Origin: Nitrospira sp.
GTDB taxonomy: Bacteria; Nitrospirota; Nitrospiria; Nitrospirales; Nitrospiraceae
DNA length: 64,000 nucleotides
Assembly (NCBI GenBank): GCA_024998625.1
Contig: JACOEL010000006.1
Coordinates: forward strand, 124,001-188,000
Direction: 5' to 3'
In this document: positions 1-64,000 of the stretch, piece by piece
How the letters are laid out: each line of letters starts with the position of its first letter
Position numbering within the stretch: the first letter of the stretch is position 1
Notes under the pieces: generated by a model
What the model was told of the DNA's origin: nothing
What the model saw: only the letters and a program-made list of their open reading frames with translations
Database searches by the model: none
Position numbers and translations under genes: made by a program

Positions 1-1
1 C

Positions 2-400
2 TATATAACCGAATTCGATTTGGCCCGTCTGAGAGATGTCCTGAGGACGCGTATCAGCGTCGGGGCGCGGGACCGGGATCATCTGGAGAGTTTGGAGAAT
101 GAGCTCGATCGCGCCCATGTCGTTGATCCATCCGCCGTTCCCCATGATGTGGTCACGATGAATTCCCAAGTCCGGATCGAAGACGTCGAGACGGGGATGG
201 AAAATGTCTATACGTTGGTGTTTCCTTCTGATGCCGGTATCCAGGAGCAGAAGCTGTCGATCCTTGCGCCGATCGGGACCGCTCTCTTGGGGGCACGGGC
301 GGGCGAGACGGTGGATTGGCCCGTGCCGGCCGGGGTGCGAACCGTGCGCATCGAGGAAGTCCTGTACCAACCGGAAGCCGCCGGGCATTATCACCTCTAG
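2..400 (+). CDS. rnk: Rnk-like GreA/GreB C-terminal domain protein, 5' end cut by window
   Basis: The reading frame is already open at base 2, and the residues before the first possible TTG start at 20 (YITEFDL) match the conserved N-terminus of Rnk/nucleoside-diphosphate-kinase-regulator proteins. The true start therefore lies upstream of the window. The N-terminal part is a short helical stretch (ITEFDLARLRDVL). From about residue 45 of the visible part the sequence follows the GreA/GreB C-terminal fold (MNSQVRIED, then ILAPIGTALLGARAGE). Family members bind RNA polymerase near the secondary channel. Visible length (132 codons) is close to full length (about 136). Family assignment is good; its regulatory target cannot be read from sequence. 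Confidence 0.8.
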   Translation, partial: YITEFDLARLRDVLRTRISVGARDRDHLESLENELDRAHVVDPSAVPHDVVTMNSQVRIEDVETGMENVYTLVFPSDAGIQEQKLSILAPIGTALLGARAGETVDWPVPAGVRTVRIEEVLYQPEAAGHYHL

Positions 401-567
401 GGCAGGTGGTGATGAAGGCATCCGAACAAGGTGTGAGTGAGAAGGTCGATGATCAACGATTGCGCGGTGGGCTGCGCCAAGAATCTCCGGCTGTCCGATC
501 GATCGCACGGACAGTGATAGAGTGGTAGGCTGTGGTACAAACATCATGAACCATACCGGAGGGGACG

Positions 568-1002
568 ATGGAAGTTCGCAGCAAGGTGTATACGTATCGT
601 ACGGCAGTGAAATGGACGGATCAGAAAAAAGGAACGATTACCTGCGACGGCAAACCGGAGATTCAGGTCGCGACACCTCCGGAGTTCAAAGGACATGAGG
701 GGATCTGGTCGCCGGAGGACTTGTATGTGGCGGCGGCCAACATCTGCCTGATGACGACATTTCTGGCGGTCGCCGAACGGGCCGGATTGGCCTTCACATC
801 GTACCACTGCGAGGCCGAAGGACGCCTGGAACTCGTGGAGGGAAAATTTCAGGTCACGCTGATTACGTTGCGTCCGCGGATTACGCTTCGGTCGGGAAGC
901 GATGCGGGGAAAGCCAAGGAACTCATCGAGAAGGCGGAAGCCAACTGCCTGATCTCGAATTCGATGAAAACACGCATTACCCTGGAACCTACCATTACTT
1001 AA
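568..1002 (+). CDS. OsmC/Ohr family peroxide-detoxification protein
   Basis: A 144-residue protein of the OsmC family, which reduces organic hydroperoxides or handles reactive sulfur through two conserved cysteines. The two expected cysteines are present: Cys60 in AANICLMTTF at the start of the central helix, and Cys127 in EANCLISNS. The length is typical. The ATG at 568 has a strong ribosome site (CGGAGGGG, about 557-564). No signal peptide, so cytoplasmic. It stands alone between the rnk fragment and a cytochrome gene. The physiological substrate cannot be told from sequence. Confidence 0.85.
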   Translation: MEVRSKVYTYRTAVKWTDQKKGTITCDGKPEIQVATPPEFKGHEGIWSPEDLYVAAANICLMTTFLAVAERAGLAFTSYHCEAEGRLELVEGKFQVTLITLRPRITLRSGSDAGKAKELIEKAEANCLISNSMKTRITLEPTIT

Positions 1003-1144
1003 CGCTTCGGATTGGGGCATCTTGCGCCAGCCGGGATCGGGTGGTGGGGTGATTCTCTCCACGGCTTGCCCGGCTACGCGTCGGGTTCCTCCGCGAAGCG
1101 GCTACTCCTGGCGCGTTTCCCTTTATTATCCCTTCCTGCCCAAC

Positions 1145-1160
1145 TGGCACGAGGATCGCA
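1145..1160 (+). promoter_or_regulatory. Sigma-54-type promoter candidate
   Basis: TGGCACGAGGATCGCA fits the -24/-12 consensus TGGCAC-N5-TTGCA with one mismatch (TCGC for TTGC). It ends 59 bases before the cytochrome start at 1220, a normal leader length. No activator site was identified. A match of this quality can occur by chance in GC-rich DNA. Confidence 0.4.
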
Positions 1161-1219
1161 TTCTCATCATCGTATGTGGGGGAGCCATGGGTGTGCGGCA
1201 ACTCCTTGCAAGGGAGAAG

Positions 1220-1588
1220 ATGATGAACGCCAGAGTCACCGGTTCGGTCCTTCTGGCGATGCTCTTCGTTGCGGCGGTGGGCAGCGGCTCGTATGCGGCC
1301 GGGGGGAATGTGACCAAAGGCAAAGTGCTCTTTACCAATCTCTGTATCCGCTGCCACGGGGTCGATGGGAAGGGCGACGCCTATATGAAGTTTAATCCCC
1401 CGGTCGCCGATCTCAGCTCTCCGACCGTGCAAAGCAAGTTGGATGGAGCCCTCATGAAAGCGATTCACGACGGACGGAAGGATACTGCCATGGGAGCGTG
1501 GAAATTTGTCCTCTCCGACGAGGAGATTCGTGACGTGACGGCCTACGTACGGGTGCTCGGCAGCAGCGTGAGTCGTAAACTTCCCTAA
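1220..1588 (+). CDS. Small periplasmic monoheme cytochrome c
   Basis: A 122-residue class I cytochrome c. Residues 1-27 form a Sec signal peptide ending near YAA. The heme site CIRCH is at residues 42-46, followed by G-x-DGKGD, typical of cytochrome c5/cbb3-type small electron carriers. A downstream Met in TAMGAW is the likely sixth heme ligand. The start at 1220 (or the adjacent ATG at 1223) is preferred over upstream starts because it follows AGGGAGA at 1211-1217 and puts the signal peptide at the N-terminus. Likely shuttles electrons between the membrane complexes encoded nearby; partner unknown. Confidence 0.85.
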   Translation: MMNARVTGSVLLAMLFVAAVGSGSYAAGGNVTKGKVLFTNLCIRCHGVDGKGDAYMKFNPPVADLSSPTVQSKLDGALMKAIHDGRKDTAMGAWKFVLSDEEIRDVTAYVRVLGSSVSRKLP

Positions 1589-1609
1589 TCGAATGGAGTC
1601 GACTGTTAG

Positions 1610-2080
1610 ATGAGATGGCGTGTTCTTGGGTTGGGAACCGCGGTGCTATGGATGGTTACGGTGGGGGTGATTGTGGCGTTGTTCGTCCAAGGGCATACCA
1701 GGCCCGGGGTCGACGGGCGCACGGAAATTCTCCTGGCGCCGGCGGAGCGGGACCTGATCCTGGCGGAGATGCGGCAATTGCTCAAGTCGGTGCATGGGGT
1801 GGTGACGGTATTGGGAAGCCCGGACCAAAACCTGAAGGCTGCAGAAGCCGCAGCCCGTTCGGCAGGCATGGGGATGGCGGCGGACGTCAATCCCGCCGTC
1901 ATGCTGAAACTGCCGCTGCCGTTTAAACAAATGGGCATGTCGATTCATAAAGATATGGATCATCTGGCGGACGGCATTGCGCAGGGGGAATCCTCCGTGC
2001 AGATTCTCAATCGTCTGTCGAGCATGACGGCGCGTTGCACCGCCTGCCACGATATGTATCGGTTTGCGACAACGAAGTAG
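1610..2080 (+). CDS. Membrane-anchored cytochrome c'-like monoheme protein
   Basis: A 156-residue protein with an N-terminal hydrophobic segment (about residues 7-26) that is either a signal anchor or an uncleaved signal peptide. The body is helical, and a single heme motif CTACH sits at residues 143-147, almost at the C-terminus. A C-terminal CxxCH after a four-helix body is the layout of class II cytochromes (c'/c556), which often bind small ligands or act in stress responses. It lies 21 bases after the preceding cytochrome gene, suggesting co-transcription. The class assignment is by architecture, not by close homology. Confidence 0.7.
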   Translation: MRWRVLGLGTAVLWMVTVGVIVALFVQGHTRPGVDGRTEILLAPAERDLILAEMRQLLKSVHGVVTVLGSPDQNLKAAEAAARSAGMGMAADVNPAVMLKLPLPFKQMGMSIHKDMDHLADGIAQGESSVQILNRLSSMTARCTACHDMYRFATTK

Positions 2081-2084
2081 CCAT

Positions 2085-2268
2085 CTGCCGTCAGCGTTCA
2101 GCCTTCCGCTGTCAGCCTCAGGAGCATTTGGAGAATCGAGAGAGGGCCGGTTGAGTGAAAAGCTGAATCCATTTGCTCTGCGATGACTCATACCCATCAA
2201 GCTAGCGATTAGCCGACAGTCTTTGAATCCGAATGCTGATGACTGAAAGCTGGCGGCGGAGAGCGTGA
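2085..2268. repeat. Degenerate GCTGAAAGCTGA-type intergenic repeats
   Basis: The gap after the cytochrome gene contains several imperfect copies of CTGTCAG/CTGAAAGC-like units, such as GCCGTCAGCGTTCAGC and GCTGATGACTGAAAGC. Similar wording recurs at 32890-32935 (GCTGTCAGCAATCAGTTTTC). No open frame of note. The units look like decayed short tandem repeats rather than a regulatory site. Confidence 0.45.
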
Positions 2269-2290
2269 TTGCAACAAAGGAGGTGCTGTG

Positions 2291-2509
2291 ATGGCATGCA
2301 ATGTTGGTGGAATCGAGCGGCCGGTTCGGATTGTCCTCGGGGTCTTGTTGATCGGAATCGGTGCTTTCGCCGGGCTTCCGGCCGTGGGGACGGGGGTTGC
2401 GCTGGCAATGGGAACGATTGCGCTGGTCACCGGCGCCCTGGGGTTCTGCCCGGTATGGACGTTGTTGGGGATTAATACCTGCCCGCTCAATGCGGGGAAA
2501 AAGTCGTAG
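2291..2509 (+). CDS. DUF2892 (YgaP-type) small membrane protein
   Basis: A 72-residue protein with two hydrophobic hairpin-forming segments (about residues 13-29 and 33-51). It starts MACNVGGIERPVRIVLG, the conserved opening of DUF2892 proteins, and ends with the family's cysteine-containing tail (GFCPVW, then INTCPLN). Family members are inner-membrane proteins often fused or linked to rhodanese and sulfur-transfer proteins. The ATG at 2291 is preferred to the GTG at 2288, with AGGAGGTG at 2279-2286 as ribosome site. It precedes the Rieske gene by 37 bases. The function is not established. Confidence 0.8.
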   Translation: MACNVGGIERPVRIVLGVLLIGIGAFAGLPAVGTGVALAMGTIALVTGALGFCPVWTLLGINTCPLNAGKKS

Positions 2510-2546
2510 GCAGTGAGGCGAGTCGAGCGGCAGACGGGAATGAGTT

Positions 2547-3098
2547 GTGAGCCATCAAGAACAGCCTGACCACCGGCCGGAGGGAGGGTTTTCCACTCCG
2601 GTGGGGTCGCGGCGTACATTTTTTCACTGGGTGACTGTTGCCGCGGCCGCTGTGGTCGGGGCAGGGTTGGCCGTTCCGTTGCTCGGCTCACTGATCTCGC
2701 CGGCCTTCATGCGCCGCCAACGGGCGTGGGTGGACGTCGGTCCTGTCGATGAATTGCCTGCCGGTCGCCCCACACAATTGGACCATGTCACGACCGTTCG
2801 CGACGGCTGGCTGGAAGCCACGTCGCACAAAGCGGTGTGGGCCGTGAAGCAACCGCAAGGCGAGGTGACGGTGTTTTCGCCGATCTGCACCCATTTGGGG
2901 TGCGGGTATCGCTGGGACGACGCAGAAAAGAAGTTTCTGTGCCCCTGCCACGGCAGTTCCTTTGATGTGAACGGCCAAGTGCTGGGTGGTCCCGCCCCGC
3001 GCCCGCTGGATAGGCTTCCTGCGAAGGTGGAGGGTGGCCGGCTCCTCGTGATGTATCAGGACTTCAAATCCGGCCTTCCACAGAGTGTGGAGTTGTAA
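2547..3098 (+). CDS. Rieske [2Fe-2S] iron-sulfur protein of a cytochrome bc-type complex
   Basis: A 183-residue Rieske subunit that takes electrons from quinol and passes them to cytochrome c. A single transmembrane anchor lies at about residues 28-52, preceded by SRRTFFHW, a twin-arginine-like stretch. The cluster boxes are intact: CTHLGC (114-119) and CPCHGSS (132-138), giving Cys114/His116 and Cys132/His135 as cluster ligands and Cys119/Cys134 as the disulfide pair. The GTG start at 2547 gives the expected short N-terminal tail. The cytochrome b gene follows 19 bases downstream, so the two form the core of one quinol-oxidising complex. Confidence 0.95.
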   Translation: MSHQEQPDHRPEGGFSTPVGSRRTFFHWVTVAAAAVVGAGLAVPLLGSLISPAFMRRQRAWVDVGPVDELPAGRPTQLDHVTTVRDGWLEATSHKAVWAVKQPQGEVTVFSPICTHLGCGYRWDDAEKKFLCPCHGSSFDVNGQVLGGPAPRPLDRLPAKVEGGRLLVMYQDFKSGLPQSVEL

Positions 3099-3117
3099 CC
3101 CGTTTTCCCCGAGGAAT

Positions 3118-4443
3118 ATGCCGTCTCGCCTTTACGATTGGCTCGACAGTCGACTGAATCTGAAGTCGGTTCAGCGGACGTTGCTCGACGAGCCGATCCC
3201 CGGCGGGGCGAGCTGGATCTACGTGTTCGGGTCTGTGACGCTGTTTCTCTTCGTCCTGCAAGCCGCCACCGGAATGTTCCTCGCGCTTTATTATGCCCCC
3301 ACGCCGGACCACGCCTACGACAGCGTCAGATTCATTGAAACCGAAATCACGTTCGGCTGGTTCGTACGCGGGCTGCACCATTGGGGCGCGTCGTCGATGG
3401 TCGTGGCGATCGGCCTCCACATGCTGCAGACGTTTCTCTATGGCGCCTACAAAAAGCCGCGTGAAGTGATGTGGATGGTTGGGGTGGTGCTGTTCCTCGT
3501 CGTGATGACCTTTGCGTTTACCGGCTATCTATTGCCCTGGGATCAAACTGCCTATTGGGCGACGCAGATCGGCATCAACATGGTGGGCACGGTGCCGCTC
3601 ATCGGCGACTTCCTCTCGCGGGTCTTGCGAGGAGGGGAAATGCTCGGCGCATTGACGCTCTCGCGATTTTTTGCGATTCACGTGCTGTTTCTCCCAGCCA
3701 TCCTGATCGGCGGGATTGCGCTGCATCTTTTCGTGTTGCGGCGGGTGGGGCCGGCCGGGCCCTGGACCGACGATCGGGCGTCGCTGGGCAGCGAGACCTT
3801 CGCTCCCCGGCAGGTCTACATGGATGCTGTGGTGATCGCCGCGGTGTTTCTCCTGGTCGCCACGCTGGCGTTCAGCATTCCGTTGCCCCTGACGGATAAG
3901 GCTAACCCGTCCGATACGAGCTTCGTGCCGGTGCCCGAATGGTACTTTCTCTTCTACTATGAACTGCTCAAGTACGTACATGGACCGCTTGAGCCGCTTG
4001 CGACCTGGGTCCTGCCTCTTTGCGTCATCCTGATCATGTTGTGGTGGCCGTTCATTGATCGCAATCCGGTTCGCAATCCCATCCGGCGGCCGGTGGCCCT
4101 GGGCAGCGGTTTGTTCTTTCTGTTCGTCGTTTTCGGTCTCTTGGGCATTTCGCTCAAGAATCTGTATGCCGTGCCGAGAACCGATCCGGCCGTCGCCCAG
4201 GGGCGGGCGATTTATGCCCAGCTCGGTTGCGCCGGTTGTCATCGCATTCATGGTGAAGGAGGCGCCGTCGGTCCCGACCTGTCCACGATCGGGGATACGA
4301 GGCCGGACCGGGCGTGGCACCTCAAGCATTTCCGCGATCCGCAATCCGTATCGCCAGGCTCGTTCATGCCGAAGTTCCCGCTCACCGATCAACAGCTCAA
4401 TGACTTGACCAGCTACATGTTGAGTTTGAAGCGGGCGACGTAA
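3118..4443 (+). CDS. Cytochrome b (b6-type plus subunit IV) fused to a C-terminal cytochrome c domain
   Basis: A 441-residue membrane protein, the quinone-binding core of a bc-type complex. The b-heme histidines are visible: helix B in HHWGASSMVVAIGLH (first His to last His 14 apart) and helix D in HVLFLPAILIGGIALH (15 apart, the spacing of b6-type rather than bc1-type proteins). The quinol-site motif PEWY is present (VPEWYFLFYYELL). After the subunit-IV-like helices, the last 90 residues form a cytochrome c domain with CAGCH and a probable Met ligand in SFMPKFP. The ATG at 3118 follows GAGGA. All functions of cytochromes b, subunit IV and c are thus in one chain next to the Rieske gene. Confidence 0.93.
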   Translation: MPSRLYDWLDSRLNLKSVQRTLLDEPIPGGASWIYVFGSVTLFLFVLQAATGMFLALYYAPTPDHAYDSVRFIETEITFGWFVRGLHHWGASSMVVAIGLHMLQTFLYGAYKKPREVMWMVGVVLFLVVMTFAFTGYLLPWDQTAYWATQIGINMVGTVPLIGDFLSRVLRGGEMLGALTLSRFFAIHVLFLPAILIGGIALHLFVLRRVGPAGPWTDDRASLGSETFAPRQVYMDAVVIAAVFLLVATLAFSIPLPLTDKANPSDTSFVPVPEWYFLFYYELLKYVHGPLEPLATWVLPLCVILIMLWWPFIDRNPVRNPIRRPVALGSGLFFLFVVFGLLGISLKNLYAVPRTDPAVAQGRAIYAQLGCAGCHRIHGEGGAVGPDLSTIGDTRPDRAWHLKHFRDPQSVSPGSFMPKFPLTDQQLNDLTSYMLSLKRAT

Positions 4444-4493
4444 AGCGCAAGCAGATGAGTCTGTTCCTGGAAACCGCTTTGGGGAGAATCGTC

Positions 4494-4844
4494 ATGCGAA
4501 CAGCAGTCAATCTGAGCCTCACGATGCTCTTTGTGCTGGGAGTGATTCCGATCAGTCTGGCCGCCTCCGGAAAGGGGAATCCCGACGCTGGTCGGAAATT
4601 GTATCGCGAGAGTTGCCAGAACTGTCATGGGCCGACTGGAAAAGGCGACAGCGACATGGCGGCCTACCTTGCACCGCCCCCGACCAATCTCACGGCCAAG
4701 GCGACGCAGGAGAAGACCGATGCGCAGTTGCGCAAGGTGATACAGGAGGGGCGTCCCGGCACAGCCATGACCGGGTATGCCATAACCTTCGATGAGGAGA
4801 AGTTGGCCGATGTGATCGCCTACATTCGCTCGCTCAAGCCGTGA
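4494..4844 (+). CDS. Small periplasmic monoheme cytochrome c
   Basis: A 116-residue class I cytochrome with a signal peptide (residues 1-24) and heme motif CQNCH at 41-45, followed by GPTGKGD. A Met in GTAMTGYA is the likely axial ligand. It resembles the 1220-1588 protein in layout. The ATG at 4494 is chosen because GGGGAGA lies just upstream (4481-4487) and it places the signal peptide first. It lies 50 bases after the cytochrome b/c fusion, so it probably belongs to the same operon and accepts electrons from that complex. Confidence 0.87.
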   Translation: MRTAVNLSLTMLFVLGVIPISLAASGKGNPDAGRKLYRESCQNCHGPTGKGDSDMAAYLAPPPTNLTAKATQEKTDAQLRKVIQEGRPGTAMTGYAITFDEEKLADVIAYIRSLKP

Positions 4845-5092
4845 TCCGACAGTGGGGCCCGAGCGACTGATTATTTCCCCGAATCCTTTTCCCCAAACCT
4901 GTCCCTAATCATCACATTCAAGACGGTCGAGCGCACGACTTCGCTGTAGCACGATGCCGCAGGCGGTGAAGGAGGACTGTGGCTTTTGTCGCCAAGTATG
5001 CAGGTGCGCATTCCCCATAGGGCATACCGAAAGCCAATTCTCTCAGATGCCCTCGTGCCGGCGTGGTATGTAGTTTGCGAGACCTTCTACGT

Positions 5093-5938
5093 ATGAGACG
5101 CATATTGTTCAGCGCCATAGTGATCGTTGCGTTCATCGCAGGTTGCGTCGACTCGAAGGAAACACGTAGCGGCGCGCAGTCTGCCATGAGTCAAGCCGAG
5201 CCTGACAGGCTCGATGCCCTCTTCAGCCATCCCTCCCCCGATTCCATTCCAGGCGGGCAGCGCGGGGAGCAGATCCGGCTGGGTTATGAGCTCGTCGTCC
5301 ATACGCAGGAGTTCGCCGCACCCTATGTAGGAAATCGGCTCACTTGCGCCAATTGTCATTTGGACGCGGGGCTCGATCCCAATTCCGCCTCCTATGTCGG
5401 GCTCTCGCGGGCCTATCCGGAATATCGCGCGCGAACCGGGCGTGTCGTGACATTGGCCGACCGCATCAATGAATGTTTTGAACGCAGCTTGAACGGCAAG
5501 CCGATTCCGTCGGACAGCCACAAACTCCAGGCCATCGTGGATTACATCGAATGGTTGTCGAAGGATGTTCCGGCAGGAAGCCGGATGGCTTGGCGGGGCA
5601 TCCCACGGATTCAAGCACCCAAGCCGCCGGATGCGACGAACGGCGCCAAGGTGTTTATGTTCCGTTGCGCGTTTTGCCACGGGGCTGAGGGCCAGGGCAC
5701 GATGGCGGCTCCGCCTGTCTGGGGGGCTCAGTCGTACAACATCGGCGCGGAGATGGCGCGCATTCCGGTAGCCGCTTCCTTCATCAAATCGAACATGCCT
5801 CGCACCAGAGGGTGGGCCCTGTCGGATCAGGATGCCTATGATGTGGCCGCGTACATCAATTCACAACCGCGTCCCGACTTTCCCCGCAAGAGCAGTGATT
5901 GGCCTAAGGGAGAGCAGCCAGCTGATGCGCCCTATTAA
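5093..5938 (+). CDS. tsdA: TsdA-like diheme cytochrome c lipoprotein (thiosulfate dehydrogenase family)
   Basis: A 281-residue exported lipoprotein: hydrophobic segment then FIAGC with the lipobox Cys at 18. Two heme motifs, CANCH (85-89) and CAFCH (192-196), and the surrounding text match the TsdA family, which couples two thiosulfates to tetrathionate: CANCHLDAG, then TLADRINECFERS, WGAQSYN, NMP and a C-terminal PADAPY. Besides the lipobox and heme cysteines, the only other Cys is Cys128 in NECF, 39 residues after the heme-1 His. That is about where TsdA has its unusual cysteine heme ligand. Family membership is well supported; thiosulfate as substrate is inference. It stands apart from the bc operon by about 250 bases. 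Confidence 0.75.
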   Translation: MRRILFSAIVIVAFIAGCVDSKETRSGAQSAMSQAEPDRLDALFSHPSPDSIPGGQRGEQIRLGYELVVHTQEFAAPYVGNRLTCANCHLDAGLDPNSASYVGLSRAYPEYRARTGRVVTLADRINECFERSLNGKPIPSDSHKLQAIVDYIEWLSKDVPAGSRMAWRGIPRIQAPKPPDATNGAKVFMFRCAFCHGAEGQGTMAAPPVWGAQSYNIGAEMARIPVAASFIKSNMPRTRGWALSDQDAYDVAAYINSQPRPDFPRKSSDWPKGEQPADAPY

Positions 5939-6040
5939 TAAACGCGTGAAACGCGCTTCGTGACGCGTATCTGGCGACACATCCATCCTGGGAAAGAACG
6001 ACGAGATGCGAAGCGCAAGATGCGAACGGAGGAGGACGAC

Positions 6041-6478
6041 ATGAAACTCAGCGTGGCGTATCAGGGAGGAGCACGGTACGACATCCTGAGCGACCGGCAC
6101 CGGATCGTGACGGATCAGCCGGTTGAAGACGGAGGGGCCGACGCCGGTATGAGTCCCGTGGAATTGTTCGTCGGTTCGGTGGCGAGCTGTGTGGGGTACT
6201 TTGTCGGCCAGTTCTGTGCCCGACACGATATCTCACGTGAAGGACTGAAGGTCGAAGCGGAGTGGACCATAGCCGAATCGCCGCATCGAGTCGGGCAGAT
6301 CCAACTCGCGATTCGCCTTCCCCATCGAGTGACGCCTGAGCTGAGAGAACGGCTGCTGAAGGTGGCGCACGGTTGTACGGTACATCAATCGATCGTCGTG
6401 TCTGCCGCTATCGCGATCGAGCTGAATCCGCACAGCCATCCGGTGACGGCATCTAACCTTACGGAGGAAAAGCCATGA
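6041..6478 (+). CDS. OsmC family protein (YhfA-like)
   Basis: A 145-residue OsmC-fold protein with the two redox cysteines in SVASCVGYFV and AHGCTVHQS. The text ADAGMSPVELFVGSVASC is characteristic of the YhfA branch rather than Ohr. The ATG at 6041 follows GGAGGA (6030-6035). Its stop overlaps the start of the next gene (ATGA at 6475-6478), so the two are translationally coupled; that links it to the sulfite-oxidase-type enzyme and suggests a role with sulfur or thiol chemistry. Such coupling is inference from arrangement. No signal peptide, so cytoplasmic. Confidence 0.85.
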   Translation: MKLSVAYQGGARYDILSDRHRIVTDQPVEDGGADAGMSPVELFVGSVASCVGYFVGQFCARHDISREGLKVEAEWTIAESPHRVGQIQLAIRLPHRVTPELRERLLKVAHGCTVHQSIVVSAAIAIELNPHSHPVTASNLTEEKP

Positions 6479-7656
6479 CGGTGTCCCGACGGGAATGGTT
6501 GCGAACCGCACTGCAAGGAATCGGCGTCGGTATGGTGGTCGGGCCCGGGTTCCCCTCGATCGTCACCGCGCAGGGGAATGAGGCGCGGCAGGGAACCGGG
6601 CCTTTGACCGTGCGAGTGAGCAGGCCATTCGACGCAGAAACACCGGTCCGTGAATTTGCTTCTTGGCTGACACCCAATGAGCGATTTTTCGTGCGCAGTC
6701 ACTTCGGCCCTCCCCCGGCCGACTCGGTGAAGCCGGACGCCTGGCGACTGACGGTCAAAGGGTTGGTCAAGGAGGAACTGACGCTCAACCTTAAAGACTT
6801 ACAACAACTCGAGGCCGTCACCCTGACCGCTGTCCTGCAATGCAGCGGAAACGGACGCGCGCACCATCGTCCCAAAGTACCCGGCGTGCAGTGGGAACGC
6901 GGGGCGGTGGGTAATGCGCAATGGACCGGCGTGCGGCTTCGCGATGTGTTGCAGCGAGCCGGAGTGAAACCGCAGGGAGCCCACGTACAGTTTCAGGGGG
7001 CGGACCGGCCGGCGCTGGCGACGGTGCCGCTGTTCACGCGAAGTATCCCCCTTGCAAAGGCGCTTCATTCTGACACGCTCCTGGCCTATGAAATGAACGG
7101 TCGTCCGCTGCCCCTGCTGCATGGCGCGCCGCTGCGGGTGATTACCCCCGGCTGGATGGCGGAGTCCTGCACGAAGTGGTTGACCGAGATTACGGTTCGG
7201 GCGGATGAAACACCCGGCTACTACATGCAGCAGGCTTATCGCATTCCGGAGACGGCCGTTCGCCTGTCCTCGGGATTGCCGGGAAGCGCAATGGTCCCGG
7301 TCGAGCAGATGCCCGTCAAGTCGCTCATCGCCGCTCCGGCGGAGGGAGATACGGTACGGATCGGGCCGGTCACGGTTCAAGGTGTCGCCTGGGCCGGCGA
7401 GGCGCCGGTTGTGAAGGTCGAAGTGTCCTGTGACGACGGAAAGACCTGGGAGCAGGCCCGGTTATTGGGAGAGGGACAGCCCTATGCCTGGCGACAATGG
7501 CAGTTCGTATGGAGCGCCCGCACGCCCGGGCCGACTGCGATTCTCTGTCGAGCCATCGATGCGCAGGGGGAGCAGCAACCGGCGACGAGCCCTTGGAATC
7601 CCGGAGGATTTTTATGGAACGGATGGGATCGCCTGTCTGTCACAGTGGCGGCATGA
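6475..7656 (+). CDS. Periplasmic sulfite-oxidase family molybdopterin enzyme (SorA-like)
   Basis: A 393-residue molybdoenzyme. The N-terminus TVSRREWL, followed by a hydrophobic stretch, is a Tat signal, so the cofactor is loaded in the cytoplasm. The oxidoreductase domain covers about residues 50-270, with the molybdenum-ligating cysteine Cys123 in LQCSGNGR and downstream ITPGWMAESCTKWL. The C-terminal 110 residues form the Mo-co dimerisation domain ending WNPGGFLWNGW, a normal sulfite-oxidase ending. The coupled diheme cytochrome gene directly after it (ATGA overlap at 7653-7656) gives the SorAB layout in which electrons from sulfite pass to cytochrome c. The substrate is inferred from family and partner. 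Confidence 0.85.
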   Translation: MTVSRREWLRTALQGIGVGMVVGPGFPSIVTAQGNEARQGTGPLTVRVSRPFDAETPVREFASWLTPNERFFVRSHFGPPPADSVKPDAWRLTVKGLVKEELTLNLKDLQQLEAVTLTAVLQCSGNGRAHHRPKVPGVQWERGAVGNAQWTGVRLRDVLQRAGVKPQGAHVQFQGADRPALATVPLFTRSIPLAKALHSDTLLAYEMNGRPLPLLHGAPLRVITPGWMAESCTKWLTEITVRADETPGYYMQQAYRIPETAVRLSSGLPGSAMVPVEQMPVKSLIAAPAEGDTVRIGPVTVQGVAWAGEAPVVKVEVSCDDGKTWEQARLLGEGQPYAWRQWQFVWSARTPGPTAILCRAIDAQGEQQPATSPWNPGGFLWNGWDRLSVTVAA

Positions 7657-8288
7657 CCCTGAAAACGGCGAAAAAGACCTCCGGTTTCGTGCTCGCTGCA
7701 TTGCTCTGTCCCCTGCTTGGCTGGGTTGTGATCACGGCGGCTCAGGACGATGACCGTGGAACGATTCAGCCGGCCCAGGCTCGTCAAGCCCTGACATTGA
7801 TCCATGCCCGTTGCGCCGTCTGCCACACGACCGACCTGATCGTGCAGCAACGGTTGCCGGCCGACCGATGGACAGTGACGGTTGAGAAGATGATGCATTG
7901 GGGCGCGGATCTGTCCAAGGACGAAGCGGCGGTGGTCTTGCAATTCGTGACGGCGCGGTATCATTCCGGTGCGCCGGACCATCTGCCGTCGATTGAAGAG
8001 GAGTTGGCCATGATCGCGCCTGCGGCAGGCCCGCGTCCTGGGTTTGAGGGGCCGGTGACCGGTGTGGCATCGAGAGGCGCAGGGCTCTATGCACACAATT
8101 GCCAAGCCTGTCATGGCGAAGGAGCAGCCGGTGGGGCCGGACCGAAACTCGCGCGTAACACGATTCTGAAAAATGAAGGGGCTTTTTGGGAGACGGTGCT
8201 CCACGGGCGGGGGCCGATGCCGGCCTGGAGCGCCGTGCTGAGTCATCAGGAGATCGCGGATATTCATGCCTGGTTGGCGACACGCTGA
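7653..8288 (+). CDS. Diheme cytochrome c, probable electron acceptor of the SorA-like enzyme
   Basis: A 211-residue exported or membrane-anchored protein (hydrophobic residues 11-30). Two heme sites: CAVCH at 54-58 in an N-terminal domain with DRW...M..WGADLS text, and CQACH at 150-154 in a classical class I domain with GEGAAGGAGP and a probable Met ligand in GPMPAW. The start overlaps the SorA stop by four bases. Most SorB subunits are monoheme, so the additional N-terminal heme domain is notable. The N-terminal type resembles heme domains in quinohemoprotein dehydrogenases. The role as sulfite dehydrogenase electron acceptor is inferred from coupling. Confidence 0.85.
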   Translation: MTLKTAKKTSGFVLAALLCPLLGWVVITAAQDDDRGTIQPAQARQALTLIHARCAVCHTTDLIVQQRLPADRWTVTVEKMMHWGADLSKDEAAVVLQFVTARYHSGAPDHLPSIEEELAMIAPAAGPRPGFEGPVTGVASRGAGLYAHNCQACHGEGAAGGAGPKLARNTILKNEGAFWETVLHGRGPMPAWSAVLSHQEIADIHAWLATR

Positions 8289-8325
8289 CCGGTGCAGCAG
8301 CGAGAATGAAAGAAAGGAGTGTTTC

Positions 8326-9738
8326 ATGGGTGGAAGACGGACGGTGATGGTCGGATGCGCGTTGGTCATGTTGGTGGGGTTGTTCTCATTCCCCCGCTTG
8401 CTGTTGGGCAGTGATCAGTCTCGCGTCAAGGAGATGATTCAGACCAATTGCGCCGGTTGTCACCGCTTGGAAGGGAAAGCGGATTCGCGTTTCAACTTAA
8501 AGGCGCCTGATTTGATTTGGGCCGGAAGCAAGTATCAGCGCTCGTGGTTGCTTCGTTACCTGACAGGGAAAGAGGCGCCTCTCTATCCCAAAGGCTACCG
8601 ATGGGATTTGTCTGAGGGGCCGACGCGGCATCCGGTGGTCAGCGAGGATGAGGCTCTGGGTATTGCCGAATATTTCGAACAACATAACAAGGATCCTCGG
8701 GTCAAAGTCGGCGCCTTCGATCTCTCGAAGGTCAGTAAGTTCGACGCCACGTTCGGCGGCGTGGCCTACAAGGCGCACGCCTGTCTCGGCTGTCATCTGA
8801 TCGAAGAGAACGGCAAACTCATCGGCGGACCGCAGAGCGCGTCGCTGGCCGCGGCCGGCCAACGGTACGACAAGGATTGGCTGTTCCGATTCGGATTGAA
8901 TCCGCAGGATTTTGTTCCGCACAGCGGCGAGTTTCTGGCCGATGCGACGGAACCGCAACTCCGTGCAGTCATCGGGTTCCTGATGGCGCAGGGCGTCAAG
9001 GATTTCAAGTATTACGAGCCCTGGACGGCGCCGGAGTTCGGGATGGCGAGTGCCGATCGCGGGAAGGTCTTATACAAGGAATATTGCTCGCAATGTCACG
9101 GCGCGACCGGAAAGGGCGATGGGCCTGCCGCGTCCGGCCTGGAGCCGAAGCCGGCGATTCATGCGAACATTCCGTTCGACAAGGTGCCGACGGACTATCT
9201 CTACAATGTGATTAATCACGGTGGTGCGGCGATGGGAAAATCGCCGAATATGCCCTACTGGGGTCTGACCATCGGGCAGCAGGGTGTCGCGGATGTCATG
9301 GCTTATTTGCGAGCCACGTTCAAAGGCGGGGCCGACGTGGCGCAGGCGTCGGGTAGCGGCGAAGGCCCGAGCGGCCTGTGCCCGCAACCGAGGAAAACGG
9401 CGAAGGCGCCGGCTGAATTCCTGTCCAAGACCAATCCGTTGCCGCATTCGGACGCGATCGTTCAGGCGGGCAAAACGCTGTTTCTCCAAACGGCCCAACC
9501 GGTGGCTTGCGCCATGTGTCATGGCGATAAGGGCAACGGGCAAGGCTTCATGGGGGCGGCGTTGATTCCGCCGCCGAGAAACTTTACCTGCGGCTCGATG
9601 ATGAAAGATCTTCCGGACGGGCAGCTGTTCTGGATCATCAAGAACGGTTCGCCGGGAACCGGCATGATGTCGTTCGCCGGGTTGCCGGATGAGCAGGTCT
9701 GGCAGTTGATCGCCTATGTGAGGAGTTTGGCGAAGTAA
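8326..9738 (+). CDS. Tetraheme c-type cytochrome with tandem cytochrome domains
   Basis: A 470-residue exported protein with a signal peptide (residues 1-28) and four CxxCH sites: CAGCH, CLGCH, CSQCH and CAMCH. Each lies in its own domain, so this is four fused class I cytochrome modules rather than a compact multiheme. The third and fourth carry GKGDGPAA- and GNGQGF-type loops, and the last resembles the protein at 11274. The ATG at 8326 follows GAAAGGAGT. It is 37 bases after the diheme gene and probably in the same operon, acting as a periplasmic electron wire. No catalytic domain is visible. Confidence 0.88.
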   Translation: MGGRRTVMVGCALVMLVGLFSFPRLLLGSDQSRVKEMIQTNCAGCHRLEGKADSRFNLKAPDLIWAGSKYQRSWLLRYLTGKEAPLYPKGYRWDLSEGPTRHPVVSEDEALGIAEYFEQHNKDPRVKVGAFDLSKVSKFDATFGGVAYKAHACLGCHLIEENGKLIGGPQSASLAAAGQRYDKDWLFRFGLNPQDFVPHSGEFLADATEPQLRAVIGFLMAQGVKDFKYYEPWTAPEFGMASADRGKVLYKEYCSQCHGATGKGDGPAASGLEPKPAIHANIPFDKVPTDYLYNVINHGGAAMGKSPNMPYWGLTIGQQGVADVMAYLRATFKGGADVAQASGSGEGPSGLCPQPRKTAKAPAEFLSKTNPLPHSDAIVQAGKTLFLQTAQPVACAMCHGDKGNGQGFMGAALIPPPRNFTCGSMMKDLPDGQLFWIIKNGSPGTGMMSFAGLPDEQVWQLIAYVRSLAK

Positions 9739-9800
9739 GAACGTGAAGCGTGAAACTTCTCTCATGAAACGTTCCGGACGAACGACGAGATACGAACGAT
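9739..9800. repeat. CGTGAAGCGTGAAAC-type intergenic repeat copy
   Basis: The gap after the tetraheme gene reads ACGTGAAGCGTGAAAC, then ATGAAACGTTCCGG and AACGACGAGATACGAAC. The same wording, in varying order, recurs at 5940-6035, 15055-15095, 25417-25450 and 30797-30815. No coding potential. Confidence 0.55.
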
Positions 9801-9825
9801 GAATGGCAAGTGAAGGAGGTTGCTA

Positions 9826-10185
9826 GTGGCGACGTTTATCATTTCCGGCAGTCGTGGCACAGACGATCCGACGATGGCGACCCTTCCCTTCATGGCGGCC
9901 AAGACCGCGAAGGAGCAGGGGCACGACGTGGTGTTGTGGTTGTGGAACGAGGCGGTGACTTCAGCGCGTAAGGGCTCGGCGAATCATGTCGTCGGGGTGA
10001 ATTTGACGCCGCTGAAAGACCTGTTGGCGGCTATCCAGGCCGCCAACATTCCCGTCTGGGTCTGCGGGGCCTGTGCCGTCGCCAGACAGATCGGGCAGGG
10101 TGATCTCGTAGCCGGAGCCGTCATCAAAGGCATGCCGGACTACATCAAGGCTGTGGCTGAGCGCGACCGGACCGTGACGTTCTAA
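9826..10185 (+). CDS. DsrE/DsrF-like family protein
   Basis: A 119-residue cytoplasmic protein of the DsrE-like fold. It opens with TFIISGSRGTDDPT, a typical beta-strand and glycine-rich loop, and carries a CxxC-like pair in VWVCGACA near residue 80 at the position of the family's sulfur-carrying cysteine. DsrE-like proteins bind persulfide or act as small sulfur-relay proteins, which fits the sulfur-type enzymes upstream. The GTG at 9826 is chosen because AAGGAGG lies at 9813-9819 with six-base spacing. Function beyond the fold is not shown. Confidence 0.75.
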   Translation: MATFIISGSRGTDDPTMATLPFMAAKTAKEQGHDVVLWLWNEAVTSARKGSANHVVGVNLTPLKDLLAAIQAANIPVWVCGACAVARQIGQGDLVAGAVIKGMPDYIKAVAERDRTVTF

Positions 10186-10200
10186 TTCAGCGAGAAGGGG

Positions 10201-11274
10201 ATGGGTCTTCGCATGGCGACAGACGGACAAGCGGTTGGAAAAGGAAAAAGCCGGAAAGATCGCGCCGGCGCGACAGAGACGGGATCGGTTGCGCAGAGCA
10301 ATGGGCGACTGGAGGCTGATGATTTGGAGATCATTCCGACGGCTGTGCCGAGGGAAGGAGACGGGTACCAACCTTCCGCTCAAGCCAGCGGGGAAGTGAC
10401 GGCCGGATTGATCGGTGAGCTGGGCCGAACCCTGACCGAAGACGATCTGCGGCGCGTGAACACCCGGCGCGGGCTGCTTCAGTTGATCAAGAGCAAGGAT
10501 ATCGACCTTGAAGACGTGCGTAAGACGTTGCTGTACGAACAGGAATTGCGGCAGCTGCAGGTCGAACTGGTCCGGCTTCAACGCTGGGTGCAGGCCGATG
10601 GACAACGTATCGCGATTCTTGTCGAAGGACGGGATGCGGCCGGAAAGGGCGGAACGATCCGCCGGTTTACCGAGCATTTGAATCCGCGCGCCATGCGGGT
10701 GGTGGCCCTACCGAAGCCGACGGACGATGAGCGGGGCCAGTGGTATTTCCAGCGCTATATCCGACAACTGCCCAACAAGGGTGAGATCGTGTTTTTCGAC
10801 CGCAGCTGGTACAACCGTGCGGTCGTCGAGCCGGTGATGGGGTTTTGCAGCAAGAAGGAACATCAACGGTTCTTGCAGCAGGTGACGGAGTTCGAGCACA
10901 TGCTCTACGAGGACGGGGTGACGATCATCAAGTTCTGGTTCTCGATTTCCAAAGAAGAACAGGCCAGTCGATTCGAAGCGCGCCGGCAGAATCCGCTCAA
11001 GCAGTGGAAGCTCAGCCCCGTCGATGAAAAGGCGCAGGAATTGTGGGATTCGTACACGCGATACAAAGAAGAAATGTTCAGCAAGACCCATACGACTTTC
11101 AGCCCCTGGATCATCGTCAAAGCGAACGACAAGCAGGCCGCGCGACTGGAAAGTTTGCGCCACGTGCTCAACCTATTGGCGTACAAGGGGAAGGATGAGG
11201 CGCAGATCCGTCTGACTCCTGACCCCAACGTCATCACTCGGTTCCATCGCAAGATGGTGGAATTGGATTTCTGA
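10201..11274 (+). CDS. ppk2: Polyphosphate kinase 2 (PPK2)
   Basis: A 357-residue PPK2, which transfers phosphate between polyphosphate and nucleotides. The first 100 residues are a low-complexity, charged extension. The kinase core has the Walker A loop EGRDAAGKGG, the PPK2 text NPRAMRVVALPKPTDDERGQ (lid and Walker B follow as FFDRSWYNRAVVEPVMGF) and the C-terminal WKLSPVDEKA. The ATG at 10201 abuts its GGGG, so the ATG at 10213 may be the real start. It is followed with one-base overlap (TGATG) by a cytochrome gene, an unusual pairing. Length is typical for one-domain PPK2 plus an extension. Confidence 0.93.
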   Translation: MGLRMATDGQAVGKGKSRKDRAGATETGSVAQSNGRLEADDLEIIPTAVPREGDGYQPSAQASGEVTAGLIGELGRTLTEDDLRRVNTRRGLLQLIKSKDIDLEDVRKTLLYEQELRQLQVELVRLQRWVQADGQRIAILVEGRDAAGKGGTIRRFTEHLNPRAMRVVALPKPTDDERGQWYFQRYIRQLPNKGEIVFFDRSWYNRAVVEPVMGFCSKKEHQRFLQQVTEFEHMLYEDGVTIIKFWFSISKEEQASRFEARRQNPLKQWKLSPVDEKAQELWDSYTRYKEEMFSKTHTTFSPWIIVKANDKQAARLESLRHVLNLLAYKGKDEAQIRLTPDPNVITRFHRKMVELDF

Positions 11275-11834
11275 TGCAGAGGCTGCTGAGTATCACATTG
11301 GCGATCATGGCGGCGGCCGTGGTGACGGGTGTCCCTGTAGTCGCCCAACATATGCAGCCGCCCCGCGTCCCGATCGAGCACCTCGAGGAGGCGCGCGCGC
11401 TCAAGAGTCCATTGCCTGATTCGCCTGATGTGGTCGAAAAGGGCAAGGCCCTCTATCACGGGAAAGGGACGTGTGCCACCTGTCACGGACCGGAGGGAGC
11501 GGGCGATGGGCCGGTGGCAGCACAATTGAATCCGGCCCCCCGCAACTTTCAACATCACGGATTCTGGCGGCATCGGACCGAAGGCGAAATTTTCTGGGTG
11601 ATCAAGAACGGGTCGCCTGGCACCAGCATGGTCGGATTTGCCGGGCAGCTGGCGGACGAAGAAATGTGGGCCTTGATCCAATATGAACGCACCTTCGCTG
11701 AGGGCCATGGTCACGGGCGAGGAATGGGGCCTCCTGGAGGGATGGGACACAGGGGGGCGCGAGAAGGTATGGGCGGCATGGGGCATCGAGGGGCCGGAAG
11801 TGGAGGCTGTGAGGGGGAACATTGCGATCGGTAA
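11274..11834 (+). CDS. Monoheme cytochrome c with Gly/Met/His-rich tail
   Basis: A 186-residue exported cytochrome. A signal peptide covers residues 1-24. One heme site, CATCH, is followed by GPEGAGDGP, and the axial Met is probably the one in GTSMVGF. The text RNFQHHGFW and GEIFWVIKNGSPG closely resembles the fourth domain of the tetraheme protein at 8326. The last 45 residues are rich in Gly, Met and His (GMGPPGGMGHRG repeated) and end with Cys-Glu-Gly-Glu-His-Cys, which looks metal-binding. Start overlaps the PPK2 stop by one base. Confidence 0.85.
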   Translation: MQRLLSITLAIMAAAVVTGVPVVAQHMQPPRVPIEHLEEARALKSPLPDSPDVVEKGKALYHGKGTCATCHGPEGAGDGPVAAQLNPAPRNFQHHGFWRHRTEGEIFWVIKNGSPGTSMVGFAGQLADEEMWALIQYERTFAEGHGHGRGMGPPGGMGHRGAREGMGGMGHRGAGSGGCEGEHCDR

Positions 11835-11867
11835 TGGGGCTGGATTGCGCATGGAACGGGTGAAGCT

Positions 11868-12302
11868 GTGACGGAGACGCTCCATCTGGTCTGTCCGCAT
11901 TGCCGGAGTATCAATCGTGTCCCGGCGGCTCGTCTGGCCGAGCAGCCCAATTGCGGTCAGTGCCATGCGCCCCTGTTTACCGGTCACCCGATCGCTTTGA
12001 CGGCGGCGGATTTCGATTTGCATGCGCAACGAGCGGAGATTCCTCTGGTGGTGGATTTCTGGGCCCCCTGGTGCGGCCCCTGCCGAATGATGGCCCCGGC
12101 CTATGAACAGGCGGCGCAGATGTTGGAACCTCGGGTTCGCCTGGCGAAGGTGAATACGGAAGAGGAACAGTCCCTGGCCGCGAGGTTCGGCATCTCCAGC
12201 ATCCCCACGCTGGTGCTGTTGCGAGGAGGGCGCGAATTGGCGCGTCAGCCGGGGGCGCTGAGGCTTCAAGATATTGTGCGGTGGGTTCGCAGCAAGATCT
12301 GA
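11868..12302 (+). CDS. trxC: Thioredoxin 2 (TrxC) with N-terminal zinc finger
   Basis: A 144-residue TrxC. The N-terminal 35 residues carry two CxxC pairs (CPHC and CGQC), the zinc-binding site that marks thioredoxin 2. The thioredoxin domain follows with the active site WAPWCGPCRMMAP and the cis-proline loop SSIPTLVL. It acts in the cytoplasm as a general disulfide reductase, often under oxidative stress. Start is GTG at 11868, 33 bases after the cytochrome gene. Length and motifs are fully normal. Confidence 0.95.
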   Translation: MTETLHLVCPHCRSINRVPAARLAEQPNCGQCHAPLFTGHPIALTAADFDLHAQRAEIPLVVDFWAPWCGPCRMMAPAYEQAAQMLEPRVRLAKVNTEEEQSLAARFGISSIPTLVLLRGGRELARQPGALRLQDIVRWVRSKI

Positions 12303-12622
12303 CCGGTCCCTTCTTGCGTCCGCGCTACGTTCGCATCCGTTCTCCTTTCCCTCGGTGCGATCTTCAGCCCTCCGGATTCTGAGAGATCCTGATCGCTGGC
12401 GCGTTTTGCGCCAGTGCCGAGTCCAGGCCGGTTCTGGAATTCCCCAATCGACATCCCCCTCCGTTGTTACTGTTCGCTGCTCCCTGAAAACCCTTGCCAA
12501 AGCGGGTATTTTGTTGCTGCGCCGCTATCCTTGCCTGGCACGTCCTCTGCTTTCTCCCAAGAGGGGTATCAAAGGGATAGGTTGAGGCCGGAGTAATCAT
12601 GGAGCAGGGAGGAGACATCATC
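12303..12622. other. Intergenic region with no gene recognised
   Basis: This 320-base stretch between trxC and the YtxH gene has no supported open frame on either strand. The reverse-strand frames crossing it are shadows. It holds one sigma-54-type promoter candidate at 12536-12551, and I see no clear terminator hairpin. Confidence 0.6.
12536..12551 (+). promoter_or_regulatory. Sigma-54-type promoter candidate upstream of ytxH-like gene
   Basis: TGGCACGTCCTCTGCT matches TGGCAC-N5-TTGCW with one mismatch (CTGC for TTGC) and intact GG and GC dinucleotides at the correct spacing. It lies 71 bases before the ATG at 12623 in a gene-free gap. It could drive the downstream YtxH and oxidoreductase genes as one unit. 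Confidence 0.45.
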
Positions 12623-12931
12623 ATGGCGGACCATCATGACAGCTGTTCGGGACTGGGGGTGTCGATCGCGTTTTTAAGCGGGGCGATGCTGGGTGCGATG
12701 GCGGCGATTCTGTATGCGCCCAGTTCCGGCGAGGAAACCCGTCGGGCGATCAAAGGCTATGCGCGTCGGACGGAGGACGAGGTCTTGGAAAAGGCCAAAG
12801 AGATCCGTGCTGACCTCTCCCACACCGTTGATGAGGCCAAGCGTTATCTGAAAGAGACCGAGGCGACGATTGCCGCGGCTCTGGCGGCGGGAAAGGAAGC
12901 ATTCAAGAAAGAAAAGACGGATCGGGCTTGA
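12623..12931 (+). CDS. YtxH domain protein
   Basis: A 102-residue protein with one transmembrane segment (about residues 10-30, FLSGAMLGAMAAILYAPSSG) followed by a long charged amphipathic helix rich in Lys, Glu and Ala. This is the YtxH/gas-vesicle-protein-like stress family, including the APSSGEETR motif. Its function is poorly defined; members are often general-stress induced. The ATG at 12623 follows GGGAGGA with eight-base spacing and is preferred to the ATG at 12599. The next gene begins two bases after its stop. Confidence 0.85.
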   Translation: MADHHDSCSGLGVSIAFLSGAMLGAMAAILYAPSSGEETRRAIKGYARRTEDEVLEKAKEIRADLSHTVDEAKRYLKETEATIAAALAAGKEAFKKEKTDRA

Positions 12932-12932
12932 A

Positions 12933-13850
12933 ATGTATGCCGTGCGATTTCACGGGCGCGGGGGACAGGGCGCCAAGACGGCAAGCCGGATTCTCGGCAC
13001 GGCGGCGTTCCTGAGCGGGTATCAGGCCCAGGATTCCCCGATCTACGGGGCCGAGCGCCGCGGGGCGCCGGTTGCGGCGTTCACGCGGTTCGGCCGGGAG
13101 CCGATCCGCGAACGAGGGGTTATTGCCCATCCCGATCTGGTGGTGGTGGCCGATGCATCGCTGCTGGAAGATCCTGCGGCCCGTGTGTCGGACGGCATCA
13201 CCGACCAGACCACCCTGTTCGTCAATTCGCCGCTGCAGGCGGAGCAGATTCGCGCGCAGAGCAGGCTTCGCGGTCGCATCACGACGTTGGACGTGACTGA
13301 GATTGCCCTGCAGCATTTCGGTCAGCGAGAGGCGATCAGCGCGTTGCTTGGTGCCGTTGCCGCCCGGTTGGCCGGGTTGCAACAGGAGTCGCTCCGGCAG
13401 GCCATCGCGAGGGAGTTGGGAGATCTCGGAGTAGCCCCGCCGATCATTGAGCGGAATCAAACCGTGGCACTCACGTGTTATGGGTCGGTGCAAGTGATGG
13501 AGCGTGAGTCCGTGACAGAGCCGGCGACTATCGCGACGACTTTCCACATACCGGTCTATGAATCGCCAAGCAGGGGCACGGCCAGGATCAGCGCCACCGG
13601 AAATTCCGTGCTGCGTGAAACCGGCGGGTGGCGGACGTTTAGGCCTGTGCTGGTCGCCGACAAGTGCAACGGATGCTGGCTCTGTTTCGTCTATTGTCCC
13701 GACGGCGTGATTGCGATGAACAAGGATGACCGGCCGGTGATCGATTATGCCCATTGCAAAGGCTGTCAGATCTGCGTGCACGAGTGCCCGACGCATGCCC
13801 TCGTTGCGGAGCGGGAACAGGAAGGCGGAGTGACATGGACAGCCAGATGA
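12933..13850 (+). CDS. porG: 2-oxoacid:ferredoxin oxidoreductase, fused gamma and delta (ferredoxin) subunits
   Basis: A 305-residue fusion. Residues 1-190 are the gamma subunit (RFHGRGGQGAKTASRILG, then DSPIYGAERRGAPVAAFTR), which contacts CoA. Residues 230-300 carry two 4Fe-4S ferredoxin motifs, CNGCWLCFVYCP and CKGCQICVHECP, corresponding to the separate delta subunit of other enzymes. With the alpha and beta genes after it this forms a ferredoxin-dependent oxidoreductase, most probably for pyruvate, used for reductive carboxylation of acetyl-CoA in the reductive TCA cycle. The start at 12933 is just after the YtxH stop. Substrate assignment is inference. Confidence 0.9.
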   Translation: MYAVRFHGRGGQGAKTASRILGTAAFLSGYQAQDSPIYGAERRGAPVAAFTRFGREPIRERGVIAHPDLVVVADASLLEDPAARVSDGITDQTTLFVNSPLQAEQIRAQSRLRGRITTLDVTEIALQHFGQREAISALLGAVAARLAGLQQESLRQAIARELGDLGVAPPIIERNQTVALTCYGSVQVMERESVTEPATIATTFHIPVYESPSRGTARISATGNSVLRETGGWRTFRPVLVADKCNGCWLCFVYCPDGVIAMNKDDRPVIDYAHCKGCQICVHECPTHALVAEREQEGGVTWTAR

Positions 13851-15073
13851 TGACCGGTAACCTGGCGGCGGCCTGGGGGGCGAGACTGGCCGACGTGGAT
13901 TACATTCCTGCGTTTCCCATCACGCCACAAACGGAAATTGTGGAAGCGCTGGCCAAATGGTGTGCGGGCGGTGAGCTGGCGGCGCGGTTCGTCACGATGG
14001 ACTCGGAACATTCGATGATGACGGCGGCGGGCGCGGCGGAGGCCACAGGGGCCCGAGTCTTCACGGCGACGTCCAGCCAGGGATTGCTCTACGCCTTCGA
14101 AGTACTCTATTCGATCTCCGGTTGGCGTGCCCCGCTTGTGCTGGTCAACGTGTCGCGAGCGCTGGCTGCGCCCATTACGTTGGAGTCGGATCATAACGAT
14201 GTGTTGGCGGCGCGTGATTCCGGTTTTCTGCAGATCCATGCCGAGACCTGCCAGGAGGTGCTCGATTCTATTCTGATGGCCTATCGGATCGCAGAGGATG
14301 AGCGGGTGATGTTGCCGGTCATTGTGAATCTGGACGGCTTTTCGCTGTCGTTCACGCGAGAGCCGGTGCGTATCCCGGATCCGGAGCAAGTGCGGACGTT
14401 TCTGCCGCCGTTCCACCCTGCTCACCTCGGGTTCCGAGCGTCCGTGCCCCATTCGCTAGGGGTGGCGGTGATCGGTGGGACGCCATACGCCTATTTCCGG
14501 CATCAAATGCATCTGGCCTCGATCAATGCGTTGGAGGTGCATCGGGAAGTGGCCGCTTCTTTCGAACAGCTGTTCGGTCGGCGGTACGATGTGGTCGAGG
14601 GGTATCGGCTGGACGATGCGGAGGATGTGCTCGTGATGACGAATTCCTGTGCCGGCACAGGCAAGGCGGCGGTCGATGCAGCCAGGGGAGAGGGTAAACG
14701 GGTGGGCCTGTTGCGGCTTCGGATGATTCGACCCTGGCCGGCGGATGCCATCCGTGGCGCATTGCGAGGGCGTCGCGCTGTGGCGGTGTTGGATCAGAAT
14801 CTCGCGCCGGGGCAGGGTGGCATTCTCTTTCAAGAAATCGCTGCCTCTCTGTATCATGAAGCCACACGGCCACGGGCGCTCTGCTCCTTCATCGGAGGGC
14901 TCGGGGGGCAGAATTTGTCGGTGGGGGAATTGCGCGCGATTTTCGAGCAAACGGCGAAAGCCGGAGTCAGCGGAAAAGGAATCGGTCCGGTTCTCCTCTA
15001 TACTCAAGCCGAGCATCGGGAAATGACTCAGCTCCAGATGGTAGCGGCAGGAAGCGTGAAGCGTGAAACGTGA
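13835..15073 (+). CDS. porA: 2-oxoacid:ferredoxin oxidoreductase alpha subunit
   Basis: A 412-residue alpha subunit: pyrimidine-binding domain I (FPITPQTEIVEAL, then MDSEHSMMTAAGAAEATGAR) and domain II (LLRLRMIRPWP and DQNLAPGQGG). It pairs with the beta subunit to hold thiamine diphosphate. The ATG at 13835 gives MDSQMMTGNLAAAWG, the normal alpha N-terminus; it overlaps the gamma-delta gene by 16 bases. The length is typical. The last residues (GSVKRET) are encoded by the CGTGAAAC repeat DNA that follows the gene, so the natural end may have been extended by the repeat. Confidence 0.92.
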   Translation: MDSQMMTGNLAAAWGARLADVDYIPAFPITPQTEIVEALAKWCAGGELAARFVTMDSEHSMMTAAGAAEATGARVFTATSSQGLLYAFEVLYSISGWRAPLVLVNVSRALAAPITLESDHNDVLAARDSGFLQIHAETCQEVLDSILMAYRIAEDERVMLPVIVNLDGFSLSFTREPVRIPDPEQVRTFLPPFHPAHLGFRASVPHSLGVAVIGGTPYAYFRHQMHLASINALEVHREVAASFEQLFGRRYDVVEGYRLDDAEDVLVMTNSCAGTGKAAVDAARGEGKRVGLLRLRMIRPWPADAIRGALRGRRAVAVLDQNLAPGQGGILFQEIAASLYHEATRPRALCSFIGGLGGQNLSVGELRAIFEQTAKAGVSGKGIGPVLLYTQAEHREMTQLQMVAAGSVKRET

Positions 15074-15095
15074 AACGTGAAACGTGAAGAAGAAA
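15055..15095. repeat. Short tandem CGTGAAA repeat
   Basis: The unit CGTGAAA(C/G) is repeated about five times in a row (GCGTGAAGCGTGAAACGTG and onward to 15089). It overlaps the last codons of the alpha-subunit gene and occupies the gap before the beta subunit. It is the clearest copy of a repeat type found degenerately in several other gaps of this window. Confidence 0.8.
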
Positions 15096-15143
15096 TCCTA
15101 CTGACCTTTCGGACGCTGCGAGATACGAACCGCGAGAGACGCC

Positions 15144-16082
15144 ATGTGGCAACGAGAGACGTTTAAGAAGATCAAGCAGGTTCCAGGTGAGGAGCATGTG
15201 CTTCCGGGAAGCGCGCTCTGCGCCGGGTGCGGCGGGTTGGAGTCGTTGCGACTTGCTGCGAAGGTGCTCGGCGACGATGTCGTGTATGTCAACGCGGCCG
15301 GTTGCTTCACCATGTTGGCGGCCTATCCCTATACGTCATTCAAGGGCTCATGGCTCTATACGACGATGGGCTCCGCGCCTGCCGGTGCGCAAGGCGTACG
15401 TGATGCGTTGGACCTATTGATCGCCAAAGGTCGGTTGCCGAAGCACGAAAACCTGAAAGTCGTGGTGCTGGGGGGCGACGGCTCGACCTACGATATGGCG
15501 CTGTCCTCCACTTCGGGCGCGATGAATCGCGGACTCGATTTCTATTACATCTGTTATGACAACGAAGCGTACGGAAACACCGGCATGCAGCTGTCTCCGG
15601 CGACCCCTTATGGAGCGCGGACAGCCACCTCGCCCTGCGGCCTGCAGCATCCGAGCGGGGCATCTCAAGAGAAGAAAGACATCTTCGAGATCTGGCGCGC
15701 GCACAAACCGCCGTACATCGCGACCGTTGCGCCGCGATACCCGCTGGATCTGGAAGAAAAATTCGCGCGGGCGGCTGCGTTCACGGGACCGAAGATGGTT
15801 CTCGCGTTAGCCGCCTGTCCGACCGGCTGGCTCTACGATCCAGGGGAAACGCCAGAAGTCGCCAAGCTGGCGGTCGAGACCGGGCTTTGGCCGCTGAAGG
15901 AAGCCATCAATGGAGTGCTCACCCACACCTACGTTCCGAAGCGCAAGCCGGTCGAGGCCTATCTCAAGTTGCAGGGACGGTTCCGACACCTGTTTGAGCC
16001 GACCATGCAGACGGAGGCGATTCAGCACATTCAAGCGCGCGTGGACGCCTATTGGGAGCGGGCAACCAGGGAGGGATCATGA
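15144..16082 (+). CDS. porB: 2-oxoacid:ferredoxin oxidoreductase beta subunit (TPP-binding)
   Basis: A 312-residue beta subunit. It has the cluster-ligand text SALCAGCGG near the N-terminus, the thiamine-binding motif GGDGSTYDMA followed by YDNEAYGNTGMQ, and the conserved C-terminal cysteine in LAACPTGWLYDP. Together with the two preceding genes it makes a complete enzyme. The ATG at 15144 is in the usual place. Its stop overlaps the next gene (ATGA), suggesting continued coupling to the cytochrome and hemerythrin genes downstream. Confidence 0.93.
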   Translation: MWQRETFKKIKQVPGEEHVLPGSALCAGCGGLESLRLAAKVLGDDVVYVNAAGCFTMLAAYPYTSFKGSWLYTTMGSAPAGAQGVRDALDLLIAKGRLPKHENLKVVVLGGDGSTYDMALSSTSGAMNRGLDFYYICYDNEAYGNTGMQLSPATPYGARTATSPCGLQHPSGASQEKKDIFEIWRAHKPPYIATVAPRYPLDLEEKFARAAAFTGPKMVLALAACPTGWLYDPGETPEVAKLAVETGLWPLKEAINGVLTHTYVPKRKPVEAYLKLQGRFRHLFEPTMQTEAIQHIQARVDAYWERATREGS

Positions 16083-16555
16083 TTCGACAAGCAGCTGTTT
16101 CGCTGCTGTTCTTCGCGGCGCTCCTCGCGAGCGGCTGCGCGGAGCCGAAGGCTGTATCCGGCATCAATGGCGTGACGCCGGTCCATTTGCCGGATGTGCG
16201 CACGCCGGTCCAGCTCGATGCCGATGCCCGACAGGAACATCGCGCCGTCATGCTGCAACATTTGGAGACGGTTCAAGCGATCGTCGCTGCGCTGGCCGAC
16301 GAGGATTACCGGCTCGCTCAAGGCTTGACCGAAACCCACTTGGGATTTTTCATGCATCGGCACGCGATGGCCCGCCAGCAGCCGGAGAACTTTCCGCCGG
16401 CCTATCATGACCTGGCGATGGCGCATCATGAAGCCGCAGAAAAGCTGGCCGATGCGATGCCGTCCCGGGATCTGAAGCAGATCCTGCCCGAGTTCAACAA
16501 AGTGCTGAAAGCCTGTGTTGCCTGTCACCTGGAGTACAAACTGCGTAGTTCATAA
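16079..16555 (+). CDS. Monoheme cytochrome c'-like lipoprotein
   Basis: A 158-residue lipoprotein: signal sequence ending LASGC with Cys20 as the lipidated residue. The body is helical with many histidines (HHEAAEKLADAM), and one heme motif, CVACH, sits a few residues from the C-terminus. This is the same C-terminal-heme layout as the protein at 1610, fitting a class II cytochrome. Start overlaps the porB stop by four bases. The function is unknown; such proteins often bind gases or pass electrons at the membrane surface. Confidence 0.75.
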   Translation: MIRQAAVSLLFFAALLASGCAEPKAVSGINGVTPVHLPDVRTPVQLDADARQEHRAVMLQHLETVQAIVAALADEDYRLAQGLTETHLGFFMHRHAMARQQPENFPPAYHDLAMAHHEAAEKLADAMPSRDLKQILPEFNKVLKACVACHLEYKLRSS

Positions 16556-16569
16556 CCAAGGAGAGCCGC

Positions 16570-17052
16570 ATGTCCGAAGGAAAGATCAGCGTCACGTTCG
16601 AGCAGGATCACGACCGTCTCGATGCCCTGTTCACGACGTTTCAGGAGCAGAAGCGAAAGGATTTCGCCAAGGCCAAGGAGGCGTTCGTTGCCTTCAAGTT
16701 CGGCCTGCAACGCCACATCGTCTGGGAAGAAGACGTATTGTTTCCCAAGTGGGAGGAGAACTCCGGCATGGCGGAAGGCGGTCCGACGCAGGTCATGAGA
16801 ACCGAGCATCGGATGATCGGCGATTGCCTGGAAGCGATTCACCAGAAGGTCCAGTCACAGGATCCGGAGAGCGATCGGGATGAGCAGCGACTGCTGGATA
16901 TCCTGAAATCGCACAACATGAAGGAGGAACGGATTCTCTATCCGTCGATCGATCAGGTGATCAGCGATCAGGAACGCGCGGAGTTGTACCAGGCGATGAA
17001 AGACATTCCCGAAGAGCGATACCGGACCTGTTGCGGGAGCGGGCACCCATGA
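16570..17052 (+). CDS. Hemerythrin HHE-domain protein
   Basis: A 160-residue cytoplasmic hemerythrin-like protein that binds a non-heme di-iron centre. The expected ligand helices are visible: FEQDHDRLDALF, LQRHIVWEEDVLFP, RTEHRMIGDCLEA and LKSHNMKEERILYP. It ends with CCGSGHP, an extra cysteine pair outside the domain. HHE proteins serve oxygen or NO sensing, or iron-centre repair. It lies in a chain with the ferredoxin oxidoreductase and cytochromes, so protection of an oxygen-sensitive enzyme is plausible but unproven. It overlaps the next gene by four bases. Confidence 0.9.
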   Translation: MSEGKISVTFEQDHDRLDALFTTFQEQKRKDFAKAKEAFVAFKFGLQRHIVWEEDVLFPKWEENSGMAEGGPTQVMRTEHRMIGDCLEAIHQKVQSQDPESDRDEQRLLDILKSHNMKEERILYPSIDQVISDQERAELYQAMKDIPEERYRTCCGSGHP

Positions 17053-17435
17053 GTCGTCCGGGTGTGGGTGCTGCGTTGTGCTTCCTGGGACTGTCGGTCG
17101 TCGCCTCAGCGCCGCGATGGACTTATGCGGTGCCGTACGGTGGCGTGAGTGCGTCGAAGGCGGAGGGGCCGTCGAGTGCGTGGACGATGGGAGACGCCGG
17201 TGGCATGATGGCCAATCCGCACAGCGATTTGATCTTTCGGGCGACGGGCGCCACCACCTGTCTGGATTGTCATCGAGCGGGCAAAGAGGGGACGGTGAGT
17301 CCGCAAGTCCTGGACAATGCATTGGTCCAGGATCTCAAGGCCAAGGCCAAGGGGGTTCATGGCCCAGGGCGATTCTCGGATTGTCTGCGGTGCCATGCCG
17401 GGGGCAATAAGGGCGTGGAAAAGTACCGGAAGTAA
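17049..17435 (+). CDS. Diheme periplasmic cytochrome c
   Basis: A 128-residue exported protein with a signal peptide (about residues 1-27) and two CxxCH sites, CLDCH and CLRCH, about 40 residues apart. The text NPHSDLIFRATGATTCLDCH closely resembles NPHGEFVFRATGTSSCTACH in the pentaheme protein at 18085, so the two share a module. Between them lies a membrane protein, forming a three-gene redox unit. Start overlaps the hemerythrin stop (ATGA). Few residues lie outside the heme modules, so it is probably an electron carrier rather than an enzyme. Confidence 0.8.
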   Translation: MSRPGVGAALCFLGLSVVASAPRWTYAVPYGGVSASKAEGPSSAWTMGDAGGMMANPHSDLIFRATGATTCLDCHRAGKEGTVSPQVLDNALVQDLKAKAKGVHGPGRFSDCLRCHAGGNKGVEKYRK

Positions 17436-17493
17436 GTCAGGGCGCGAAGTGGCTTACGCTATCAGCTCTCCTCCTGTTCTGAGCGAGCGAGGT

Positions 17494-18081
17494 ATGACAT
17501 CTGTCCGGCTGCGTGTCTTTGTGGTGACTGTCGTCGTGGGGGCGGCGGTGGCGGGCGCTCTGATCTTCGAGGCCCTGCTCAGTCTCGGCGAGACCACCCC
17601 TTTCGGGCATACGCGGTATGGCCATGCAGCCGGCTGGGTCGGCCTCGCCGTTACTCTGCTGGTATTTGTGTATCCGTTGCGCAAGCGAATCAGCCCGGCC
17701 CGCCGGTGGCCACGGGGCTGGTTTCGAGTTCATATGGTGGCGGGGGTGGTCGGCCCGCTGCTCATATTTCTCCACTCCGGCGCCCACTATCACGCCCTGG
17801 TACCGATTCTCGCGATGCTGTCCATGGTGATCGTGGTCGTCAGCGGGATCATCGGGCAGGCGGTGCATGCATTCAGCCTAAGCGCGCTCAACGATCAACG
17901 CCGCCGACTCCAGCACGAAGGATTGTCCGACAGCGATATCGATGCGCAATTGCATGGCATGGCGTCTCAAGAGGAAACATTCCGCATGTGGCAAGCGATC
18001 CACGCGCCGATGACGGTGATGTTTCTCGTGTTCACGCTGGTGCACGTGGCGGGGGCGTTGTTCTTCGCAGGAATCTCGTGA
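17494..18081 (+). CDS. Cytochrome-b-like integral membrane protein
   Basis: A 195-residue protein with about five hydrophobic segments and many histidines inside or near them (RYGHAAGW, RVHMVAG, LHSGAHYH, QAVHAFS, IHAPMT, LVHVAG). This pattern fits a heme-b-binding membrane cytochrome. The ATG at 17494 follows GAGCGAGG and puts the first helix at the N-terminus. It sits between a diheme and a pentaheme cytochrome, so it likely connects periplasmic hemes with the quinone pool. I cannot name a specific family, and heme binding is inference. Confidence 0.6.
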   Translation: MTSVRLRVFVVTVVVGAAVAGALIFEALLSLGETTPFGHTRYGHAAGWVGLAVTLLVFVYPLRKRISPARRWPRGWFRVHMVAGVVGPLLIFLHSGAHYHALVPILAMLSMVIVVVSGIIGQAVHAFSLSALNDQRRRLQHEGLSDSDIDAQLHGMASQEETFRMWQAIHAPMTVMFLVFTLVHVAGALFFAGIS

Positions 18082-18084
18082 CGG

Positions 18085-18639
18085 ATGCGATACCATCCGC
18101 TGCCAAGAACTGCGGTGCCGGTGGTGGCTCTCGCGACGCTTGTACTGGTCGTCTGGATCGGCTGGGGATCGGTGAGAAGTCCGGCCTCGTTCTGGGCGCC
18201 GGGAGATCTGAGCCGATACCACGTTGATCAGGCCGGGTGCCTGCACTGCCACGAACCATTCCGTGGCCCCAGTCCGGCTCGCTGTGTGAGTTGCCATTCG
18301 GAGCAGTATTTCGCGGATCGGGCGACGCCTGCCGTGACGACCTGGCATCGTGACCTGGTGGCGCAACGCACGGCCTGCACGGCCTGCCACACGGAGCATC
18401 GCGGCGCGCTTGCTCAAATCACCGAGCGAGCGAGGACCAACCCCCACGGTGAATTTGTATTTCGTGCGACCGGTACCAGTTCCTGCACGGCCTGCCACGA
18501 GTTCGGCGCGAGGGTCGCGACCAAGCCGACGCTGAGAGACGAGCCGATCGTGCGGCGGTTGTATGAGAGCGGGCGTGGCGCGCATCAGCCTGGTCGTATC
18601 GCCGAGTGCCTTGCCTGTCATGGCAGGGGAGCATCCTGA
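18085..18639 (+). CDS. Pentaheme c-type cytochrome, membrane anchored
   Basis: A 184-residue protein with an N-terminal transmembrane segment (about residues 10-28) and five CxxCH sites: CLHCH, CVSCH, CTACH, CTACH and CLACH. Five hemes in about 130 residues means tight packing, as in small multiheme electron conduits. It begins four bases after the membrane-protein stop, so it is co-translated with it. The fourth heme module repeats the diheme protein at 17049. Together the three genes look like a membrane electron-transfer module. Direction of electron flow is unknown. Confidence 0.82.
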   Translation: MRYHPLPRTAVPVVALATLVLVVWIGWGSVRSPASFWAPGDLSRYHVDQAGCLHCHEPFRGPSPARCVSCHSEQYFADRATPAVTTWHRDLVAQRTACTACHTEHRGALAQITERARTNPHGEFVFRATGTSSCTACHEFGARVATKPTLRDEPIVRRLYESGRGAHQPGRIAECLACHGRGAS

Positions 18640-18660
18640 AGGAAGCATGATGGAGTGACG

Positions 18661-19230
18661 ATGCGATTGAATCTCGAACAAGCCTTTCCCACCGAACAAG
18701 CCCTGCGCGACATGATCGTGATGCGCAAAGTCTGTTTCGATCATGATCCGTTTTATGTGAGGACCGGCGCCGGCAATGTGGTTCAGATCGGATTCCAACT
18801 GAACCTCTATGCGGCGTTTCGCGATCCGACCCAGTTGCCGCTCAATGATGATGCCGAGCATCGTGACATTCTGAGTGATCTGCAACGGCTCTGCCGGGTG
18901 TTCTTTCAGACGCTGGATCTGCTGAAGCCCTGTGAGCATCCCCAGCCTCCCGCGCATAGGATCGTGTTTTCCCCTGAACGAAAAAATCGCGCCGAAGTCT
19001 GCCTGCAGGTCCCCATCTTCGACCTGGCGCACTATGCCGACAGTTCGGCTCGCCAGGTGCAGGATCTTCTTGCGACGGCGGAATGTCTGCTGACGCATGT
19101 GGGTGCGAGGCGTCGGGTGTGGGATGAAGAGGGGCGCGTACGGGAGGCAGGTGCCGGTGGCTGCGAGGCGCATGCTGCGGCGGCTGGAACGGAGGCGGAC
19201 ACATTGACGCCGGATAGGACTGTTGACTGA
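18661..19230 (+). CDS. Conserved-looking protein of unknown function
   Basis: A 189-residue protein I do not recognise. No signal peptide or transmembrane segment. It has a compact N-terminal part (LNLEQAFPTEQALRDM, then KVCFDHDPFYVRTG) and three cysteines in the middle (CR, CEHP, CLQV). The last 40 residues are Ala/Gly/Glu-rich and poorly ordered. The ATG at 18661 follows GGAG, and the gene trails the cytochrome module by 21 bases, so it probably belongs to it. Codon use matches its neighbours, which supports it being real. Confidence 0.6.
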   Translation: MRLNLEQAFPTEQALRDMIVMRKVCFDHDPFYVRTGAGNVVQIGFQLNLYAAFRDPTQLPLNDDAEHRDILSDLQRLCRVFFQTLDLLKPCEHPQPPAHRIVFSPERKNRAEVCLQVPIFDLAHYADSSARQVQDLLATAECLLTHVGARRRVWDEEGRVREAGAGGCEAHAAAAGTEADTLTPDRTVD

Positions 19231-19547
19231 CTGTAGTCAGCTGGATACAGTTCTGCCTGTTCGAGATCCGGAAGCCCAAGACGTTCGCTAAGTGGCTTGA
19301 TGGACTTCGTGACCTGCGTGCGCGTGCACGCGTTCAGGTTAGAATAGAGCGGCTCGGTACAGGGAATGCGGGTGATGCGTAATCGGTGGGGGAAGGCGTT
19401 TCTGAGATGCGAATCGACTACGGCCCCGGCTACCGTGTGTATTTCACAAAGCGTGGCAGTGAGGTTATTGTGCTGCTGGCCGGCGGCGATAAGCGGACAC
19501 AGGATGCCGACATCCGAACAGCCTTGAGGCTGGCACGGGGCCTATAG
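19227..19547 (+). pseudogene. HigB/RelE-type toxin gene (PF05973-like) with in-frame stop
   Basis: Reading frame 3 from 19227 gives a protein with the full layout of small RelE/HigB-family toxins: FEIRKPKTFAKWLDGLRD, then RARARVQVRIERLGTGNAGD, then, after a TAA at 19380-19382, VGEGVSEMRIDYGPGYRVYF and a C-terminal LAGGDKRTQ...TALRLARGL. Homology continues in the same frame across the stop, so one substitution explains the break. No usable start codon exists between the previous in-frame stop (19224) and the homologous region, so the start also seems lost. The antitoxin gene follows ten bases later. Confidence 0.8.
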
Positions 19548-19556
19548 GAGTGCATC

Positions 19557-19907
19557 ATGAAGAAGGTTACCACTACAAAATATAACGTAGCCGAGCATTT
19601 GCGGACTCCGGAGGAAATGGCTGCATACTTGGAGGCCTGCTTGGAGGAGGCCGATGGCGACGCGGCCTTCATTGCCAAGGCACTGGGCGATATTGCCCGC
19701 GCCAAGGGGATGGCGCAGGTTGCGCAGGATGCGGGTCTGTCTCGTGAGAGCCTGTACAAGGCGCTCTCCGGCGAGCGGAGTCCGGGTTTCGATACGATCC
19801 TCAAGGTCTTGAGAGCGTTGGGGTTGAAATTGCACGCGGAGCCGACGCGACGAATCGCTGCCCCGAAATCCAAACGGCCCCGTTCCTTTAAGCGGAGTGC
19901 GGCGTGA
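19557..19907 (+). CDS. HigA-type addiction-module antitoxin (HTH protein)
   Basis: A 116-residue antitoxin of the family paired with the toxin just upstream. The N-terminal third (NVAEHLRTPEEMAAYLEACL) is the usual opening, and the helix-turn-helix is in the middle (GMAQVAQDAGLSRESLYKAL, then FDTILKVLRALGLKL). The C-terminal tail is rich in Lys, Arg and Pro. Toxin-first order is typical of HigBA systems. The gene is intact although its toxin is broken, so it is now an orphan antitoxin or autorepressor. Confidence 0.88.
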   Translation: MKKVTTTKYNVAEHLRTPEEMAAYLEACLEEADGDAAFIAKALGDIARAKGMAQVAQDAGLSRESLYKALSGERSPGFDTILKVLRALGLKLHAEPTRRIAAPKSKRPRSFKRSAA

Positions 19908-19934
19908 ATCGTAGAATTCCGGCAGGCTTTTTGG

Positions 19935-20069
19935 GTGCCAACTATATCACCGCCAACTGATTGGTTTGTGTATGAGGCGCTTGACCAGTTAGGGGTGACG
20001 CGTGCTGAGGTGGAGGCGAAGATTTCGAAACGTTCAGCCGAGATGAATGGTCAAAGCTCAGTAGATTAA
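19935..20069 (+). CDS. Possible small ORF, 44 residues
   Basis: A GTG-started frame of 44 codons with reasonable amino-acid composition: it begins MPTISPPTDWFVYEALDQL and ends with a charged helix. The predicted helical text LGVTRAEVEAKISKRSAEM is not typical of random GC-rich frames. Ribosome site is weak (GGCAGG ten bases upstream). It may be a small gene or the tail of a degraded one from the toxin-antitoxin region. No family recognised. Confidence 0.35.
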   Translation: MPTISPPTDWFVYEALDQLGVTRAEVEAKISKRSAEMNGQSSVD

Positions 20070-20109
20070 TGCTGTGCTCAAATTGGAATACTGATCGTTT
20101 CCGACTTGT

Positions 20110-22860
20110 TTAACCATTCCATCTCGCAACACTCCTTCCCACCCTGATCCTCGCATCCACGATGCGGCAGCCCTGGCCTGGCGGTAGGGCGAAGATGGGA
20201 TTCAGATCCAGTTCCACGATCTCCGGCACCTCTTCGACCAGGCGCGAGAGCCGGAGCAGTAGTTCTTGAATGGCATCCACATCGCCCGGTGGATGGCCGC
20301 GATAGCCTTGCAGCAGACGATACCCTTTGATGCTGCGGATCAGATCGGCGGCATCCAGTTCCGTCAACGGCGTGATGCGGAAGCGCACGTCTCCAAGAAT
20401 TTCGACGTGAATCCCGCCCAATCCGAATCCGATCAGGGGACCGAACGAGGGATCCTGGACCATGCCCGCCATCACCTCGACGCCTCCGGTCACCATCGGT
20501 TGGACCAATACCCCTTCCATGGCTTCAAGGCTCTGATCCTGCGCGAGCCGTGCGGCGATCTGCTCAAACGCGTGGCGAACCTCAGCCTTCGTGTTGAGGT
20601 TCAAATACACACCGCCGATTTCCGTTTTGTGGACAAGTGTATGGGACGCCAGCTTCACGGCGACCGGAAATCCGATCTGCTCGGCCAACAGGGCGGCTTC
20701 CTCCGCGCCGGTCGCGACACCGCCGGGCGGAAGCGGGATCGACATCGCGCTCAGCAGGGCCCGTGTCTCGGCTGTCGTCAGCCAGCCCGCTCCACGTACG
20801 GTCAGGGCGTCATGGCAGATGCGGGTCACGGTCGGGAGGTCAAGATCGTCGAAGTCCGGCACCATGCCGGCGGGGCGCTCGCGCCACTGCACATAGCCGG
20901 CGATTTTTCCCAGGGCGCGCGCGGGGAGTTCGGGCAGCGCAAAGGTGGGGATGGTGTCGCTCGTGAAGGAAAATCTCCGCTCGCGATCCGTTTCCACCAT
21001 CCACCCGATGTAGATCGGCTTCTTAATGGATGCCGTGGCTCGCGCTTCGAGGATGCCCTTCTTGATGCCTTCGGCAATCGGGTTCACATCGGTGGCCGTG
21101 ACGGCAATGTAGAGAATGATGAGGGCGTCGATATCGTCGGATTTCAAAAGCGCAGCGATGGCCTGGGCGTATTGCTCAGGATCCGCCGAGGCGATCAGGT
21201 CGACCGGGTTGCGCAAGGCCGCAGCCGGCGGCAGAAACGAGGCCAGGTGAGTCATGGTCGCTTGGGACAATTCAGGAACATCCAGGCCGCTTGCCTCGCA
21301 GGCATCGGCGCAGAGGATGGCCGGTCCGCCGGCGTTCGTGATGATCCCGACGCGGTTGCCCTTCGGGAGCGGTTGATCCGAAAGGCCTGCCGCCAATGCG
21401 AACATGTCTTCGAGCGTCTCGGCGCGCAGGATCCCGGTCTGCTGAAACAGGGCTTCCACCGCTACATCATTGGCGGCCAGCGCGGCTGTGTGGGATCCTG
21501 CGGCGCGTTTTCCCGAAGAGGTACGGCCTGCCTTCAGGACGACGATGGGTTTGTTGCGGCTGACCCGGCGGGTGATCTGCGCAAACCGTCTCGGATTACC
21601 GAACGATTCCACATACAGCAGGATGACGTTCGTCGCGGGATCGTTCTCCCAGTATTGCAGCAGGTCGTTGACCGACACATCCGCCTTGTTGCCGACGCTG
21701 ACAAAGGTAGAGAGACCGAGCTGCAATCGTTCGGACGCGGCGAGCAGGGCCAACCCCAGGGCGCCGCTTTGCGACGACATGGCAATGGAGCCGGCGAGTG
21801 GAAACGTGGAGGTGAAAGTGGCATTGAGCCGCACGGCCGGATCGGTGTTCAAGATACCGAAGCAATTGGGGCCGACCATGCGCAGGCCCTGTTGGCGAAC
21901 CTTTTCGAGGAGCTGGTCTTGTAAACGGCGTCCATCTGCTCCGACTTCGGCGAATCCCGCGGTGATGACCACCAGCGCGCGGACACCGGTCGCCGCACAG
22001 TCGTCCACGACTGAGAGCACGGCGTCTTTGGGGACGGCGATGACGGCCAGATCGACCGGCTCCGGCAGCGCACGAAGCGACGGATAGGTGTGCATGCCGG
22101 CGATGGTGGCGGCATGCGGATTGATTGCGTAACAGCGGCCGCAAAAGCCGTTGCTGCTCAGCGCGTCGAGCAACCGGTAGCCGATACTCTGGGGAGCGCG
22201 CGAGGCGCCGATCACGGCGACGGCCTGAGGATGGAAGAGCGGCCGGAGCGAAGCCGTGGTGGCGACCCGTTCACGCCACTCGGATTGGCGTACGCTCTGG
22301 TCGGTCGGTGTCAGCGAGAGCTCGACCTCCATGTCGCCGCCCTCGACATGTTCTTCCATGGGCAGTCCGGAGGAGGCGAACACCTCGCGCATGGCCACAT
22401 TGTCGGCGTGGGTGATGGCCCAGAGCCTCGTGAAGCCGTGGCGGATTGCCAGCAGCGCCAGTCGCTCCAGGAGCAGCGTGCCCAAGCCATGGCCGTGGAG
22501 CCGATCGTCTACGGCCATGGCCACTTCGGCCTGGTGCTGGTCCCGCGCATGATATGAACCGGATGCGATGACACGGAGGGCGCCGTCCTGCCGTCGAAGG
22601 GCAATCACGGCGAGGCTGCGCCGCGGGTTGGACGGATCACAGAGTTTTTGGATCACCTCGGCGGGCGGCGCAGTTTCGGAGAAGAACCGGTGGCGTCTGG
22701 CTTCCGGCGACAGACGTTCGACGAAGTGCTGCAATTCAGCCGCGTCGGACGGCTGCGCGATGCGCAGGAGCGCCGTCGAGCCGTCGCTTAAGACGACATG
22801 ACCGGAGTCGGGACCCTCGTCACGGGAGGGCGGCATGTGGAGTGGACGGATACGTTGCAT
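20110..22860 (-). CDS. GNAT acetyltransferase fused to ADP-forming acyl-CoA synthetase
   Basis: A 916-residue fusion. Residues 20-190 are a GNAT domain (VAMAVDDRLHGHGLGTLLLERL is the acetyl-CoA loop). From about 200 the chain follows the NDP-forming acyl-CoA synthetase: CoA-binding domain (AVIGASRAPQSIGYRLLDAL), ligase domain (SSQSGALGLALL, then AGSHTAALA with the phosphohistidine-type His) and a C-terminal ATP-grasp domain (GFPVAVKLASHTLVHKTEIG). Pat-type lysine acetyltransferases use the same parts, with GNAT at the other end and often a dead ligase. Here the His is kept, so ATP synthesis from acyl-CoA is possible. It lies four bases after the DsbD-like gene. Confidence 0.88.
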   Translation of the reverse strand: MQRIRPLHMPPSRDEGPDSGHVVLSDGSTALLRIAQPSDAAELQHFVERLSPEARRHRFFSETAPPAEVIQKLCDPSNPRRSLAVIALRRQDGALRVIASGSYHARDQHQAEVAMAVDDRLHGHGLGTLLLERLALLAIRHGFTRLWAITHADNVAMREVFASSGLPMEEHVEGGDMEVELSLTPTDQSVRQSEWRERVATTASLRPLFHPQAVAVIGASRAPQSIGYRLLDALSSNGFCGRCYAINPHAATIAGMHTYPSLRALPEPVDLAVIAVPKDAVLSVVDDCAATGVRALVVITAGFAEVGADGRRLQDQLLEKVRQQGLRMVGPNCFGILNTDPAVRLNATFTSTFPLAGSIAMSSQSGALGLALLAASERLQLGLSTFVSVGNKADVSVNDLLQYWENDPATNVILLYVESFGNPRRFAQITRRVSRNKPIVVLKAGRTSSGKRAAGSHTAALAANDVAVEALFQQTGILRAETLEDMFALAAGLSDQPLPKGNRVGIITNAGGPAILCADACEASGLDVPELSQATMTHLASFLPPAAALRNPVDLIASADPEQYAQAIAALLKSDDIDALIILYIAVTATDVNPIAEGIKKGILEARATASIKKPIYIGWMVETDRERRFSFTSDTIPTFALPELPARALGKIAGYVQWRERPAGMVPDFDDLDLPTVTRICHDALTVRGAGWLTTAETRALLSAMSIPLPPGGVATGAEEAALLAEQIGFPVAVKLASHTLVHKTEIGGVYLNLNTKAEVRHAFEQIAARLAQDQSLEAMEGVLVQPMVTGGVEVMAGMVQDPSFGPLIGFGLGGIHVEILGDVRFRITPLTELDAADLIRSIKGYRLLQGYRGHPPGDVDAIQELLLRLSRLVEEVPEIVELDLNPIFALPPGQGCRIVDARIRVGRSVARWNG

Positions 22861-22863
22861 GCA

Positions 22864-24066
22864 TTACCCCGAGAGCAGGTCCGGTTTCACGAGCAGCAGC
22901 AGGCCGAGCCCGATCATGACCGCCCCGCTGATCAGTTTCAACCACCGTCCTTCGCGTTCCTCCAGCTTGTGGCGGCCCAGGGTGGTCACGGCGATCGTCA
23001 CCATCAGTGCGTCATCGAAGATGTAGGCCGCGTTGTAGAGGGCAAGGTAGCCATAATACTGCCAGGTGGCGAGCGCCTGCGTGCTGAGGATGTGCGTGTA
23101 GAGCGCGGGAAGTCCGGCCGTGCACAGCAGCTCGACCACGTTCACCAGCCCGGCAAGGATCACGATCCCGATCAGGGCGCCGGTGAGATTCTCCGCCTGA
23201 ACGATACGGCGCAGCCGCGCATAGAGCCCCGGTTTGGCCGCGGCCGGAATACTCAATGACAACCCCTGCCGGAAGGCGAAGAAATCTTTCACGTTGACCG
23301 CGCCGATCAGGAGCGCCACGCTGCCCAGCGTGAGTTGGACCGTGCGGGAGAGGCCCATGATGAGAAACACATTCAGCCAGGCGGCCATGAAGGCAAAATA
23401 CAGCAGCCCGCTCATCAGGACGAAGGTGCCGGCCACGAGCGACATCTTGACGCGGTCCTGCAATGAGACCAGGAGCGACAGGAGAAATAATAGCACCCAC
23501 ATCGCGCAGGGGTTGAAGCCGTCGAGGAGACCGATGGCGACTGTGAACAGGGGCAGCCCGATGTCGTGATAATTCAGTTGGCCGAACCAGGGAAGCAGGA
23601 TGCTGTCTTCCCCAGCCATGAGTTGTCCTGTAGGTGTGCTGCAGGCCGGTTGTGTCGGGCGGCAGGCGGACAACGGTTCGGAATCGAGGGGAGGAGCCGC
23701 CCGATCAAGGAGTGCCAGCAGGTTGGCGCCGGTCGTTTCGGCGTCTTGATAGCCGATGATCAATTCGCCTTGCAGATAAAAGGCAGGAACGCCGATCAGC
23801 GTCACCGCCTGCCGTCTTGCCAGCGTCTCCAAGCGGGCGAGCGCGGTCTGATCCTGACCGACGTCCCGAACCAGAATGTGCAGGGTGGGGCGACGTTGCC
23901 GAAGCTCGCGAAGAAATGCCTTGGCGGCTTCGCAGTGCGGACAGCCGGCTCGGACGAAGACTTCCAGATCCGCGGTCGGTTCGGAGGCGTGAACGGACAC
24001 CACTGAACCGAGGAGCCACAGGCAGATGAGTACGAGGCCCGCATAAAGAATCCTCCGTCGACTCAT
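22864..24066 (-). CDS. Thioredoxin-like domain fused to DsbD/CcdA-type membrane domain
   Basis: A 400-residue protein. Signal segment at residues 6-26, then a periplasmic glutaredoxin-like domain with CPHC (FVRAGCPHCEAAKAF) and cis-Pro loop GVPAFYL. After a linker with two further cysteines, six or so transmembrane helices follow with cysteines in GFNPCAMWVLLF and VVELLCTAGLPALYT, the pair expected for a DsbD/CcdA electron carrier. It likely moves reducing power across the membrane to periplasmic thiols, for example during cytochrome c maturation. The order (thioredoxin domain first) is the reverse of the usual DsbD tail. Confidence 0.8.
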   Translation of the reverse strand: MSRRRILYAGLVLICLWLLGSVVSVHASEPTADLEVFVRAGCPHCEAAKAFLRELRQRRPTLHILVRDVGQDQTALARLETLARRQAVTLIGVPAFYLQGELIIGYQDAETTGANLLALLDRAAPPLDSEPLSACRPTQPACSTPTGQLMAGEDSILLPWFGQLNYHDIGLPLFTVAIGLLDGFNPCAMWVLLFLLSLLVSLQDRVKMSLVAGTFVLMSGLLYFAFMAAWLNVFLIMGLSRTVQLTLGSVALLIGAVNVKDFFAFRQGLSLSIPAAAKPGLYARLRRIVQAENLTGALIGIVILAGLVNVVELLCTAGLPALYTHILSTQALATWQYYGYLALYNAAYIFDDALMVTIAVTTLGRHKLEEREGRWLKLISGAVMIGLGLLLLVKPDLLSG

Positions 24067-24090
24067 CGCGTTGCCTGTGGCGCCCGTCGG

Positions 24091-24453
24091 CTAGCTGATG
24101 AAGTCCGGTGTTGCGACCGATCGGATATAGGACAAGACGTCCAGCATCTGTTGGTCGGTCAGTTTGCCTCGATACCCATGCATGGGGCTGAAGAGCGCTC
24201 CGTTCGCGATCGTGATCAGCAGTTCCCAATCGGTCTTGGCGCGCGAGTTGACGGATTGAAAATTCGCCGGCCTCACAATGAGGTATTGACCGTCCGGCCC
24301 GGCCCCGTCCAGTTTGTCTCCGTGGCAACGCAGACATTGTTTTTCATAGATGGCCTGTCCGTCGCGCGGATTGCCCCGGTTGGTTTGTGCGGTGGCCCAT
24401 GTGCTGCCCAGGATGACGAGGCAAACGGCAGAAAGAATGCTGAACGTTTTCAT
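24091..24453 (-). CDS. Small periplasmic monoheme cytochrome c
   Basis: A 120-residue class I cytochrome: signal peptide at residues 1-22, heme motif CLRCH near residue 40 followed by GDKLDGAGPDG, and a probable Met ligand in FSPMHGY. It is the first gene of a likely minus-strand unit with the DsbD-like protein and the acyl-CoA synthetase fusion (gaps of 24 and 3 bases). The sequence resembles other single-heme carriers in the window, and its partner is not evident. Confidence 0.87.
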   Translation of the reverse strand: MKTFSILSAVCLVILGSTWATAQTNRGNPRDGQAIYEKQCLRCHGDKLDGAGPDGQYLIVRPANFQSVNSRAKTDWELLITIANGALFSPMHGYRGKLTDQQMLDVLSYIRSVATPDFIS

Positions 24454-24502
24454 GCGCAGGCTCCTTTATGGTTCGGCGCAGTGCGCCGGATTGGTCACAG
24501 AC

Positions 24503-25360
24503 TCATCGGACGATCAACACCGGACAGGGCACGTGGTGCAAGAGGGCGTGGGAAATGCTTCCCAGGAGAAATCGCTCCAAGCCCTTGCGTCCATGGGAGC
24601 CGATGACCAGGAGATCCGCTGACTTGGCGCGCTCCGTCAGGATGTCGGTCGGATCGCCGACGGTCACCTGGGTGCCGACCGTATACCGGTGATTCATGAC
24701 CGAGGCGGCCAAGTTCTTCACTAGGTCCTCGGCCGAGCGTACGGCGATCCCCGTCCAATCCTGCAGCGGAAAGAGGCTGAACGGATCGGTGGACGGAATT
24801 TGGCGTACGACGCTCACGATGGTGAGATCGACCGGATTCTTGAACGGATGGCTGAGGAGCCAGGCTTTGATACGGGCGCCATCCTCATGTCCTTCGACGG
24901 CGACCGTCACGCGCTTGACGGGCCCCTCGCGATCTTTCACGATCAAGGTCGTGCAGTCTGCATGGAGCGCGACGCGATGGGAGACGCTGCCGAGGACGAA
25001 TTCGCCGACGCGTCCCCGTCCGCGCGCTCCGATCACGATCAGGTCTGCATGCGTTTCCCGGGCCTTGTCCAGAATCAGCGATGCCGGTTTGCCGAATTCG
25101 CACACCCGTATGACGGAGAGGCTCTCGGAGGGCAGCAGGGTGGATGTGTGGTCGAGCAATTGCTCTCCCGCTTTCTCCATGGCCTTCCGGAAGTCGTCGT
25201 ACCCCTGCATGTTGCTTATTTCTGCGACGATCGGATACTGAAACATACCCAGGTCGATCCCATGCACCAGGATGACCTCATGGAGATCGTAGAGATAGGA
25301 GACTTCACGAACGGCTGCGAACGCCTGTTCCGACCAGTCGAGCGCGATAAGGGCACGCAT
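24503..25360 (-). CDS. Tandem universal stress protein (UspA)
   Basis: A 285-residue protein with two Usp domains. The first (MRALIALDWSEQAFAAV) ends with GARGRGRVGEFVLGSVSHRV and the second with GSHGRKGLERFLLGSISHAL, each followed by a beta strand (TTLIV, PVLIV). Both have the G-x2-G-x9-G(S/T) ATP-binding signature. The ATG at 25360 is preferred over an upstream extension because AAAGGAGT lies just before it and the family starts there. General stress role; the ligand is unproven. It lies apart from the cytochrome unit by about 50 bases. Confidence 0.92.
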   Translation of the reverse strand: MRALIALDWSEQAFAAVREVSYLYDLHEVILVHGIDLGMFQYPIVAEISNMQGYDDFRKAMEKAGEQLLDHTSTLLPSESLSVIRVCEFGKPASLILDKARETHADLIVIGARGRGRVGEFVLGSVSHRVALHADCTTLIVKDREGPVKRVTVAVEGHEDGARIKAWLLSHPFKNPVDLTIVSVVRQIPSTDPFSLFPLQDWTGIAVRSAEDLVKNLAASVMNHRYTVGTQVTVGDPTDILTERAKSADLLVIGSHGRKGLERFLLGSISHALLHHVPCPVLIVR

Positions 25361-25416
25361 AGGACTCCTTTCGCCTGCAGGATACTGAAAAAGTCCTCCA
25401 GCATCGCTCCCGTCAC

Positions 25417-25450
25417 TCGTGAAGCGTGAATCGTGAAGCGTATCTCCCGA
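25417..25450. repeat. CGTGAAGCGTGAATCGTGAAG repeat copy
   Basis: CTCGTGAAGCGTGAATCGTG followed by AAGCGTATCTCCCG is a degenerate copy of the CGTGAAAC repeat described at 15055. It lies in the gap upstream of the UspA gene. A related TTTCACGAACGACG string lies at 25490-25503. Confidence 0.6.
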
Positions 25451-25611
25451 ACCTGCCCCAGCCGGTTTGGCGGCGAGGATCGAAAGACGTTTCACGAACG
25501 ACGGATGAAGATGGCGGAATTCTTGAGCCCCCTGCGAAGATATTCATCTCTCTTCCCCTATGCCGTGCTTTTCGATTACGCAGGATCCACGCACGGCTTT
25601 TCCGCAGCTTG

Positions 25612-26163
25612 CTAGAACAACGGATGCGGTGACGTGCCGAAGGGCATGAACCGCGGAGAGTCGCCGACGTTGCCGCGAATGCGCCACTGCCCGTCATCGA
25701 ACATCATGTAGTGCACTTCCTCATACCAACTGTCGATCGGCACACGTAGCCCGCCGGTTTTCGACAGGCCCGACAAATTGCCCGTACAGGTGACCTCGAT
25801 GATGGTCTTGGATCCGGATCCGACTCTGATCATCCGGGAAAAATGATGGGTATCGGACAGTTCCTGGAATTCATCGAACAGGTTCGTCCAGACCTTCCGC
25901 ATGTCGGCCTTCTTCAGTCCGTGATAATTGTAATGCTCCGAATACAGGGCCATGATGCCGTCCACGTCGCCGGCACGAAGCGCCTGTTCGGCCTGCCGGA
26001 ACGTCGCCAGCACTCCATCGACGGTGGCTTGATCGAGGTCTGCTGCCGCTCCAGGAAGGAGCCGCATTTCGGCTGTTGCCGGAGACCCCGCCAGGGTGGC
26101 CATCAGAAGCCCGCAAACGAATAACCCATACCATCGATCCCACGCCCGCTCCCCTCCGCCCAT
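25612..26163 (-). CDS. Exported NTF2/SnoaL-like fold protein
   Basis: A 183-residue protein with a signal peptide (about residues 7-28, ending SPATA). The mature part resembles the NTF2/SnoaL-like cone fold: a helical start (GVLATFRQAEQALRAGDVDG) followed by MALYSEHYNYHGLKKADM and a beta-rich half ending DDGQWRIRGN. These domains act as binding modules or enzymes; a periplasmic version of unknown ligand is suggested. The ATG at 26163 follows GAAGGAGTGG. Context: stress genes on both sides. Confidence 0.65.
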   Translation of the reverse strand: MGGGERAWDRWYGLFVCGLLMATLAGSPATAEMRLLPGAAADLDQATVDGVLATFRQAEQALRAGDVDGIMALYSEHYNYHGLKKADMRKVWTNLFDEFQELSDTHHFSRMIRVGSGSKTIIEVTCTGNLSGLSKTGGLRVPIDSWYEEVHYMMFDDGQWRIRGNVGDSPRFMPFGTSPHPLF

Positions 26164-26194
26164 GACCACTCCTTCTTGCCGATGGTGAGGTTGC

Positions 26195-26689
26195 CTACCC
26201 GATCCATGTGACGCGGATAAAATCTTCATCCTTATCGTATTGCAGCTCCAATTCGCCGTGGTGCGCATGTTTCAGCGCTTCGCCGATGCGTCTGGGCAAG
26301 TGGGTATCGGTGGTGAGGACGACAAGCCCCTCCGCCCGGTTTTCAATCGTCATGATACGGGCCAGCGGATATTCCTTTTTTTCCTGCGCCTCGGTGTTGT
26401 GGATCAGGCCCATGACTTGGTCCCGGTGCTGGTCTTTGTAGGCTCCCTTGAGCGTCACGAACCCTTTCGGGTTCTTGTCCTCGATGCGCAGACAAGCCGG
26501 ACAGACGATCTCATCGGCCCCTGTTGGTTTGGTTCCCCAAGTCCAGCGCCCCTTCCGGAACAGCGCCCCGCAGGTTTTGCAGACCGTAGGTTCCTTCAAC
26601 TTGCCAGGCATCTTGTAGGAGTCGTGTTGACCTTCTTGTACGAATCGATCGCGGCGCGCGGCGTGGCCGCCTTCGGTGTGTTTGTTCAT
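26195..26689 (-). CDS. BCAM0308-family zinc-ribbon protein
   Basis: A 164-residue protein with two CxxC pairs (VCKTCG and VCPACL) about 30 residues apart forming a zinc ribbon, followed by a conserved domain (KGFVTLKG, then ARIMTIENRAEGLVVLTTD). This matches the BCAM0308 family, often found near heat-shock and universal-stress genes. The biological function is not established. The ATG at 26689 follows AAGGA. Neighbouring phosphoribosyltransferase and Hsp20 genes support a stress-response cluster. Confidence 0.75.
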   Translation of the reverse strand: MNKHTEGGHAARRDRFVQEGQHDSYKMPGKLKEPTVCKTCGALFRKGRWTWGTKPTGADEIVCPACLRIEDKNPKGFVTLKGAYKDQHRDQVMGLIHNTEAQEKKEYPLARIMTIENRAEGLVVLTTDTHLPRRIGEALKHAHHGELELQYDKDEDFIRVTWIG

Positions 26690-26744
26690 CGGTGCGATTC
26701 CTTTTCTGTGCCGGGTCATCCGGTCTGTGGCCCGCGCTGTGATG

Positions 26745-27398
26745 TTACGCTCTGTTGATAAACGCTTCTTCCGCCAGATTGAGATATTGCAGCACCTCGC
26801 GGTCTTCGACCTGTTCGAAGTCCCGGTAGAAGTTTCCGACGGCATAAAACGGATCCGGTACCCGTAACACGATCAGTTGGTCGACCAGTTTCCGCGCCTC
26901 CTCCACGGTCGAGCGCGGGCCCACCGGAATGGCTCCGATCACGCGACGCGGGTTCCCCTGGCGCGCGGTCGCGACCGAGGCGAAGAAGGTCGCGCCTGTG
27001 GCGAGGCCGTCATCGACGAGAATCACCGTCCGGTCGTTCAGGTCGGGGAACGGTCGTCCCTGCCGGTACAGGGCTACACGCCTGATGACTTCCTTTTGCT
27101 GCGCCTGCACGGCGGCTGAGAGCTGTCGTTCTGTGAGCGACAAACCCGATAGCGCCTCTCGATTCCAGTAGACGGCGCCCGTTTCGCTGACGGCTCCCAA
27201 GGCATATTCAGGATTGCCCGGCGCGCCGATTTTTCGCGTGATGAGCACATCGAGCGGCAGATGCAGGGTCAGGCTCAATTGATAGGCCACTGCCACTCCC
27301 CCGCGCGGCAACGCGAGGAGAATGGCGGTGGGATCGTTGCGAAACGGGATCAATTCCTGCGCGAGGAGTTCGCCGGCTTCTTCACGGTTCTTGAACAT
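26745..27398 (-). CDS. Phosphoribosyltransferase-domain protein
   Basis: A 217-residue type I phosphoribosyltransferase. The PRPP-binding loop reads VILVDDGLATGATFFAS, and upstream ALPRGGVAVAYQL and ITRKIGAPGNPEYALGAV are family-typical. Proteins of this subfamily are often fused or linked to erythromycin-esterase or dienelactone-hydrolase domains and stress genes; the substrate base is unknown. The ATG at 27398 is chosen because it places the conserved MFKNREEAG opening at the N-terminus. Confidence 0.88.
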   Translation of the reverse strand: MFKNREEAGELLAQELIPFRNDPTAILLALPRGGVAVAYQLSLTLHLPLDVLITRKIGAPGNPEYALGAVSETGAVYWNREALSGLSLTERQLSAAVQAQQKEVIRRVALYRQGRPFPDLNDRTVILVDDGLATGATFFASVATARQGNPRRVIGAIPVGPRSTVEEARKLVDQLIVLRVPDPFYAVGNFYRDFEQVEDREVLQYLNLAEEAFINRA

Positions 27399-27449
27399 GA
27401 CCAACTCTTCCCCCTCCCGTTTGCCCTGCACACTGTGGCCCGAACGGGG

Positions 27450-27599
27450 TTACCACAGCCCGCTCGTGACCCCTACGCCGATCAGGAACAGCGCCGCGAC
27501 GATCAAGAGCACCATCAGCCACCGGTGATGGTGAGATCCACCCTCGGTATGCCAATGGATTTCCCAGGGGATGTCCAAGTATCGAGGATGTCGGAACAT
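27450..27599 (-). CDS. Small single-pass membrane protein (49 residues)
   Basis: A short gene with an excellent ribosome site: AAGGAGG ends six bases before the ATG at 27599. The product has a polar, His-rich N-terminal half (PWEIHWHTEGGSHHHRW) followed by one hydrophobic helix (LMVLLIVAALFLIGVGV) to the C-terminus. No match to a family I know. It fills the gap between the Hsp20 and phosphoribosyltransferase genes on the same strand (gaps of 16 and 51 bases), so it belongs to the stress operon. The histidine cluster could bind metal. Confidence 0.75.
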   Translation of the reverse strand: MFRHPRYLDIPWEIHWHTEGGSHHHRWLMVLLIVAALFLIGVGVTSGLW

Positions 27600-27615
27600 G
27601 GTGGCCTCCTTCCGC

Positions 27616-28089
27616 TTAAGACACCTTCACGTCAATCGATTTTGGCTTGGCTTTCTCCGATTTCGGCAGATGCACTGTAAGGATACCGTCCTTGTATTCC
27701 GCCGCGACCTTGCTGCCGTCGGCATCTTCCGGCAGGGTGAAGCTTCGCAGGAAACTGCCGTACGCGCGCTCCACGCGATGATATTTCTTGTCCTTTTCTT
27801 CCTTCTCGTACTTGCGCTCGCCGGAGATCGCGAGCACATTGTCCTGCACCGTGAGCTTCACGTCTTCCTTCTTAACCTCGGGCAGCTCCGCCTTGATCAG
27901 ATATTCTTTGTCGTCTTCGGTGATGTCGACCAAGGGAGACCATTCCGCCACCGAAATCGACTCCTTTTGGCCTTCCGCTTTGGTCGGTGTCCGACCCCAG
28001 AGGGCGGACAGGCGCTGCTCCATGTCCTCAAGTTCTCGCCATGGATTCAACTGTCTCCGAAATGGTTCCCAACGGGTGAGTCCACTCAT
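27616..28089 (-). CDS. Hsp20 small heat-shock protein
   Basis: A 157-residue alpha-crystallin-domain chaperone. N-terminal region MSGLTRWEPFRRQLNPWREL; core domain with EWSPLVDITEDDKEYLIKAE, DVKLTVQDNVLAISGER, and the end-of-domain motif AEYKDGILTVHLPK. It holds unfolding proteins. The ATG at 28089 has AAGGAG eight bases upstream; the ATG at 28095 would be too close. It heads a minus-strand stress unit. A second Hsp20 lies at 57792. Confidence 0.95.
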   Translation of the reverse strand: MSGLTRWEPFRRQLNPWRELEDMEQRLSALWGRTPTKAEGQKESISVAEWSPLVDITEDDKEYLIKAELPEVKKEDVKLTVQDNVLAISGERKYEKEEKDKKYHRVERAYGSFLRSFTLPEDADGSKVAAEYKDGILTVHLPKSEKAKPKSIDVKVS

Positions 28090-28192
28090 GGTCATGTCTC
28101 CTTTACGGTATGAGTAAGTTGAGCGTAATCCGGTGTCCTGTCATGGCGTTCGAGAGCGGTGTTCCGGAACCAGCATTCTGCATTGGCACTGT

Positions 28193-28208
28193 TGCAGACT
28201 CGATGCCA
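28193..28208 (-). promoter_or_regulatory. Sigma-54-type promoter candidate for Hsp20 unit
   Basis: On the minus strand TGGCATCGAGTCTGCA matches TGGCAC-N5-TTGCA with two mismatches and correctly spaced GG and GC. It lies 104 bases before the Hsp20 start. Weaker than the site at 1145. Confidence 0.3.
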
Positions 28209-28683
28209 GCGGAACCTGTGGTGGGCATTCATAGAGGAGGTGCGGAAGTTCACTTGCTTAGGTGAACGAGCAGGCAGTTTCGTGCTCCGGCCTTGATTCA
28301 GGGTGGGGCGTTACGGGACAGCGGTTGGGGGCCGCAATGGTGCCAATTACCTCATTGATTTCAATCGAGGCATGGTTAACCAAGTAGGTGAAGGGAGGTG
28401 GAGCCAGGATAAGGTCGAACTCCCCGTTTCCGTGCCGCGTCAGTGGGTTCGGGGCTCGCGCCTGTCGCAACTTCGGGGTCCGGTCCGAAGGGACGCGCTT
28501 CCATCTCGGTGCCAGTAGGAGGCACGGCTCGCAGAAGGAGCCCGACGAACGGGGAGCGTGGGACATCCAGGTTGTGTGATTCGCCGGGGTGTCCGGAGGG
28601 ATTCCGCTCAGTGGGCAGGTCCGATCTCCACACGGGAGCGGGTTTTTTATGATCGTTGTCCGGAAGAGCAGCCGCAGGCCGGG
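28209..28683. other. Gene-free region between Hsp20 and nucleotidyltransferase
   Basis: No frame here has a convincing start, ribosome site or family match on either strand. A six-base-stem inverted repeat (GTTCAC-N8-GTGAAC) lies at 28249-28268. A run of T follows GGGAGCGGG at 28635-28650, a weak terminator-like site. I see no known structured RNA. Confidence 0.5.
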
Positions 28684-29364
28684 CTAGTGGAGAAATGCCT
28701 TTCGAACTTTGATGAGGAAGGCGTCGGCCAGGTCGGGGCGGGCCTGTTGAGAGCAAGTGCGGAGTCGCCGCGCCGCTTCTGCGGTCCAATGTTCTCCCAT
28801 GTCGATGACCTCGCCGGGGCGAAAGTGCCCGGCCTTGATCCTGGCCACGACTTCACCGACCGGGGTTTCCGAAATTCTGATGCTGAACGTCCCTCGTTCC
28901 AGCAATTCGCAGAGGTTGAAGAGCACCCGCACGTAGGCCGCCGCGTATTTGGCCGGCCGTCCATCCTTTTTCTCCAACATCTTCTTGCGCTGGTTGTCGC
29001 AGTAGTTGAGGAACGATTCATAGGCCGCCTGCGCCGACCAGAGGCGCGGAAACAGTTGCCGGAGTTCCACTCCCCAGTCGTCCATGCGTACCACCGGCGC
29101 CACCAGTGTTTCGAGCACCAGCGGATGACCTTGCAGGGCCAATTGGAGAAAGTGTCCGATCTCCCAGGACGTCTCGTCCTCTTCCTCTTTCATCATTCTC
29201 GTGCCCTGATACTTAAACCCGACGCGAAAAAGTTCGGCTGTGGGGAGGACGAAGACACTGCGGTAGTCCTTGTCGCTGTCGGGACCGGCCAGGCCGTGGG
29301 CGTGAGACCCGACCACCACTTTCAAAATGCAGGCATCGATCGACGACGTAGCTGCGTCTCTCAT
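28684..29364 (-). CDS. Predicted nucleotidyltransferase (RlaP/YcgL-type)
   Basis: A 226-residue protein of the DNA-polymerase-beta-like nucleotidyltransferase superfamily (PF10127-like). The catalytic strand reads VVVGSHAHGLAGPDSDKDYR, i.e. GSxxxG with D-x-D, and the remainder is helical with MMKEEEDETSWEIGHFLQLA and the LNYCDNQRKKMLEKKDGRPAKY region typical of the family. The nucleotide acceptor is not known; the family includes RNA-ligase-associated proteins. Start overlaps the acyl-carrier-protein stop (ATGA), an unusual coupling. Confidence 0.8.
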   Translation of the reverse strand: MRDAATSSIDACILKVVVGSHAHGLAGPDSDKDYRSVFVLPTAELFRVGFKYQGTRMMKEEEDETSWEIGHFLQLALQGHPLVLETLVAPVVRMDDWGVELRQLFPRLWSAQAAYESFLNYCDNQRKKMLEKKDGRPAKYAAAYVRVLFNLCELLERGTFSIRISETPVGEVVARIKAGHFRPGEVIDMGEHWTAEAARRLRTCSQQARPDLADAFLIKVRKAFLH

Positions 29365-29618
29365 GATTGCGCGGCGGAGAGTTGAGCGAGACAGCCGTTC
29401 AAGGTCATGTACTTGGGGTAGTCGGCTTCAGGAATCTCGATATGGAACTCCTTGTGAAGCGCCACCACGAAGTTGAGGAAATCCATCGAGTCGAGGTCGA
29501 GTTGGTCGCGAAAGCTGACATCCGGGCGTAGGGAGGTGGTATCCGCTTCCGGCGCGATCTCACCGAGAATACGAAGGACCTGGCTCCGCGTGTCATCTTC
29601 CGATCGTGGCGTGTTCAT
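29361..29618 (-). CDS. Acyl carrier protein
   Basis: An 85-residue carrier protein. Ser44 in [11 protein letters not shown] is the phosphopantetheine attachment site, and the helices around it match ACP ([13 protein letters not shown], then [15 protein letters not shown]). It overlaps E2 upstream and the nucleotidyltransferase downstream by four bases each, so the three genes are translationally chained. An ACP beside pyruvate dehydrogenase could provide octanoyl groups for E2 lipoylation, or the acyl chain for another product; this is inference. Fatty-acid-synthesis genes are not nearby. Confidence 0.9.
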
Positions 29619-30787
29619 AACGACTGGGGCTCCTGTAACAGGCGATCGATCTCAGCCAGGAACAATCCTCCGCGGTGGCCGTCGGTGACGCGGTGGTCGG
29701 CGGAGAGCGACGCCATGAGCACCGGCCTCGGCACAACCACACCACCGGCGACCCAGGGGCGTTCGACGACTTTGCCGAATCCAACCAGCGCGACCTGGGG
29801 AGGATAAATGACTCCGAACACAGTTTCCACTCCCTGTTCCCCCAGACTTGTGACGGTGATCGTCGGGTCGGACAGTTCCGAACTCCGTAACGAACCGGCC
29901 CTGGCACGCTTCACCAGGTCCTGAAAGTTCTGCATCAACTCGCTGAGGCTCAGCCGGTCGGCGTCGTGCAACGCCGGCGCGACCAGTCCACCCTGGCGGA
30001 GGGAAATGGCGGTGCCGATATGAATCCGTTCTCTCCGGCGGGCCTCGTCGTCCTTCCACAGCGCGTTGAGCTCGGGAACTCGACGGAGCGCGAGGGCGAC
30101 CGCTTTGATCAGCAGGACACCGTAGAGGAGACGCTCCGTGACGGGACGCTGCTCGTTCGAGTCCTTCAGCCAGGTGATTGCCCGGCCCATGTCGATGGTG
30201 GTGCTGAGGTAATAGTGGGGGATCTCGCGTTTGGATCGGGCCATGGCTGCGGCGATGGTGTGTCGCATGCGTGCCTGACGGTCGGCGGGATCGACCGATT
30301 TGACGATGTCCGCTGTTGCCGTGGTGGCTCGCTCAATATCGTCCAGGGTGATGGCTCCTTCCGGGCCGGTTCCCTGCAATGTGCTTGCGTCGATACCTCG
30401 CTCGGCGGCCAGTTTTCTCGCCGCAGGTGACATGCGGAATCGACCGATCTGCGATGGCACAGCGGTTCCGCTTTCCGTTCGATGGACGGGCGGAGGGGGG
30501 GCCGGTGGAGTGGTGACCGTCCGGGGAGAGACGATACTTGTCGTCGGCCGTCCTTCTTCGCGAATGATCGCCATGACCGTACCGACCGGGATTTTGTCGC
30601 CCGGTCGGGTGATGAGTCGCTCGATGATCCCTGTGAAATGGGATTCGACGTCGATGGCGGCCTTTTCCGTGTCGACCTCCGCGATGATCTCACCCTTGGT
30701 GATGCGGTCGCCTTCTTTCTTTTTCCACTGCACCAAGGTGCCGTCGGTCATGTCGGCGCCGAGTGTGGGCATCAGGAATTCAGCCAT
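29615..30787 (-). CDS. pdhC: Pyruvate dehydrogenase E2 (dihydrolipoamide acetyltransferase)
   Basis: A 390-residue E2. Lipoyl domain at residues 1-75 with the lipoyl lysine in [13 protein letters not shown]; peripheral-subunit-binding domain in [19 protein letters not shown] and [15 protein letters not shown]-terminal acetyltransferase with the catalytic motif ADHRVTDG. Only one lipoyl domain is present. The ATG at 30787 is the family start; the longer frame upstream is a shadow. It transfers acetyl from E1 to CoA. No E3 gene is present in this window. Confidence 0.94.
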
Positions 30788-30796
30788 GATGGAGAC

Positions 30797-30815
30797 TCCG
30801 TGAAGCGTGAACCAT
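30797..30815. repeat. CGTGAAGCGTGAACC repeat copy
   Basis: A short CCGTGAAGCGTGAACC string lies in the gap between the E2 and E1-beta genes. It matches the repeat family described at 15055. Confidence 0.5.
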
Positions 30816-30861
30816 ACAACGTATCGCGCGATGAACCATAGAGACACAGCGGAGCCATCGG

Positions 30862-31836
30862 TTATCCCAGCAACGTGCGAGCCGCCTTCACGATCTTGTC
30901 CGGCTGCGGCAGCGCTGCCTCTTCCAGATGTTTCGGATAGGGAATCGGGACTTCTTCGCTGCAGACCCGCGCGACCGGGGCATCTAAATCGTAGAACGCG
31001 CCCTCCATGATCTGCGCCGAGACTTCGGCGGCGAAACTTCCCGCGCGCCAGGCCTCGTCGATGACCACCGCACGGTGGGTTTTTCGGGCGGAGGTGAGGA
31101 TGGTGCCGATATCGAGCGGGCGCAGGACGCGCAGATCCAGAACCTCTGCTTCGATGCCCTCTTGAGCCAGCTGTGTGGCAGCGGCCAGTGCCTTCCACAG
31201 ACTGCCCCCGAATGTGATGAGGCTCACATCCTTTCCGGATCGGCGCACCGCGGCGCGAGAAATATCGACTGCCGGCTGGCTTTCCTCCAATTCGCCTTCC
31301 ATGGAATAGAGATACGCATGTTCGAAAATAAACACCGGGTCCGGTTCCTGGAGCGCGCTGAGCAACATCCCCCGCGCATCCGTCACAGTGGCAGGCGTCA
31401 GGACCGTGATGCCGGGAATGTGCGCATACCAGCCTTCGAGGCTGTGCGAATGTTGCGCCGCCACCTGGCGGCCTGCGCCGGTAGCCATCCGAACAATCAG
31501 CGGGACGTTGAACTGCCCGCCGGACATGTGCCGGAGAGTCGCCGCATTGTTCAGAACTTGATCGAGCGCCAGCAGGCTGAAGTTCACCGTCATCACTTCC
31601 ACAATCGGACGCATGCCGCCCAGGGCCGCGCCGATACCGGCGCCGACGAAGGTGCTTTCCGACAGCGGCGTATCACGAATGCGTTCCGGGCCGAACTCGT
31701 CGAGAAACCCTTTGCTGCAGGCGTAGGTGCCGCCGTATTTCCCGACATCCTCCCCCATCAGGAAGACGCGAGGGTCGCGTCGAAGCGCTTCCCGCAACCC
31801 CGCCCGAACGGCTTCTCTGTAGGTGATCTTGGTCAT
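30862..31836 (-). CDS. pdhB: Pyruvate dehydrogenase E1 beta subunit
   Basis: A 324-residue E1 beta (transketolase-like, with C-terminal domain). Characteristic text: [20 protein letters not shown], then [40 protein letters not shown] and the C-terminal [13 protein letters not shown] and [10 protein letters not shown]. It pairs with the E1 alpha encoded next to it to form the heterotetrameric thiamine-dependent enzyme. Length is normal. 56 bases separate it from E1 alpha. Confidence 0.95.
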
Positions 31837-31891
31837 CGGTATCCCCGCGAAAGGTGAGACGCGAATCAGTTACGTACATTTGCCTGACGGT

Positions 31892-32875
31892 TCACGTCTT
31901 ACGCCTCACGCCCGTGCACACATCCTTGTTGAGATCCTCCACCGGCTCCCAGGGGGCCGCCTCGGCGAAGGCCACGGCGTCCTCGATTTCACTCGCGATC
32001 GCTGCCTCTATCTGTTGGAGCTCCTGGTCGCGCAGCAATCGGGTCTGGCGAAGGTGCTGTTCGAACGTCGCGATCGGGTCCCGCCGCTTCCAATCGTCGA
32101 CCTCGTCTTTGGTCCGATACAACTCGGCGTCGTACATGGAATGGGCGCGAAAGCGATAGGTCCGGTATTCAAGAAAGTAGGGGCGGTTGCCGTTTCGGAC
32201 CAGCTCGACTGCGCGTCCGGTCGCGGTCTCAACCGCCAGCACATCCATGCCGTCGACTGTGTCGGCGCCCATCGCATATGCCCTGGCCTTGGCGGCAATA
32301 TCGGGCTGCGATTGATGGCGGGCCAGGGCGGTGCCCATCGCATAGAGGTTATTCTCACAGAGAAACAGCACCGGCAGTTTCCACAAAGCGGCCAGGTTGA
32401 GGGATTCGTGAAACTCGCCTTCCGCCACGGCGCCGTCGCCGAAGTAGCAGCCGGTGACACGCTTGCGACCTTGCATCTTGTCGGCGAGGGCCAAGCCGAC
32501 GGCCACGGGTAATCCGCCGGCCACGATCGCCAGGCCTCCATAAAACCGCCGTGAGGCGTCGAAGAAGTGCATTGACCCGCCGCGCCCTCGCGCGCAACCG
32601 GTGGCCTTGCCGTACAGCTCTGCCATCAGTTGGTTCATCGATGTGCCGCGGACCAGCGCATGGCCGTGTTCCCGATAGGTGGCGACGATCGCGTCCTCGT
32701 TCGTGAACGACGGGATGGATCCGGCGGCCACGGCCTCTTCGCCGATGTACAGATGCAGAAAGCCGTGGATCTTCCCGCGCTGATAGAGCTCCGCCGCCCG
32801 TTCCTCGAAGCGGCGGATGCGCAGCATGTGCCGTAATAGCTCAAGGCCCTGCTCGCGTGTCAAGGAGGTCGTCAT
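31892..32875 (-). CDS. pdhA: Pyruvate dehydrogenase E1 alpha subunit
   Basis: A 327-residue E1 alpha. The thiamine-diphosphate motif is [18 protein letters not shown] followed by LCENN, and the phosphorylation-loop region reads [22 protein letters not shown] and [10 protein letters not shown] are also typical. The ATG at 32875 follows the AAGGAGGT-like context and matches family length; an upstream start would add 11 residues. It heads a minus-strand unit E1 alpha - E1 beta - E2 - ACP - nucleotidyltransferase. Confidence 0.95.
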
Positions 32876-32974
32876 GTCATCTCTCTTCCCGCTGCGCGCT
32901 GTCAGCAATCAGTTTTCAGCTTGCGACGAACTGCTCTCTCCGATGCTGCCTGCTGGCGGATGCTTGCCGAAGGC

Positions 32975-34741
<1,767 letters not shown>

Positions 34742-34757
34742 TGTGCGGTTCACACTC

Positions 34758-34946
34758 CTAGGAGGCTGTCCGAGTAATCCTTCGTTGCGAGGCGAAGGAG
34801 CTGCTGGTAGATGCGAGGCTGCAGTCGCGAAAAAACCGGAGGCGTATTCACTGGAATACGTTGAGGATTTTTTCGGGCCGAGAACGACGCAGATGACGGC
34901 AGCTCGTTTGCCGCAGCAGAATGGCATTACTTGGACAGACTCCTAG
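34758..34946. repeat. 189-bp element with 21-bp terminal inverted repeats (MITE/REP-like)
   Basis: The left end (34758-34778) starts CTAGGAGGCTGTCCGAGTAA; the right end (34926-34946), read on the other strand, starts CTAGGAGTCTGTCCAAGTAA. The two match at 19 of 21 bases. The interior is GC-rich with no complete gene; a short frame crosses it and was fused by the frame caller to the acsA start. Ends and size fit a non-autonomous mobile or palindromic repeat. It sits between divergent acsA and the GTPase gene. Confidence 0.7.
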
Positions 34947-35011
34947 CATGCGTTCTGCAAGGGATAGACCATCGACGCCCGTGAAGGCCAGAGCGGAAAG
35001 CGAGGGAAATC

Positions 35012-36436
35012 ATGGTGGATATTGCACCGCAGGCGGGGACAGCCGATGGCCCACCTGTAGCATTATTCACCAGTGGTCAGAGGAGGGTCGTGGATAATCG
35101 CGCCAAGCAAGACGAAATCAGGGTGTTGATCATGGGAGCCGCCGGGCGGGATTTCCATAACTTCAACGTGCTGTTTCGCGGCAATCCTGCCTATCGGGTC
35201 GTGGGCTTCACTGCCGCGCAGATTCCAAACATTGACGACCGTCTCTATCCCCCGGCGTTGGCCGGCGCCTTATATCCTTCCGGTATCCCGATCCATGCAG
35301 AGCAGGATCTCGATCACTTGATCAGGACCCAGCACGTTGAGCGGGTCGTCTTTTCGTACAGTGATGTCTCCCATGAAGCGCTCATGCACCAGGCCTCCCG
35401 CGTGATGGCGGCAGGAGCGGACTTCTGGCTGGCGGGCCCGCAGTCCACGATGCTCCCGGCCAAGAAACCGGTGGTGTCGGTCTGCGCGACGCGCACGGGA
35501 GCCGGCAAGAGTCCAGTGGCCCGCCGGGTCGTCTCGATTCTGAAAGGTGAAGGGCTGCGGGTTGCCACGGTGCGACATCCGATGCCCTACGGCAATCTTG
35601 AGCAACAGGCGGTACAGCGGTTTGCTGCTTTGGAGGACTTGGACGCGGCGGCCTGCACCATCGAAGAGCGGGAGGAGTACGAACCCCATCTCGCGCAGGG
35701 TGGGACGGTCTATGCGGGAGTGGACTATGAGCGGATTCTCCGGGAGGTCGAAGACCAGGCCGATGTCATTGTGTGGGACGGGGGCAACAACGACTGGTCG
35801 TTTTTTGTGCCCGACCTCGAACTCGTACTTGTCGATCCACATCGGGCCGGGGAGTTGCCGTATTTCCCGGGAGAGGTGAATCTCAGGCGAGCGGATGTGG
35901 TGGTATTGACCAAGCTGGATACCGCGACACCGGAACAGGTGGATGCGGCACGTCGATCCATTGAAACCGTGAATCCCCGGGCAAGGCTGGTGGAGACCGC
36001 CATGCCGCCCACGGTGGATCATCCGGACAGGATTCCCGGCAGGCGCGTGCTCGTCGTCGAAGACGGTCCCACACTGACCCATGGCGGCATGGCTTTCGGC
36101 GCCGGGTGTCTGGTGGCCCGGCGGTATGAAGCCGGTTGCCTGGTGGATCCGAGGCCCTACGCAGCGGGGAGTCTCAATCGCACCTTCCAGCAGTATCCGC
36201 ATTTGGGGCCGCTCCTTCCCGCGATGGGATATGGGCCCGAGCAGGTCCGCGAGCTGGAGGAAACGATCGAACGGGTGGAGTGCGACCTTGTGGTCATCGC
36301 CACACCGATGGATTTACGGCGACTCATTCGGATCACGAAGCCGACGGTGCGCGTGAAATATGACGTGGAGGACCGGGGGTGCTCGACGTTGACGGATGTG
36401 TTGCAGGACATCATCGGCAGGGCGAAACAATCATGA
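35012..36436 (+). CDS. Cyclic 2,3-diphosphoglycerate synthetase-like GTPase
   Basis: A 474-residue protein. An N-terminal Rossmann-like domain (IRVLIMGAAGRDFHNFNVLF) is followed by a P-loop NTPase domain (TRTGAGKSPVARRV) and a strand ending VVVLTKLDT, a G-domain-like base-recognition motif. The text is close to the cyclic 2,3-diphosphoglycerate synthetase family first known from methanogens, and bacterial members are usually annotated as GTPases. Whether it makes the cyclic diphosphoglycerate here is unknown. The ATG at 35012 is well placed and the downstream zinc-ribbon gene lies 80 bases away. Confidence 0.8.
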   Translation: MVDIAPQAGTADGPPVALFTSGQRRVVDNRAKQDEIRVLIMGAAGRDFHNFNVLFRGNPAYRVVGFTAAQIPNIDDRLYPPALAGALYPSGIPIHAEQDLDHLIRTQHVERVVFSYSDVSHEALMHQASRVMAAGADFWLAGPQSTMLPAKKPVVSVCATRTGAGKSPVARRVVSILKGEGLRVATVRHPMPYGNLEQQAVQRFAALEDLDAAACTIEEREEYEPHLAQGGTVYAGVDYERILREVEDQADVIVWDGGNNDWSFFVPDLELVLVDPHRAGELPYFPGEVNLRRADVVVLTKLDTATPEQVDAARRSIETVNPRARLVETAMPPTVDHPDRIPGRRVLVVEDGPTLTHGGMAFGAGCLVARRYEAGCLVDPRPYAAGSLNRTFQQYPHLGPLLPAMGYGPEQVRELEETIERVECDLVVIATPMDLRRLIRITKPTVRVKYDVEDRGCSTLTDVLQDIIGRAKQS

Positions 36437-36516
36437 ATCCTTTTCGCGGCGCCGCGCTCCAATAGACAGCAGGAGACAGAAGGCCGCTTCAACGGAAAAA
36501 CGAGAAGGAGAGATAT

Positions 36517-36735
36517 ATGGTGACGCATCCGACACATATTGCTCAGGATCGATGCCATCGTTGCGGAGGGTTTATGGTTCGGGAGGAGATTCGCGAGGTC
36601 AACCAGGTCGGGTGGCGTTGCGTGATGTGTGGGGAGCACATCGATCCGCTGATCCTCGAACATCGCCGGAAGATGCGCACGCCTGAAGGGACCCGCCAGC
36701 TTTTGGCCAAGGGCGAAAAAGCCGGAATGAACTAG
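36517..36735 (+). CDS. Small zinc-ribbon protein
   Basis: A 72-residue protein with two CxxC pairs (RCHRCGGF and RCVMCGEH) 24 residues apart, a zinc ribbon. The tail is basic and helical (EHRRKMRTPEGTRQLLAKG). The ATG at 36517 follows AGGAGAGATAT. Family not recognised; such proteins often bind nucleic acid or another protein. Confidence 0.7.
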   Translation: MVTHPTHIAQDRCHRCGGFMVREEIREVNQVGWRCVMCGEHIDPLILEHRRKMRTPEGTRQLLAKGEKAGMN

Positions 36736-36748
36736 TCGCTCTATTCCA

Positions 36749-37639
36749 TTACGAGGCCTGCCGCTTCCGCCGGTGATAGCGGCGAGTCGCGGAGACCAGG
36801 AGTTGTTTGATGCGATAGGCCGGTTCAACCAACCCGAGACCGAGAAAGCTGGGCGTGAGCAGGGGTTCGGAGTTTTTCTTGCCCTCGACGTACAAGTCGA
36901 TCTGTTTGCCTCCGGCCAGCAGGGGCAAGCTCTGAATCCTGGCCTGGGTCACGATGCCGAGCAGAGTGACCGCCCCTCCCGCAGTAAGATGCCCCTCCCG
37001 ATCCATGGCGGTGGGAAGCCGGAAGACCGGTCCCCCGCTGTTGCCGGGAAACACGTGGCTATCGATGAGAAAGACTTCTGAGCCAGGGCGGGCGGGCGAG
37101 ACCCAGGAGACGATGCCCTGGCGGACAATTGCGCGCGGTGAATCGGGAATATCGAACGCCGCCGGATAGCCGAGCACCATGATGGGGACGCCCTCATAGA
37201 GGTCCGCTGTCGTGGCAATGTCCATCCAGGCGATGGAGGAAGGGCCGCCCGGTTTCGGCTGTCGCATGGTCAAGGGTAGCGGAAGACAGGCGAGATCCAC
37301 GGCCTTGTCCGGATGGGGATACCAGCAGCGCCGTCCGGCTTGGGTGAGTTGAATCGGAATCTCCACACCCTGTTTCAGGCCCCGGCGATGAATGTGCGGG
37401 AATACGATGCCCAGCGTGGAGGGTTTCCAGTGTTCAGTCGGGTCGAGAAACACATGCCTGGCGGTGACCAACCAGCAGTCCTGCCTGCGGGGTCCGTGCA
37501 ACGAGAAGAGCACACCAGTGCCGACCACGGCAAAGAATTTCCTGGTTGAAACCCGGCCGGTACGGGATCGTATATCGGCATTCTGAATAGATCCAATGGC
37601 CACCGTCGCAGCCCGCCAGCGATCGATCCATCCAGCCAT
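36749..37639 (-). CDS. Trypsin-like serine protease
   Basis: A 296-residue chymotrypsin-fold protease. The catalytic triad is visible: His in CWLVTARHVFLD, Asp in DKAVDLACLPL and Ser in HVFPGNSGGPVF. No PDZ domain, so it is not DegP-like. No clear signal peptide; the N-terminal part (residues 1-40) is not strongly hydrophobic, so location is uncertain. The tail is Arg/Lys-rich (RRYHRRKRQAS). The ATG at 37639 is the most likely start, with AAGGCGG upstream, but the exact position is uncertain. It converges with the zinc-ribbon gene. Confidence 0.75.
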   Translation of the reverse strand: MAGWIDRWRAATVAIGSIQNADIRSRTGRVSTRKFFAVVGTGVLFSLHGPRRQDCWLVTARHVFLDPTEHWKPSTLGIVFPHIHRRGLKQGVEIPIQLTQAGRRCWYPHPDKAVDLACLPLPLTMRQPKPGGPSSIAWMDIATTADLYEGVPIMVLGYPAAFDIPDSPRAIVRQGIVSWVSPARPGSEVFLIDSHVFPGNSGGPVFRLPTAMDREGHLTAGGAVTLLGIVTQARIQSLPLLAGGKQIDLYVEGKKNSEPLLTPSFLGLGLVEPAYRIKQLLVSATRRYHRRKRQAS

Positions 37640-38099
37640 CCCGCCTTGCCTCCATTGATCCAGCGTTTCACAATACCTGTTCCTGTGATCAGCAAGCCTG
37701 GTGCCGCGCAATCGTCGTTCGTATCACGTCGTTCGTCTCCCGTCGCTCGTCTTCCGGGTGAAACTTGCAAGATATGTTGCACGAACGCCGCCTCATGGAT
37801 TTCAAGCGCTTGGGAGGACACCGCCGGACCGGCTATGTTCAGTATTCTGTTCCGCTCGTGGGATGCTTGGAGGAGACACTCTCATGGAGGCGTTCTGCGA
37901 CAGGGTTGATTCTGCGACTGGGGAAGAACGCGACGATGCCCTTCCAGGCTCGCGCTCATGTGTGCCGACCGTGGTTGGCCCGCTCATTGCTTGAAAGCCG
38001 GTGGTTAGGACAAAGGGCCGGCTCCGTTCACCGGAAGCAGCGGCTCGCAGGTGAGGAGGCCGTGGGAGCGGGCAATCCTGCAAGAGCAACGGAGCGTTC
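37640..38099. other. Gene-free region between protease and polX
   Basis: This 460-base divergent gap has no supported frame on either strand. It contains an antisense-looking copy of the CGTGAAAC/TTCGTATCACG repeat type at 37715-37765 (TCGTTCGTATCACGTCGTTC). I see no promoter or hairpin I would defend. Confidence 0.5.
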
Positions 38100-39830
38100 A
38101 TGACAGTGCATAACGCCGAGGTCGCGACAGCCTTCGAGGAAATGGCTGACTTGCTGGAGATCGAAGGCGCCAATCCCTTCCGGGTCCGGGCCTATCGGTT
38201 CGCTGCCAGAACGCTTCGCGCTCTTCCGGCCGAGGTGGGGGAGATGGTGGCGAAGGGTGACGATCTGACCAGCCTTCCGGGGATCGGCGATGATCTGGCG
38301 GGAAAGATCAAAGAAATTCTCGCAACAAGAACCGCGGCCGCCCTAGAGGCACAGCGCAAGCGGGTGCCGGCGACGCTCACGGAGTTGCTCCGTATTCCCG
38401 GCCTCGGGCCCAAGCGGGTGAAGCGGCTCGCGCACGAGTTGAAGATCCGTAGCCTGCGCGAATTGCAGACAGCGGCGCAGGAAGGTCGGGTCCGGACCTT
38501 ATCGGGATTCGGTGAGAAAACCGAGCAACACATTCTCGATGCATTGGCCGCGCGTCTTGCCGAAGCCCCACGAGTGAAGCGGGCCATGGTGATCCCCTCT
38601 GCCGAGGCCCTGGTGGCGTATCTGGAACAATCGTCAGGGGTCAGCCGGGTCATCGCAGCAGGGAGTTATCGTCGTGAACTGGAAACCATCGGCGATTTGG
38701 ACATTCTGGTGACGGCTCATGCGGGGCGCACTGTCATGGATCGGTTTGTGGCCTATCAGGAAGTCCGCGACGTGCTGGCGCATGGCGAGACGAAGTCCAG
38801 TGTCCGCCTTCAGAGCGGTTTACAGGTGGATCTCAGAGTCGTGCCGCAAGACAGCTACGGAGCGGCGCTGCTCTATTTCACCGGCAGTAAATCGCACAAC
38901 GTCGTGCTCCGGCAACTGGCTCAACAGCGCGGCTTGAAGCTGAATGAATATGGCCTGTTTCGTGGAGACAAGCCTGTCGCCGGAGAGACGGAGGAATCGG
39001 TCTACGCCTCCCTCGGCCTGCCCTGGATTCCCCCGGAATTGAGAGAGGGGCGAGGAGAGATCGACGCGGCGAAGGCCGGACGATTGCCGCACCTCGTAGA
39101 TCTGCAGGATCTGAGGGGCGATCTCCATGCCCATACGAAGGCGACCGACGGACGGCACAGTCTCAAGGAAATGGCGGAGGCCGCCCGGCTTCGAGGGTTG
39201 AGCTATTTCGCCATCACGGACCATTCCCGCCGGTTGACGATGGCCAAGGGGCTCGACTCCATCAGGTTGCTGCAGCAAATGGAAGACATCGATCGGCTGA
39301 ATGCAACCTTGTCCGGGATCCGGATTCTGAAGGGAATCGAGGTCGATATTCTCGAAGACGGGATGTTGGATTTGCCCGATGAGGTGCTCGGCCGGTTGGA
39401 TCTGGTGGTCGGCGCGGTGCACAGCCGATTCAAGCTCTCCCAGCGGGCGCAGACCGAGCGCATCATGAAGGCGATGGATCACCCGTACTTCTCCATCCTG
39501 GCCCATCCCAGCGGGCGCCTGATCGGGCGGCGCGAACCCTATGATGTGGACATGTCCCGCATCATCCGGAAGGCGCGCGAGCGCCGGTGCTTTCTTGAAG
39601 TCAACGCCCATCCTGAGCGATTGGACCTGACGGACATCCATTGCCGGATGGCGAAGGAGGAAGGTGTGTTGCTGGCCGTGAATACGGATGCGCACAGCAC
39701 CCTGGATTTGGAGAATGCGCGCTTCGGGATCGGGCAGGCCAGGCGGGGGTGGCTTGAGAAAGCAGATATACTGAACTCGAGGTCGTACGAGGAATTGAGG
39801 AAGCTGCTGAAGCCGACCATGGAGGCTTGA
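38100..39830 (+). CDS. polX: DNA polymerase X with PHP domain
   Basis: A 576-residue family X DNA polymerase, a gap-filling repair enzyme. Residues 1-150 hold helix-hairpin-helix motifs (LTSLPGIGDDLAGKIKEIL, LLRIPGLGPKRVKRLAHEL). The nucleotidyl-transfer centre is IAAGSYRRELETIGDLDILV (GS and D-x-D). From about residue 335 a PHP domain gives metal ligands in DLHAHTKATDG and YFAITDHSRR, the 3'-5' exonuclease half. Full length matches bacterial PolX. It stands alone and may work with the LigD-type phosphoesterase at 45526. Confidence 0.95.
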   Translation: MTVHNAEVATAFEEMADLLEIEGANPFRVRAYRFAARTLRALPAEVGEMVAKGDDLTSLPGIGDDLAGKIKEILATRTAAALEAQRKRVPATLTELLRIPGLGPKRVKRLAHELKIRSLRELQTAAQEGRVRTLSGFGEKTEQHILDALAARLAEAPRVKRAMVIPSAEALVAYLEQSSGVSRVIAAGSYRRELETIGDLDILVTAHAGRTVMDRFVAYQEVRDVLAHGETKSSVRLQSGLQVDLRVVPQDSYGAALLYFTGSKSHNVVLRQLAQQRGLKLNEYGLFRGDKPVAGETEESVYASLGLPWIPPELREGRGEIDAAKAGRLPHLVDLQDLRGDLHAHTKATDGRHSLKEMAEAARLRGLSYFAITDHSRRLTMAKGLDSIRLLQQMEDIDRLNATLSGIRILKGIEVDILEDGMLDLPDEVLGRLDLVVGAVHSRFKLSQRAQTERIMKAMDHPYFSILAHPSGRLIGRREPYDVDMSRIIRKARERRCFLEVNAHPERLDLTDIHCRMAKEEGVLLAVNTDAHSTLDLENARFGIGQARRGWLEKADILNSRSYEELRKLLKPTMEA

Positions 39831-39896
39831 TGCCGGCATGGAGTTCGGGTTGTCCGGTGCCGATCCTGTGATGCGTTCGATGTTGGAGGGAGGGCC

Positions 39897-41243
39897 ATGA
39901 TGACGGACAAAGCCGAGTTGCTGGCAAAGGCCTCGAAACCGGCAGAAGAGGCCTTGCGGCTGCATGCCTATTACAAGGGAAAGATGCAGACCTTGCCGAA
40001 GTGTGCGATCCGGAGCCTGGAGGATTTTTCGGTGTGGTACACGCCCGGCGTGGCGGCTCCCTGCAAAGCGATCGAGGCCGACCGCGACCTCGTCTTCGAG
40101 TATACGAACAAGGCCAACATGATCGCGGTCGTGTCGGACGGGACTCGGGTCCTGGGCCTGGGCGACATCGGTCCGGAAGCCGGGTTGCCGGTGATGGAGG
40201 GGAAAGCGCTGCTCTTTAAATATCTGGGCGGGGTGGACGCGGTTCCGATGTGTCTCAACACAAAAGATCCGGACGAATTGATTCGAACGGTTCGGCTGCT
40301 GACCCCGTCCTTCGGCGCGATCAACCTCGAAGATATCGCGATGCCGAAGTGTTTCAGGATTCTCCGCGAACTGCAGGCCGACTGCCCGATCCCGGTCTGG
40401 CACGACGATCAGCAAGGAACCGGAACGGTGCTCCTGGCAGGTCTGATCAATGCGCTCCACGTGGTCGGGAAGCAGATGGGGCAGGTTCGGATCGCCATGA
40501 TCGGGATGGGTGCCGCGAATGTGCCGACCTATCGCTTTATCACGGCCAGTGGCGCAGACCCCTCGCGTATTGTGGCCTGCGATGCGGGAGGCATCCTCGG
40601 AACCCACCGGCGAGAATATGAGCAGGACCCTGCCTTCGGCGAGCAATGGAACGTCTGCGTGCAAACCAACCCGACCGGTTTGCGGGGCGGCATTGCCGAA
40701 GCCTTGCAGGGTGCGGATGTCTGTGTGGCCTTCTCGGCTGGCGGGATCATCAAGCCGGAATGGGTGAAGGGCATGGCGCGCGATGCCATCGTGTTCGCCT
40801 GCGCCAATCCCGTTCCGGAGATCTGGCCATGGGACGCGAAGGAAGCGGGGGCGCGTATCGTGGCGACCGGACGCAGTGACTTTGCCAACCAGGTCAATAA
40901 CTCCCTCGTGTTTCCCGGCATTTTTCGGGGCCTGCTCGACGTGCGGGCAAAGGCGATTACCGATGAAATGGCGATCGCGGCGGCCCACGAACTGGCCCTC
41001 TGCGCCAGGGAACGCGGGATCCATGAGGACAGCATTTTGCCGACGATGGACGAATGGCAGGTGCCGATGCGCCTCGCGGTAGCCACGGCGACCAAGGCGC
41101 AGGAGCAGGGACTGGCCAGGGTGGCGCGCACTCGCGATCAGATCCACATTCTCGCGGAATCGAAGATCCGCGCCGCCCATGAGGCGATGCGCGTGTTGCT
41201 GAGAGAGGGGCTGATCGTTGCGCCGCCGGCGGTAAGGGAGTGA
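39897..41243 (+). CDS. NAD(P)-dependent malic enzyme
   Basis: A 448-residue malic enzyme of the short bacterial type. Malate-binding text VWYTPGVAAPCKAIEAD, the catalytic acid region LEDIAMPKCFRIL, metal-site HDDQQGTGTV, and the NAD-binding loop AMIGMGAANVP are all present. It interconverts malate and pyruvate. The ATG pair at 39897/39900 follows GGAGGG. The domain structure is complete and no phosphotransacetylase domain is attached. Fits the pyruvate-centred metabolism of this window. Confidence 0.93.
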   Translation: MMTDKAELLAKASKPAEEALRLHAYYKGKMQTLPKCAIRSLEDFSVWYTPGVAAPCKAIEADRDLVFEYTNKANMIAVVSDGTRVLGLGDIGPEAGLPVMEGKALLFKYLGGVDAVPMCLNTKDPDELIRTVRLLTPSFGAINLEDIAMPKCFRILRELQADCPIPVWHDDQQGTGTVLLAGLINALHVVGKQMGQVRIAMIGMGAANVPTYRFITASGADPSRIVACDAGGILGTHRREYEQDPAFGEQWNVCVQTNPTGLRGGIAEALQGADVCVAFSAGGIIKPEWVKGMARDAIVFACANPVPEIWPWDAKEAGARIVATGRSDFANQVNNSLVFPGIFRGLLDVRAKAITDEMAIAAAHELALCARERGIHEDSILPTMDEWQVPMRLAVATATKAQEQGLARVARTRDQIHILAESKIRAAHEAMRVLLREGLIVAPPAVRE

Positions 41244-41417
41244 TAGGAGCGGTGGAGGCGGGAACCGCGCTGGCCGGGCAGGACTAGGCGCAGGGGTGAT
41301 TTGTATTAATCGGACAGACAACGTCAGATAAACTCGAGCCTCGAAAGGCCGCTCCCGGCCAGGTGCGGAAGTTCGGCGCCGAGATCGCACCGCCGTAAAG
41401 CAGTCCTCAGCCCTGCC

Positions 41418-41498
41418 GCTCAACCGCGAGTGGCAAACGCGACCTTCACCAAACCGCTATGCCTCGCGCCGCTCGTCGGCTGCAGCGGCTTGTTAGAC
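41418..41498 (-). repeat. attC-like recombination site downstream of the VOC gene
   Basis: Core-site consensus pairs are present: GCTCAAC at 41418-41424 (RYYYAAC) and GTTAGAC at 41492-41498 (GTTRRRY), 81 bases apart. Read on the minus strand the site begins GTCTAACAAGCCGCTGCAGC, about 20 bases after the VOC stop codon, which is where an integron cassette carries its attC. A nine-base arm (41484-41492) pairs with 41450-41458 with one mismatch. The second core region is degenerate in pairing, so it may be a decayed site. Confidence 0.4.
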
Positions 41499-41517
41499 CG
41501 CTGCCCGACCCCCCCAC

Positions 41518-42018
41518 TCAAAACTTACCCGCCTTCAGATTGCGCCGGAGCTCATGGCCTGCTTCGGTGGAACCGACAATCTCGGTTATGACGCCAATAA
41601 CCCGACGCGTGTCGTAGTAGCCGACACGTAAGATGGGCAACCGGAAGCTTTGAATCTGAGGATAGCCCGAGGACTCCAGGTGAGCGGCCGCGGCGTCATA
41701 GTCCGTATCGTCCAGCCAGTACGCCACGTGCTGAACGGCGTCACCGTGTCGATCAAGTGAGTCCTGGTACATGCTGGCCCCCGAGACAGGCTGGATCAGT
41801 TCGATCTGGGTGTCTCCTGCGTAGGCGATGTGAAGGTTGCAAACCCAGTTCCCCGGCTTTCCGAGATAAGTGCCCTCGGTGTCCTTTGCCGCGAGGTTGT
41901 CCATGTGCATGAAGCGGCTGATTCCCATCGTTTCAACGAAGAACTTCTCGGCGGCCGCAAGGTCTCGGACGACCCAGGCAACTTGGCAGAACGCTGGAGC
42001 AATCACTGGCTTTGTCAT
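41518..42018 (-). CDS. VOC (glyoxalase/bleomycin-resistance) family protein
   Basis: A 166-residue VOC-fold protein. First half FCQVAWVVRDLAAAEKFFVE and the His-containing VQHVAYWLDD strand follow the family's paired beta-alpha-beta modules; metal ligands are probably among CQVAWVV, the ELIQP Glu and VQHVAYW. The substrate is unknown. It is monocistronic on the minus strand and flanked by an attC-like site, as expected for a gene cassette. The start at 42018 is natural. Confidence 0.8.
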   Translation of the reverse strand: MTKPVIAPAFCQVAWVVRDLAAAEKFFVETMGISRFMHMDNLAAKDTEGTYLGKPGNWVCNLHIAYAGDTQIELIQPVSGASMYQDSLDRHGDAVQHVAYWLDDTDYDAAAAHLESSGYPQIQSFRLPILRVGYYDTRRVIGVITEIVGSTEAGHELRRNLKAGKF

Positions 42019-42326
42019 GTTTGGACTCCTGTGATTTCTGTGCGTACCGAAGCGGGCTAACTATGTTTAGGCCGATCCGCATAAGCGCCGGATCTGTCAT
42101 CTTCTATCCGTATAACACGCCACTACGGTTCGTGAACAATACGCCATAATCGATGCTTGTTCAACGAGTTACGACTGGGGGTGCTGTCCTAATTGGGACA
42201 CTTCACCACAAGCCATGACAGCTTGCGTGTTGCAATGGACGTAACTCGAATGTCTAATTAAGGACAGTTGGAAAGACGAATGAGGGCACAGGAGTGGGCA
42301 CGAGAAGACAAGAGGGCAGTCGCGTG

Positions 42327-42728
42327 CTAGACGGGGAGAAAGTGGCGAACAAGGACCTGGGAAATGTTCTGAAAATCGCGGTCTGAGGTGAGGATGGGAA
42401 GCCCGTGCTGCATGGCGCTGGCAGCAATCCAGATATCGTTAACGGCAACCGGGGTGCCGGCCTTTTTCAACGCCACGCGAATGGTCGCGTACCGTTCCGA
42501 CGTTTCTTCGTCCACGATCAGCACGCTGACGCGCGAGGATTCCAGAAACATTCGTAACTCACGCTCATTGCTTTCGCGGTTACTCCCCTGGAGAAAGCCC
42601 GCGCGAAGCTCTCCGAGGACAATCGGACTGAGCCATATCTCTTCCGCTTGAGGAAGGATCTCAAGCACCTCGGGGTGTCTTTTCTTGAACGCGATATATG
42701 CGGAGCTATCCAGAAGCAACCGGGTCAT
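42327..42728 (-). CDS. vapC: VapC-type PIN-domain toxin
   Basis: A 133-residue PIN ribonuclease. Acidic residues expected for metal are present: Asp in LLLDSSAYIAF, Glu in LGELRAGF, and Asp in VNDIWIAASAM with the final SDRDF. It starts by a four-base overlap with the antitoxin (stop 42725), the usual coupling in VapBC pairs. Length is typical (about 130). A toxin that cleaves tRNA or rRNA is expected by family. Confidence 0.9.
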   Translation of the reverse strand: MTRLLLDSSAYIAFKKRHPEVLEILPQAEEIWLSPIVLGELRAGFLQGSNRESNERELRMFLESSRVSVLIVDEETSERYATIRVALKKAGTPVAVNDIWIAASAMQHGLPILTSDRDFQNISQVLVRHFLPV

Positions 42729-42985
42729 TTCCAGAGCTCCGGATCAATCGTGCGTTGCTCGGCAATGAGGGCCTCGAAGGCGGCGGCCTCCTCCTTCGTC
42801 CAGGTTCCGGCGAGATGATCCAAATCATGATAGCGGACCGGCGATTTCTTTTTTCCCTTGCCCCCAACCGATTCTTCCAACAACTCGATGACCGCCTTAT
42901 TCACGCTCGTCTTCTTCTGTTTGGCTCGCTGTTGAACCGTACGGGCAACGTCGGGTGGAAGGTTCCGTAACGTAATCGCTTTCAT
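42725..42985 (-). CDS. vapB: VapB/FitA-type ribbon-helix-helix antitoxin
   Basis: An 86-residue antitoxin. The N-terminal ribbon-helix-helix is ITLRNLPPDVARTVQQRA and the helix KTSVNKAVIELLEES; the C-terminal half (DHLAGTWTKEEAAAFEAL) is the toxin-binding tail typical of FitA-like antitoxins. It overlaps the toxin gene and precedes it, giving the normal antitoxin-first order. Both are inside the repeat-bounded element. Confidence 0.9.
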   Translation of the reverse strand: MKAITLRNLPPDVARTVQQRAKQKKTSVNKAVIELLEESVGGKGKKKSPVRYHDLDHLAGTWTKEEAAAFEALIAEQRTIDPELWK

Positions 42986-43305
42986 GGCGTCGTGTCTCCA
43001 TGCATCATAGATGCCTCACAGTGATGCACAGTATACCGCAGTGAACCTGGCTCGTCAAAACACGTGGGGGCCGCGGGTGCTGTTCTCATGAGGACATACA
43101 GGGTTGAGATCAGGACGCGTCATCCCAGATTAGGGCAGATTGCGTGTGACATGGCATTGGACTGATCGATCAACTGAGGACAGTTTAGGCAGATAAATAG
43201 GACACACGTACATCTTGTCCTCATTTAGAGCGGCCGATGAAATGAGGACAGTCTGATTCACGTGAGGACAGCTCAGGGTAAATTAGGACAGCACCCGACT
43301 GGGGG

Positions 43306-44061
43306 ACCATTGATCACGCGTTCTTATGCGGATCGACGTAAGCCCCCTCGCGCAGCCAGCGTGCAAAGGGCACTGCTTCTGCTTCAGTGGCGGGAGAGGG
43401 TTCAGGGGACGCGCAGTGTTTCGCGGTGCCATGAGGCACGGTCGCCGATGCGGCGCATATGAAGTCTCTGCGCGGGACAATCAGCCACTACGGCGACTGA
43501 AGGATTGTCGAACTCCTCCCGGCTGGTCGGCAGCCCCGGTGTTCCACGCAAGGGCGGGCCGTTTTTTTGTCTCACCTGCTGAATACTTCCAGTTTATTGA
43601 TCACCCTCTACCCAGCGTTGTGCAGCCATTTCATGAAGATCCACCATGGATCTCACCAGCGTCACGCCTCATAATTTCTTGACGAAATTGAGAACCTGAG
43701 AAGGGCAAAAAGCAGGGCGGAGGCAGGGTCAGAGAGCTTTTCAGTAACAGTGGAGATCTTGGAGAGGCTTCAGGCTTCCCGCTTGGCACCTGCGGGCCTG
43801 CTCACCACCTCTACGCTCGACCTCGGTTCCCATCTCTGTTCCTCTCACCGAAGCCTCCGCTCACTTCTTGAATAATGCTGTTTTGGACGAGGTCAATGGG
43901 GGCTCGTGCCCCAGTGGCCTGCCGGGCGCCTGTGGCAATTTAGGACAGGGGCGAAGCAGAGATTCAACCATCGCAGTGGTTTGTGCGTGGCATATCCTAT
44001 GCTGCTTCATCACACAGGAGGCGCGCTCTTGCGCCGGCGACCAGGGGGCTGAGGGGTGGCG
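43306..44061. other. Gene-free region between the vapBC element and uspA
   Basis: A 756-base stretch without a gene I can defend. On the minus strand a frame of about 57 codons ends at 43319 (ending FARWLREGAYVDPHKNA) and may be the tail of an older gene, but it has no start or family match. A T-run follows GGGCGGGCC at 43554-43570, a possible terminator without a perfect stem. GGACAGG also occurs at 43945-43951. Confidence 0.45.
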
Positions 44062-44943
44062 ATGCGATGGTTGGTTGCACTCGATGAATCGGAGTGTTCC
44101 GAGCGGATCATCGGATGGATGCGAGCCTTTCCCCATTCGAAGCAGACGGGGGTGACCGTGGTGCATGTGCTGGCTCCGCTGGAGGTCCCTGAGAGCATCG
44201 GCGTCAGCGGGCAACAGCTGCTGCTGCAGCAGCAGAGCGCGATGGTTGAGGCCCTGCTTGATCGCGTGCGCCGACTCCTGGAGGAGTCCTTTGCCGATGT
44301 GGAAGTGATTGTGCGGGACGGCGTCCCGAGCAGCGAGATTCTGCAGATCATTCAGGAGCGCCGACCTGACCTGGTCGTCTCCGGCATGCAGGGGCTCTAC
44401 CGGTCTCCGGGTTTCACGATCGGTGGCGTCGCTCAGCGCCTCCTGTCCTATGCTCCGTGCAGTCTGATGTTGGTGCCCGGCAAGGTGCAGGCCGGCGGCG
44501 GGTTGCGAATCATGCTGGCCACGGATGGATCGGAGGATGCGCAGCGTGCGGCAAGCGTGGTGGCGGGTCTTCCCGGGATACGCGAGGTGACGATCGTGAG
44601 CGTCGTGCGTCCGTTGGGCGCGGAGAAGGCGGTCCTCGAACGGTTTCAGCCCGAAGAGAGCCGAAAGATGGAAGCGGCGTTCCTGCGTCAACGGCGTGCC
44701 GAGGCGCGCAAGGCCATCGCCGGATGCGAACGTCTGTTGCGGGACGCATCGATCACGGTGCGCCCCAGGGTGATTGCCGGCCATCCGGCCGAGGCCATCG
44801 TTCGAGCTGCCCGGCGCGATGCTGCGGACCTGCTGGTGGTCGGATCTCGCGGCCTGACCGGGGTGAAGGCGGCCGCGCTCGGGAGCGTGTCCCAGGCGGT
44901 GGCGCAGTTGGCGCCCTGTCCGGTCTTGATCGTGAAGCCGTAG
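44062..44943 (+). CDS. Tandem universal stress protein (UspA)
   Basis: A 293-residue protein with two Usp domains. The first begins RWLVALDESECSERI and ends near GMQGLYRSPGFTIGGVAQRL, a diverged ATP motif; the second (RIMLATDGSEDAQRAA) ends with GSRGLTGVKAAALGSVSQAV, a canonical one. This suggests ATP binding mainly in the C-terminal domain. The ATG at 44062 has GAGGGG upstream; GTG 44056 is an alternative. First of a + strand group with an adenosine-specific kinase. Confidence 0.9.
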   Translation: MRWLVALDESECSERIIGWMRAFPHSKQTGVTVVHVLAPLEVPESIGVSGQQLLLQQQSAMVEALLDRVRRLLEESFADVEVIVRDGVPSSEILQIIQERRPDLVVSGMQGLYRSPGFTIGGVAQRLLSYAPCSLMLVPGKVQAGGGLRIMLATDGSEDAQRAASVVAGLPGIREVTIVSVVRPLGAEKAVLERFQPEESRKMEAAFLRQRRAEARKAIAGCERLLRDASITVRPRVIAGHPAEAIVRAARRDAADLLVVGSRGLTGVKAAALGSVSQAVAQLAPCPVLIVKP

Positions 44944-44992
44944 CAGAGCAGGACGTGTGCGGGCGTTGGTCGGGAACAGGGAAGGAGGCGCG

Positions 44993-45481
44993 ATGGCGGT
45001 CACCCTGAAAGCGGTTCCGATCGAAAAACCTGAGGACGTGAATCTCATTCTCGGCCAAGCCCATTTCATCAAGACGGTCGAAGATCTTCACGAAGCGCTG
45101 GTGACGGCGGTGCCGGGGATCAAGTTCGGATTGGCGTTTTGTGAAGCGTCCGGCCCTTGCCTGGTCCGCTGGAGCGGGACGGATGAAGAATTGGTCGCCC
45201 TGGCCAGGACGAACGCATTGGCGATCGGAGCGGGGCATAGTTTCATCATTTTGCTGCGAGACTGTTTTCCCATCAACGTCCTGCCGGTGCTCCGTCAGGT
45301 GCCGGAGGTCTGTGCCATTTATTGTGCGACCGCCAATCGGGCGGAAGTGATTCTGGCGGAGACTGAAGGGGGCCGCGGTATTCTGGGCGTGGTGGACGGA
45401 GCTGTTCCCACAGGGATCGAACAGGCGGTCGACATTGCGGAAAGAAAGTCGCTGCTCCGTCGGTTTGGGTACAAACTCTAA
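44993..45481 (+). CDS. Adenosine-specific kinase (PF04008-like)
   Basis: A 162-residue protein of the adenosine-specific kinase family known from archaea and bacteria. Motifs: KAVPIEKPEDVNLILGQAHF at the N-terminus, PGIKFGLAFCEASGPCLVR, and GHSFIILLRDCFPINVLP, the most conserved strip. The ATG at 44993 follows GGAAGGAGGCGCG (44982-44992). A link with neighbouring Usp genes is context only. The enzymatic activity has been proposed for the family and is not shown here. Confidence 0.85.
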   Translation: MAVTLKAVPIEKPEDVNLILGQAHFIKTVEDLHEALVTAVPGIKFGLAFCEASGPCLVRWSGTDEELVALARTNALAIGAGHSFIILLRDCFPINVLPVLRQVPEVCAIYCATANRAEVILAETEGGRGILGVVDGAVPTGIEQAVDIAERKSLLRRFGYKL

Positions 45482-45525
45482 CCTGACTGGTTACGAGTGT
45501 GGAACTTTGAAGTCATCGCCGGCCT

Positions 45526-46032
45526 ATGAAAAAGCCTCTCTTCATCGTGCACAAACACCGGGCCACGCGCCTCCATTACGACCTGCGATTGGAGATCGGC
45601 GGCGTGCTGGCATCATGGGCGGTGCCGAAGGGCCCGTCGCTCGATCCAAGGATCAAGCGGTTGGCGATCAGGGTTGAAGACCATGACCTGGCCTATGCCG
45701 ATTTCGAGGGCGTCATTGAAGAGGGGGGATATGGAGCGGGGCCGGTCCTGGTGTGGGATCGCGGATGGTTCGACCCCGCGCCGAGGCACGGGGAGACGGG
45801 ATCGGCCGCAGAGATGCTTCACGAAGGTGTGCTCGATGTCCGCCTTCATGGCAGGCGGTTGAAGGGGCGCTTTTCGCTCGTGCGTCTGAACGGGCGGCCG
45901 GGACAGTGGTTGCTGATCAAGCAACATGATGACGCGGCCAGGCCCGGCTCCGACATCACCGTCGAGCAGCAACAGTCGGTGCTGACGGACCGTTCCATCG
46001 AGGAATTGGCCGAAGCGGCGGCAGCCGGTTGA
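45526..46032 (+). CDS. Stand-alone LigD 3'-phosphoesterase domain protein
   Basis: A 168-residue protein matching the phosphoesterase module of bacterial LigD, which trims 3' ends during non-homologous end joining. Motifs: HKHRATRLHYDLRLEIGG and ASWAVPKGPSLDP at the N-terminus, then HDLAYADFEGVI and GAGPVLVWDRG. No ligase or polymerase domain is attached, and no ku gene is visible in the window. Such single-domain versions are known. Start ATG at 45526 has a weak ribosome site. Confidence 0.88.
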   Translation: MKKPLFIVHKHRATRLHYDLRLEIGGVLASWAVPKGPSLDPRIKRLAIRVEDHDLAYADFEGVIEEGGYGAGPVLVWDRGWFDPAPRHGETGSAAEMLHEGVLDVRLHGRRLKGRFSLVRLNGRPGQWLLIKQHDDAARPGSDITVEQQQSVLTDRSIEELAEAAAAG

Positions 46033-46131
46033 ACGAATGATGGATGAAGGGGCAATTGAATGTGGTGATGGGATTGGTCAGCGGGATGATTTTGCAAAGG
46101 TCTCCGTTCGCCGATATGCCATAATTTTTAG

Positions 46132-46890
46132 ATGGCTGGTTTGCATCTCGGGGAGCACAGCGCAGCGGAGATTGCGACCATGAAACAGATTGCGGGCATG
46201 GTGCAGCGCAGTGCCGACGGCGCCCTGTTGGTAGATGAGCAGGGGACGGTCGTCTTGTGGAATAAGGCGGCTGAACGCCTGCTGGGGTTCCGGTCCGGTG
46301 AGGTGCTCGGGCGTCCCTGTCACGACGTGATGCGCGGCATGACGCTCTCCGGTCATCCGCTCTGCTCACCCTCGTGCACTGTCGGACAGCGGCTCGGCTG
46401 CGGCGGTGGAGTCCGTAACTTCGATATCCAGACGCGCACTAAAGCCGGGAAAATCATCTGGCTGAATGTCAGTTCCCTGCCCGTGCCCTCCAGGAAGAAG
46501 GACCGGTTCCTGTTCGTCCATTTGTTCCGGGATGTCAGCAAGCAGGCGAAGGTCCGGCATCTGGTGCAGGAACTACAGTCCGTGCTGTCCATTCCCGATG
46601 AGCGGCCCGATCCTGGTGAGACCCTCTCCGTTGCTCCGGCGTCGTCCTCAGGCACCGTTCCTGATGTGCCGGCCACCCTCCCACTGAGCCGACGCGAGCG
46701 TGAGGTGCTGCAGCATCTGGCTTTGGGGGAGCGCACCGCGCGGATCGCGGATGTGCTGTGCATCAGTTCCGCCACTGTGCGCAATCATGTTCAACATATT
46801 TGCGACAAACTCGGGGCGCACAGTCGCCTTGAAGCCCTCGCGATCGCCTTCCATCGCGGCACACCTCCGCGTACCCCGCATCATTCATGA
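46132..46890 (+). CDS. PAS-LuxR transcriptional regulator with cysteine-rich PAS domain
   Basis: A 252-residue one-component regulator. Residues 15-130 are a PAS domain with an unusual run of cysteines: GRPCHDVM, HPLCSPSCTVG and RLGCGGG. Residues 185-245 are a LuxR/NarL helix-turn-helix (LSRREREVLQHLALGERTAR, then ISSATVRNHVQHICDKL). The cysteines suggest sensing of metal or redox state. It lies directly before the cupredoxin array on the same strand, so it is a candidate regulator of it; a 310-base gap separates them. The ligand is unknown. Confidence 0.85.
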   Translation: MAGLHLGEHSAAEIATMKQIAGMVQRSADGALLVDEQGTVVLWNKAAERLLGFRSGEVLGRPCHDVMRGMTLSGHPLCSPSCTVGQRLGCGGGVRNFDIQTRTKAGKIIWLNVSSLPVPSRKKDRFLFVHLFRDVSKQAKVRHLVQELQSVLSIPDERPDPGETLSVAPASSSGTVPDVPATLPLSRREREVLQHLALGERTARIADVLCISSATVRNHVQHICDKLGAHSRLEALAIAFHRGTPPRTPHHS

Positions 46891-47200
46891 CGCTGTGGCG
46901 CGACATCGCGTCCGGGAGCATGTCTTTCATCACCCGTCATTCGTCGATCGCAAGGCTGCTTTGTCCGGTCGACGGTTTGATCATCGACGCCGCACTGCAT
47001 TGCAGCAGAAGCGTTCTTGAGGCATGTGGGCTAGTGCATCTGCATCATGCTTCGAAATGACGCAGCCGGCTCATTGTTGATCGAGTCTCGGCTGCTTATC
47101 CTACAGACATGGAATCAGACCATCCTATCGGGAGATGGGGGGACGTGAGGTGGAGTTTCAGACTCAGGATCGTGACGCAGCAGCTGGTCGGAGGTGCACC
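46891..47200. other. Gap before the cupredoxin array
   Basis: No gene supported. It holds one clear inverted repeat at 47062-47095 (listed separately) and probably the promoter of the downstream array, which I cannot place with confidence. Confidence 0.5.
47062..47095. promoter_or_regulatory. Inverted repeat GCAGCCG-N20-CGGCTGC
   Basis: A perfect seven-base inverted repeat with 20 bases between the arms lies 106 bases before the first gene of the array. It may be a terminator for the regulator gene (without a clear T-run) or an operator. Its position next to a PAS-LuxR gene makes the operator reading attractive but unproven. Confidence 0.3.
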
Positions 47201-47623
47201 ATGTGGGTCATTCAGGACATCAGGTGGACGGCGACGGTCCTCCTCATGTTGACCGGTCTCACGGTGGTGGCCTTGGGAGGGACGGTGCGGGTGCCGGCGA
47301 GTGAAGACGACTGGCTCGTCGCCATGATGCAGGCGGTGCTGGTCGAGCAGGCGAACGAAGGACCGTTGTGGGGGACGTTCGCCCCCTATATCGCGCAGCT
47401 TGAGATCGTGCGCGGACATTTGCTGAACGAGGATACGGCTGCCGTATATGGCGCCATGAATCGGCTGATGGATATGCTTGAACAACGCGAGAACGAAATC
47501 CCGTCGGAGGTGGCGGATCGGCTTTTCGATTACTGTTATCTGGTGACGCCGGCGAAGTACCACGATGTTTCCCGGCACATCGATCGGTTTATCGAGCATC
47601 AGTATGGGCAATCGAGCGGCTAA
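47201..47623 (+). CDS. Exported helical protein, paralogue A of a three-member family
   Basis: A 140-residue protein of unknown family. Residues 1-33 look like a signal peptide or anchor; the rest is predicted helical. Conserved among the three paralogues here: YIAQLEIVRGHLL, AMNRLMDMLEQR and the C-terminal strip ADRLFDYCYLVTPAKYHDVS, which has a Cys and a HDVxRH pair. The closest relative is the 50482 product; the 49941 product is more divergent. Start ATG at 47201 follows CGGAGGTG. The Cys/His pattern would suit a metal or heme site, but no CxxCH is present. It begins the cupredoxin array. Confidence 0.7.
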   Translation: MWVIQDIRWTATVLLMLTGLTVVALGGTVRVPASEDDWLVAMMQAVLVEQANEGPLWGTFAPYIAQLEIVRGHLLNEDTAAVYGAMNRLMDMLEQRENEIPSEVADRLFDYCYLVTPAKYHDVSRHIDRFIEHQYGQSSG

Positions 47624-47654
47624 CCTGAATTAGGTGAAGAAAAGGAGGTATGTC

Positions 47655-48131
47655 ATGAGGACAATCAGAGGCGATCCCTTGATCGCGGTATGTTTCACGA
47701 TAGGGTTGGCGCTGGGTCTGCCGGGAGCAGGAACGAGGGTGATCCATGCGGCGACCGGAGAGAAGGCATCCCCGGAGCTGACGATCCAGGTGACCATCAA
47801 GAAGATGGAGTTTCATGTCACGGGATACGGACGGGAAGGGAATCCGACGGCTATCGTGGTCCGCAACGACGACGGGGTAACGCATGGATTCTACTCCCCG
47901 TTGTTTAAGGACACGCCCGTCCGCCTGGATGGCGATGGGTACCAGGTCACGGGAAAAGGTGGCCCATCCTTCCGCATCGACCCAGGGAAGACCATGACGC
48001 TTCATTTTACGAAGGGATCGGCGGAAGCCCCCCTCACGATGATGAGCCCGCTTATGCGGCATGTCATCTGGTGCGACATGCATCCGGACGTGAAGGGGGA
48101 ACTGTTCATCATCGAGCGCCGAGGCGGGTGA
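47655..48131 (+). CDS. Cupredoxin-like periplasmic protein A1
   Basis: A 158-residue protein with a signal peptide (residues 1-31). Cupredoxin ligands are at the expected places: His in VTHGFYSPLF, then WCDMHPDVKGEL with Cys and His three apart. The axial Met expected three residues after that His in CxxHPxM-type plastocyanins is Val here. Strongest similarity is to the next gene (VTHGF, GKTMTLHF, MRHxxWCDxHP, VKGE). The ATG at 47655 follows AAGGAGG with six-base spacing. A small copper electron carrier or copper-storage protein is likely; copper binding is inference. Confidence 0.8.
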   Translation: MRTIRGDPLIAVCFTIGLALGLPGAGTRVIHAATGEKASPELTIQVTIKKMEFHVTGYGREGNPTAIVVRNDDGVTHGFYSPLFKDTPVRLDGDGYQVTGKGGPSFRIDPGKTMTLHFTKGSAEAPLTMMSPLMRHVIWCDMHPDVKGELFIIERRGG

Positions 48132-48258
48132 GCGGAAGACCGAGTCAGGAGATAGAAGGTGGCAGGGTGGAATGATGGTGGCGAAGTGACGCGCAGTGGC
48201 ACGAGGTTCTCCAAGAGGAAGGGGTGAGTCGTTCACGTTTTAACCAAGGAGGTCCATC

Positions 48259-48753
48259 ATGAAGGTCAATGGACATACAACCAACGTGTTGGCGGTTCCC
48301 CTTGCGGTGGTGGCTATGACGTTTCTCGTCATGGGCACGACAGCGGCGGTTGCGCAAGCCCCGGGGATGGGGGCGCCTCCGTCGAAGGTGGAGATCACGA
48401 TTAAAGATCGGCAGCACGGATACGAGACCGTGGGGCTGACGATGCCGTCGCACGACACGACGATCGTGATCCATAATAAGGACAGCGTCACGCATGGGTT
48501 CGCGTCGAATCTGTTCAAGGGGATTCCGGTTCGTGTGGAAGGCGGGGTTGAGGTGGCCGGGAAGAATTTCAAATCGTACCATGTGGATTCAGGGAAGACG
48601 ATGACGCTTCATTTCGCGACAGCGCCGTCGAAGTTCGATCCGGCCACGGGCATCTCCGAGAGCATGCGTCATGCCCTCTGGTGCGACATCCATCCGGAAG
48701 TCAAAGGGGAGGTGTATGTCATCGAAACGAGAGGTGAGGTCGGCGGCGGCTGA
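48259..48753 (+). CDS. Cupredoxin-like periplasmic protein A2
   Basis: A 164-residue paralogue of the previous protein. Signal peptide up to about residue 33 (TAAVAQA). Ligands: His in VTHGFASNLF, Cys and His in WCDIHPEVKGEV; again Val replaces the axial Met. Between them GKTMTLHF is shared with A1. AAGGAGG precedes the ATG at 48259. The 127-base gap from A1 is gene-free. Same role expected, with perhaps a different partner or potential. Confidence 0.8.
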   Translation: MKVNGHTTNVLAVPLAVVAMTFLVMGTTAAVAQAPGMGAPPSKVEITIKDRQHGYETVGLTMPSHDTTIVIHNKDSVTHGFASNLFKGIPVRVEGGVEVAGKNFKSYHVDSGKTMTLHFATAPSKFDPATGISESMRHALWCDIHPEVKGEVYVIETRGEVGGG

Positions 48754-48789
48754 TCGCACCCGGCTCCTGTAGCCGGAAGGATTCGCAAT

Positions 48790-49251
48790 ATGAGCCACAT
48801 GAAGCCATCCCATTGTGTGAATGGTGTGGCGGCCGTTGCCCTGGCCGGTGCTCTGGGTTTCTGGAGCGCCGCTGGGGCGGCGGAGTTTCACTTTGTGGTG
48901 CAAGATCTCGGAGAGAAGCGGGCGGTGTGGGTGCCGCAGGAGGTGGTGATTCATCGCAGCACGGAAATGGCAGACGGGTTGGTGTTTGTCCTGGAGAATC
49001 CAACAGATCGCACCCATGCCTTTGCCGCCTATGGACTGTTCGAAGAGGTGATGGGCGCGGGTGGGGAAGTCAGCACAAAGCCGTTACGGGTCAACGTGAC
49101 GTCGGAAGACAGGGTCCTGGTGCAGATCAGCACGGCCCAATTTGAACGGGGCCAGGCGGAAGCCGGTTCAGAGGAGGAAGCCTATCCGTTCTTTTGTCCC
49201 TTGCATAAAGGCGACGCGCATCTGGGAGGAACGATTCATGTCTTGCCGTAA
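48790..49251 (+). CDS. Cupredoxin-like periplasmic protein B1 with nitrosocyanin-like ligand spacing
   Basis: A 153-residue exported protein (signal peptide about residues 1-31, ending AAGA). The C-terminal copper strip FFCPLHKGDAHLGGTIHV has Cys, then His at +3 and His at +8. This is the spacing I recall for the Cys-His-His ligands of nitrosocyanin, and the words WCQLHPKNIHLPGT in that protein look alike. The earlier ligand in DRTHAFAAYG is His rather than the Glu of nitrosocyanin. Copper is likely, with an altered set of ligands. Overlaps an optional extended start of the next gene. Confidence 0.75.
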   Translation: MSHMKPSHCVNGVAAVALAGALGFWSAAGAAEFHFVVQDLGEKRAVWVPQEVVIHRSTEMADGLVFVLENPTDRTHAFAAYGLFEEVMGAGGEVSTKPLRVNVTSEDRVLVQISTAQFERGQAEAGSEEEAYPFFCPLHKGDAHLGGTIHVLP

Positions 49252-49303
49252 CCGCGATCAGGATAGAGGCCAGGGTTCGCAGGGATCTTTGTGGGGAATC
49301 ACG

Positions 49304-49831
49304 ATGAGGACTCAGAGAAGCCAGGCGAGTCGGTTCGTGGCCGTTACCAAGTGCCGATGGCGGCGGTGTGTGTCGCAGGTGAGTGTGCTTGTCGTGGGGC
49401 TGACGTGGATGTTGTCGGCCAACCAGGTGGCTCGCGGCAGCGAGTTCCGTTTTGTCGTAGAGGATTTGCCGGACCACTCGGCAGCCTGGCTTCCCAGTGA
49501 GGTCGTTATTCATATGGAAACGGACCTCAGGGACGGATTGATCTTTCTTCTCGTGAACCCCACCGCCCGTACACACGTTTTCATGGTCGAGGGGCTCTCC
49601 GAACAAGTAGCCGGTGAGCAGGGTGAGGTTATCAACAAGCCGTTGCGGGTAACAGTGGCCCCTGAGGACAGCGTCAGAACCCTGGTGAGTCCTGCGCCAT
49701 TGGAAGGGAGCCGTGAACGAGGAGGCGTCGAGGAGTTTCGTTTTTTCTGTCCGTTGCACAGAGGGGACATTGATATGGGCGGGACGATCCGCATGGTCCA
49801 TCTCGGCGGGACCATCCGGACGGCCCAGTAG
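49304..49831 (+). CDS. Cupredoxin-like periplasmic protein B2
   Basis: A 175-residue paralogue of B1. The N-terminus is long and Arg-rich before a hydrophobic stretch (SVLVVGLTWMLSANQVARG), so the signal peptide is unusual; the ATG at 49238, within the B1 gene, would extend it. The strip FFCPLHRGDIDMGGTIRM keeps Cys and His at +3, but Asp stands at +8 where B1 has His, with Met at +9. The upstream ligand region is ARTHVFMVEG. The final residues repeat GGTIR twice. Cupredoxin fold is likely; copper affinity may differ from B1. Confidence 0.72.
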   Translation: MRTQRSQASRFVAVTKCRWRRCVSQVSVLVVGLTWMLSANQVARGSEFRFVVEDLPDHSAAWLPSEVVIHMETDLRDGLIFLLVNPTARTHVFMVEGLSEQVAGEQGEVINKPLRVTVAPEDSVRTLVSPAPLEGSRERGGVEEFRFFCPLHRGDIDMGGTIRMVHLGGTIRTAQ

Positions 49832-49940
49832 AGGATCGTGGGCGCATTTTGCTGGGAGGGAATCCAATCGGGATGGTGATGGTCAGGGAACGAGGAGACT
49901 TGAACAAACAGCTGATACGTCAGAAGTAAGGAGGGGAGTC

Positions 49941-50375
49941 ATGACACCGATGACTATCTTACGGAAGGCGGCGGGTGTCGTCCTCTGCGTGCTGCTGACG
50001 GTGCTTGTCCCGCTGGGGGCGATCGCGATGTATGCGGGGTCGGAAGGCTGGGTGGAGCAATTGACCGGCTTCGTCATTGTACAGGAAGGGATCGCTTCTG
50101 CCCAGGGCGAGCCAGGATCGTTTGATTCCTATGTCGGCCAGATCACCCTGGTGCGAAGCCTGTATGACCGGGGTGACTGGAAAGGTTCGTATCTGGCGAT
50201 GAACCGTTTTATGGACATGCTGGAAAGCCGGGACGGAAATATCAGCGCTCAGGCCGCCGATGCGATGTGGGATTTCTGCTATGAAGTCACCCCGCCGGCC
50301 CTGCATGACGTCAAGCGGCACAAGCAGTGGTGGGACAAAACCGTGAACTGGGAGAAATTCTTCTGGGAGGAATAG
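49941..50375 (+). CDS. Exported helical protein, paralogue B of the three-member family
   Basis: A 144-residue relative of the 47201 and 50482 products, and the most divergent of the three. N-terminal hydrophobic segment at residues 6-30. It keeps YVGQITLVRSLY, AMNRFMDMLESR and AADAMWDFCYEVTPPALHDV with KRH after it. The C-terminal tail is aromatic and charged (KQWWDKTVNWEKFFWEE). AAGGAGGGG precedes the ATG at 49941. Function unknown; the conserved Cys and His suggest a metal or cofactor site. Confidence 0.7.
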   Translation: MTPMTILRKAAGVVLCVLLTVLVPLGAIAMYAGSEGWVEQLTGFVIVQEGIASAQGEPGSFDSYVGQITLVRSLYDRGDWKGSYLAMNRFMDMLESRDGNISAQAADAMWDFCYEVTPPALHDVKRHKQWWDKTVNWEKFFWEE

Positions 50376-50481
50376 GAGTGACAGGACCCGGATCTCCGGA
50401 TGATCGGTGCGAAATGGCGAATGCTGTGGAGGCGCGCGGGGGCCGAATTATGGGGTTCCGGATCAACGTAAGGGGGCTATC

Positions 50482-50901
50482 ATGCGGGTCATTGAGGATA
50501 TCCGGTGGAGGGGGGGCGTCGTCCTGTTGCTGGCGAGCCTCATCATTGTGCCCGGATTTGAACGTGTCGCCGGTGCCGCGGGGCAGGACTGGCTTGATGC
50601 GATGGTCCAGGCGGTTCTCGTGGAACAGGCGAAGGAAGGAACGAGCGGTAGCCTGTTCGCCCCCTATTTCGGACAACTGGCGATGGTGCGCACGCACCTT
50701 CTCAACGGCGAGAGCGAGGCGGTGTATGGGACTATGAATCGATTCATGGACATGCTTCAAGCGCGAGAGGCGGGGATTTCAGAGGCGGCGGCGGACCGGC
50801 TGTTCGACTATTGTTATGTCGTGACGCCGGCACGGTACCACGATGTCTCTCGGCATCTCCATCGGTTGAGCCGGCATCAGGGTGGCGCGCCATCGGCCTG
50901 A
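50482..50901 (+). CDS. Exported helical protein, paralogue C of the three-member family
   Basis: A 139-residue protein clearly related to the 47201 product over its whole length (MRVIEDIRW versus MWVIQDIRW at the start; DWLDAMVQAVLVEQAKEG versus DWLVAMMQAVLVEQANEG). The conserved C-terminal strip reads ADRLFDYCYVVTPARYHDVS. Signal or anchor segment at residues 11-33. AAGGGGG precedes the ATG at 50482. It ends the array. Duplication of A and C is recent relative to B. Confidence 0.7.
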   Translation: MRVIEDIRWRGGVVLLLASLIIVPGFERVAGAAGQDWLDAMVQAVLVEQAKEGTSGSLFAPYFGQLAMVRTHLLNGESEAVYGTMNRFMDMLQAREAGISEAAADRLFDYCYVVTPARYHDVSRHLHRLSRHQGGAPSA

Positions 50902-51297
50902 GACTGCCATAAGCGAGCTGGTCCCTGTCACTCACAGGCCGATGCTCTCGGTTGGAGGGGGGTATGCGGGCTGTGGCTCCATGCAAGAATGGACACCATG
51001 TCGGCGGATGGCGGAGATTCCGGAGCTCGCGAAGCAGGGTCATATTGGAGCGCGTCTCCCGATCCATGACCTTCGAGGGGGAGCCCGTGACGGTCTCTCG
51101 CTTCAGAACCTCCTGAGCAATCTTGCCCATGGTCGAAGACCCCCGGACACCTAGTCGGAAACGGCGCCGACCGATCCTGAGGGGCATCGTGCCTACCTCG
51201 AAGCTCTGCGGGCCGGGGATGCGGGCGACCTCCTGCGCTCCAACAACAGCGGATCGCCAGGCCCGCGGCCGCCCTTTAAGGCGGCGAATTTCCGGGA
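50902..51297. other. Gap between cupredoxin array and outer-membrane protein gene
   Basis: About 400 bases with no supported gene. A 185-codon minus-strand frame beginning at the stop codon of the outer-membrane gene covers it but runs through the paralogue C gene and has no family-like text, so I do not call it. Confidence 0.5.
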
Positions 51298-52299
51298 TCA
51301 CAGGAACAAATACAGCGCCGCCACGATCCCGAAAAACTCGGAGGTGTTGCGTCCGCTCACGCTCATCCAGGGACCGGCCAGCACACCCACATGCTGGTTC
51401 CAGCTGTATTCCAGCGCCGGTGCGATGGTAACCAGGTTGCTGGAGCCCCGTCCCACGAGTGCCGGTCGGCCTTGGGCATCAAGGCCGGGGTCGCCTGAAA
51501 AATGCGTGGCGCCCACGGTTTGGAATCCGATATCGAGGGCCAGCACGAGGCGGCGGGTCAGGCTGTACTCACCGGCGATCGTGACGGTGGCCACCGATCC
51601 CGGCGTCACCCGTCCTGTTGTGCCGAAGCCTCCGCCGTAGGCGTTAAATCCACGGACGGCGACCGACGAATAGAGGCCGTATGTGGCGTTGAGCCGGTAC
51701 CGCAACACGTGCTCCCCGCCGAAGGGAATCGCCTTTTGGAGGGCGATGCCGAACGTGGTCGCATAGGCGCCGCCTCCGGTCCGTTCCAGGTCCGCCGTTG
51801 ACGGGCTCAGGTCGGAATAGCGGCCGGTGGGAAAGATCTCCTGCACCCAGAGCCGGACATCGGGCACCCAGGATTGCGCGGGACTGCGCCAGACTTGAAC
51901 CCCCAGCTGGAGCGGAAGGTCGCCGAAGCCGCTGGAGGAGTCGCCCCGCGCCTGGTTGCCGATCCATTGGGGCGCGATCTCGATGTCGAGGGAGTCGGTG
52001 AGGCCGTAGATGAAGTAGGTCTGCTGGATGAGGCTCTGGGAGGTAGTGGCCGATTGAAGTCGCCAGTTGTCGTTGTATAAGCCGCCGTACCGCGTGTAGT
52101 ACAGGTAGGGCTCCACCACCGCGTGCCCTTTGCCCAGACTGGTCCCCCTCGTGGACAGGAGCGTGCCGGTAAACCAGGGCGTGGTTTGGGGAATCTCGGC
52201 GGTCGGCTCGCCTCGGACGGCGCCGGTGCCGCAGACGAGGAGGATGAAGAGGGCTGCCAGCAGGTTGCTTGAATAACGAGACGGCGCGCGGATGGTCAT
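51298..52299 (-). CDS. Outer-membrane beta-barrel transporter-like protein
   Basis: A 333-residue exported protein. Signal peptide ends near AVRGEP. The mature part alternates hydrophobic and polar residues and has the PYLYYTRYGG, QIYGLTDSLDIEIAPQW-like and TVGATHFSG text seen in proteins annotated as transporters of the MetA-of-phenol-degradation type. The C-terminus ends with an aromatic/Leu strand (ALYLFL), normal for a barrel. Function unclear; it may export or take up a small molecule. It is convergent with the cupredoxin array. ATG at 52299 is preferred over 52326. Confidence 0.6.
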   Translation of the reverse strand: MTIRAPSRYSSNLLAALFILLVCGTGAVRGEPTAEIPQTTPWFTGTLLSTRGTSLGKGHAVVEPYLYYTRYGGLYNDNWRLQSATTSQSLIQQTYFIYGLTDSLDIEIAPQWIGNQARGDSSSGFGDLPLQLGVQVWRSPAQSWVPDVRLWVQEIFPTGRYSDLSPSTADLERTGGGAYATTFGIALQKAIPFGGEHVLRYRLNATYGLYSSVAVRGFNAYGGGFGTTGRVTPGSVATVTIAGEYSLTRRLVLALDIGFQTVGATHFSGDPGLDAQGRPALVGRGSSNLVTIAPALEYSWNQHVGVLAGPWMSVSGRNTSEFFGIVAALYLFL

Positions 52300-52542
52300 G
52301 CCGAACGGGTACCGTTGTGAGTACAATCAAATCCTGTCCGACCCATGCTACGCCGATGGGCGGGGAGAAAGGGAGTGGACCGACGATTGCCGGGCGATGG
52401 GAAACAGGCATTCGTTCAACAGCGAGTCGCTCCACGAGAAGGTGCATGGGCTCGCGGGACGCATCGGGTGCGAAAGTTTCCGGAGCTCGAGGTCTGTCGA
52501 TCTTACCGCGATGGCCGACTGAGACTTCCGAGGCCCGATGGT

Positions 52543-53196
52543 TCAGGTCTTGGTTGTATTCTCCTTCAGCCGCCGCTCCCGCAGACGACGGAACAGGTCT
52601 TGAACCGACGATTCCGCAATGATCTTCGTGAACTGACTGCGATAGTTCATGACCAGGCTCACGCCATCGACAATGACGTCATAGGCGAACCAGGCGCCGC
52701 CTTTGTTCGTGAGGCGATAGTCCATCGGGAAATCCAGCTTGTCGGACACCAGCCTGGTTCGGACCTCTGCATACCCGTCGACTGTCCGCTCGGAAAGATA
52801 GACCACCCGCTCGCCTGCATACCCCTCGATCCTCGCCGCATACTGGTCTGAGAGAAAGGCTTTGAAGAGCTGCACGAACTCCTGCCGCTCTGATTGGGTG
52901 AGTGGTTTCCAATGTGCGGCGAGCGTCCGTTTGGACATTTCTTCGTAGTCGAATCGCTCCGCGATCACCTTCTCGATCAGTTGCCGCCGGTGCGGCAATT
53001 GGCCGGGCCCTTTTAATCGCTGATCGTCGAGGATGTGAAAGACCGTGTCGAGCGTCGCGCGGACGACGGCGGTCGGAGCGGCATGCTCCGGCGCCGCCTG
53101 TCCGTTGCCGACAAGTCCCCAGCCGAGTACAAGGCAGACGAAGACCGCGTGGACAATGCCAAGGCGAAGCCATGTGGTTGTTCTGAGACTCTGCAT
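52543..53196 (-). CDS. mlaC: MlaC-type phospholipid-binding (Ttg2) periplasmic protein
   Basis: A 217-residue exported protein with signal peptide (residues 1-34). The mature part follows MlaC: ERFDYEEMSKRTLAAHWKPL, then FVQLFKAFLSDQYAARIEGY, DVIVDGVSLVMNYRSQF and FTKIIAESSVQDLFRRLR. Family members shuttle phospholipid between membranes, normally with MlaD, MlaE and MlaF. None of those genes is visible here, so this is an isolated copy. The length is typical. Confidence 0.88.
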   Translation of the reverse strand: MQSLRTTTWLRLGIVHAVFVCLVLGWGLVGNGQAAPEHAAPTAVVRATLDTVFHILDDQRLKGPGQLPHRRQLIEKVIAERFDYEEMSKRTLAAHWKPLTQSERQEFVQLFKAFLSDQYAARIEGYAGERVVYLSERTVDGYAEVRTRLVSDKLDFPMDYRLTNKGGAWFAYDVIVDGVSLVMNYRSQFTKIIAESSVQDLFRRLRERRLKENTTKT

Positions 53197-53224
53197 GCGT
53201 CACCTCCCGATGCGCACGATCCGC

Positions 53225-56200
53225 TTACGCCCGAGTCGCCTGTGATCTTGCCGCATGATCGAGCACCTGCTGAATGTGCACCTCCACCTGTCTCAGCACG
53301 GACGGGGAGACGGCATAACCGTCGCTTTCGTAGGTCAGAATGGGCATGCCCTGCTGGATGCTCAACGGCTTCAGAATGGCCTCTGAAATGCGGAAAGGAA
53401 GGCAGTTGAACGGTCCGATGAGGATGAGCCCGTCATACCCTTCGCGCGCCGCATCCAGTCCCTTGCCGATGGTGGGCAGGAGTTCGCCCCAGATCGTGTG
53501 GGACACGTGTTCGGCGCCCTTGTGAAAGACGGTGGAGGCGGTGTTCGGCCCCGACACCAGCAGGCCGGTCTTCTGAAACAGCCCCCGGTAATGTTCTTCC
53601 ACACCCTGCAACATCTGATGGCCGGCCCACTGTTGGAGATACTGTTGCCCTTCCGGTTCAAAGATCCTGGTACAGGCTTTGGCCATGGCAAGGCCTCCCG
53701 GCTTCAGCCCCCAATTTCTGGCGGTCCAGGCCATCTCGTCATAGGCAAAGTAGAGAAAAAGATCGCTCAGATCGACCGGCTTGAGGATGATGCCTCGCTT
53801 GGCATATAGGTCGCGCACCCCATCCATGAAAAACGAACTGAACCGAGTGAAAAAATCGCCGGCCACGACGACACGGGGGCAGGTCAACGGATCCCGCATG
53901 CGTGGAATTGCGGTTAAGCAATCGACGAACGCGGGCAACGTGGCATGAAATTCCTCCAGCGATCGCGCATTTTCCACGAAGTGTTGCCACTCAGCCTTCA
54001 AGTGTTCGATGCTTCCGGGATTACTCACGACACGCAGGACATGGTCGATTTCTACCAGGACGTCTCCGATGACGATGGCCGGAGAGAAGGATCTCGTTAG
54101 TCGCTCCTTGTCAAAGCCCAGATACTGGTTTTCCTCACGTGGATCGAAGAGAAAAAGGTCCGTCATCCGCTGCTCGCTGATAAACCGTTCCAGGTAGCCC
54201 ATGTAGGAGTCACTCACGCAGGGGGCCCCGCCACGTAGCATGTAGAAGCCCGCGACCTCATCGGGCCGGCGCTGTTCCTGGACTTGGAGCAATTGTCCGA
54301 TGCAGATCGGCAAGGGCAGGCACTCTCGGCCTGACGTGTATTGAAGGCCCCGGTCAAGTTGAGCGCGACTCAACGGCAGGACGACGCCTGGATGCAAGCC
54401 GAGCCAGCGGGAGGCCATGGTCACGGCCTGGGTGTGATACGGGGAAAAGTTCGGGAAATAAATCGTGACCTGCGGATCTGTCAAGCGCACCTGCTCGCCG
54501 TTGGAACGGATGATTCGGCCGTCTGCGATGAGCCGGCAGGCGGTGAAGGTCTCGCCGTCGCCGCGGTGAACCTCCTGGTAATTGCCGATGATGTCGAGAA
54601 AGGCTTCCAGCCTGGTTTGCACTCCGGCATCGGCAGTGTGTGCGTCGATCTCCAGGATCAGATAGGGTTTTGAGCCCATCTCGGAGGCGAGCATGGAATG
54701 GGTGAACGCGTCGATGGTGCAACTGAAGTTGCTGACGCTCAGTAGGAAGAGGTTGGGATGCTGTTTGGCGATCGTCACGGCATTCAAAATCTGGTTCGCA
54801 AAATGCCAGGATGTGGGGCCCTCTCCGACCGGCAGCAGACAGTCGGCAGGGATCACCGCCACCCCCATACTGGAGAGTTTCTTGCCCACCGATTGCGACG
54901 CTTCCGGCGTGAAGGCGTTGTAGCTGTGACCGGCGAGGAGAATGGCCGGTTTGCCCGCCGCGATGGCCGCTTCAAGCGCCTGGTTTCCCAGCTCACTGAG
55001 GGTGCGTTCGGCTGTAGTCTGCGCCAGCACGGCTGCCGCCCAGGCTTCTTGTGCTGGCTCGCGGCCGATTCCGAGTTCGTGGACTGCTGTGTCGATCAGG
55101 GCGGAGCAGGTGTCGTACCCGTTAGTGAAATCCAACACGGGTGAGAGCAGGCGGCTGCCCGGAAACGCTTTGGCCAGGAAATAGGGCTCCGCCTGGGTGA
55201 TGGGGCAGAGGTACGATTCCCGGCATTGGTTCGGATGGGGCATACGCATGACATGCGGGATGAAAATCAGTTCGACGCCCCGGCGGGTGAGATCGAGCAC
55301 GGCCCCGTGGGCGATTTGCGCAGGGAAGCAGAACCCTGAATTGGACGTGAGATCGCCCCGCGGGTCGACATCCGAGAGCAGCACCTCCATGCCCAGGTGA
55401 GCAAAGAAGGTGGAGTAGAGCGGAAACAGTGAATGGGTGGTCAGCGCCCTGGGAATGCCGATGCGCGTGCCGTTAGCCACGGTGGTTCCCGTAGTGCGGC
55501 CCAACGATTCCCGTACAAACGCCTTTGCACTTTCGTACGCCGGTCCGACTCCCCAGTGTGTGCGCTCGATTCGCTCTTGCTTGGGTGTGGCGGCAGGCGG
55601 GAGGCTGGGAGCCTGAAAGAGGACCTCGGCTCGCTTCTCGACCAGGTCTGCCACTCCAGCGGTGCGGGCTTTTCGTTTCCACACGTTCTCATACAGGCTG
55701 CAGCGTCCGCCGAAAGGAAAGCGGCGCCCCGCGACCATGAACCGGTCGATGCTGCAGTACATCTTGCAGGCCCCACAGGTGAAGCGGCCGACAAGCTGCA
55801 TGTCTGGAGCGCCGAGTGTGAACAGATCGACCGTATGGCCGGGCAGTGAGCCGGATCGTTTCAGCGCGAGTAATCCGACACCGAGCGCGCCGAGCAATTC
55901 GGGGCTGGGCGGAATGACCACATCGCGGCCGACGCTGTGGGCGAAGGCATACCCGACGGCGTGGTTCAATGCGACGCCGCCTTGCAGGAAGACCTTCTTG
56001 CCCACGTAGCGCGGTCCCTTCACCCGGTTCAAATAGTTGTCGGCGATGGCATAGACCAGGCCGGCCACGATGTTGTCGCGGAGGTGGCCCTTCTGCTGGG
56101 CCAGCCGAATATCGCTGTTGATGAAGGCGGCGCAGGTCGCCTTGAAATGCACGGGCGAAGGGGCGGCGATCGCCAGGTCGGCGATGTCGGAGACGGTCAT

Positions 56201-57478
56201 CCCGAGATCGCTCTGAGCGCTTTCTTCCAGGAACGACCCTGTGCCTGCCGAGCAGGCGTTGTTCATCGCATAGTCGATGGGCACTCCATTGCGCAGGTAG
56301 ATGTATTTGGAATCCTGCCCGCCGATTTCAAAGATCGTGTCCACATCCGGATCGAAATGGGTGGCTCCCGCCGCATGGGCGGAGATCTCGTTATAGACAT
56401 GCTCGGCGCCTAGGTAGGCGCCGGCCAATTCCCGAGCCGAGCCGGTCGTGCCGACCACTCCGATCGGGCGGTTCCCCACCGTATCGACAAGGGCTTGAAG
56501 GCATTCCCTGGTGGCCGCCACGGGATTTCCCTTCGTGCGCCCGTAATGGGATGCGACCACCTTGTGCGTCATTGGATCGAGCAGGATCGCCTTGGTCGTC
56601 GTCGAGCCCGCATCGACGCCGAGGACCAGTGGTCCGTCGGGTGGTGCCTGCAAGGGCGGCGCGGCGATCACGTGCACCCGTTCGCCGTACTGATCGAGCG
56701 ACGGGAGATAACCCAACTCCGGCTGCGCCACTAGTTTGGGCGATCGCTCATGCGGTTCGTCACGGGCGAGCAGGGCGGTTCCCCAAGCCTCGAACCAGGG
56801 GCTCTCCGGCAGCACGACGAACTCGGTCTCCGGCATTTTCGCGCGCAGCGCCGCCAGCATCGCATCGTTGCGTGTGACGCCGCCGATCAGCAGCACTCGT
56901 TTCGGCGCGTGCACGCCCTTCTCCAGCAGCGCGATTACCTTGTTGGCCATGCTGTCGTGGAGGGTATGAAGAATATCTTCGGGGGTGGCCTCGTTGCGAT
57001 TCAGCTTGTGGGTAATGTCGGATTTGCAGTGGACCGAGCAGCGTGAGGCCAGCGGCACGACTTTGCCGTCGAACGATCGGCGGACCGCCTCCTCCATGCC
57101 CAGTCCCATCCGGCCGATCTGCTGCACGAAAAACTCGCCGCTTCCGGCCGCACATTTATTGTGAGACAAGACATTGGTGAGTCTGCCGTCGACGAGCAGG
57201 TAGACCAGAAACGATTCCCCGCCGAGTGAGGCCACCGCGTCAAACGTGCCCTCCACCTCGCGGAGTGCGCGCTGAATCGCCGCCACTTCGGGGACATGAC
57301 CGAGCTGGCCCGAGACCCCGAAATATTCCGCGTCGGCAAACTCCGGGCTGGCCAGCGTTTCTTGAAGGATCTCAAGGGGGCGACCCTGATGGGCCACGAC
57401 CGTGGCGCGCCGCTCGTCGCCGTGTATGGCAGCCACCTTCACCGTGAGGGCACCGATGTTGATGCCTACGAACGACAT
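53225..57478 (-). CDS. Large 2-hydroxyacyl-CoA dehydratase activase-like protein (double ATPase plus reductase-like domains)
   Basis: A 1417-residue chain. Residues 1-260 and 310-570 are two BcrAD/BadFG-type ATPase domains (MSFVGINIGALTVKVAAI; LGVDAGSTTTKAIL), each with its NKCAAGSGEFF or NACSAGTGSFL cysteine loop for the bridging 4Fe-4S cluster. A cysteine strip CGACKMYCSIDRF and GGRCSLYENV follows near residue 600. The rest resembles DUF2229 and the HgdB-like catalytic subunit. Such proteins couple ATP to very low-potential electron transfer and are oxygen-sensitive. Its substrate is unknown. The ATG at 57478 is preceded by GGAGGA-like text. Confidence 0.9.
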   Translation of the reverse strand: MSFVGINIGALTVKVAAIHGDERRATVVAHQGRPLEILQETLASPEFADAEYFGVSGQLGHVPEVAAIQRALREVEGTFDAVASLGGESFLVYLLVDGRLTNVLSHNKCAAGSGEFFVQQIGRMGLGMEEAVRRSFDGKVVPLASRCSVHCKSDITHKLNRNEATPEDILHTLHDSMANKVIALLEKGVHAPKRVLLIGGVTRNDAMLAALRAKMPETEFVVLPESPWFEAWGTALLARDEPHERSPKLVAQPELGYLPSLDQYGERVHVIAAPPLQAPPDGPLVLGVDAGSTTTKAILLDPMTHKVVASHYGRTKGNPVAATRECLQALVDTVGNRPIGVVGTTGSARELAGAYLGAEHVYNEISAHAAGATHFDPDVDTIFEIGGQDSKYIYLRNGVPIDYAMNNACSAGTGSFLEESAQSDLGMTVSDIADLAIAAPSPVHFKATCAAFINSDIRLAQQKGHLRDNIVAGLVYAIADNYLNRVKGPRYVGKKVFLQGGVALNHAVGYAFAHSVGRDVVIPPSPELLGALGVGLLALKRSGSLPGHTVDLFTLGAPDMQLVGRFTCGACKMYCSIDRFMVAGRRFPFGGRCSLYENVWKRKARTAGVADLVEKRAEVLFQAPSLPPAATPKQERIERTHWGVGPAYESAKAFVRESLGRTTGTTVANGTRIGIPRALTTHSLFPLYSTFFAHLGMEVLLSDVDPRGDLTSNSGFCFPAQIAHGAVLDLTRRGVELIFIPHVMRMPHPNQCRESYLCPITQAEPYFLAKAFPGSRLLSPVLDFTNGYDTCSALIDTAVHELGIGREPAQEAWAAAVLAQTTAERTLSELGNQALEAAIAAGKPAILLAGHSYNAFTPEASQSVGKKLSSMGVAVIPADCLLPVGEGPTSWHFANQILNAVTIAKQHPNLFLLSVSNFSCTIDAFTHSMLASEMGSKPYLILEIDAHTADAGVQTRLEAFLDIIGNYQEVHRGDGETFTACRLIADGRIIRSNGEQVRLTDPQVTIYFPNFSPYHTQAVTMASRWLGLHPGVVLPLSRAQLDRGLQYTSGRECLPLPICIGQLLQVQEQRRPDEVAGFYMLRGGAPCVSDSYMGYLERFISEQRMTDLFLFDPREENQYLGFDKERLTRSFSPAIVIGDVLVEIDHVLRVVSNPGSIEHLKAEWQHFVENARSLEEFHATLPAFVDCLTAIPRMRDPLTCPRVVVAGDFFTRFSSFFMDGVRDLYAKRGIILKPVDLSDLFLYFAYDEMAWTARNWGLKPGGLAMAKACTRIFEPEGQQYLQQWAGHQMLQGVEEHYRGLFQKTGLLVSGPNTASTVFHKGAEHVSHTIWGELLPTIGKGLDAAREGYDGLILIGPFNCLPFRISEAILKPLSIQQGMPILTYESDGYAVSPSVLRQVEVHIQQVLDHAARSQATRA

Positions 57479-57791
57479 GGAGGAGTCACCTGCAAAACCG
57501 GATGTGGTCCCTGGCCCGGCTTTCGCCTCTGTGTGAGGTTGAGCAAGTCGTATACCCCGGACCCGCGACATCCTCGTTCGAATGAAAGAACAACCGGTTA
57601 GTCATGGAAACCAGAGGGAGGGCGCATGACAGGACGGCTAGGGTGGGGGAAGGCACCTCACCCTCGTCGGGCAAGTGGCGCGAATCGCGACAGGAGGGAC
57701 CTTCTTGTGGGGGCGGGAATTTTGAGCAAGTCGTGACCTGCTCAGGCGCCCGATGCGCCGGAACGGCGCAACGGGCGGCATCACCAGGATG
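57479..57791. other. Gap with a 13-bp direct repeat
   Basis: No gene supported. The string TTGAGCAAGTCGT occurs twice (about 57539-57551 and 57723-57735), both in the same direction, 184 bases apart. They could be regulatory half-sites or chance; nothing else noted. Confidence 0.4.
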
Positions 57792-58304
57792 TTAATCGAT
57801 CTGGACGGTGACGGCCTTCTTCTTACCCTCTTCGGTTTTCGGCATTCGAACTTCCAGCACGCCACTCTTAAAAGACGCTTTTACCTGATCGGCTTTGACC
57901 TCGCAGGGCAGTCCTACCGCCCTGGTGAAGGAGCCGAACGACCGTTCGCAACGATAGTAATCATCCGCTTTGACCTCTTCTTCCCGTTTCTTCTCTCCCT
58001 TGATCGTCAACGTCGAGTCGGTGAGTTGGACGCTGATGTCCTCCTTCGCCAGGCCGGGGATCTCCGCCTTGACCACGACGGAGTCCTTTTCTTCGTAGAC
58101 GTCTACTGCCGGCAGTCGCATCATCATGCCCGTTTCGACCGACCACCACCGCTCCGGTCTCAAGAGGCTCGGGAGGGGCCGTCGCCAGAACTCCTCGACC
58201 ATCCGGTCGAACCACCGTTCCATTTCATGGGTGCGCGGCATGATCTCGGCGGGTGTCTGTGCGGTCAAGGCCTTGGCGTCTTTTTCCTTGGTCTCTGGTG
58301 CCAT
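57792..58304 (-). CDS. Hsp20 small heat-shock protein
   Basis: A 170-residue alpha-crystallin chaperone, longer than the copy at 27616. The N-terminal arm contains ERWFDRMVEEFWRRPLPSLL; core PAVDVYEEKDSVVVKAEIPG, ISVQLTDSTLTIKGEKK, and the final FKSGVLEVRMPK. The ATG at 58304 follows GGAGGG. The preceding gene on the same strand encodes a DUF2934 protein. General chaperone role. Confidence 0.94.
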   Translation of the reverse strand: MAPETKEKDAKALTAQTPAEIMPRTHEMERWFDRMVEEFWRRPLPSLLRPERWWSVETGMMMRLPAVDVYEEKDSVVVKAEIPGLAKEDISVQLTDSTLTIKGEKKREEEVKADDYYRCERSFGSFTRAVGLPCEVKADQVKASFKSGVLEVRMPKTEEGKKKAVTVQID

Positions 58305-58395
58305 GGGGGAACCCTCCATGTTGGTTGTGGGATATCGAGATGTGGCGCAATAGTGCGTCGACCTGTGGATGAACCAGACACCCGGTTACGGCCTG

Positions 58396-58635
58396 TCAGA
58401 CAGGCGAGGCCCGGCTCAGAATTTCCCGTTCCGCTTCCAGCCAGTCTTCGAGGGCATAGCCGTGCCGATAGCCACGCTCGGCATAGAGCTCATAGGCCCG
58501 CTTGGCGACTAGGGTCTGCAGGTCTTCGCGGGGCGGCGACGGCTGGTTTCTGACGGCCGTCTTGGCGGTCAGGCCTTTGCCTGCCGGCACTCGCGGGCTG
58601 TTCTCTCTTGATCGTGGTGTTGGTTGTACATCCAT
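58396..58635 (-). CDS. DUF2934 protein
   Basis: A 79-residue protein. The last 40 residues match DUF2934: AKRAYELYAERGYRHGYALE and DWLEAEREIL, with the A-x-E-L-Y and W-x-x-A-E features. The first half is basic and disordered. Function unknown; these genes are common near stress and Hsp20 genes. The ATG at 58635 follows GGAGGAC. It lies 17 bases from the guanylyltransferase gene. Confidence 0.8.
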   Translation of the reverse strand: MDVQPTPRSRENSPRVPAGKGLTAKTAVRNQPSPPREDLQTLVAKRAYELYAERGYRHGYALEDWLEAEREILSRASPV

Positions 58636-58652
58636 GGGGAAATTGTCCTCCG

Positions 58653-59651
58653 TTAGGCTTGGGCCGGTGCGTGACGTTGTTCAGACAAGAAAGGGATGGG
58701 GACAAAGGGACGGTCGAGACAGTTCAATGGGAAGGCGGGAGATCGATCGATCCGTCTGAGCGTTTCAGTGATACGTTCCGGCTTTCCCCAGTCGCTCCAG
58801 AGGACTCCGGTAAGTGCAAGCACGGCAAGCTGGTCCGGCCCCTGCCGAATGAGGCCGGAGAAGAAATCATCCCCGGGCATGTCTCGGTAGATGGCCTTGA
58901 GGTCGCGCGCTTCGCTTGGGCTGCCGATCGCCCGTCCCAGCCTCTCAAAGAGGGGCATCATCCGGGGGAAGCACTGCGTGCCGAGAGCCCACAGGGTCTC
59001 TACGTTGGCCGTAAACGCGCGCGTGTTCCAGAGCCCGCCGATTTGCAGCAGGGTATCGGCCTCGGCGATAGTGGGATGTTCCAGAAGGGCGCGGACGGTC
59101 TGGATCCGGTCGTTCCAGGGATCGGCGAGTCGAGGACCAGGCTGAATCCAGCCATAATCCAGTTCCAGCCGGTCCGGCACCGCTCCCAGCAGCACCAGGC
59201 GGTCCGGCAGTCGTTCCGCAGCGGAAGCCGCTTGTCGTGCAAGGGCGAGAAATCGCTCTTCCGGGTAGACGAAATGATCGGAAGGCAAAACGACAACGGT
59301 GGCCTGAGGATCACGATGACGCACATAGGTCAACGGCAGAAACAGGCCGGCCGCGCTGCCCTGGGGCAGGGATTGGAGCAGGAGCGAACCGACCGCCCTC
59401 CGGTCCAGTTGGGCCACGGCGTCCTGGCGGTGTTCGCGTGCCACGACGGCAATCAGATGCTCAGGGGGCGTCAGCCGTACGGCTCGGTCCAGAGCATGTT
59501 GGAACATGGAGCGGACTCCGACGAAGGTGCAGTACTGTTTCGGCTGCATTCTCCCCAGCCACCGTGACACGAAGGGGGTGACCCCTGACCCTTCACCTCC
59601 GGCCAGTACGATTGCCCAGACTCCACCTGACGCTGGAATTGAGAGGGCCAT
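58653..59651 (-). CDS. Mannose-1-phosphate guanylyltransferase-like nucleotidyltransferase
   Basis: A 332-residue sugar-phosphate nucleotidyltransferase. The signature loop VWAIVLAGGEGSGVTPF is present (Ser-Gly-Val instead of the common Thr/Ser-Arg-Leu), together with PKQYCTFVG, VVLPSDHFVYPE, and LDYGWIQPG, which point to GDP-mannose-type enzymes. The isomerase domain is absent and the length fits the one-domain type. No partner sugar genes are visible. The ATG at 59651 follows GGAGAC. Confidence 0.8.
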   Translation of the reverse strand: MALSIPASGGVWAIVLAGGEGSGVTPFVSRWLGRMQPKQYCTFVGVRSMFQHALDRAVRLTPPEHLIAVVAREHRQDAVAQLDRRAVGSLLLQSLPQGSAAGLFLPLTYVRHRDPQATVVVLPSDHFVYPEERFLALARQAASAAERLPDRLVLLGAVPDRLELDYGWIQPGPRLADPWNDRIQTVRALLEHPTIAEADTLLQIGGLWNTRAFTANVETLWALGTQCFPRMMPLFERLGRAIGSPSEARDLKAIYRDMPGDDFFSGLIRQGPDQLAVLALTGVLWSDWGKPERITETLRRIDRSPAFPLNCLDRPFVPIPFLSEQRHAPAQA

Positions 59652-59725
59652 GACGTGTCTCCTTTCGTGGAGGGCGTGACTCTGCACTTTTTAGAGCGAT
59701 TGTCCGGCGCTGCATACTGGGCTCC

Positions 59726-59754
59726 CTACTAATCCTCTAGGTCGATATTACTAG
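59726..59754. promoter_or_regulatory. Near-palindromic site in divergent promoter region
   Basis: CTACTAAT (59726-59733) and ATTACTAG (59747-59754) form an imperfect inverted repeat around CCTCTAGGTCGAT, in the gap between divergently transcribed genes. AT-rich against a GC-rich background, so a regulator site or promoter is plausible. No regulator can be named. Confidence 0.35.
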
Positions 59755-59887
59755 TGGGAGGGAAGCGTGGACCCCTGCTTGTCTGACCTGGCCAAAAAGC
59801 ATAGACTCCGACTCCTGCGCATCCCTTGCGCCGCAGGCACGCAGAGGCCTGGTCCCGTGGGAGGGGGAGGGCAGAGGAGAGCATGCA

Positions 59888-62800
59888 GTGGCCGCGGCAC
59901 GAAAACATCTAAAGAAATCACCCGGCCCGAAATCTCGCGCAACGGGCACGCGAACCAGCGGGCGTCCGTCGGCCGCTCCGATATCAGCCGGCAAGCCTGA
60001 AATCGCCCTCCTTCCGGCTGCAGAACGGCCGGGGTTTCTGATCGTAGGGATCGGCGCCTCCGCCGGAGGGCTGGAGGCGATGGAGGAGTTCTTCCGGCAC
60101 ATGCCCCCGAGTAGCGAGATGGCGTTTGTGGTGGTGTCGCACCAGCATGCGGGTCATGTCAGTTTTCTGCCGGGCCTCCTGAGCAAATGCACCGCGATGC
60201 CGGTGGCCGAGGCCACGGACGGGCTGCACGTGGAGGCGAGCCGCGTGTACCTGGCGCCGGGGGGTGCCAATCTCGCCATTTTGCACGGCACGCTGCATCT
60301 GATGGAACCTGACTCGCAGGAGCGGGTGCCGCTGCCCATCGATTATTTCTTCCGTTCACTGGCGAACGATCAGAAGCGTGCGGCGGTCGGCATCATCTTC
60401 TCGGGAACCGGCACCGACGGAACCGTCGGGTTGCGTGCCATCAAGGCCGAGTCCGGGATGACGATCGCGCAGGATCCGCAGGTGGCCAAGTATCAAAGTA
60501 TGCCGCGCAGTGCCATTGCCGCCGGCGTGATGGATGTGGTCAGGCCGGCGGGACAGATGTCGGAACCGTTGCTGGCCTATGCGCGCACGCTCGCAAAACC
60601 CACAGTGATGCTCTCGGAATCCGATGCTTCGCAGGTCCTGCAGAAAATCTTTCTGCTCTTGCGCGATCGGACCGGGAATGATTTCTCGCTCTACAAGGAA
60701 AATACGATTCAGCGTCGCATCGAACGACGGATGAACGTGCATCAGATCGAAGATCTGGGACAGTATCTGCGGTTCGTCCGAGCGAATCCGTCCGAGCTCG
60801 ATGCGCTGTTCCAGGAACTCCTGATCGGGGTGACCAGCTTCTTTCGTGATCCCCAAGCCTATGACGTGCTCTTGCATAAGGGCCTGCCGACGCTTGTGGA
60901 GGCGAAGCCTGAGGGGGCACCGTTGCGTGTCTGGGTGGCCGGCTGTTCGACGGGAGAGGAAGCCTACTCGCTCGCCATCCTGCTGCGAGAGTATCTGACA
61001 CAACGGAAACGTCGTCTCACGGTGCAGATTTTTGCCTCCGATCTGGACGGACGGGCCATCGACACGGCTCGCGCGGGGCTATACCCGATCGGTATCGCGG
61101 GCGATATGACGCCGGAGCGTCTGCAGCGGTTCTTCACCAAGGAGGACAGTAGTTATCGGGTCAAGAAAGAAATCCGAGATATGGTGGTCTTTGCGACCCA
61201 TAATGTTCTGACGGATGCGCCGTTCACCAAGCTGGATCTCCTGTCCTGCCGCAACCTCCTGATCTATTTGGAAGCAAAGGCCCAGCAGAAGCTGCTCCCG
61301 CTGTTCCATTATGCCTTGAAGCCGGACGGCATCCTGTTTCTCGGCTCATCCGAAACGATCGGCGGGTATGAACGTCTGTTCGCCGTCATTGACCGGAAAT
61401 GGCGGCTCTTCAGTCGGATCGCCGGGCCCGGCACGTTTCCTCGCCTCGATCCGATTCCTGCCGGATCGATGCGAACGAGTGCGGAGACTCGTATCGATGA
61501 AGACCGGTCTGCGGGAGTCGCCCGTCCGGCCTCGATTCCCGATCTGATCCAGCGGCTGTTGGTGGTGCGGTATGCGCCGGCTGCGGTCATCGTCAACGAT
61601 CGCGGGGACGTGGTGTATATCCATGGGCACACCGGCGCCTATCTCGAGCCGGCTCCCGGCCCACCCAGTCATCATCTATTAGAGATGGCACGCGAGGGAT
61701 TGCGGCATGAACTGGCGACTGCGCTCCATCTGGCAGCCGGACGGGAGCAGGAAATCGTGCGTCGTGTTGTGCAAGTGGCTGCCGACGACGGAGTCATGCT
61801 GGTGGACCTGACGGTCCAGCGCCTCGCGGAGCCGGAGGCCTTGCAGGGCTTGTTTCTGGTGACGTTCGACCAGGTGCGGCCGGCGCGGTCCGCCGCGCGC
61901 AAGAGCGCCGCTGTTCCCGCGGCGGCTGGGCAGAAGAAAGGCGAGGCCGGACTGAAACAGGAACTGGCCTATATGAAGCAGCGCTTGCAACGGACGATCG
62001 AGGAGCTGCAGACCTCGAACGAGGAGCTGAGATCCTCCAATGAAGAACTGCAGTCAACCAACGAGGAGCTCCAAAGTACCAATGAAGAACTGGAAACGGC
62101 CAAGGAAGAACTGCAATCTCTGAATGAAGAGCTGGTCACCGTCAATGCCGAGCTTCAAGGGAAGCTCGATACGTTGGAGGAGGTCAACGATGATTTGCAG
62201 AATCTGTTGAACAGCACGGAAGTCGCCACCATTTTTCTGGACAATGAACTGCGCATCAAGCGGTTTACGTCGGAGGCGAAACGGGTCAGCAACCTGATCA
62301 CGATTGACGTCGGCCGGCCGCTGTCGGATATCGTGTCGAAGCTGGCCTATGATCGGGTACTGCAGGATGCGCAGGACGTGCTCCAGACGCTGGTCGTTAC
62401 GGAGCGGGAAGTGCAGGCGCTGGACGGAACCTGGTTTTTCATGCGGATCCTTCCCTACCGCACGGCCAGAAACACCATTGAAGGGCTCGTCTTGACCTTC
62501 CTCGATATCACAAAGGTGAAAGAGGCGGAGAAATTCCTGCAGGCCGCGCAGGGCTTCGCCGCCAGCATCGTGGAGACGGTGCGGGAGCCGCTGCTGGTGC
62601 TGGACGATCTCCTTCGCGTGGTCTCGGCCAACCGGTCGTTCTACGAGATGTTTCAGGTGACGCCCCGCGAGGTCGAACAACAGTTGCTCTATCATCTCTG
62701 CGGCGGCGCCTGGAATATTCCCGATCTCCGGGCGCAGCTCGAAGACATTCTTCCGAAGCGCACGTCGTTTCAGGATTTCATGGTGGACAAGGTCTTTCCG

Positions 62801-62932
62801 CAGGTCGGCCGGAAGGTCTTGGTGCTGAACGGGCGGCGGTTGGAGCAGGAACCCACCCAACCGGGCAGAATTCTCCTGGCATTCGAAGAGGCGCGGGGGA
62901 AGTTGCTGCCGCGAGATGAAGCCGGGGTTTGA
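59888..62932 (+). CDS. CheB-CheR fusion with PAS domains
   Basis: A 1014-residue fusion. CheB methylesterase at 50-235 (VGIGASAGGLEAMEEF, VVSHQHAGHVSFLPG, SGTGTDGTVGL giving Ser, His, Asp). CheR methyltransferase at about 250-520 (VTSFFRDPQAYDVL, WVAGCSTGEEAYSLAI). A coiled coil of ELQSTNEELETAKEELQ-type repeats spans about 690-775, followed by PAS-like domains to the end. GTG start at 59888 has GGAGAG upstream. It probably handles signalling rather than swimming, as no chemotaxis genes are near. Confidence 0.94.
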   Translation: MAAARKHLKKSPGPKSRATGTRTSGRPSAAPISAGKPEIALLPAAERPGFLIVGIGASAGGLEAMEEFFRHMPPSSEMAFVVVSHQHAGHVSFLPGLLSKCTAMPVAEATDGLHVEASRVYLAPGGANLAILHGTLHLMEPDSQERVPLPIDYFFRSLANDQKRAAVGIIFSGTGTDGTVGLRAIKAESGMTIAQDPQVAKYQSMPRSAIAAGVMDVVRPAGQMSEPLLAYARTLAKPTVMLSESDASQVLQKIFLLLRDRTGNDFSLYKENTIQRRIERRMNVHQIEDLGQYLRFVRANPSELDALFQELLIGVTSFFRDPQAYDVLLHKGLPTLVEAKPEGAPLRVWVAGCSTGEEAYSLAILLREYLTQRKRRLTVQIFASDLDGRAIDTARAGLYPIGIAGDMTPERLQRFFTKEDSSYRVKKEIRDMVVFATHNVLTDAPFTKLDLLSCRNLLIYLEAKAQQKLLPLFHYALKPDGILFLGSSETIGGYERLFAVIDRKWRLFSRIAGPGTFPRLDPIPAGSMRTSAETRIDEDRSAGVARPASIPDLIQRLLVVRYAPAAVIVNDRGDVVYIHGHTGAYLEPAPGPPSHHLLEMAREGLRHELATALHLAAGREQEIVRRVVQVAADDGVMLVDLTVQRLAEPEALQGLFLVTFDQVRPARSAARKSAAVPAAAGQKKGEAGLKQELAYMKQRLQRTIEELQTSNEELRSSNEELQSTNEELQSTNEELETAKEELQSLNEELVTVNAELQGKLDTLEEVNDDLQNLLNSTEVATIFLDNELRIKRFTSEAKRVSNLITIDVGRPLSDIVSKLAYDRVLQDAQDVLQTLVVTEREVQALDGTWFFMRILPYRTARNTIEGLVLTFLDITKVKEAEKFLQAAQGFAASIVETVREPLLVLDDLLRVVSANRSFYEMFQVTPREVEQQLLYHLCGGAWNIPDLRAQLEDILPKRTSFQDFMVDKVFPQVGRKVLVLNGRRLEQEPTQPGRILLAFEEARGKLLPRDEAGV

Positions 62933-62961
62933 ACGGACGTGAAGGTGAGAAGGGCAGGTTG

Positions 62962-64000
62962 ATGGCCAAGATCAGCGATCCAGGCGGTCCCTTCAGGAGC
63001 TCCGGGCTCCGCCGGCAGGCGGAAGCTCTCTTGCGAGCATCCAAGCGAGACGTCGAAGCCATGCCGGTCAAGGATGTGCAACAGCTGGTGCACGAGTTAC
63101 AAGTCCATCAGCTCGAACTGGAGATGCAGAACGAGGAGCTCCGTCGGGTTCAGATGGAGCTTGAAGCGGCCCGCGACCGGTATGTGGACTTGTTCGATTT
63201 TTCTCCGGCCGGCCACCTGACCCTCGATCCGCAGGGGAAGATCGTCGAGGCGAATCTGAGAGCGGCGGCGTTGCTCGGCATGCATCGAAGCAAGTTAATC
63301 GGCCGCCCCCTGGCATCGTTCCTGGAGGCGACCGAACAGGACCGCTTCCACCGGCATTCTCGAGCGGTTATGAGGACCGGATTGCGGCAGACCTGTGAGC
63401 TGCAGCTGCGGCCAAATGAGGGAGGCGGCGTGTACGTGAATCTTGAGAGCCTTGCGGTTCGTGATGAGCAGGGGGGGGCAACCCACTGGAGCACGGCGCT
63501 CCTGGACATCAGCGCACGCAAGCGGGCCGAGCAGGAATTGGAGGCTCAGCGGATCCAGCATGGAGCCATCATCGACACGGCCATGGATGCCATCATTACG
63601 GTGGATGAGGAGGAACGAGTCGTGCTCTTCAACCGCGCGGCGGAATCCATGTTTCTCTGCGGGGCGGGCGAGGCGATCGGCCGGCCCCTCGATCAATTCA
63701 TTCCGGAACGGTTCAGGCGGGTCCATCATGACCATCTGCGCCGCTTCGGCCAGTCGGCCATGCAGCCTCGGGCCATGCAACGAACCGGGACCTTATATGG
63801 CCGTCGGGCCAATGGGGAGGAATTCCCCTTTGAGGCGTCGATTGCGCATGTCCGGGTTAACGGCAGGCAGTTGTTCACAGTCATTGTGCGCGATATTACG
63901 GAGAGACGAAATGCCGAAGTCGCCCTGCAGGCCAGTGAATCGTTCACTCGAGCCGTCCTGGACTCCTTGCTCACGCAGGTGTGCGTACTGAATGAGGAAG
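62962..64000 (+). CDS. PAS-domain sensor protein, 3' end cut by window
   Basis: The frame from ATG 62962 runs to the end of the window without a stop. It starts with a coiled-coil-like region (VHELQVHQLELEMQNEELRR) then a PAS domain (YVDLFDFSPAGHLTLDPQG) and a second (MDAIITVDEEERVVLFNRAA), with the PAC-like text GEEFPFEASIAHVRVNG. A histidine kinase or diguanylate cyclase output domain is expected downstream but not visible. It lies 29 bases after the CheB-CheR gene and probably forms one signalling unit with it. Confidence 0.85.
   Translation, partial: MAKISDPGGPFRSSGLRRQAEALLRASKRDVEAMPVKDVQQLVHELQVHQLELEMQNEELRRVQMELEAARDRYVDLFDFSPAGHLTLDPQGKIVEANLRAAALLGMHRSKLIGRPLASFLEATEQDRFHRHSRAVMRTGLRQTCELQLRPNEGGGVYVNLESLAVRDEQGGATHWSTALLDISARKRAEQELEAQRIQHGAIIDTAMDAIITVDEEERVVLFNRAAESMFLCGAGEAIGRPLDQFIPERFRRVHHDHLRRFGQSAMQPRAMQRTGTLYGRRANGEEFPFEASIAHVRVNGRQLFTVIVRDITERRNAEVALQASESFTRAVLDSLLTQVCVLNEE

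Follow-up and report, generated by a model that had tools for sequence, protein, structure and literature searches.

Insertion sequences of the IS1 family have ends of the form GGnnnTG (PMC6807381). Passenger genes that lie between the ends of an insertion sequence with no transposase beside them, and that are expected to move in trans, form so-called mobile insertion cassettes, of which MIC231, of the IS231/IS4 family, is an example (cited in PMC2266710). In the Tn3 family, toxin-antitoxin (TA) genes are well documented as passengers (PMC7157771); pairs of the PIN and Gp49/HigB types are among them, and the family includes non-autonomous derivatives, the TIMEs (PMC7157771, PMC4133298). Group IIC-attC introns and IS1111-attC elements are mobile elements that break integron attC sites at a fixed point. 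The ends of Tn3 elements measure about 38 bp and their target-site duplications (TSDs) 5 bp. For IS1, a limited literature search found no paper describing TA passengers, the association with Tn3 being the only one returned.

The insert described here, 1,116 bp in length, occupies positions 42180-43295 of a 64-kb window (the whole stretch of DNA analysed) from the genome of a Nitrospira that is close to N. defluvii. It is most probably a transposase-less derivative, that is, a mobile insertion cassette, of an IS1-superfamily transposon and mobilised in trans. As in MIC231, passenger genes lie between the ends of an insertion sequence and a transposase is lacking, but the ends are of the IS1 type, not that of the IS4 family, and the passenger is a TA operon. 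The insert resembles Tn3 transposons and TIMEs in carrying a TA pair on a non-autonomous element, yet it contains no resolvase as Tn3 does. Like the attC-associated introns and IS1111 elements it breaks an attC-like site at a fixed point, whereas it is of the DDE type with a TSD, which is another mechanism, and is not confined to attC, as a copy in the related genome G007 demonstrates. Its closest IS1 type, which we take to be the long single-ORF type with passenger genes (ISfinder subgroup ISMhu11), has GGnnnTG termini, TSDs of 8-9 bp and room for passengers, and the DDE_Tnp_IS1 domain recurs in the partners of the window element; unlike that type, the window element has no transposase, and the recognised cargo is often toxin-antitoxin or defence-like. 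Iterated subterminal motifs such as those found here are, to our knowledge, not a familiar feature of IS1 ends. As cargo of a transposase-less IS1-type element, a TA module would have a concrete route between loci and species.

Boundaries, termini and subterminal motifs

The element and its ends consist of the following features.

42172..42179, no strand: left copy of the 8-bp target-site duplication, CGACTGGG
42180..43295, no strand: non-autonomous IS1-type element, 1,116 bp, with perfect 15-bp terminal inverted repeats, an 8-bp TSD and empty sites
42180..42194, plus strand: left terminal inverted repeat, GGTGCTGTCCTAATT
42256..42269, plus strand: left subterminal iteron, AATTAAGGACAGTT, of a motif class common to L155, L190 and the Fic elements (see below)
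43170..43277, plus strand: right subterminal iterons, with GGACA/TGTCC at 43178, 43200, 43216, 43246 and 43266
43281..43295, minus strand: right terminal inverted repeat, GGTGCTGTCCTAATT
43296..43303, no strand: right copy of the 8-bp target-site duplication, CGACTGGG

The sequence of the element runs from GGTGCTGTCCTAATT on the left to AATTAGGACAGCACC on the right, the perfect 15-bp termini being inverted with respect to each other and flanked on either side by the 8-bp duplication. The original prediction had described 10-bp direct repeats and exact 16-bp inverted repeats that enclose only a VapBC pair and motif-rich non-coding DNA. The direct repeats (CGACTGGGGG, 42172-42181 and 43296-43305) and the inverted repeats (42179-42194 and 43281-43296) are indeed present, and open reading frames and Pfam profiles agree that the interior holds nothing but vapBC and such DNA, with no transposase. 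The apparent target duplication is real as well, but its length has to be revised from 10 to 8 bp: if symmetric termini (GGTGC...GCACC) are taken, the element is 42180-43295, and of the 10-bp repeat, two bases match the GG at the start of the element by coincidence while the other 8 bp are the duplication. A duplication of exactly 8 bp likewise accompanies the independent insertion in G007, which has the same termini. In the 64-kb window this is the sole place at which an exact 8-bp direct repeat adjoins inverted repeats of 10 bp or more, and the mean number of such arrangements in Markov simulations was 0.0 (n=50).

The termini fit the IS1 signature, with GGTGCTG inverted at both ends, and the duplications fall within the 8-9 bp of IS1 (CGACTGGG here; CGGAACCA, with an empty site, in G007). 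The ends are identical over 15 bp to those of one transposase-encoding IS1 element (L155) and near-identical to those of another (L190); the window element itself encodes no DDE transposase, only vapBC, and for this reason it is filed as a non-autonomous IS1 derivative. Clusters of AGGACA motifs lie near both ends: the pattern TDAGGACAGY occurs nine times in the window against 0.41 expected, and six of the nine occurrences are inside the element. The last two right iterons are spaced 20 bp apart, which is also their distance to the terminal repeat, and the right iterons are a putative transposase-binding array. On the left, the terminal repeat together with the next GGGACA forms a palindromic end.

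The vapBC operon

42327..42728, minus strand: vapC, PIN-domain toxin, 133 aa (PF01850, E=6e-19; NF047959 below cut-off)
42725..42985, minus strand: vapB, FitA-like ribbon-helix-helix antitoxin, 86 aa (PF22513, E=4e-7)

The arrangement is that of a type II VapBC system, in which the PIN toxin gene lies downstream of the gene of a small DNA-binding antitoxin and overlaps it, here by 4 bp. The usual acidic positions of PIN toxins are visible in VapC (LLLDSS, LGELRA, NDIWIA, TSDRDF). Both genes have their full length in each of the six or seven extracted copies, dN/dS across copies is 0.15-0.40 for vapC and 0-0.47 for vapB, and the operon is under purifying selection. VapBC is presumably functional as a toxin-antitoxin pair and gives the element stability.

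Evidence of movement

The original prediction called for comparison with strains that lack the insert, and such empty sites were found. In N. defluvii the same locus is empty, the sequence continuing from a glyoxalase gene through GAGTTGCGACGGTGGGACC with no insert. The G007 copy lies in unrelated intergenic DNA, and its empty counterpart is present in G014, where 296 of 296 bases align at 97% identity. Comparison of the copy at 42180 with that in G007 thus reveals two unrelated targets with the same termini, each with an 8-bp duplication. The element is not tied to one conserved locus in its relatives: it is found, at about 93-98% identity over the aligned core, at other loci in G028, G005, G025 and G019, in truncated form in G023, and in another context in G114 and G269, two genomes from another genus (g2) of the family. 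A plasmid search found nothing. The 8-bp duplications, the empty sites and the several genomic locations establish that the element is mobile. The copies in G005 and G025 have suffered right-end deletions. In G114 and G269 (L119 and L120) the right end is kept, and the left side is different and carries an HTH_17 (excisionase-like) gene.

Autonomous partners

The ends are not unique, as they recur on the copies in relatives, on elements with a Fic gene and on L155. An exact search for the 15-bp end returned 28 stretches of viral contigs; most single-end matches among these are probably due to chance, and matches were kept only if iterons or two ends were present. Within the genus, the search with the 15-bp pattern gave mostly background. 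The search for an autonomous element with the same ends was answered by L155, on a viral contig: its two 15-bp ends are identical to those of the window element, point outward and are separated by 2.6 kb, its iterons are of the same type, and a perfect 8-bp TSD, TCATTTTG, flanks it. L155 encodes a 317-aa protein that matches DDE_Tnp_IS1 (PF03400, E=1e-7) and NF033558 (E=2e-17), its score of 63.8 bits against the NCBIfam IS1 model being under the cut-off of 100, and it also encodes a HigBA-like pair, consisting of a Gp49/HigB-like protein and an HTH protein. The contig of L155, IMGVR_UViG_3300020580_000001, is a putative phage or prophage contig in which the IS1 transposon lies beside a tyrosine integrase gene. 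L190, a second such element, has an IS1-family DDE transposase, iterons and near-identical ends (GGTGCTGTCCTAA), but no clean TSD.

Elements that combine matching ends with a transposase were found in viral contigs only, to which no host is assigned. No IS1 transposase was found in the genome that carries the window element, and none of the iteron clade among the 29 genomes of the genus; only three of these have an IS1 transposase at all, with ends of the GGTAGTG/GGTACTG type. It is therefore doubtful that the element is active in its present genome, and it may now be immobile. The original prediction, that a TA module is mobilised in trans by another element, is borne out as regards mobility and shared ends; the action of an IS1 transposase in trans is what we infer from those ends, a partner transposase not having been found in the genome itself.

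The insertion site

41518..42018, minus strand: glyoxalase-like gene (PF13669), integron cassette gene adjoining the attC-like site
42055..43344, minus strand: attC-like integron recombination site split by the element, about 165 bp without the insert

The target, which did not figure in the original prediction, is very probably an integron attC site. It has an R' core GTTAGCC at 42055-42061 (reverse complement) and an opposite arm GGCTTAC at 43338-43344 (reverse complement); once the insert is removed, 42055-43344 has inverted arms, and the last bases of its minus strand, immediately ahead of the glyoxalase gene, are GTTAGCC. The same gene is found in G010 and G028, where it directly follows different, short attC sites of the classical form that end in GTTAGAC, and the sequences part exactly at this core. 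In G010 the glyoxalase cassette has a fragment of IntI about 2 kb away, and the genus does possess IntI genes. In N. defluvii two attC-like sites form direct repeats with a cassette-sized segment in between. It is from these features, a GTTRRRY core at a sharp cassette boundary with inverted arms, the proximity of IntI to the cassette array in relatives and the repeat pair of N. defluvii, that the identity of the site is drawn.

In its own genome (G000), as in G028, G005, G025, G019 and G023, the element occupies an identical position within an attC-like site. Among the copies compared, the attC arms are about 77-93% identical, against 86-98% for the non-coding DNA of the element, and this lower conservation of the arms is a hint of separate insertion events in different attC copies, or repeated targeting. 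The five relatives' copies could also have been spread by cassette recombination rather than by transposition.

Proposed mechanism and alternatives

Under the preferred reading, an autonomous relative would supply an IS1-type DDE transposase, which would recognise the transposase-less element by its GGTGCTGTCC termini and by the AGGACA iterons next to them, and would join the element ends to the target with an 8-bp stagger; here the target would be the arm region of an attC-like site. The vapBC operon would ride as a passenger and be kept by selection, plausibly through the killing of cells that lose the element. The IS1-type reading rests on the GGnnnTG termini, the 8-bp TSD and the identical ends on L155 and near-identical ends on L190. 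Types IS6, IS21, Tn7 and Tn3 were weighed by end sequence and TSD length, and the presence of identical ends around an IS1 transposase decided for IS1. Alternatively, the AGGACA arrays and the palindromic GTGCTGTCC ends may be thought REP-like and moved by a Y1 tyrosine (RAYT) transposase, as the terminal palindrome behind a GGTG tetranucleotide does resemble REPs and the genome has one RAYT gene. Transposition of the RAYT/IS200 type makes no target duplication, but there are two independent insertions with 8-bp duplications, matching ends flank IS1 transposases and no Y1 transposase was found between such ends. Y1_Tnp genes occur in 19 of the 29 genomes of the genus, and none of the RAYT loci fetched has AGGACA clusters at its ends. 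The RAYT of the own genome (L006, G000:C35:19531-19854), its only one, has different ends, GGGGTCAGGTCTTGCAAT, unrelated to those of the element, and a REP origin is extremely improbable.

A further alternative is that IntI moves vapBC from one attC site to another as it does any integron gene cassette. In its favour are the location within an attC-like site, the neighbouring cassette gene, the IntI genes of the genus and the recurrence of the same insertion point in six genomes. The unit, however, is placed inside an attC-like site and not between two of them; it is bounded by termini and a TSD of its own, the G007 copy lies outside attC, and the copies of genus g2 are found in a different context. 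The G007-type insertion with its TSD disfavours IntI as the sole mechanism, and a simple cassette is very unlikely, secondary spread by cassette recombination being possible. A better case can be made for a fossil, left when an autonomous IS1 element with vapBC once lost its transposase and then inherited or spread by other means: no partner transposase was found in the genus, and the copies include right-end deletions in G005 and G025 and a truncation in G023. Such a relic is nonetheless unlikely: the TSDs are intact at two unrelated targets, both of which are known in empty form. This implies that in at least one lineage the movement of transposase-less copies came later than the loss, the alternative being that the transposase of the parent disappeared twice in an identical manner.

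Siblings and the wider IS1 group

The end family has several transposase-less members with different cargo, as the Fic elements and a miniature attest. In G005 a 2.1-kb element with the same ends (L042 2033-4108, G005:C29) has a Fic/DUF4172 gene instead of vapBC, and G007 has left-end and right-end fragments of Fic-type elements; L113 is also a left-end fragment of this type. The miniature, in G140 (L163/L121, G140:C19, at about 170 kb), has GGTGCTGTCC ends, no gene and a length of about 90 bp. The loci L043, L114 and L115 yielded nothing of use. G007 also has an MNT/HepT toxin-antitoxin-like pair (L041 265-1154, G007:C13), about 3 kb away from the end of a Fic-type element.

Relatives of the L155 transposase, taken from viral contigs and Nitrospirota genomes and delimited by script, gave 30 related IS1 elements with exact duplications, of which 16 are distinct viral-contig elements, two are further Nitrospira elements (L164, L166) and 12 come from Nitrospirota. 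Inverted termini are mostly GGTAGTG, duplications are 8 or 9 bp and lengths 1.8-4.2 kb, with other genes aboard; in the Nitrospirota set, GGTAGTG termini and an exact TSD of 8 or 9 bp are present in every one of the 12 elements examined. Several of the 30 carry toxin-antitoxin or restriction genes. Most of the 88 cargo ORFs have no Pfam match, and those that do include HigB and HicA toxins, Gp49, the SocA/Panacea antitoxin, a GmrSD restriction endonuclease, YdaS, five M78 peptidases (HTH-linked where examined) and six P63C proteins, with one weak PIN match below cut-off. The transposases of elements with iteron-type ends (L155, L169, L190, L252) form one clade with those of L168 and L188 (support 0.999), and the window element has the iteron end type of this L155 clade.

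The finding is thereby tied to a broad set of IS1-superfamily transposons with TA, HTH-M78, SocA/Panacea and GmrSD cargo. Tentatively, there may be a distinct IS1-superfamily clade with iterated subterminal binding sites behind GGT[AG]CTGKCC termini, in which TA or defence-like cargo is common and transposase-less satellites (vapBC, Fic) use the machinery of the clade to spread and insert preferentially into integron attC sites, transposon, TA module and integron then being one nested dispersal system. The finding also makes it testable whether TA genes are of use to the transposon or just travel along, and whether attC sites are favoured as insertion targets. A small protein with the motif GGxxRAxxLSxxxRxxIAxxAAxxRW is encoded in many GGTAGTG-type IS1 elements, mostly about 200-250 bp inside one end; by a strict pattern it is present in 16 of 32 elements, 0 of them in the iteron clade, and its loci are L164, L170, L175, L177, L179, L229, L232, L234 and L236-L239.
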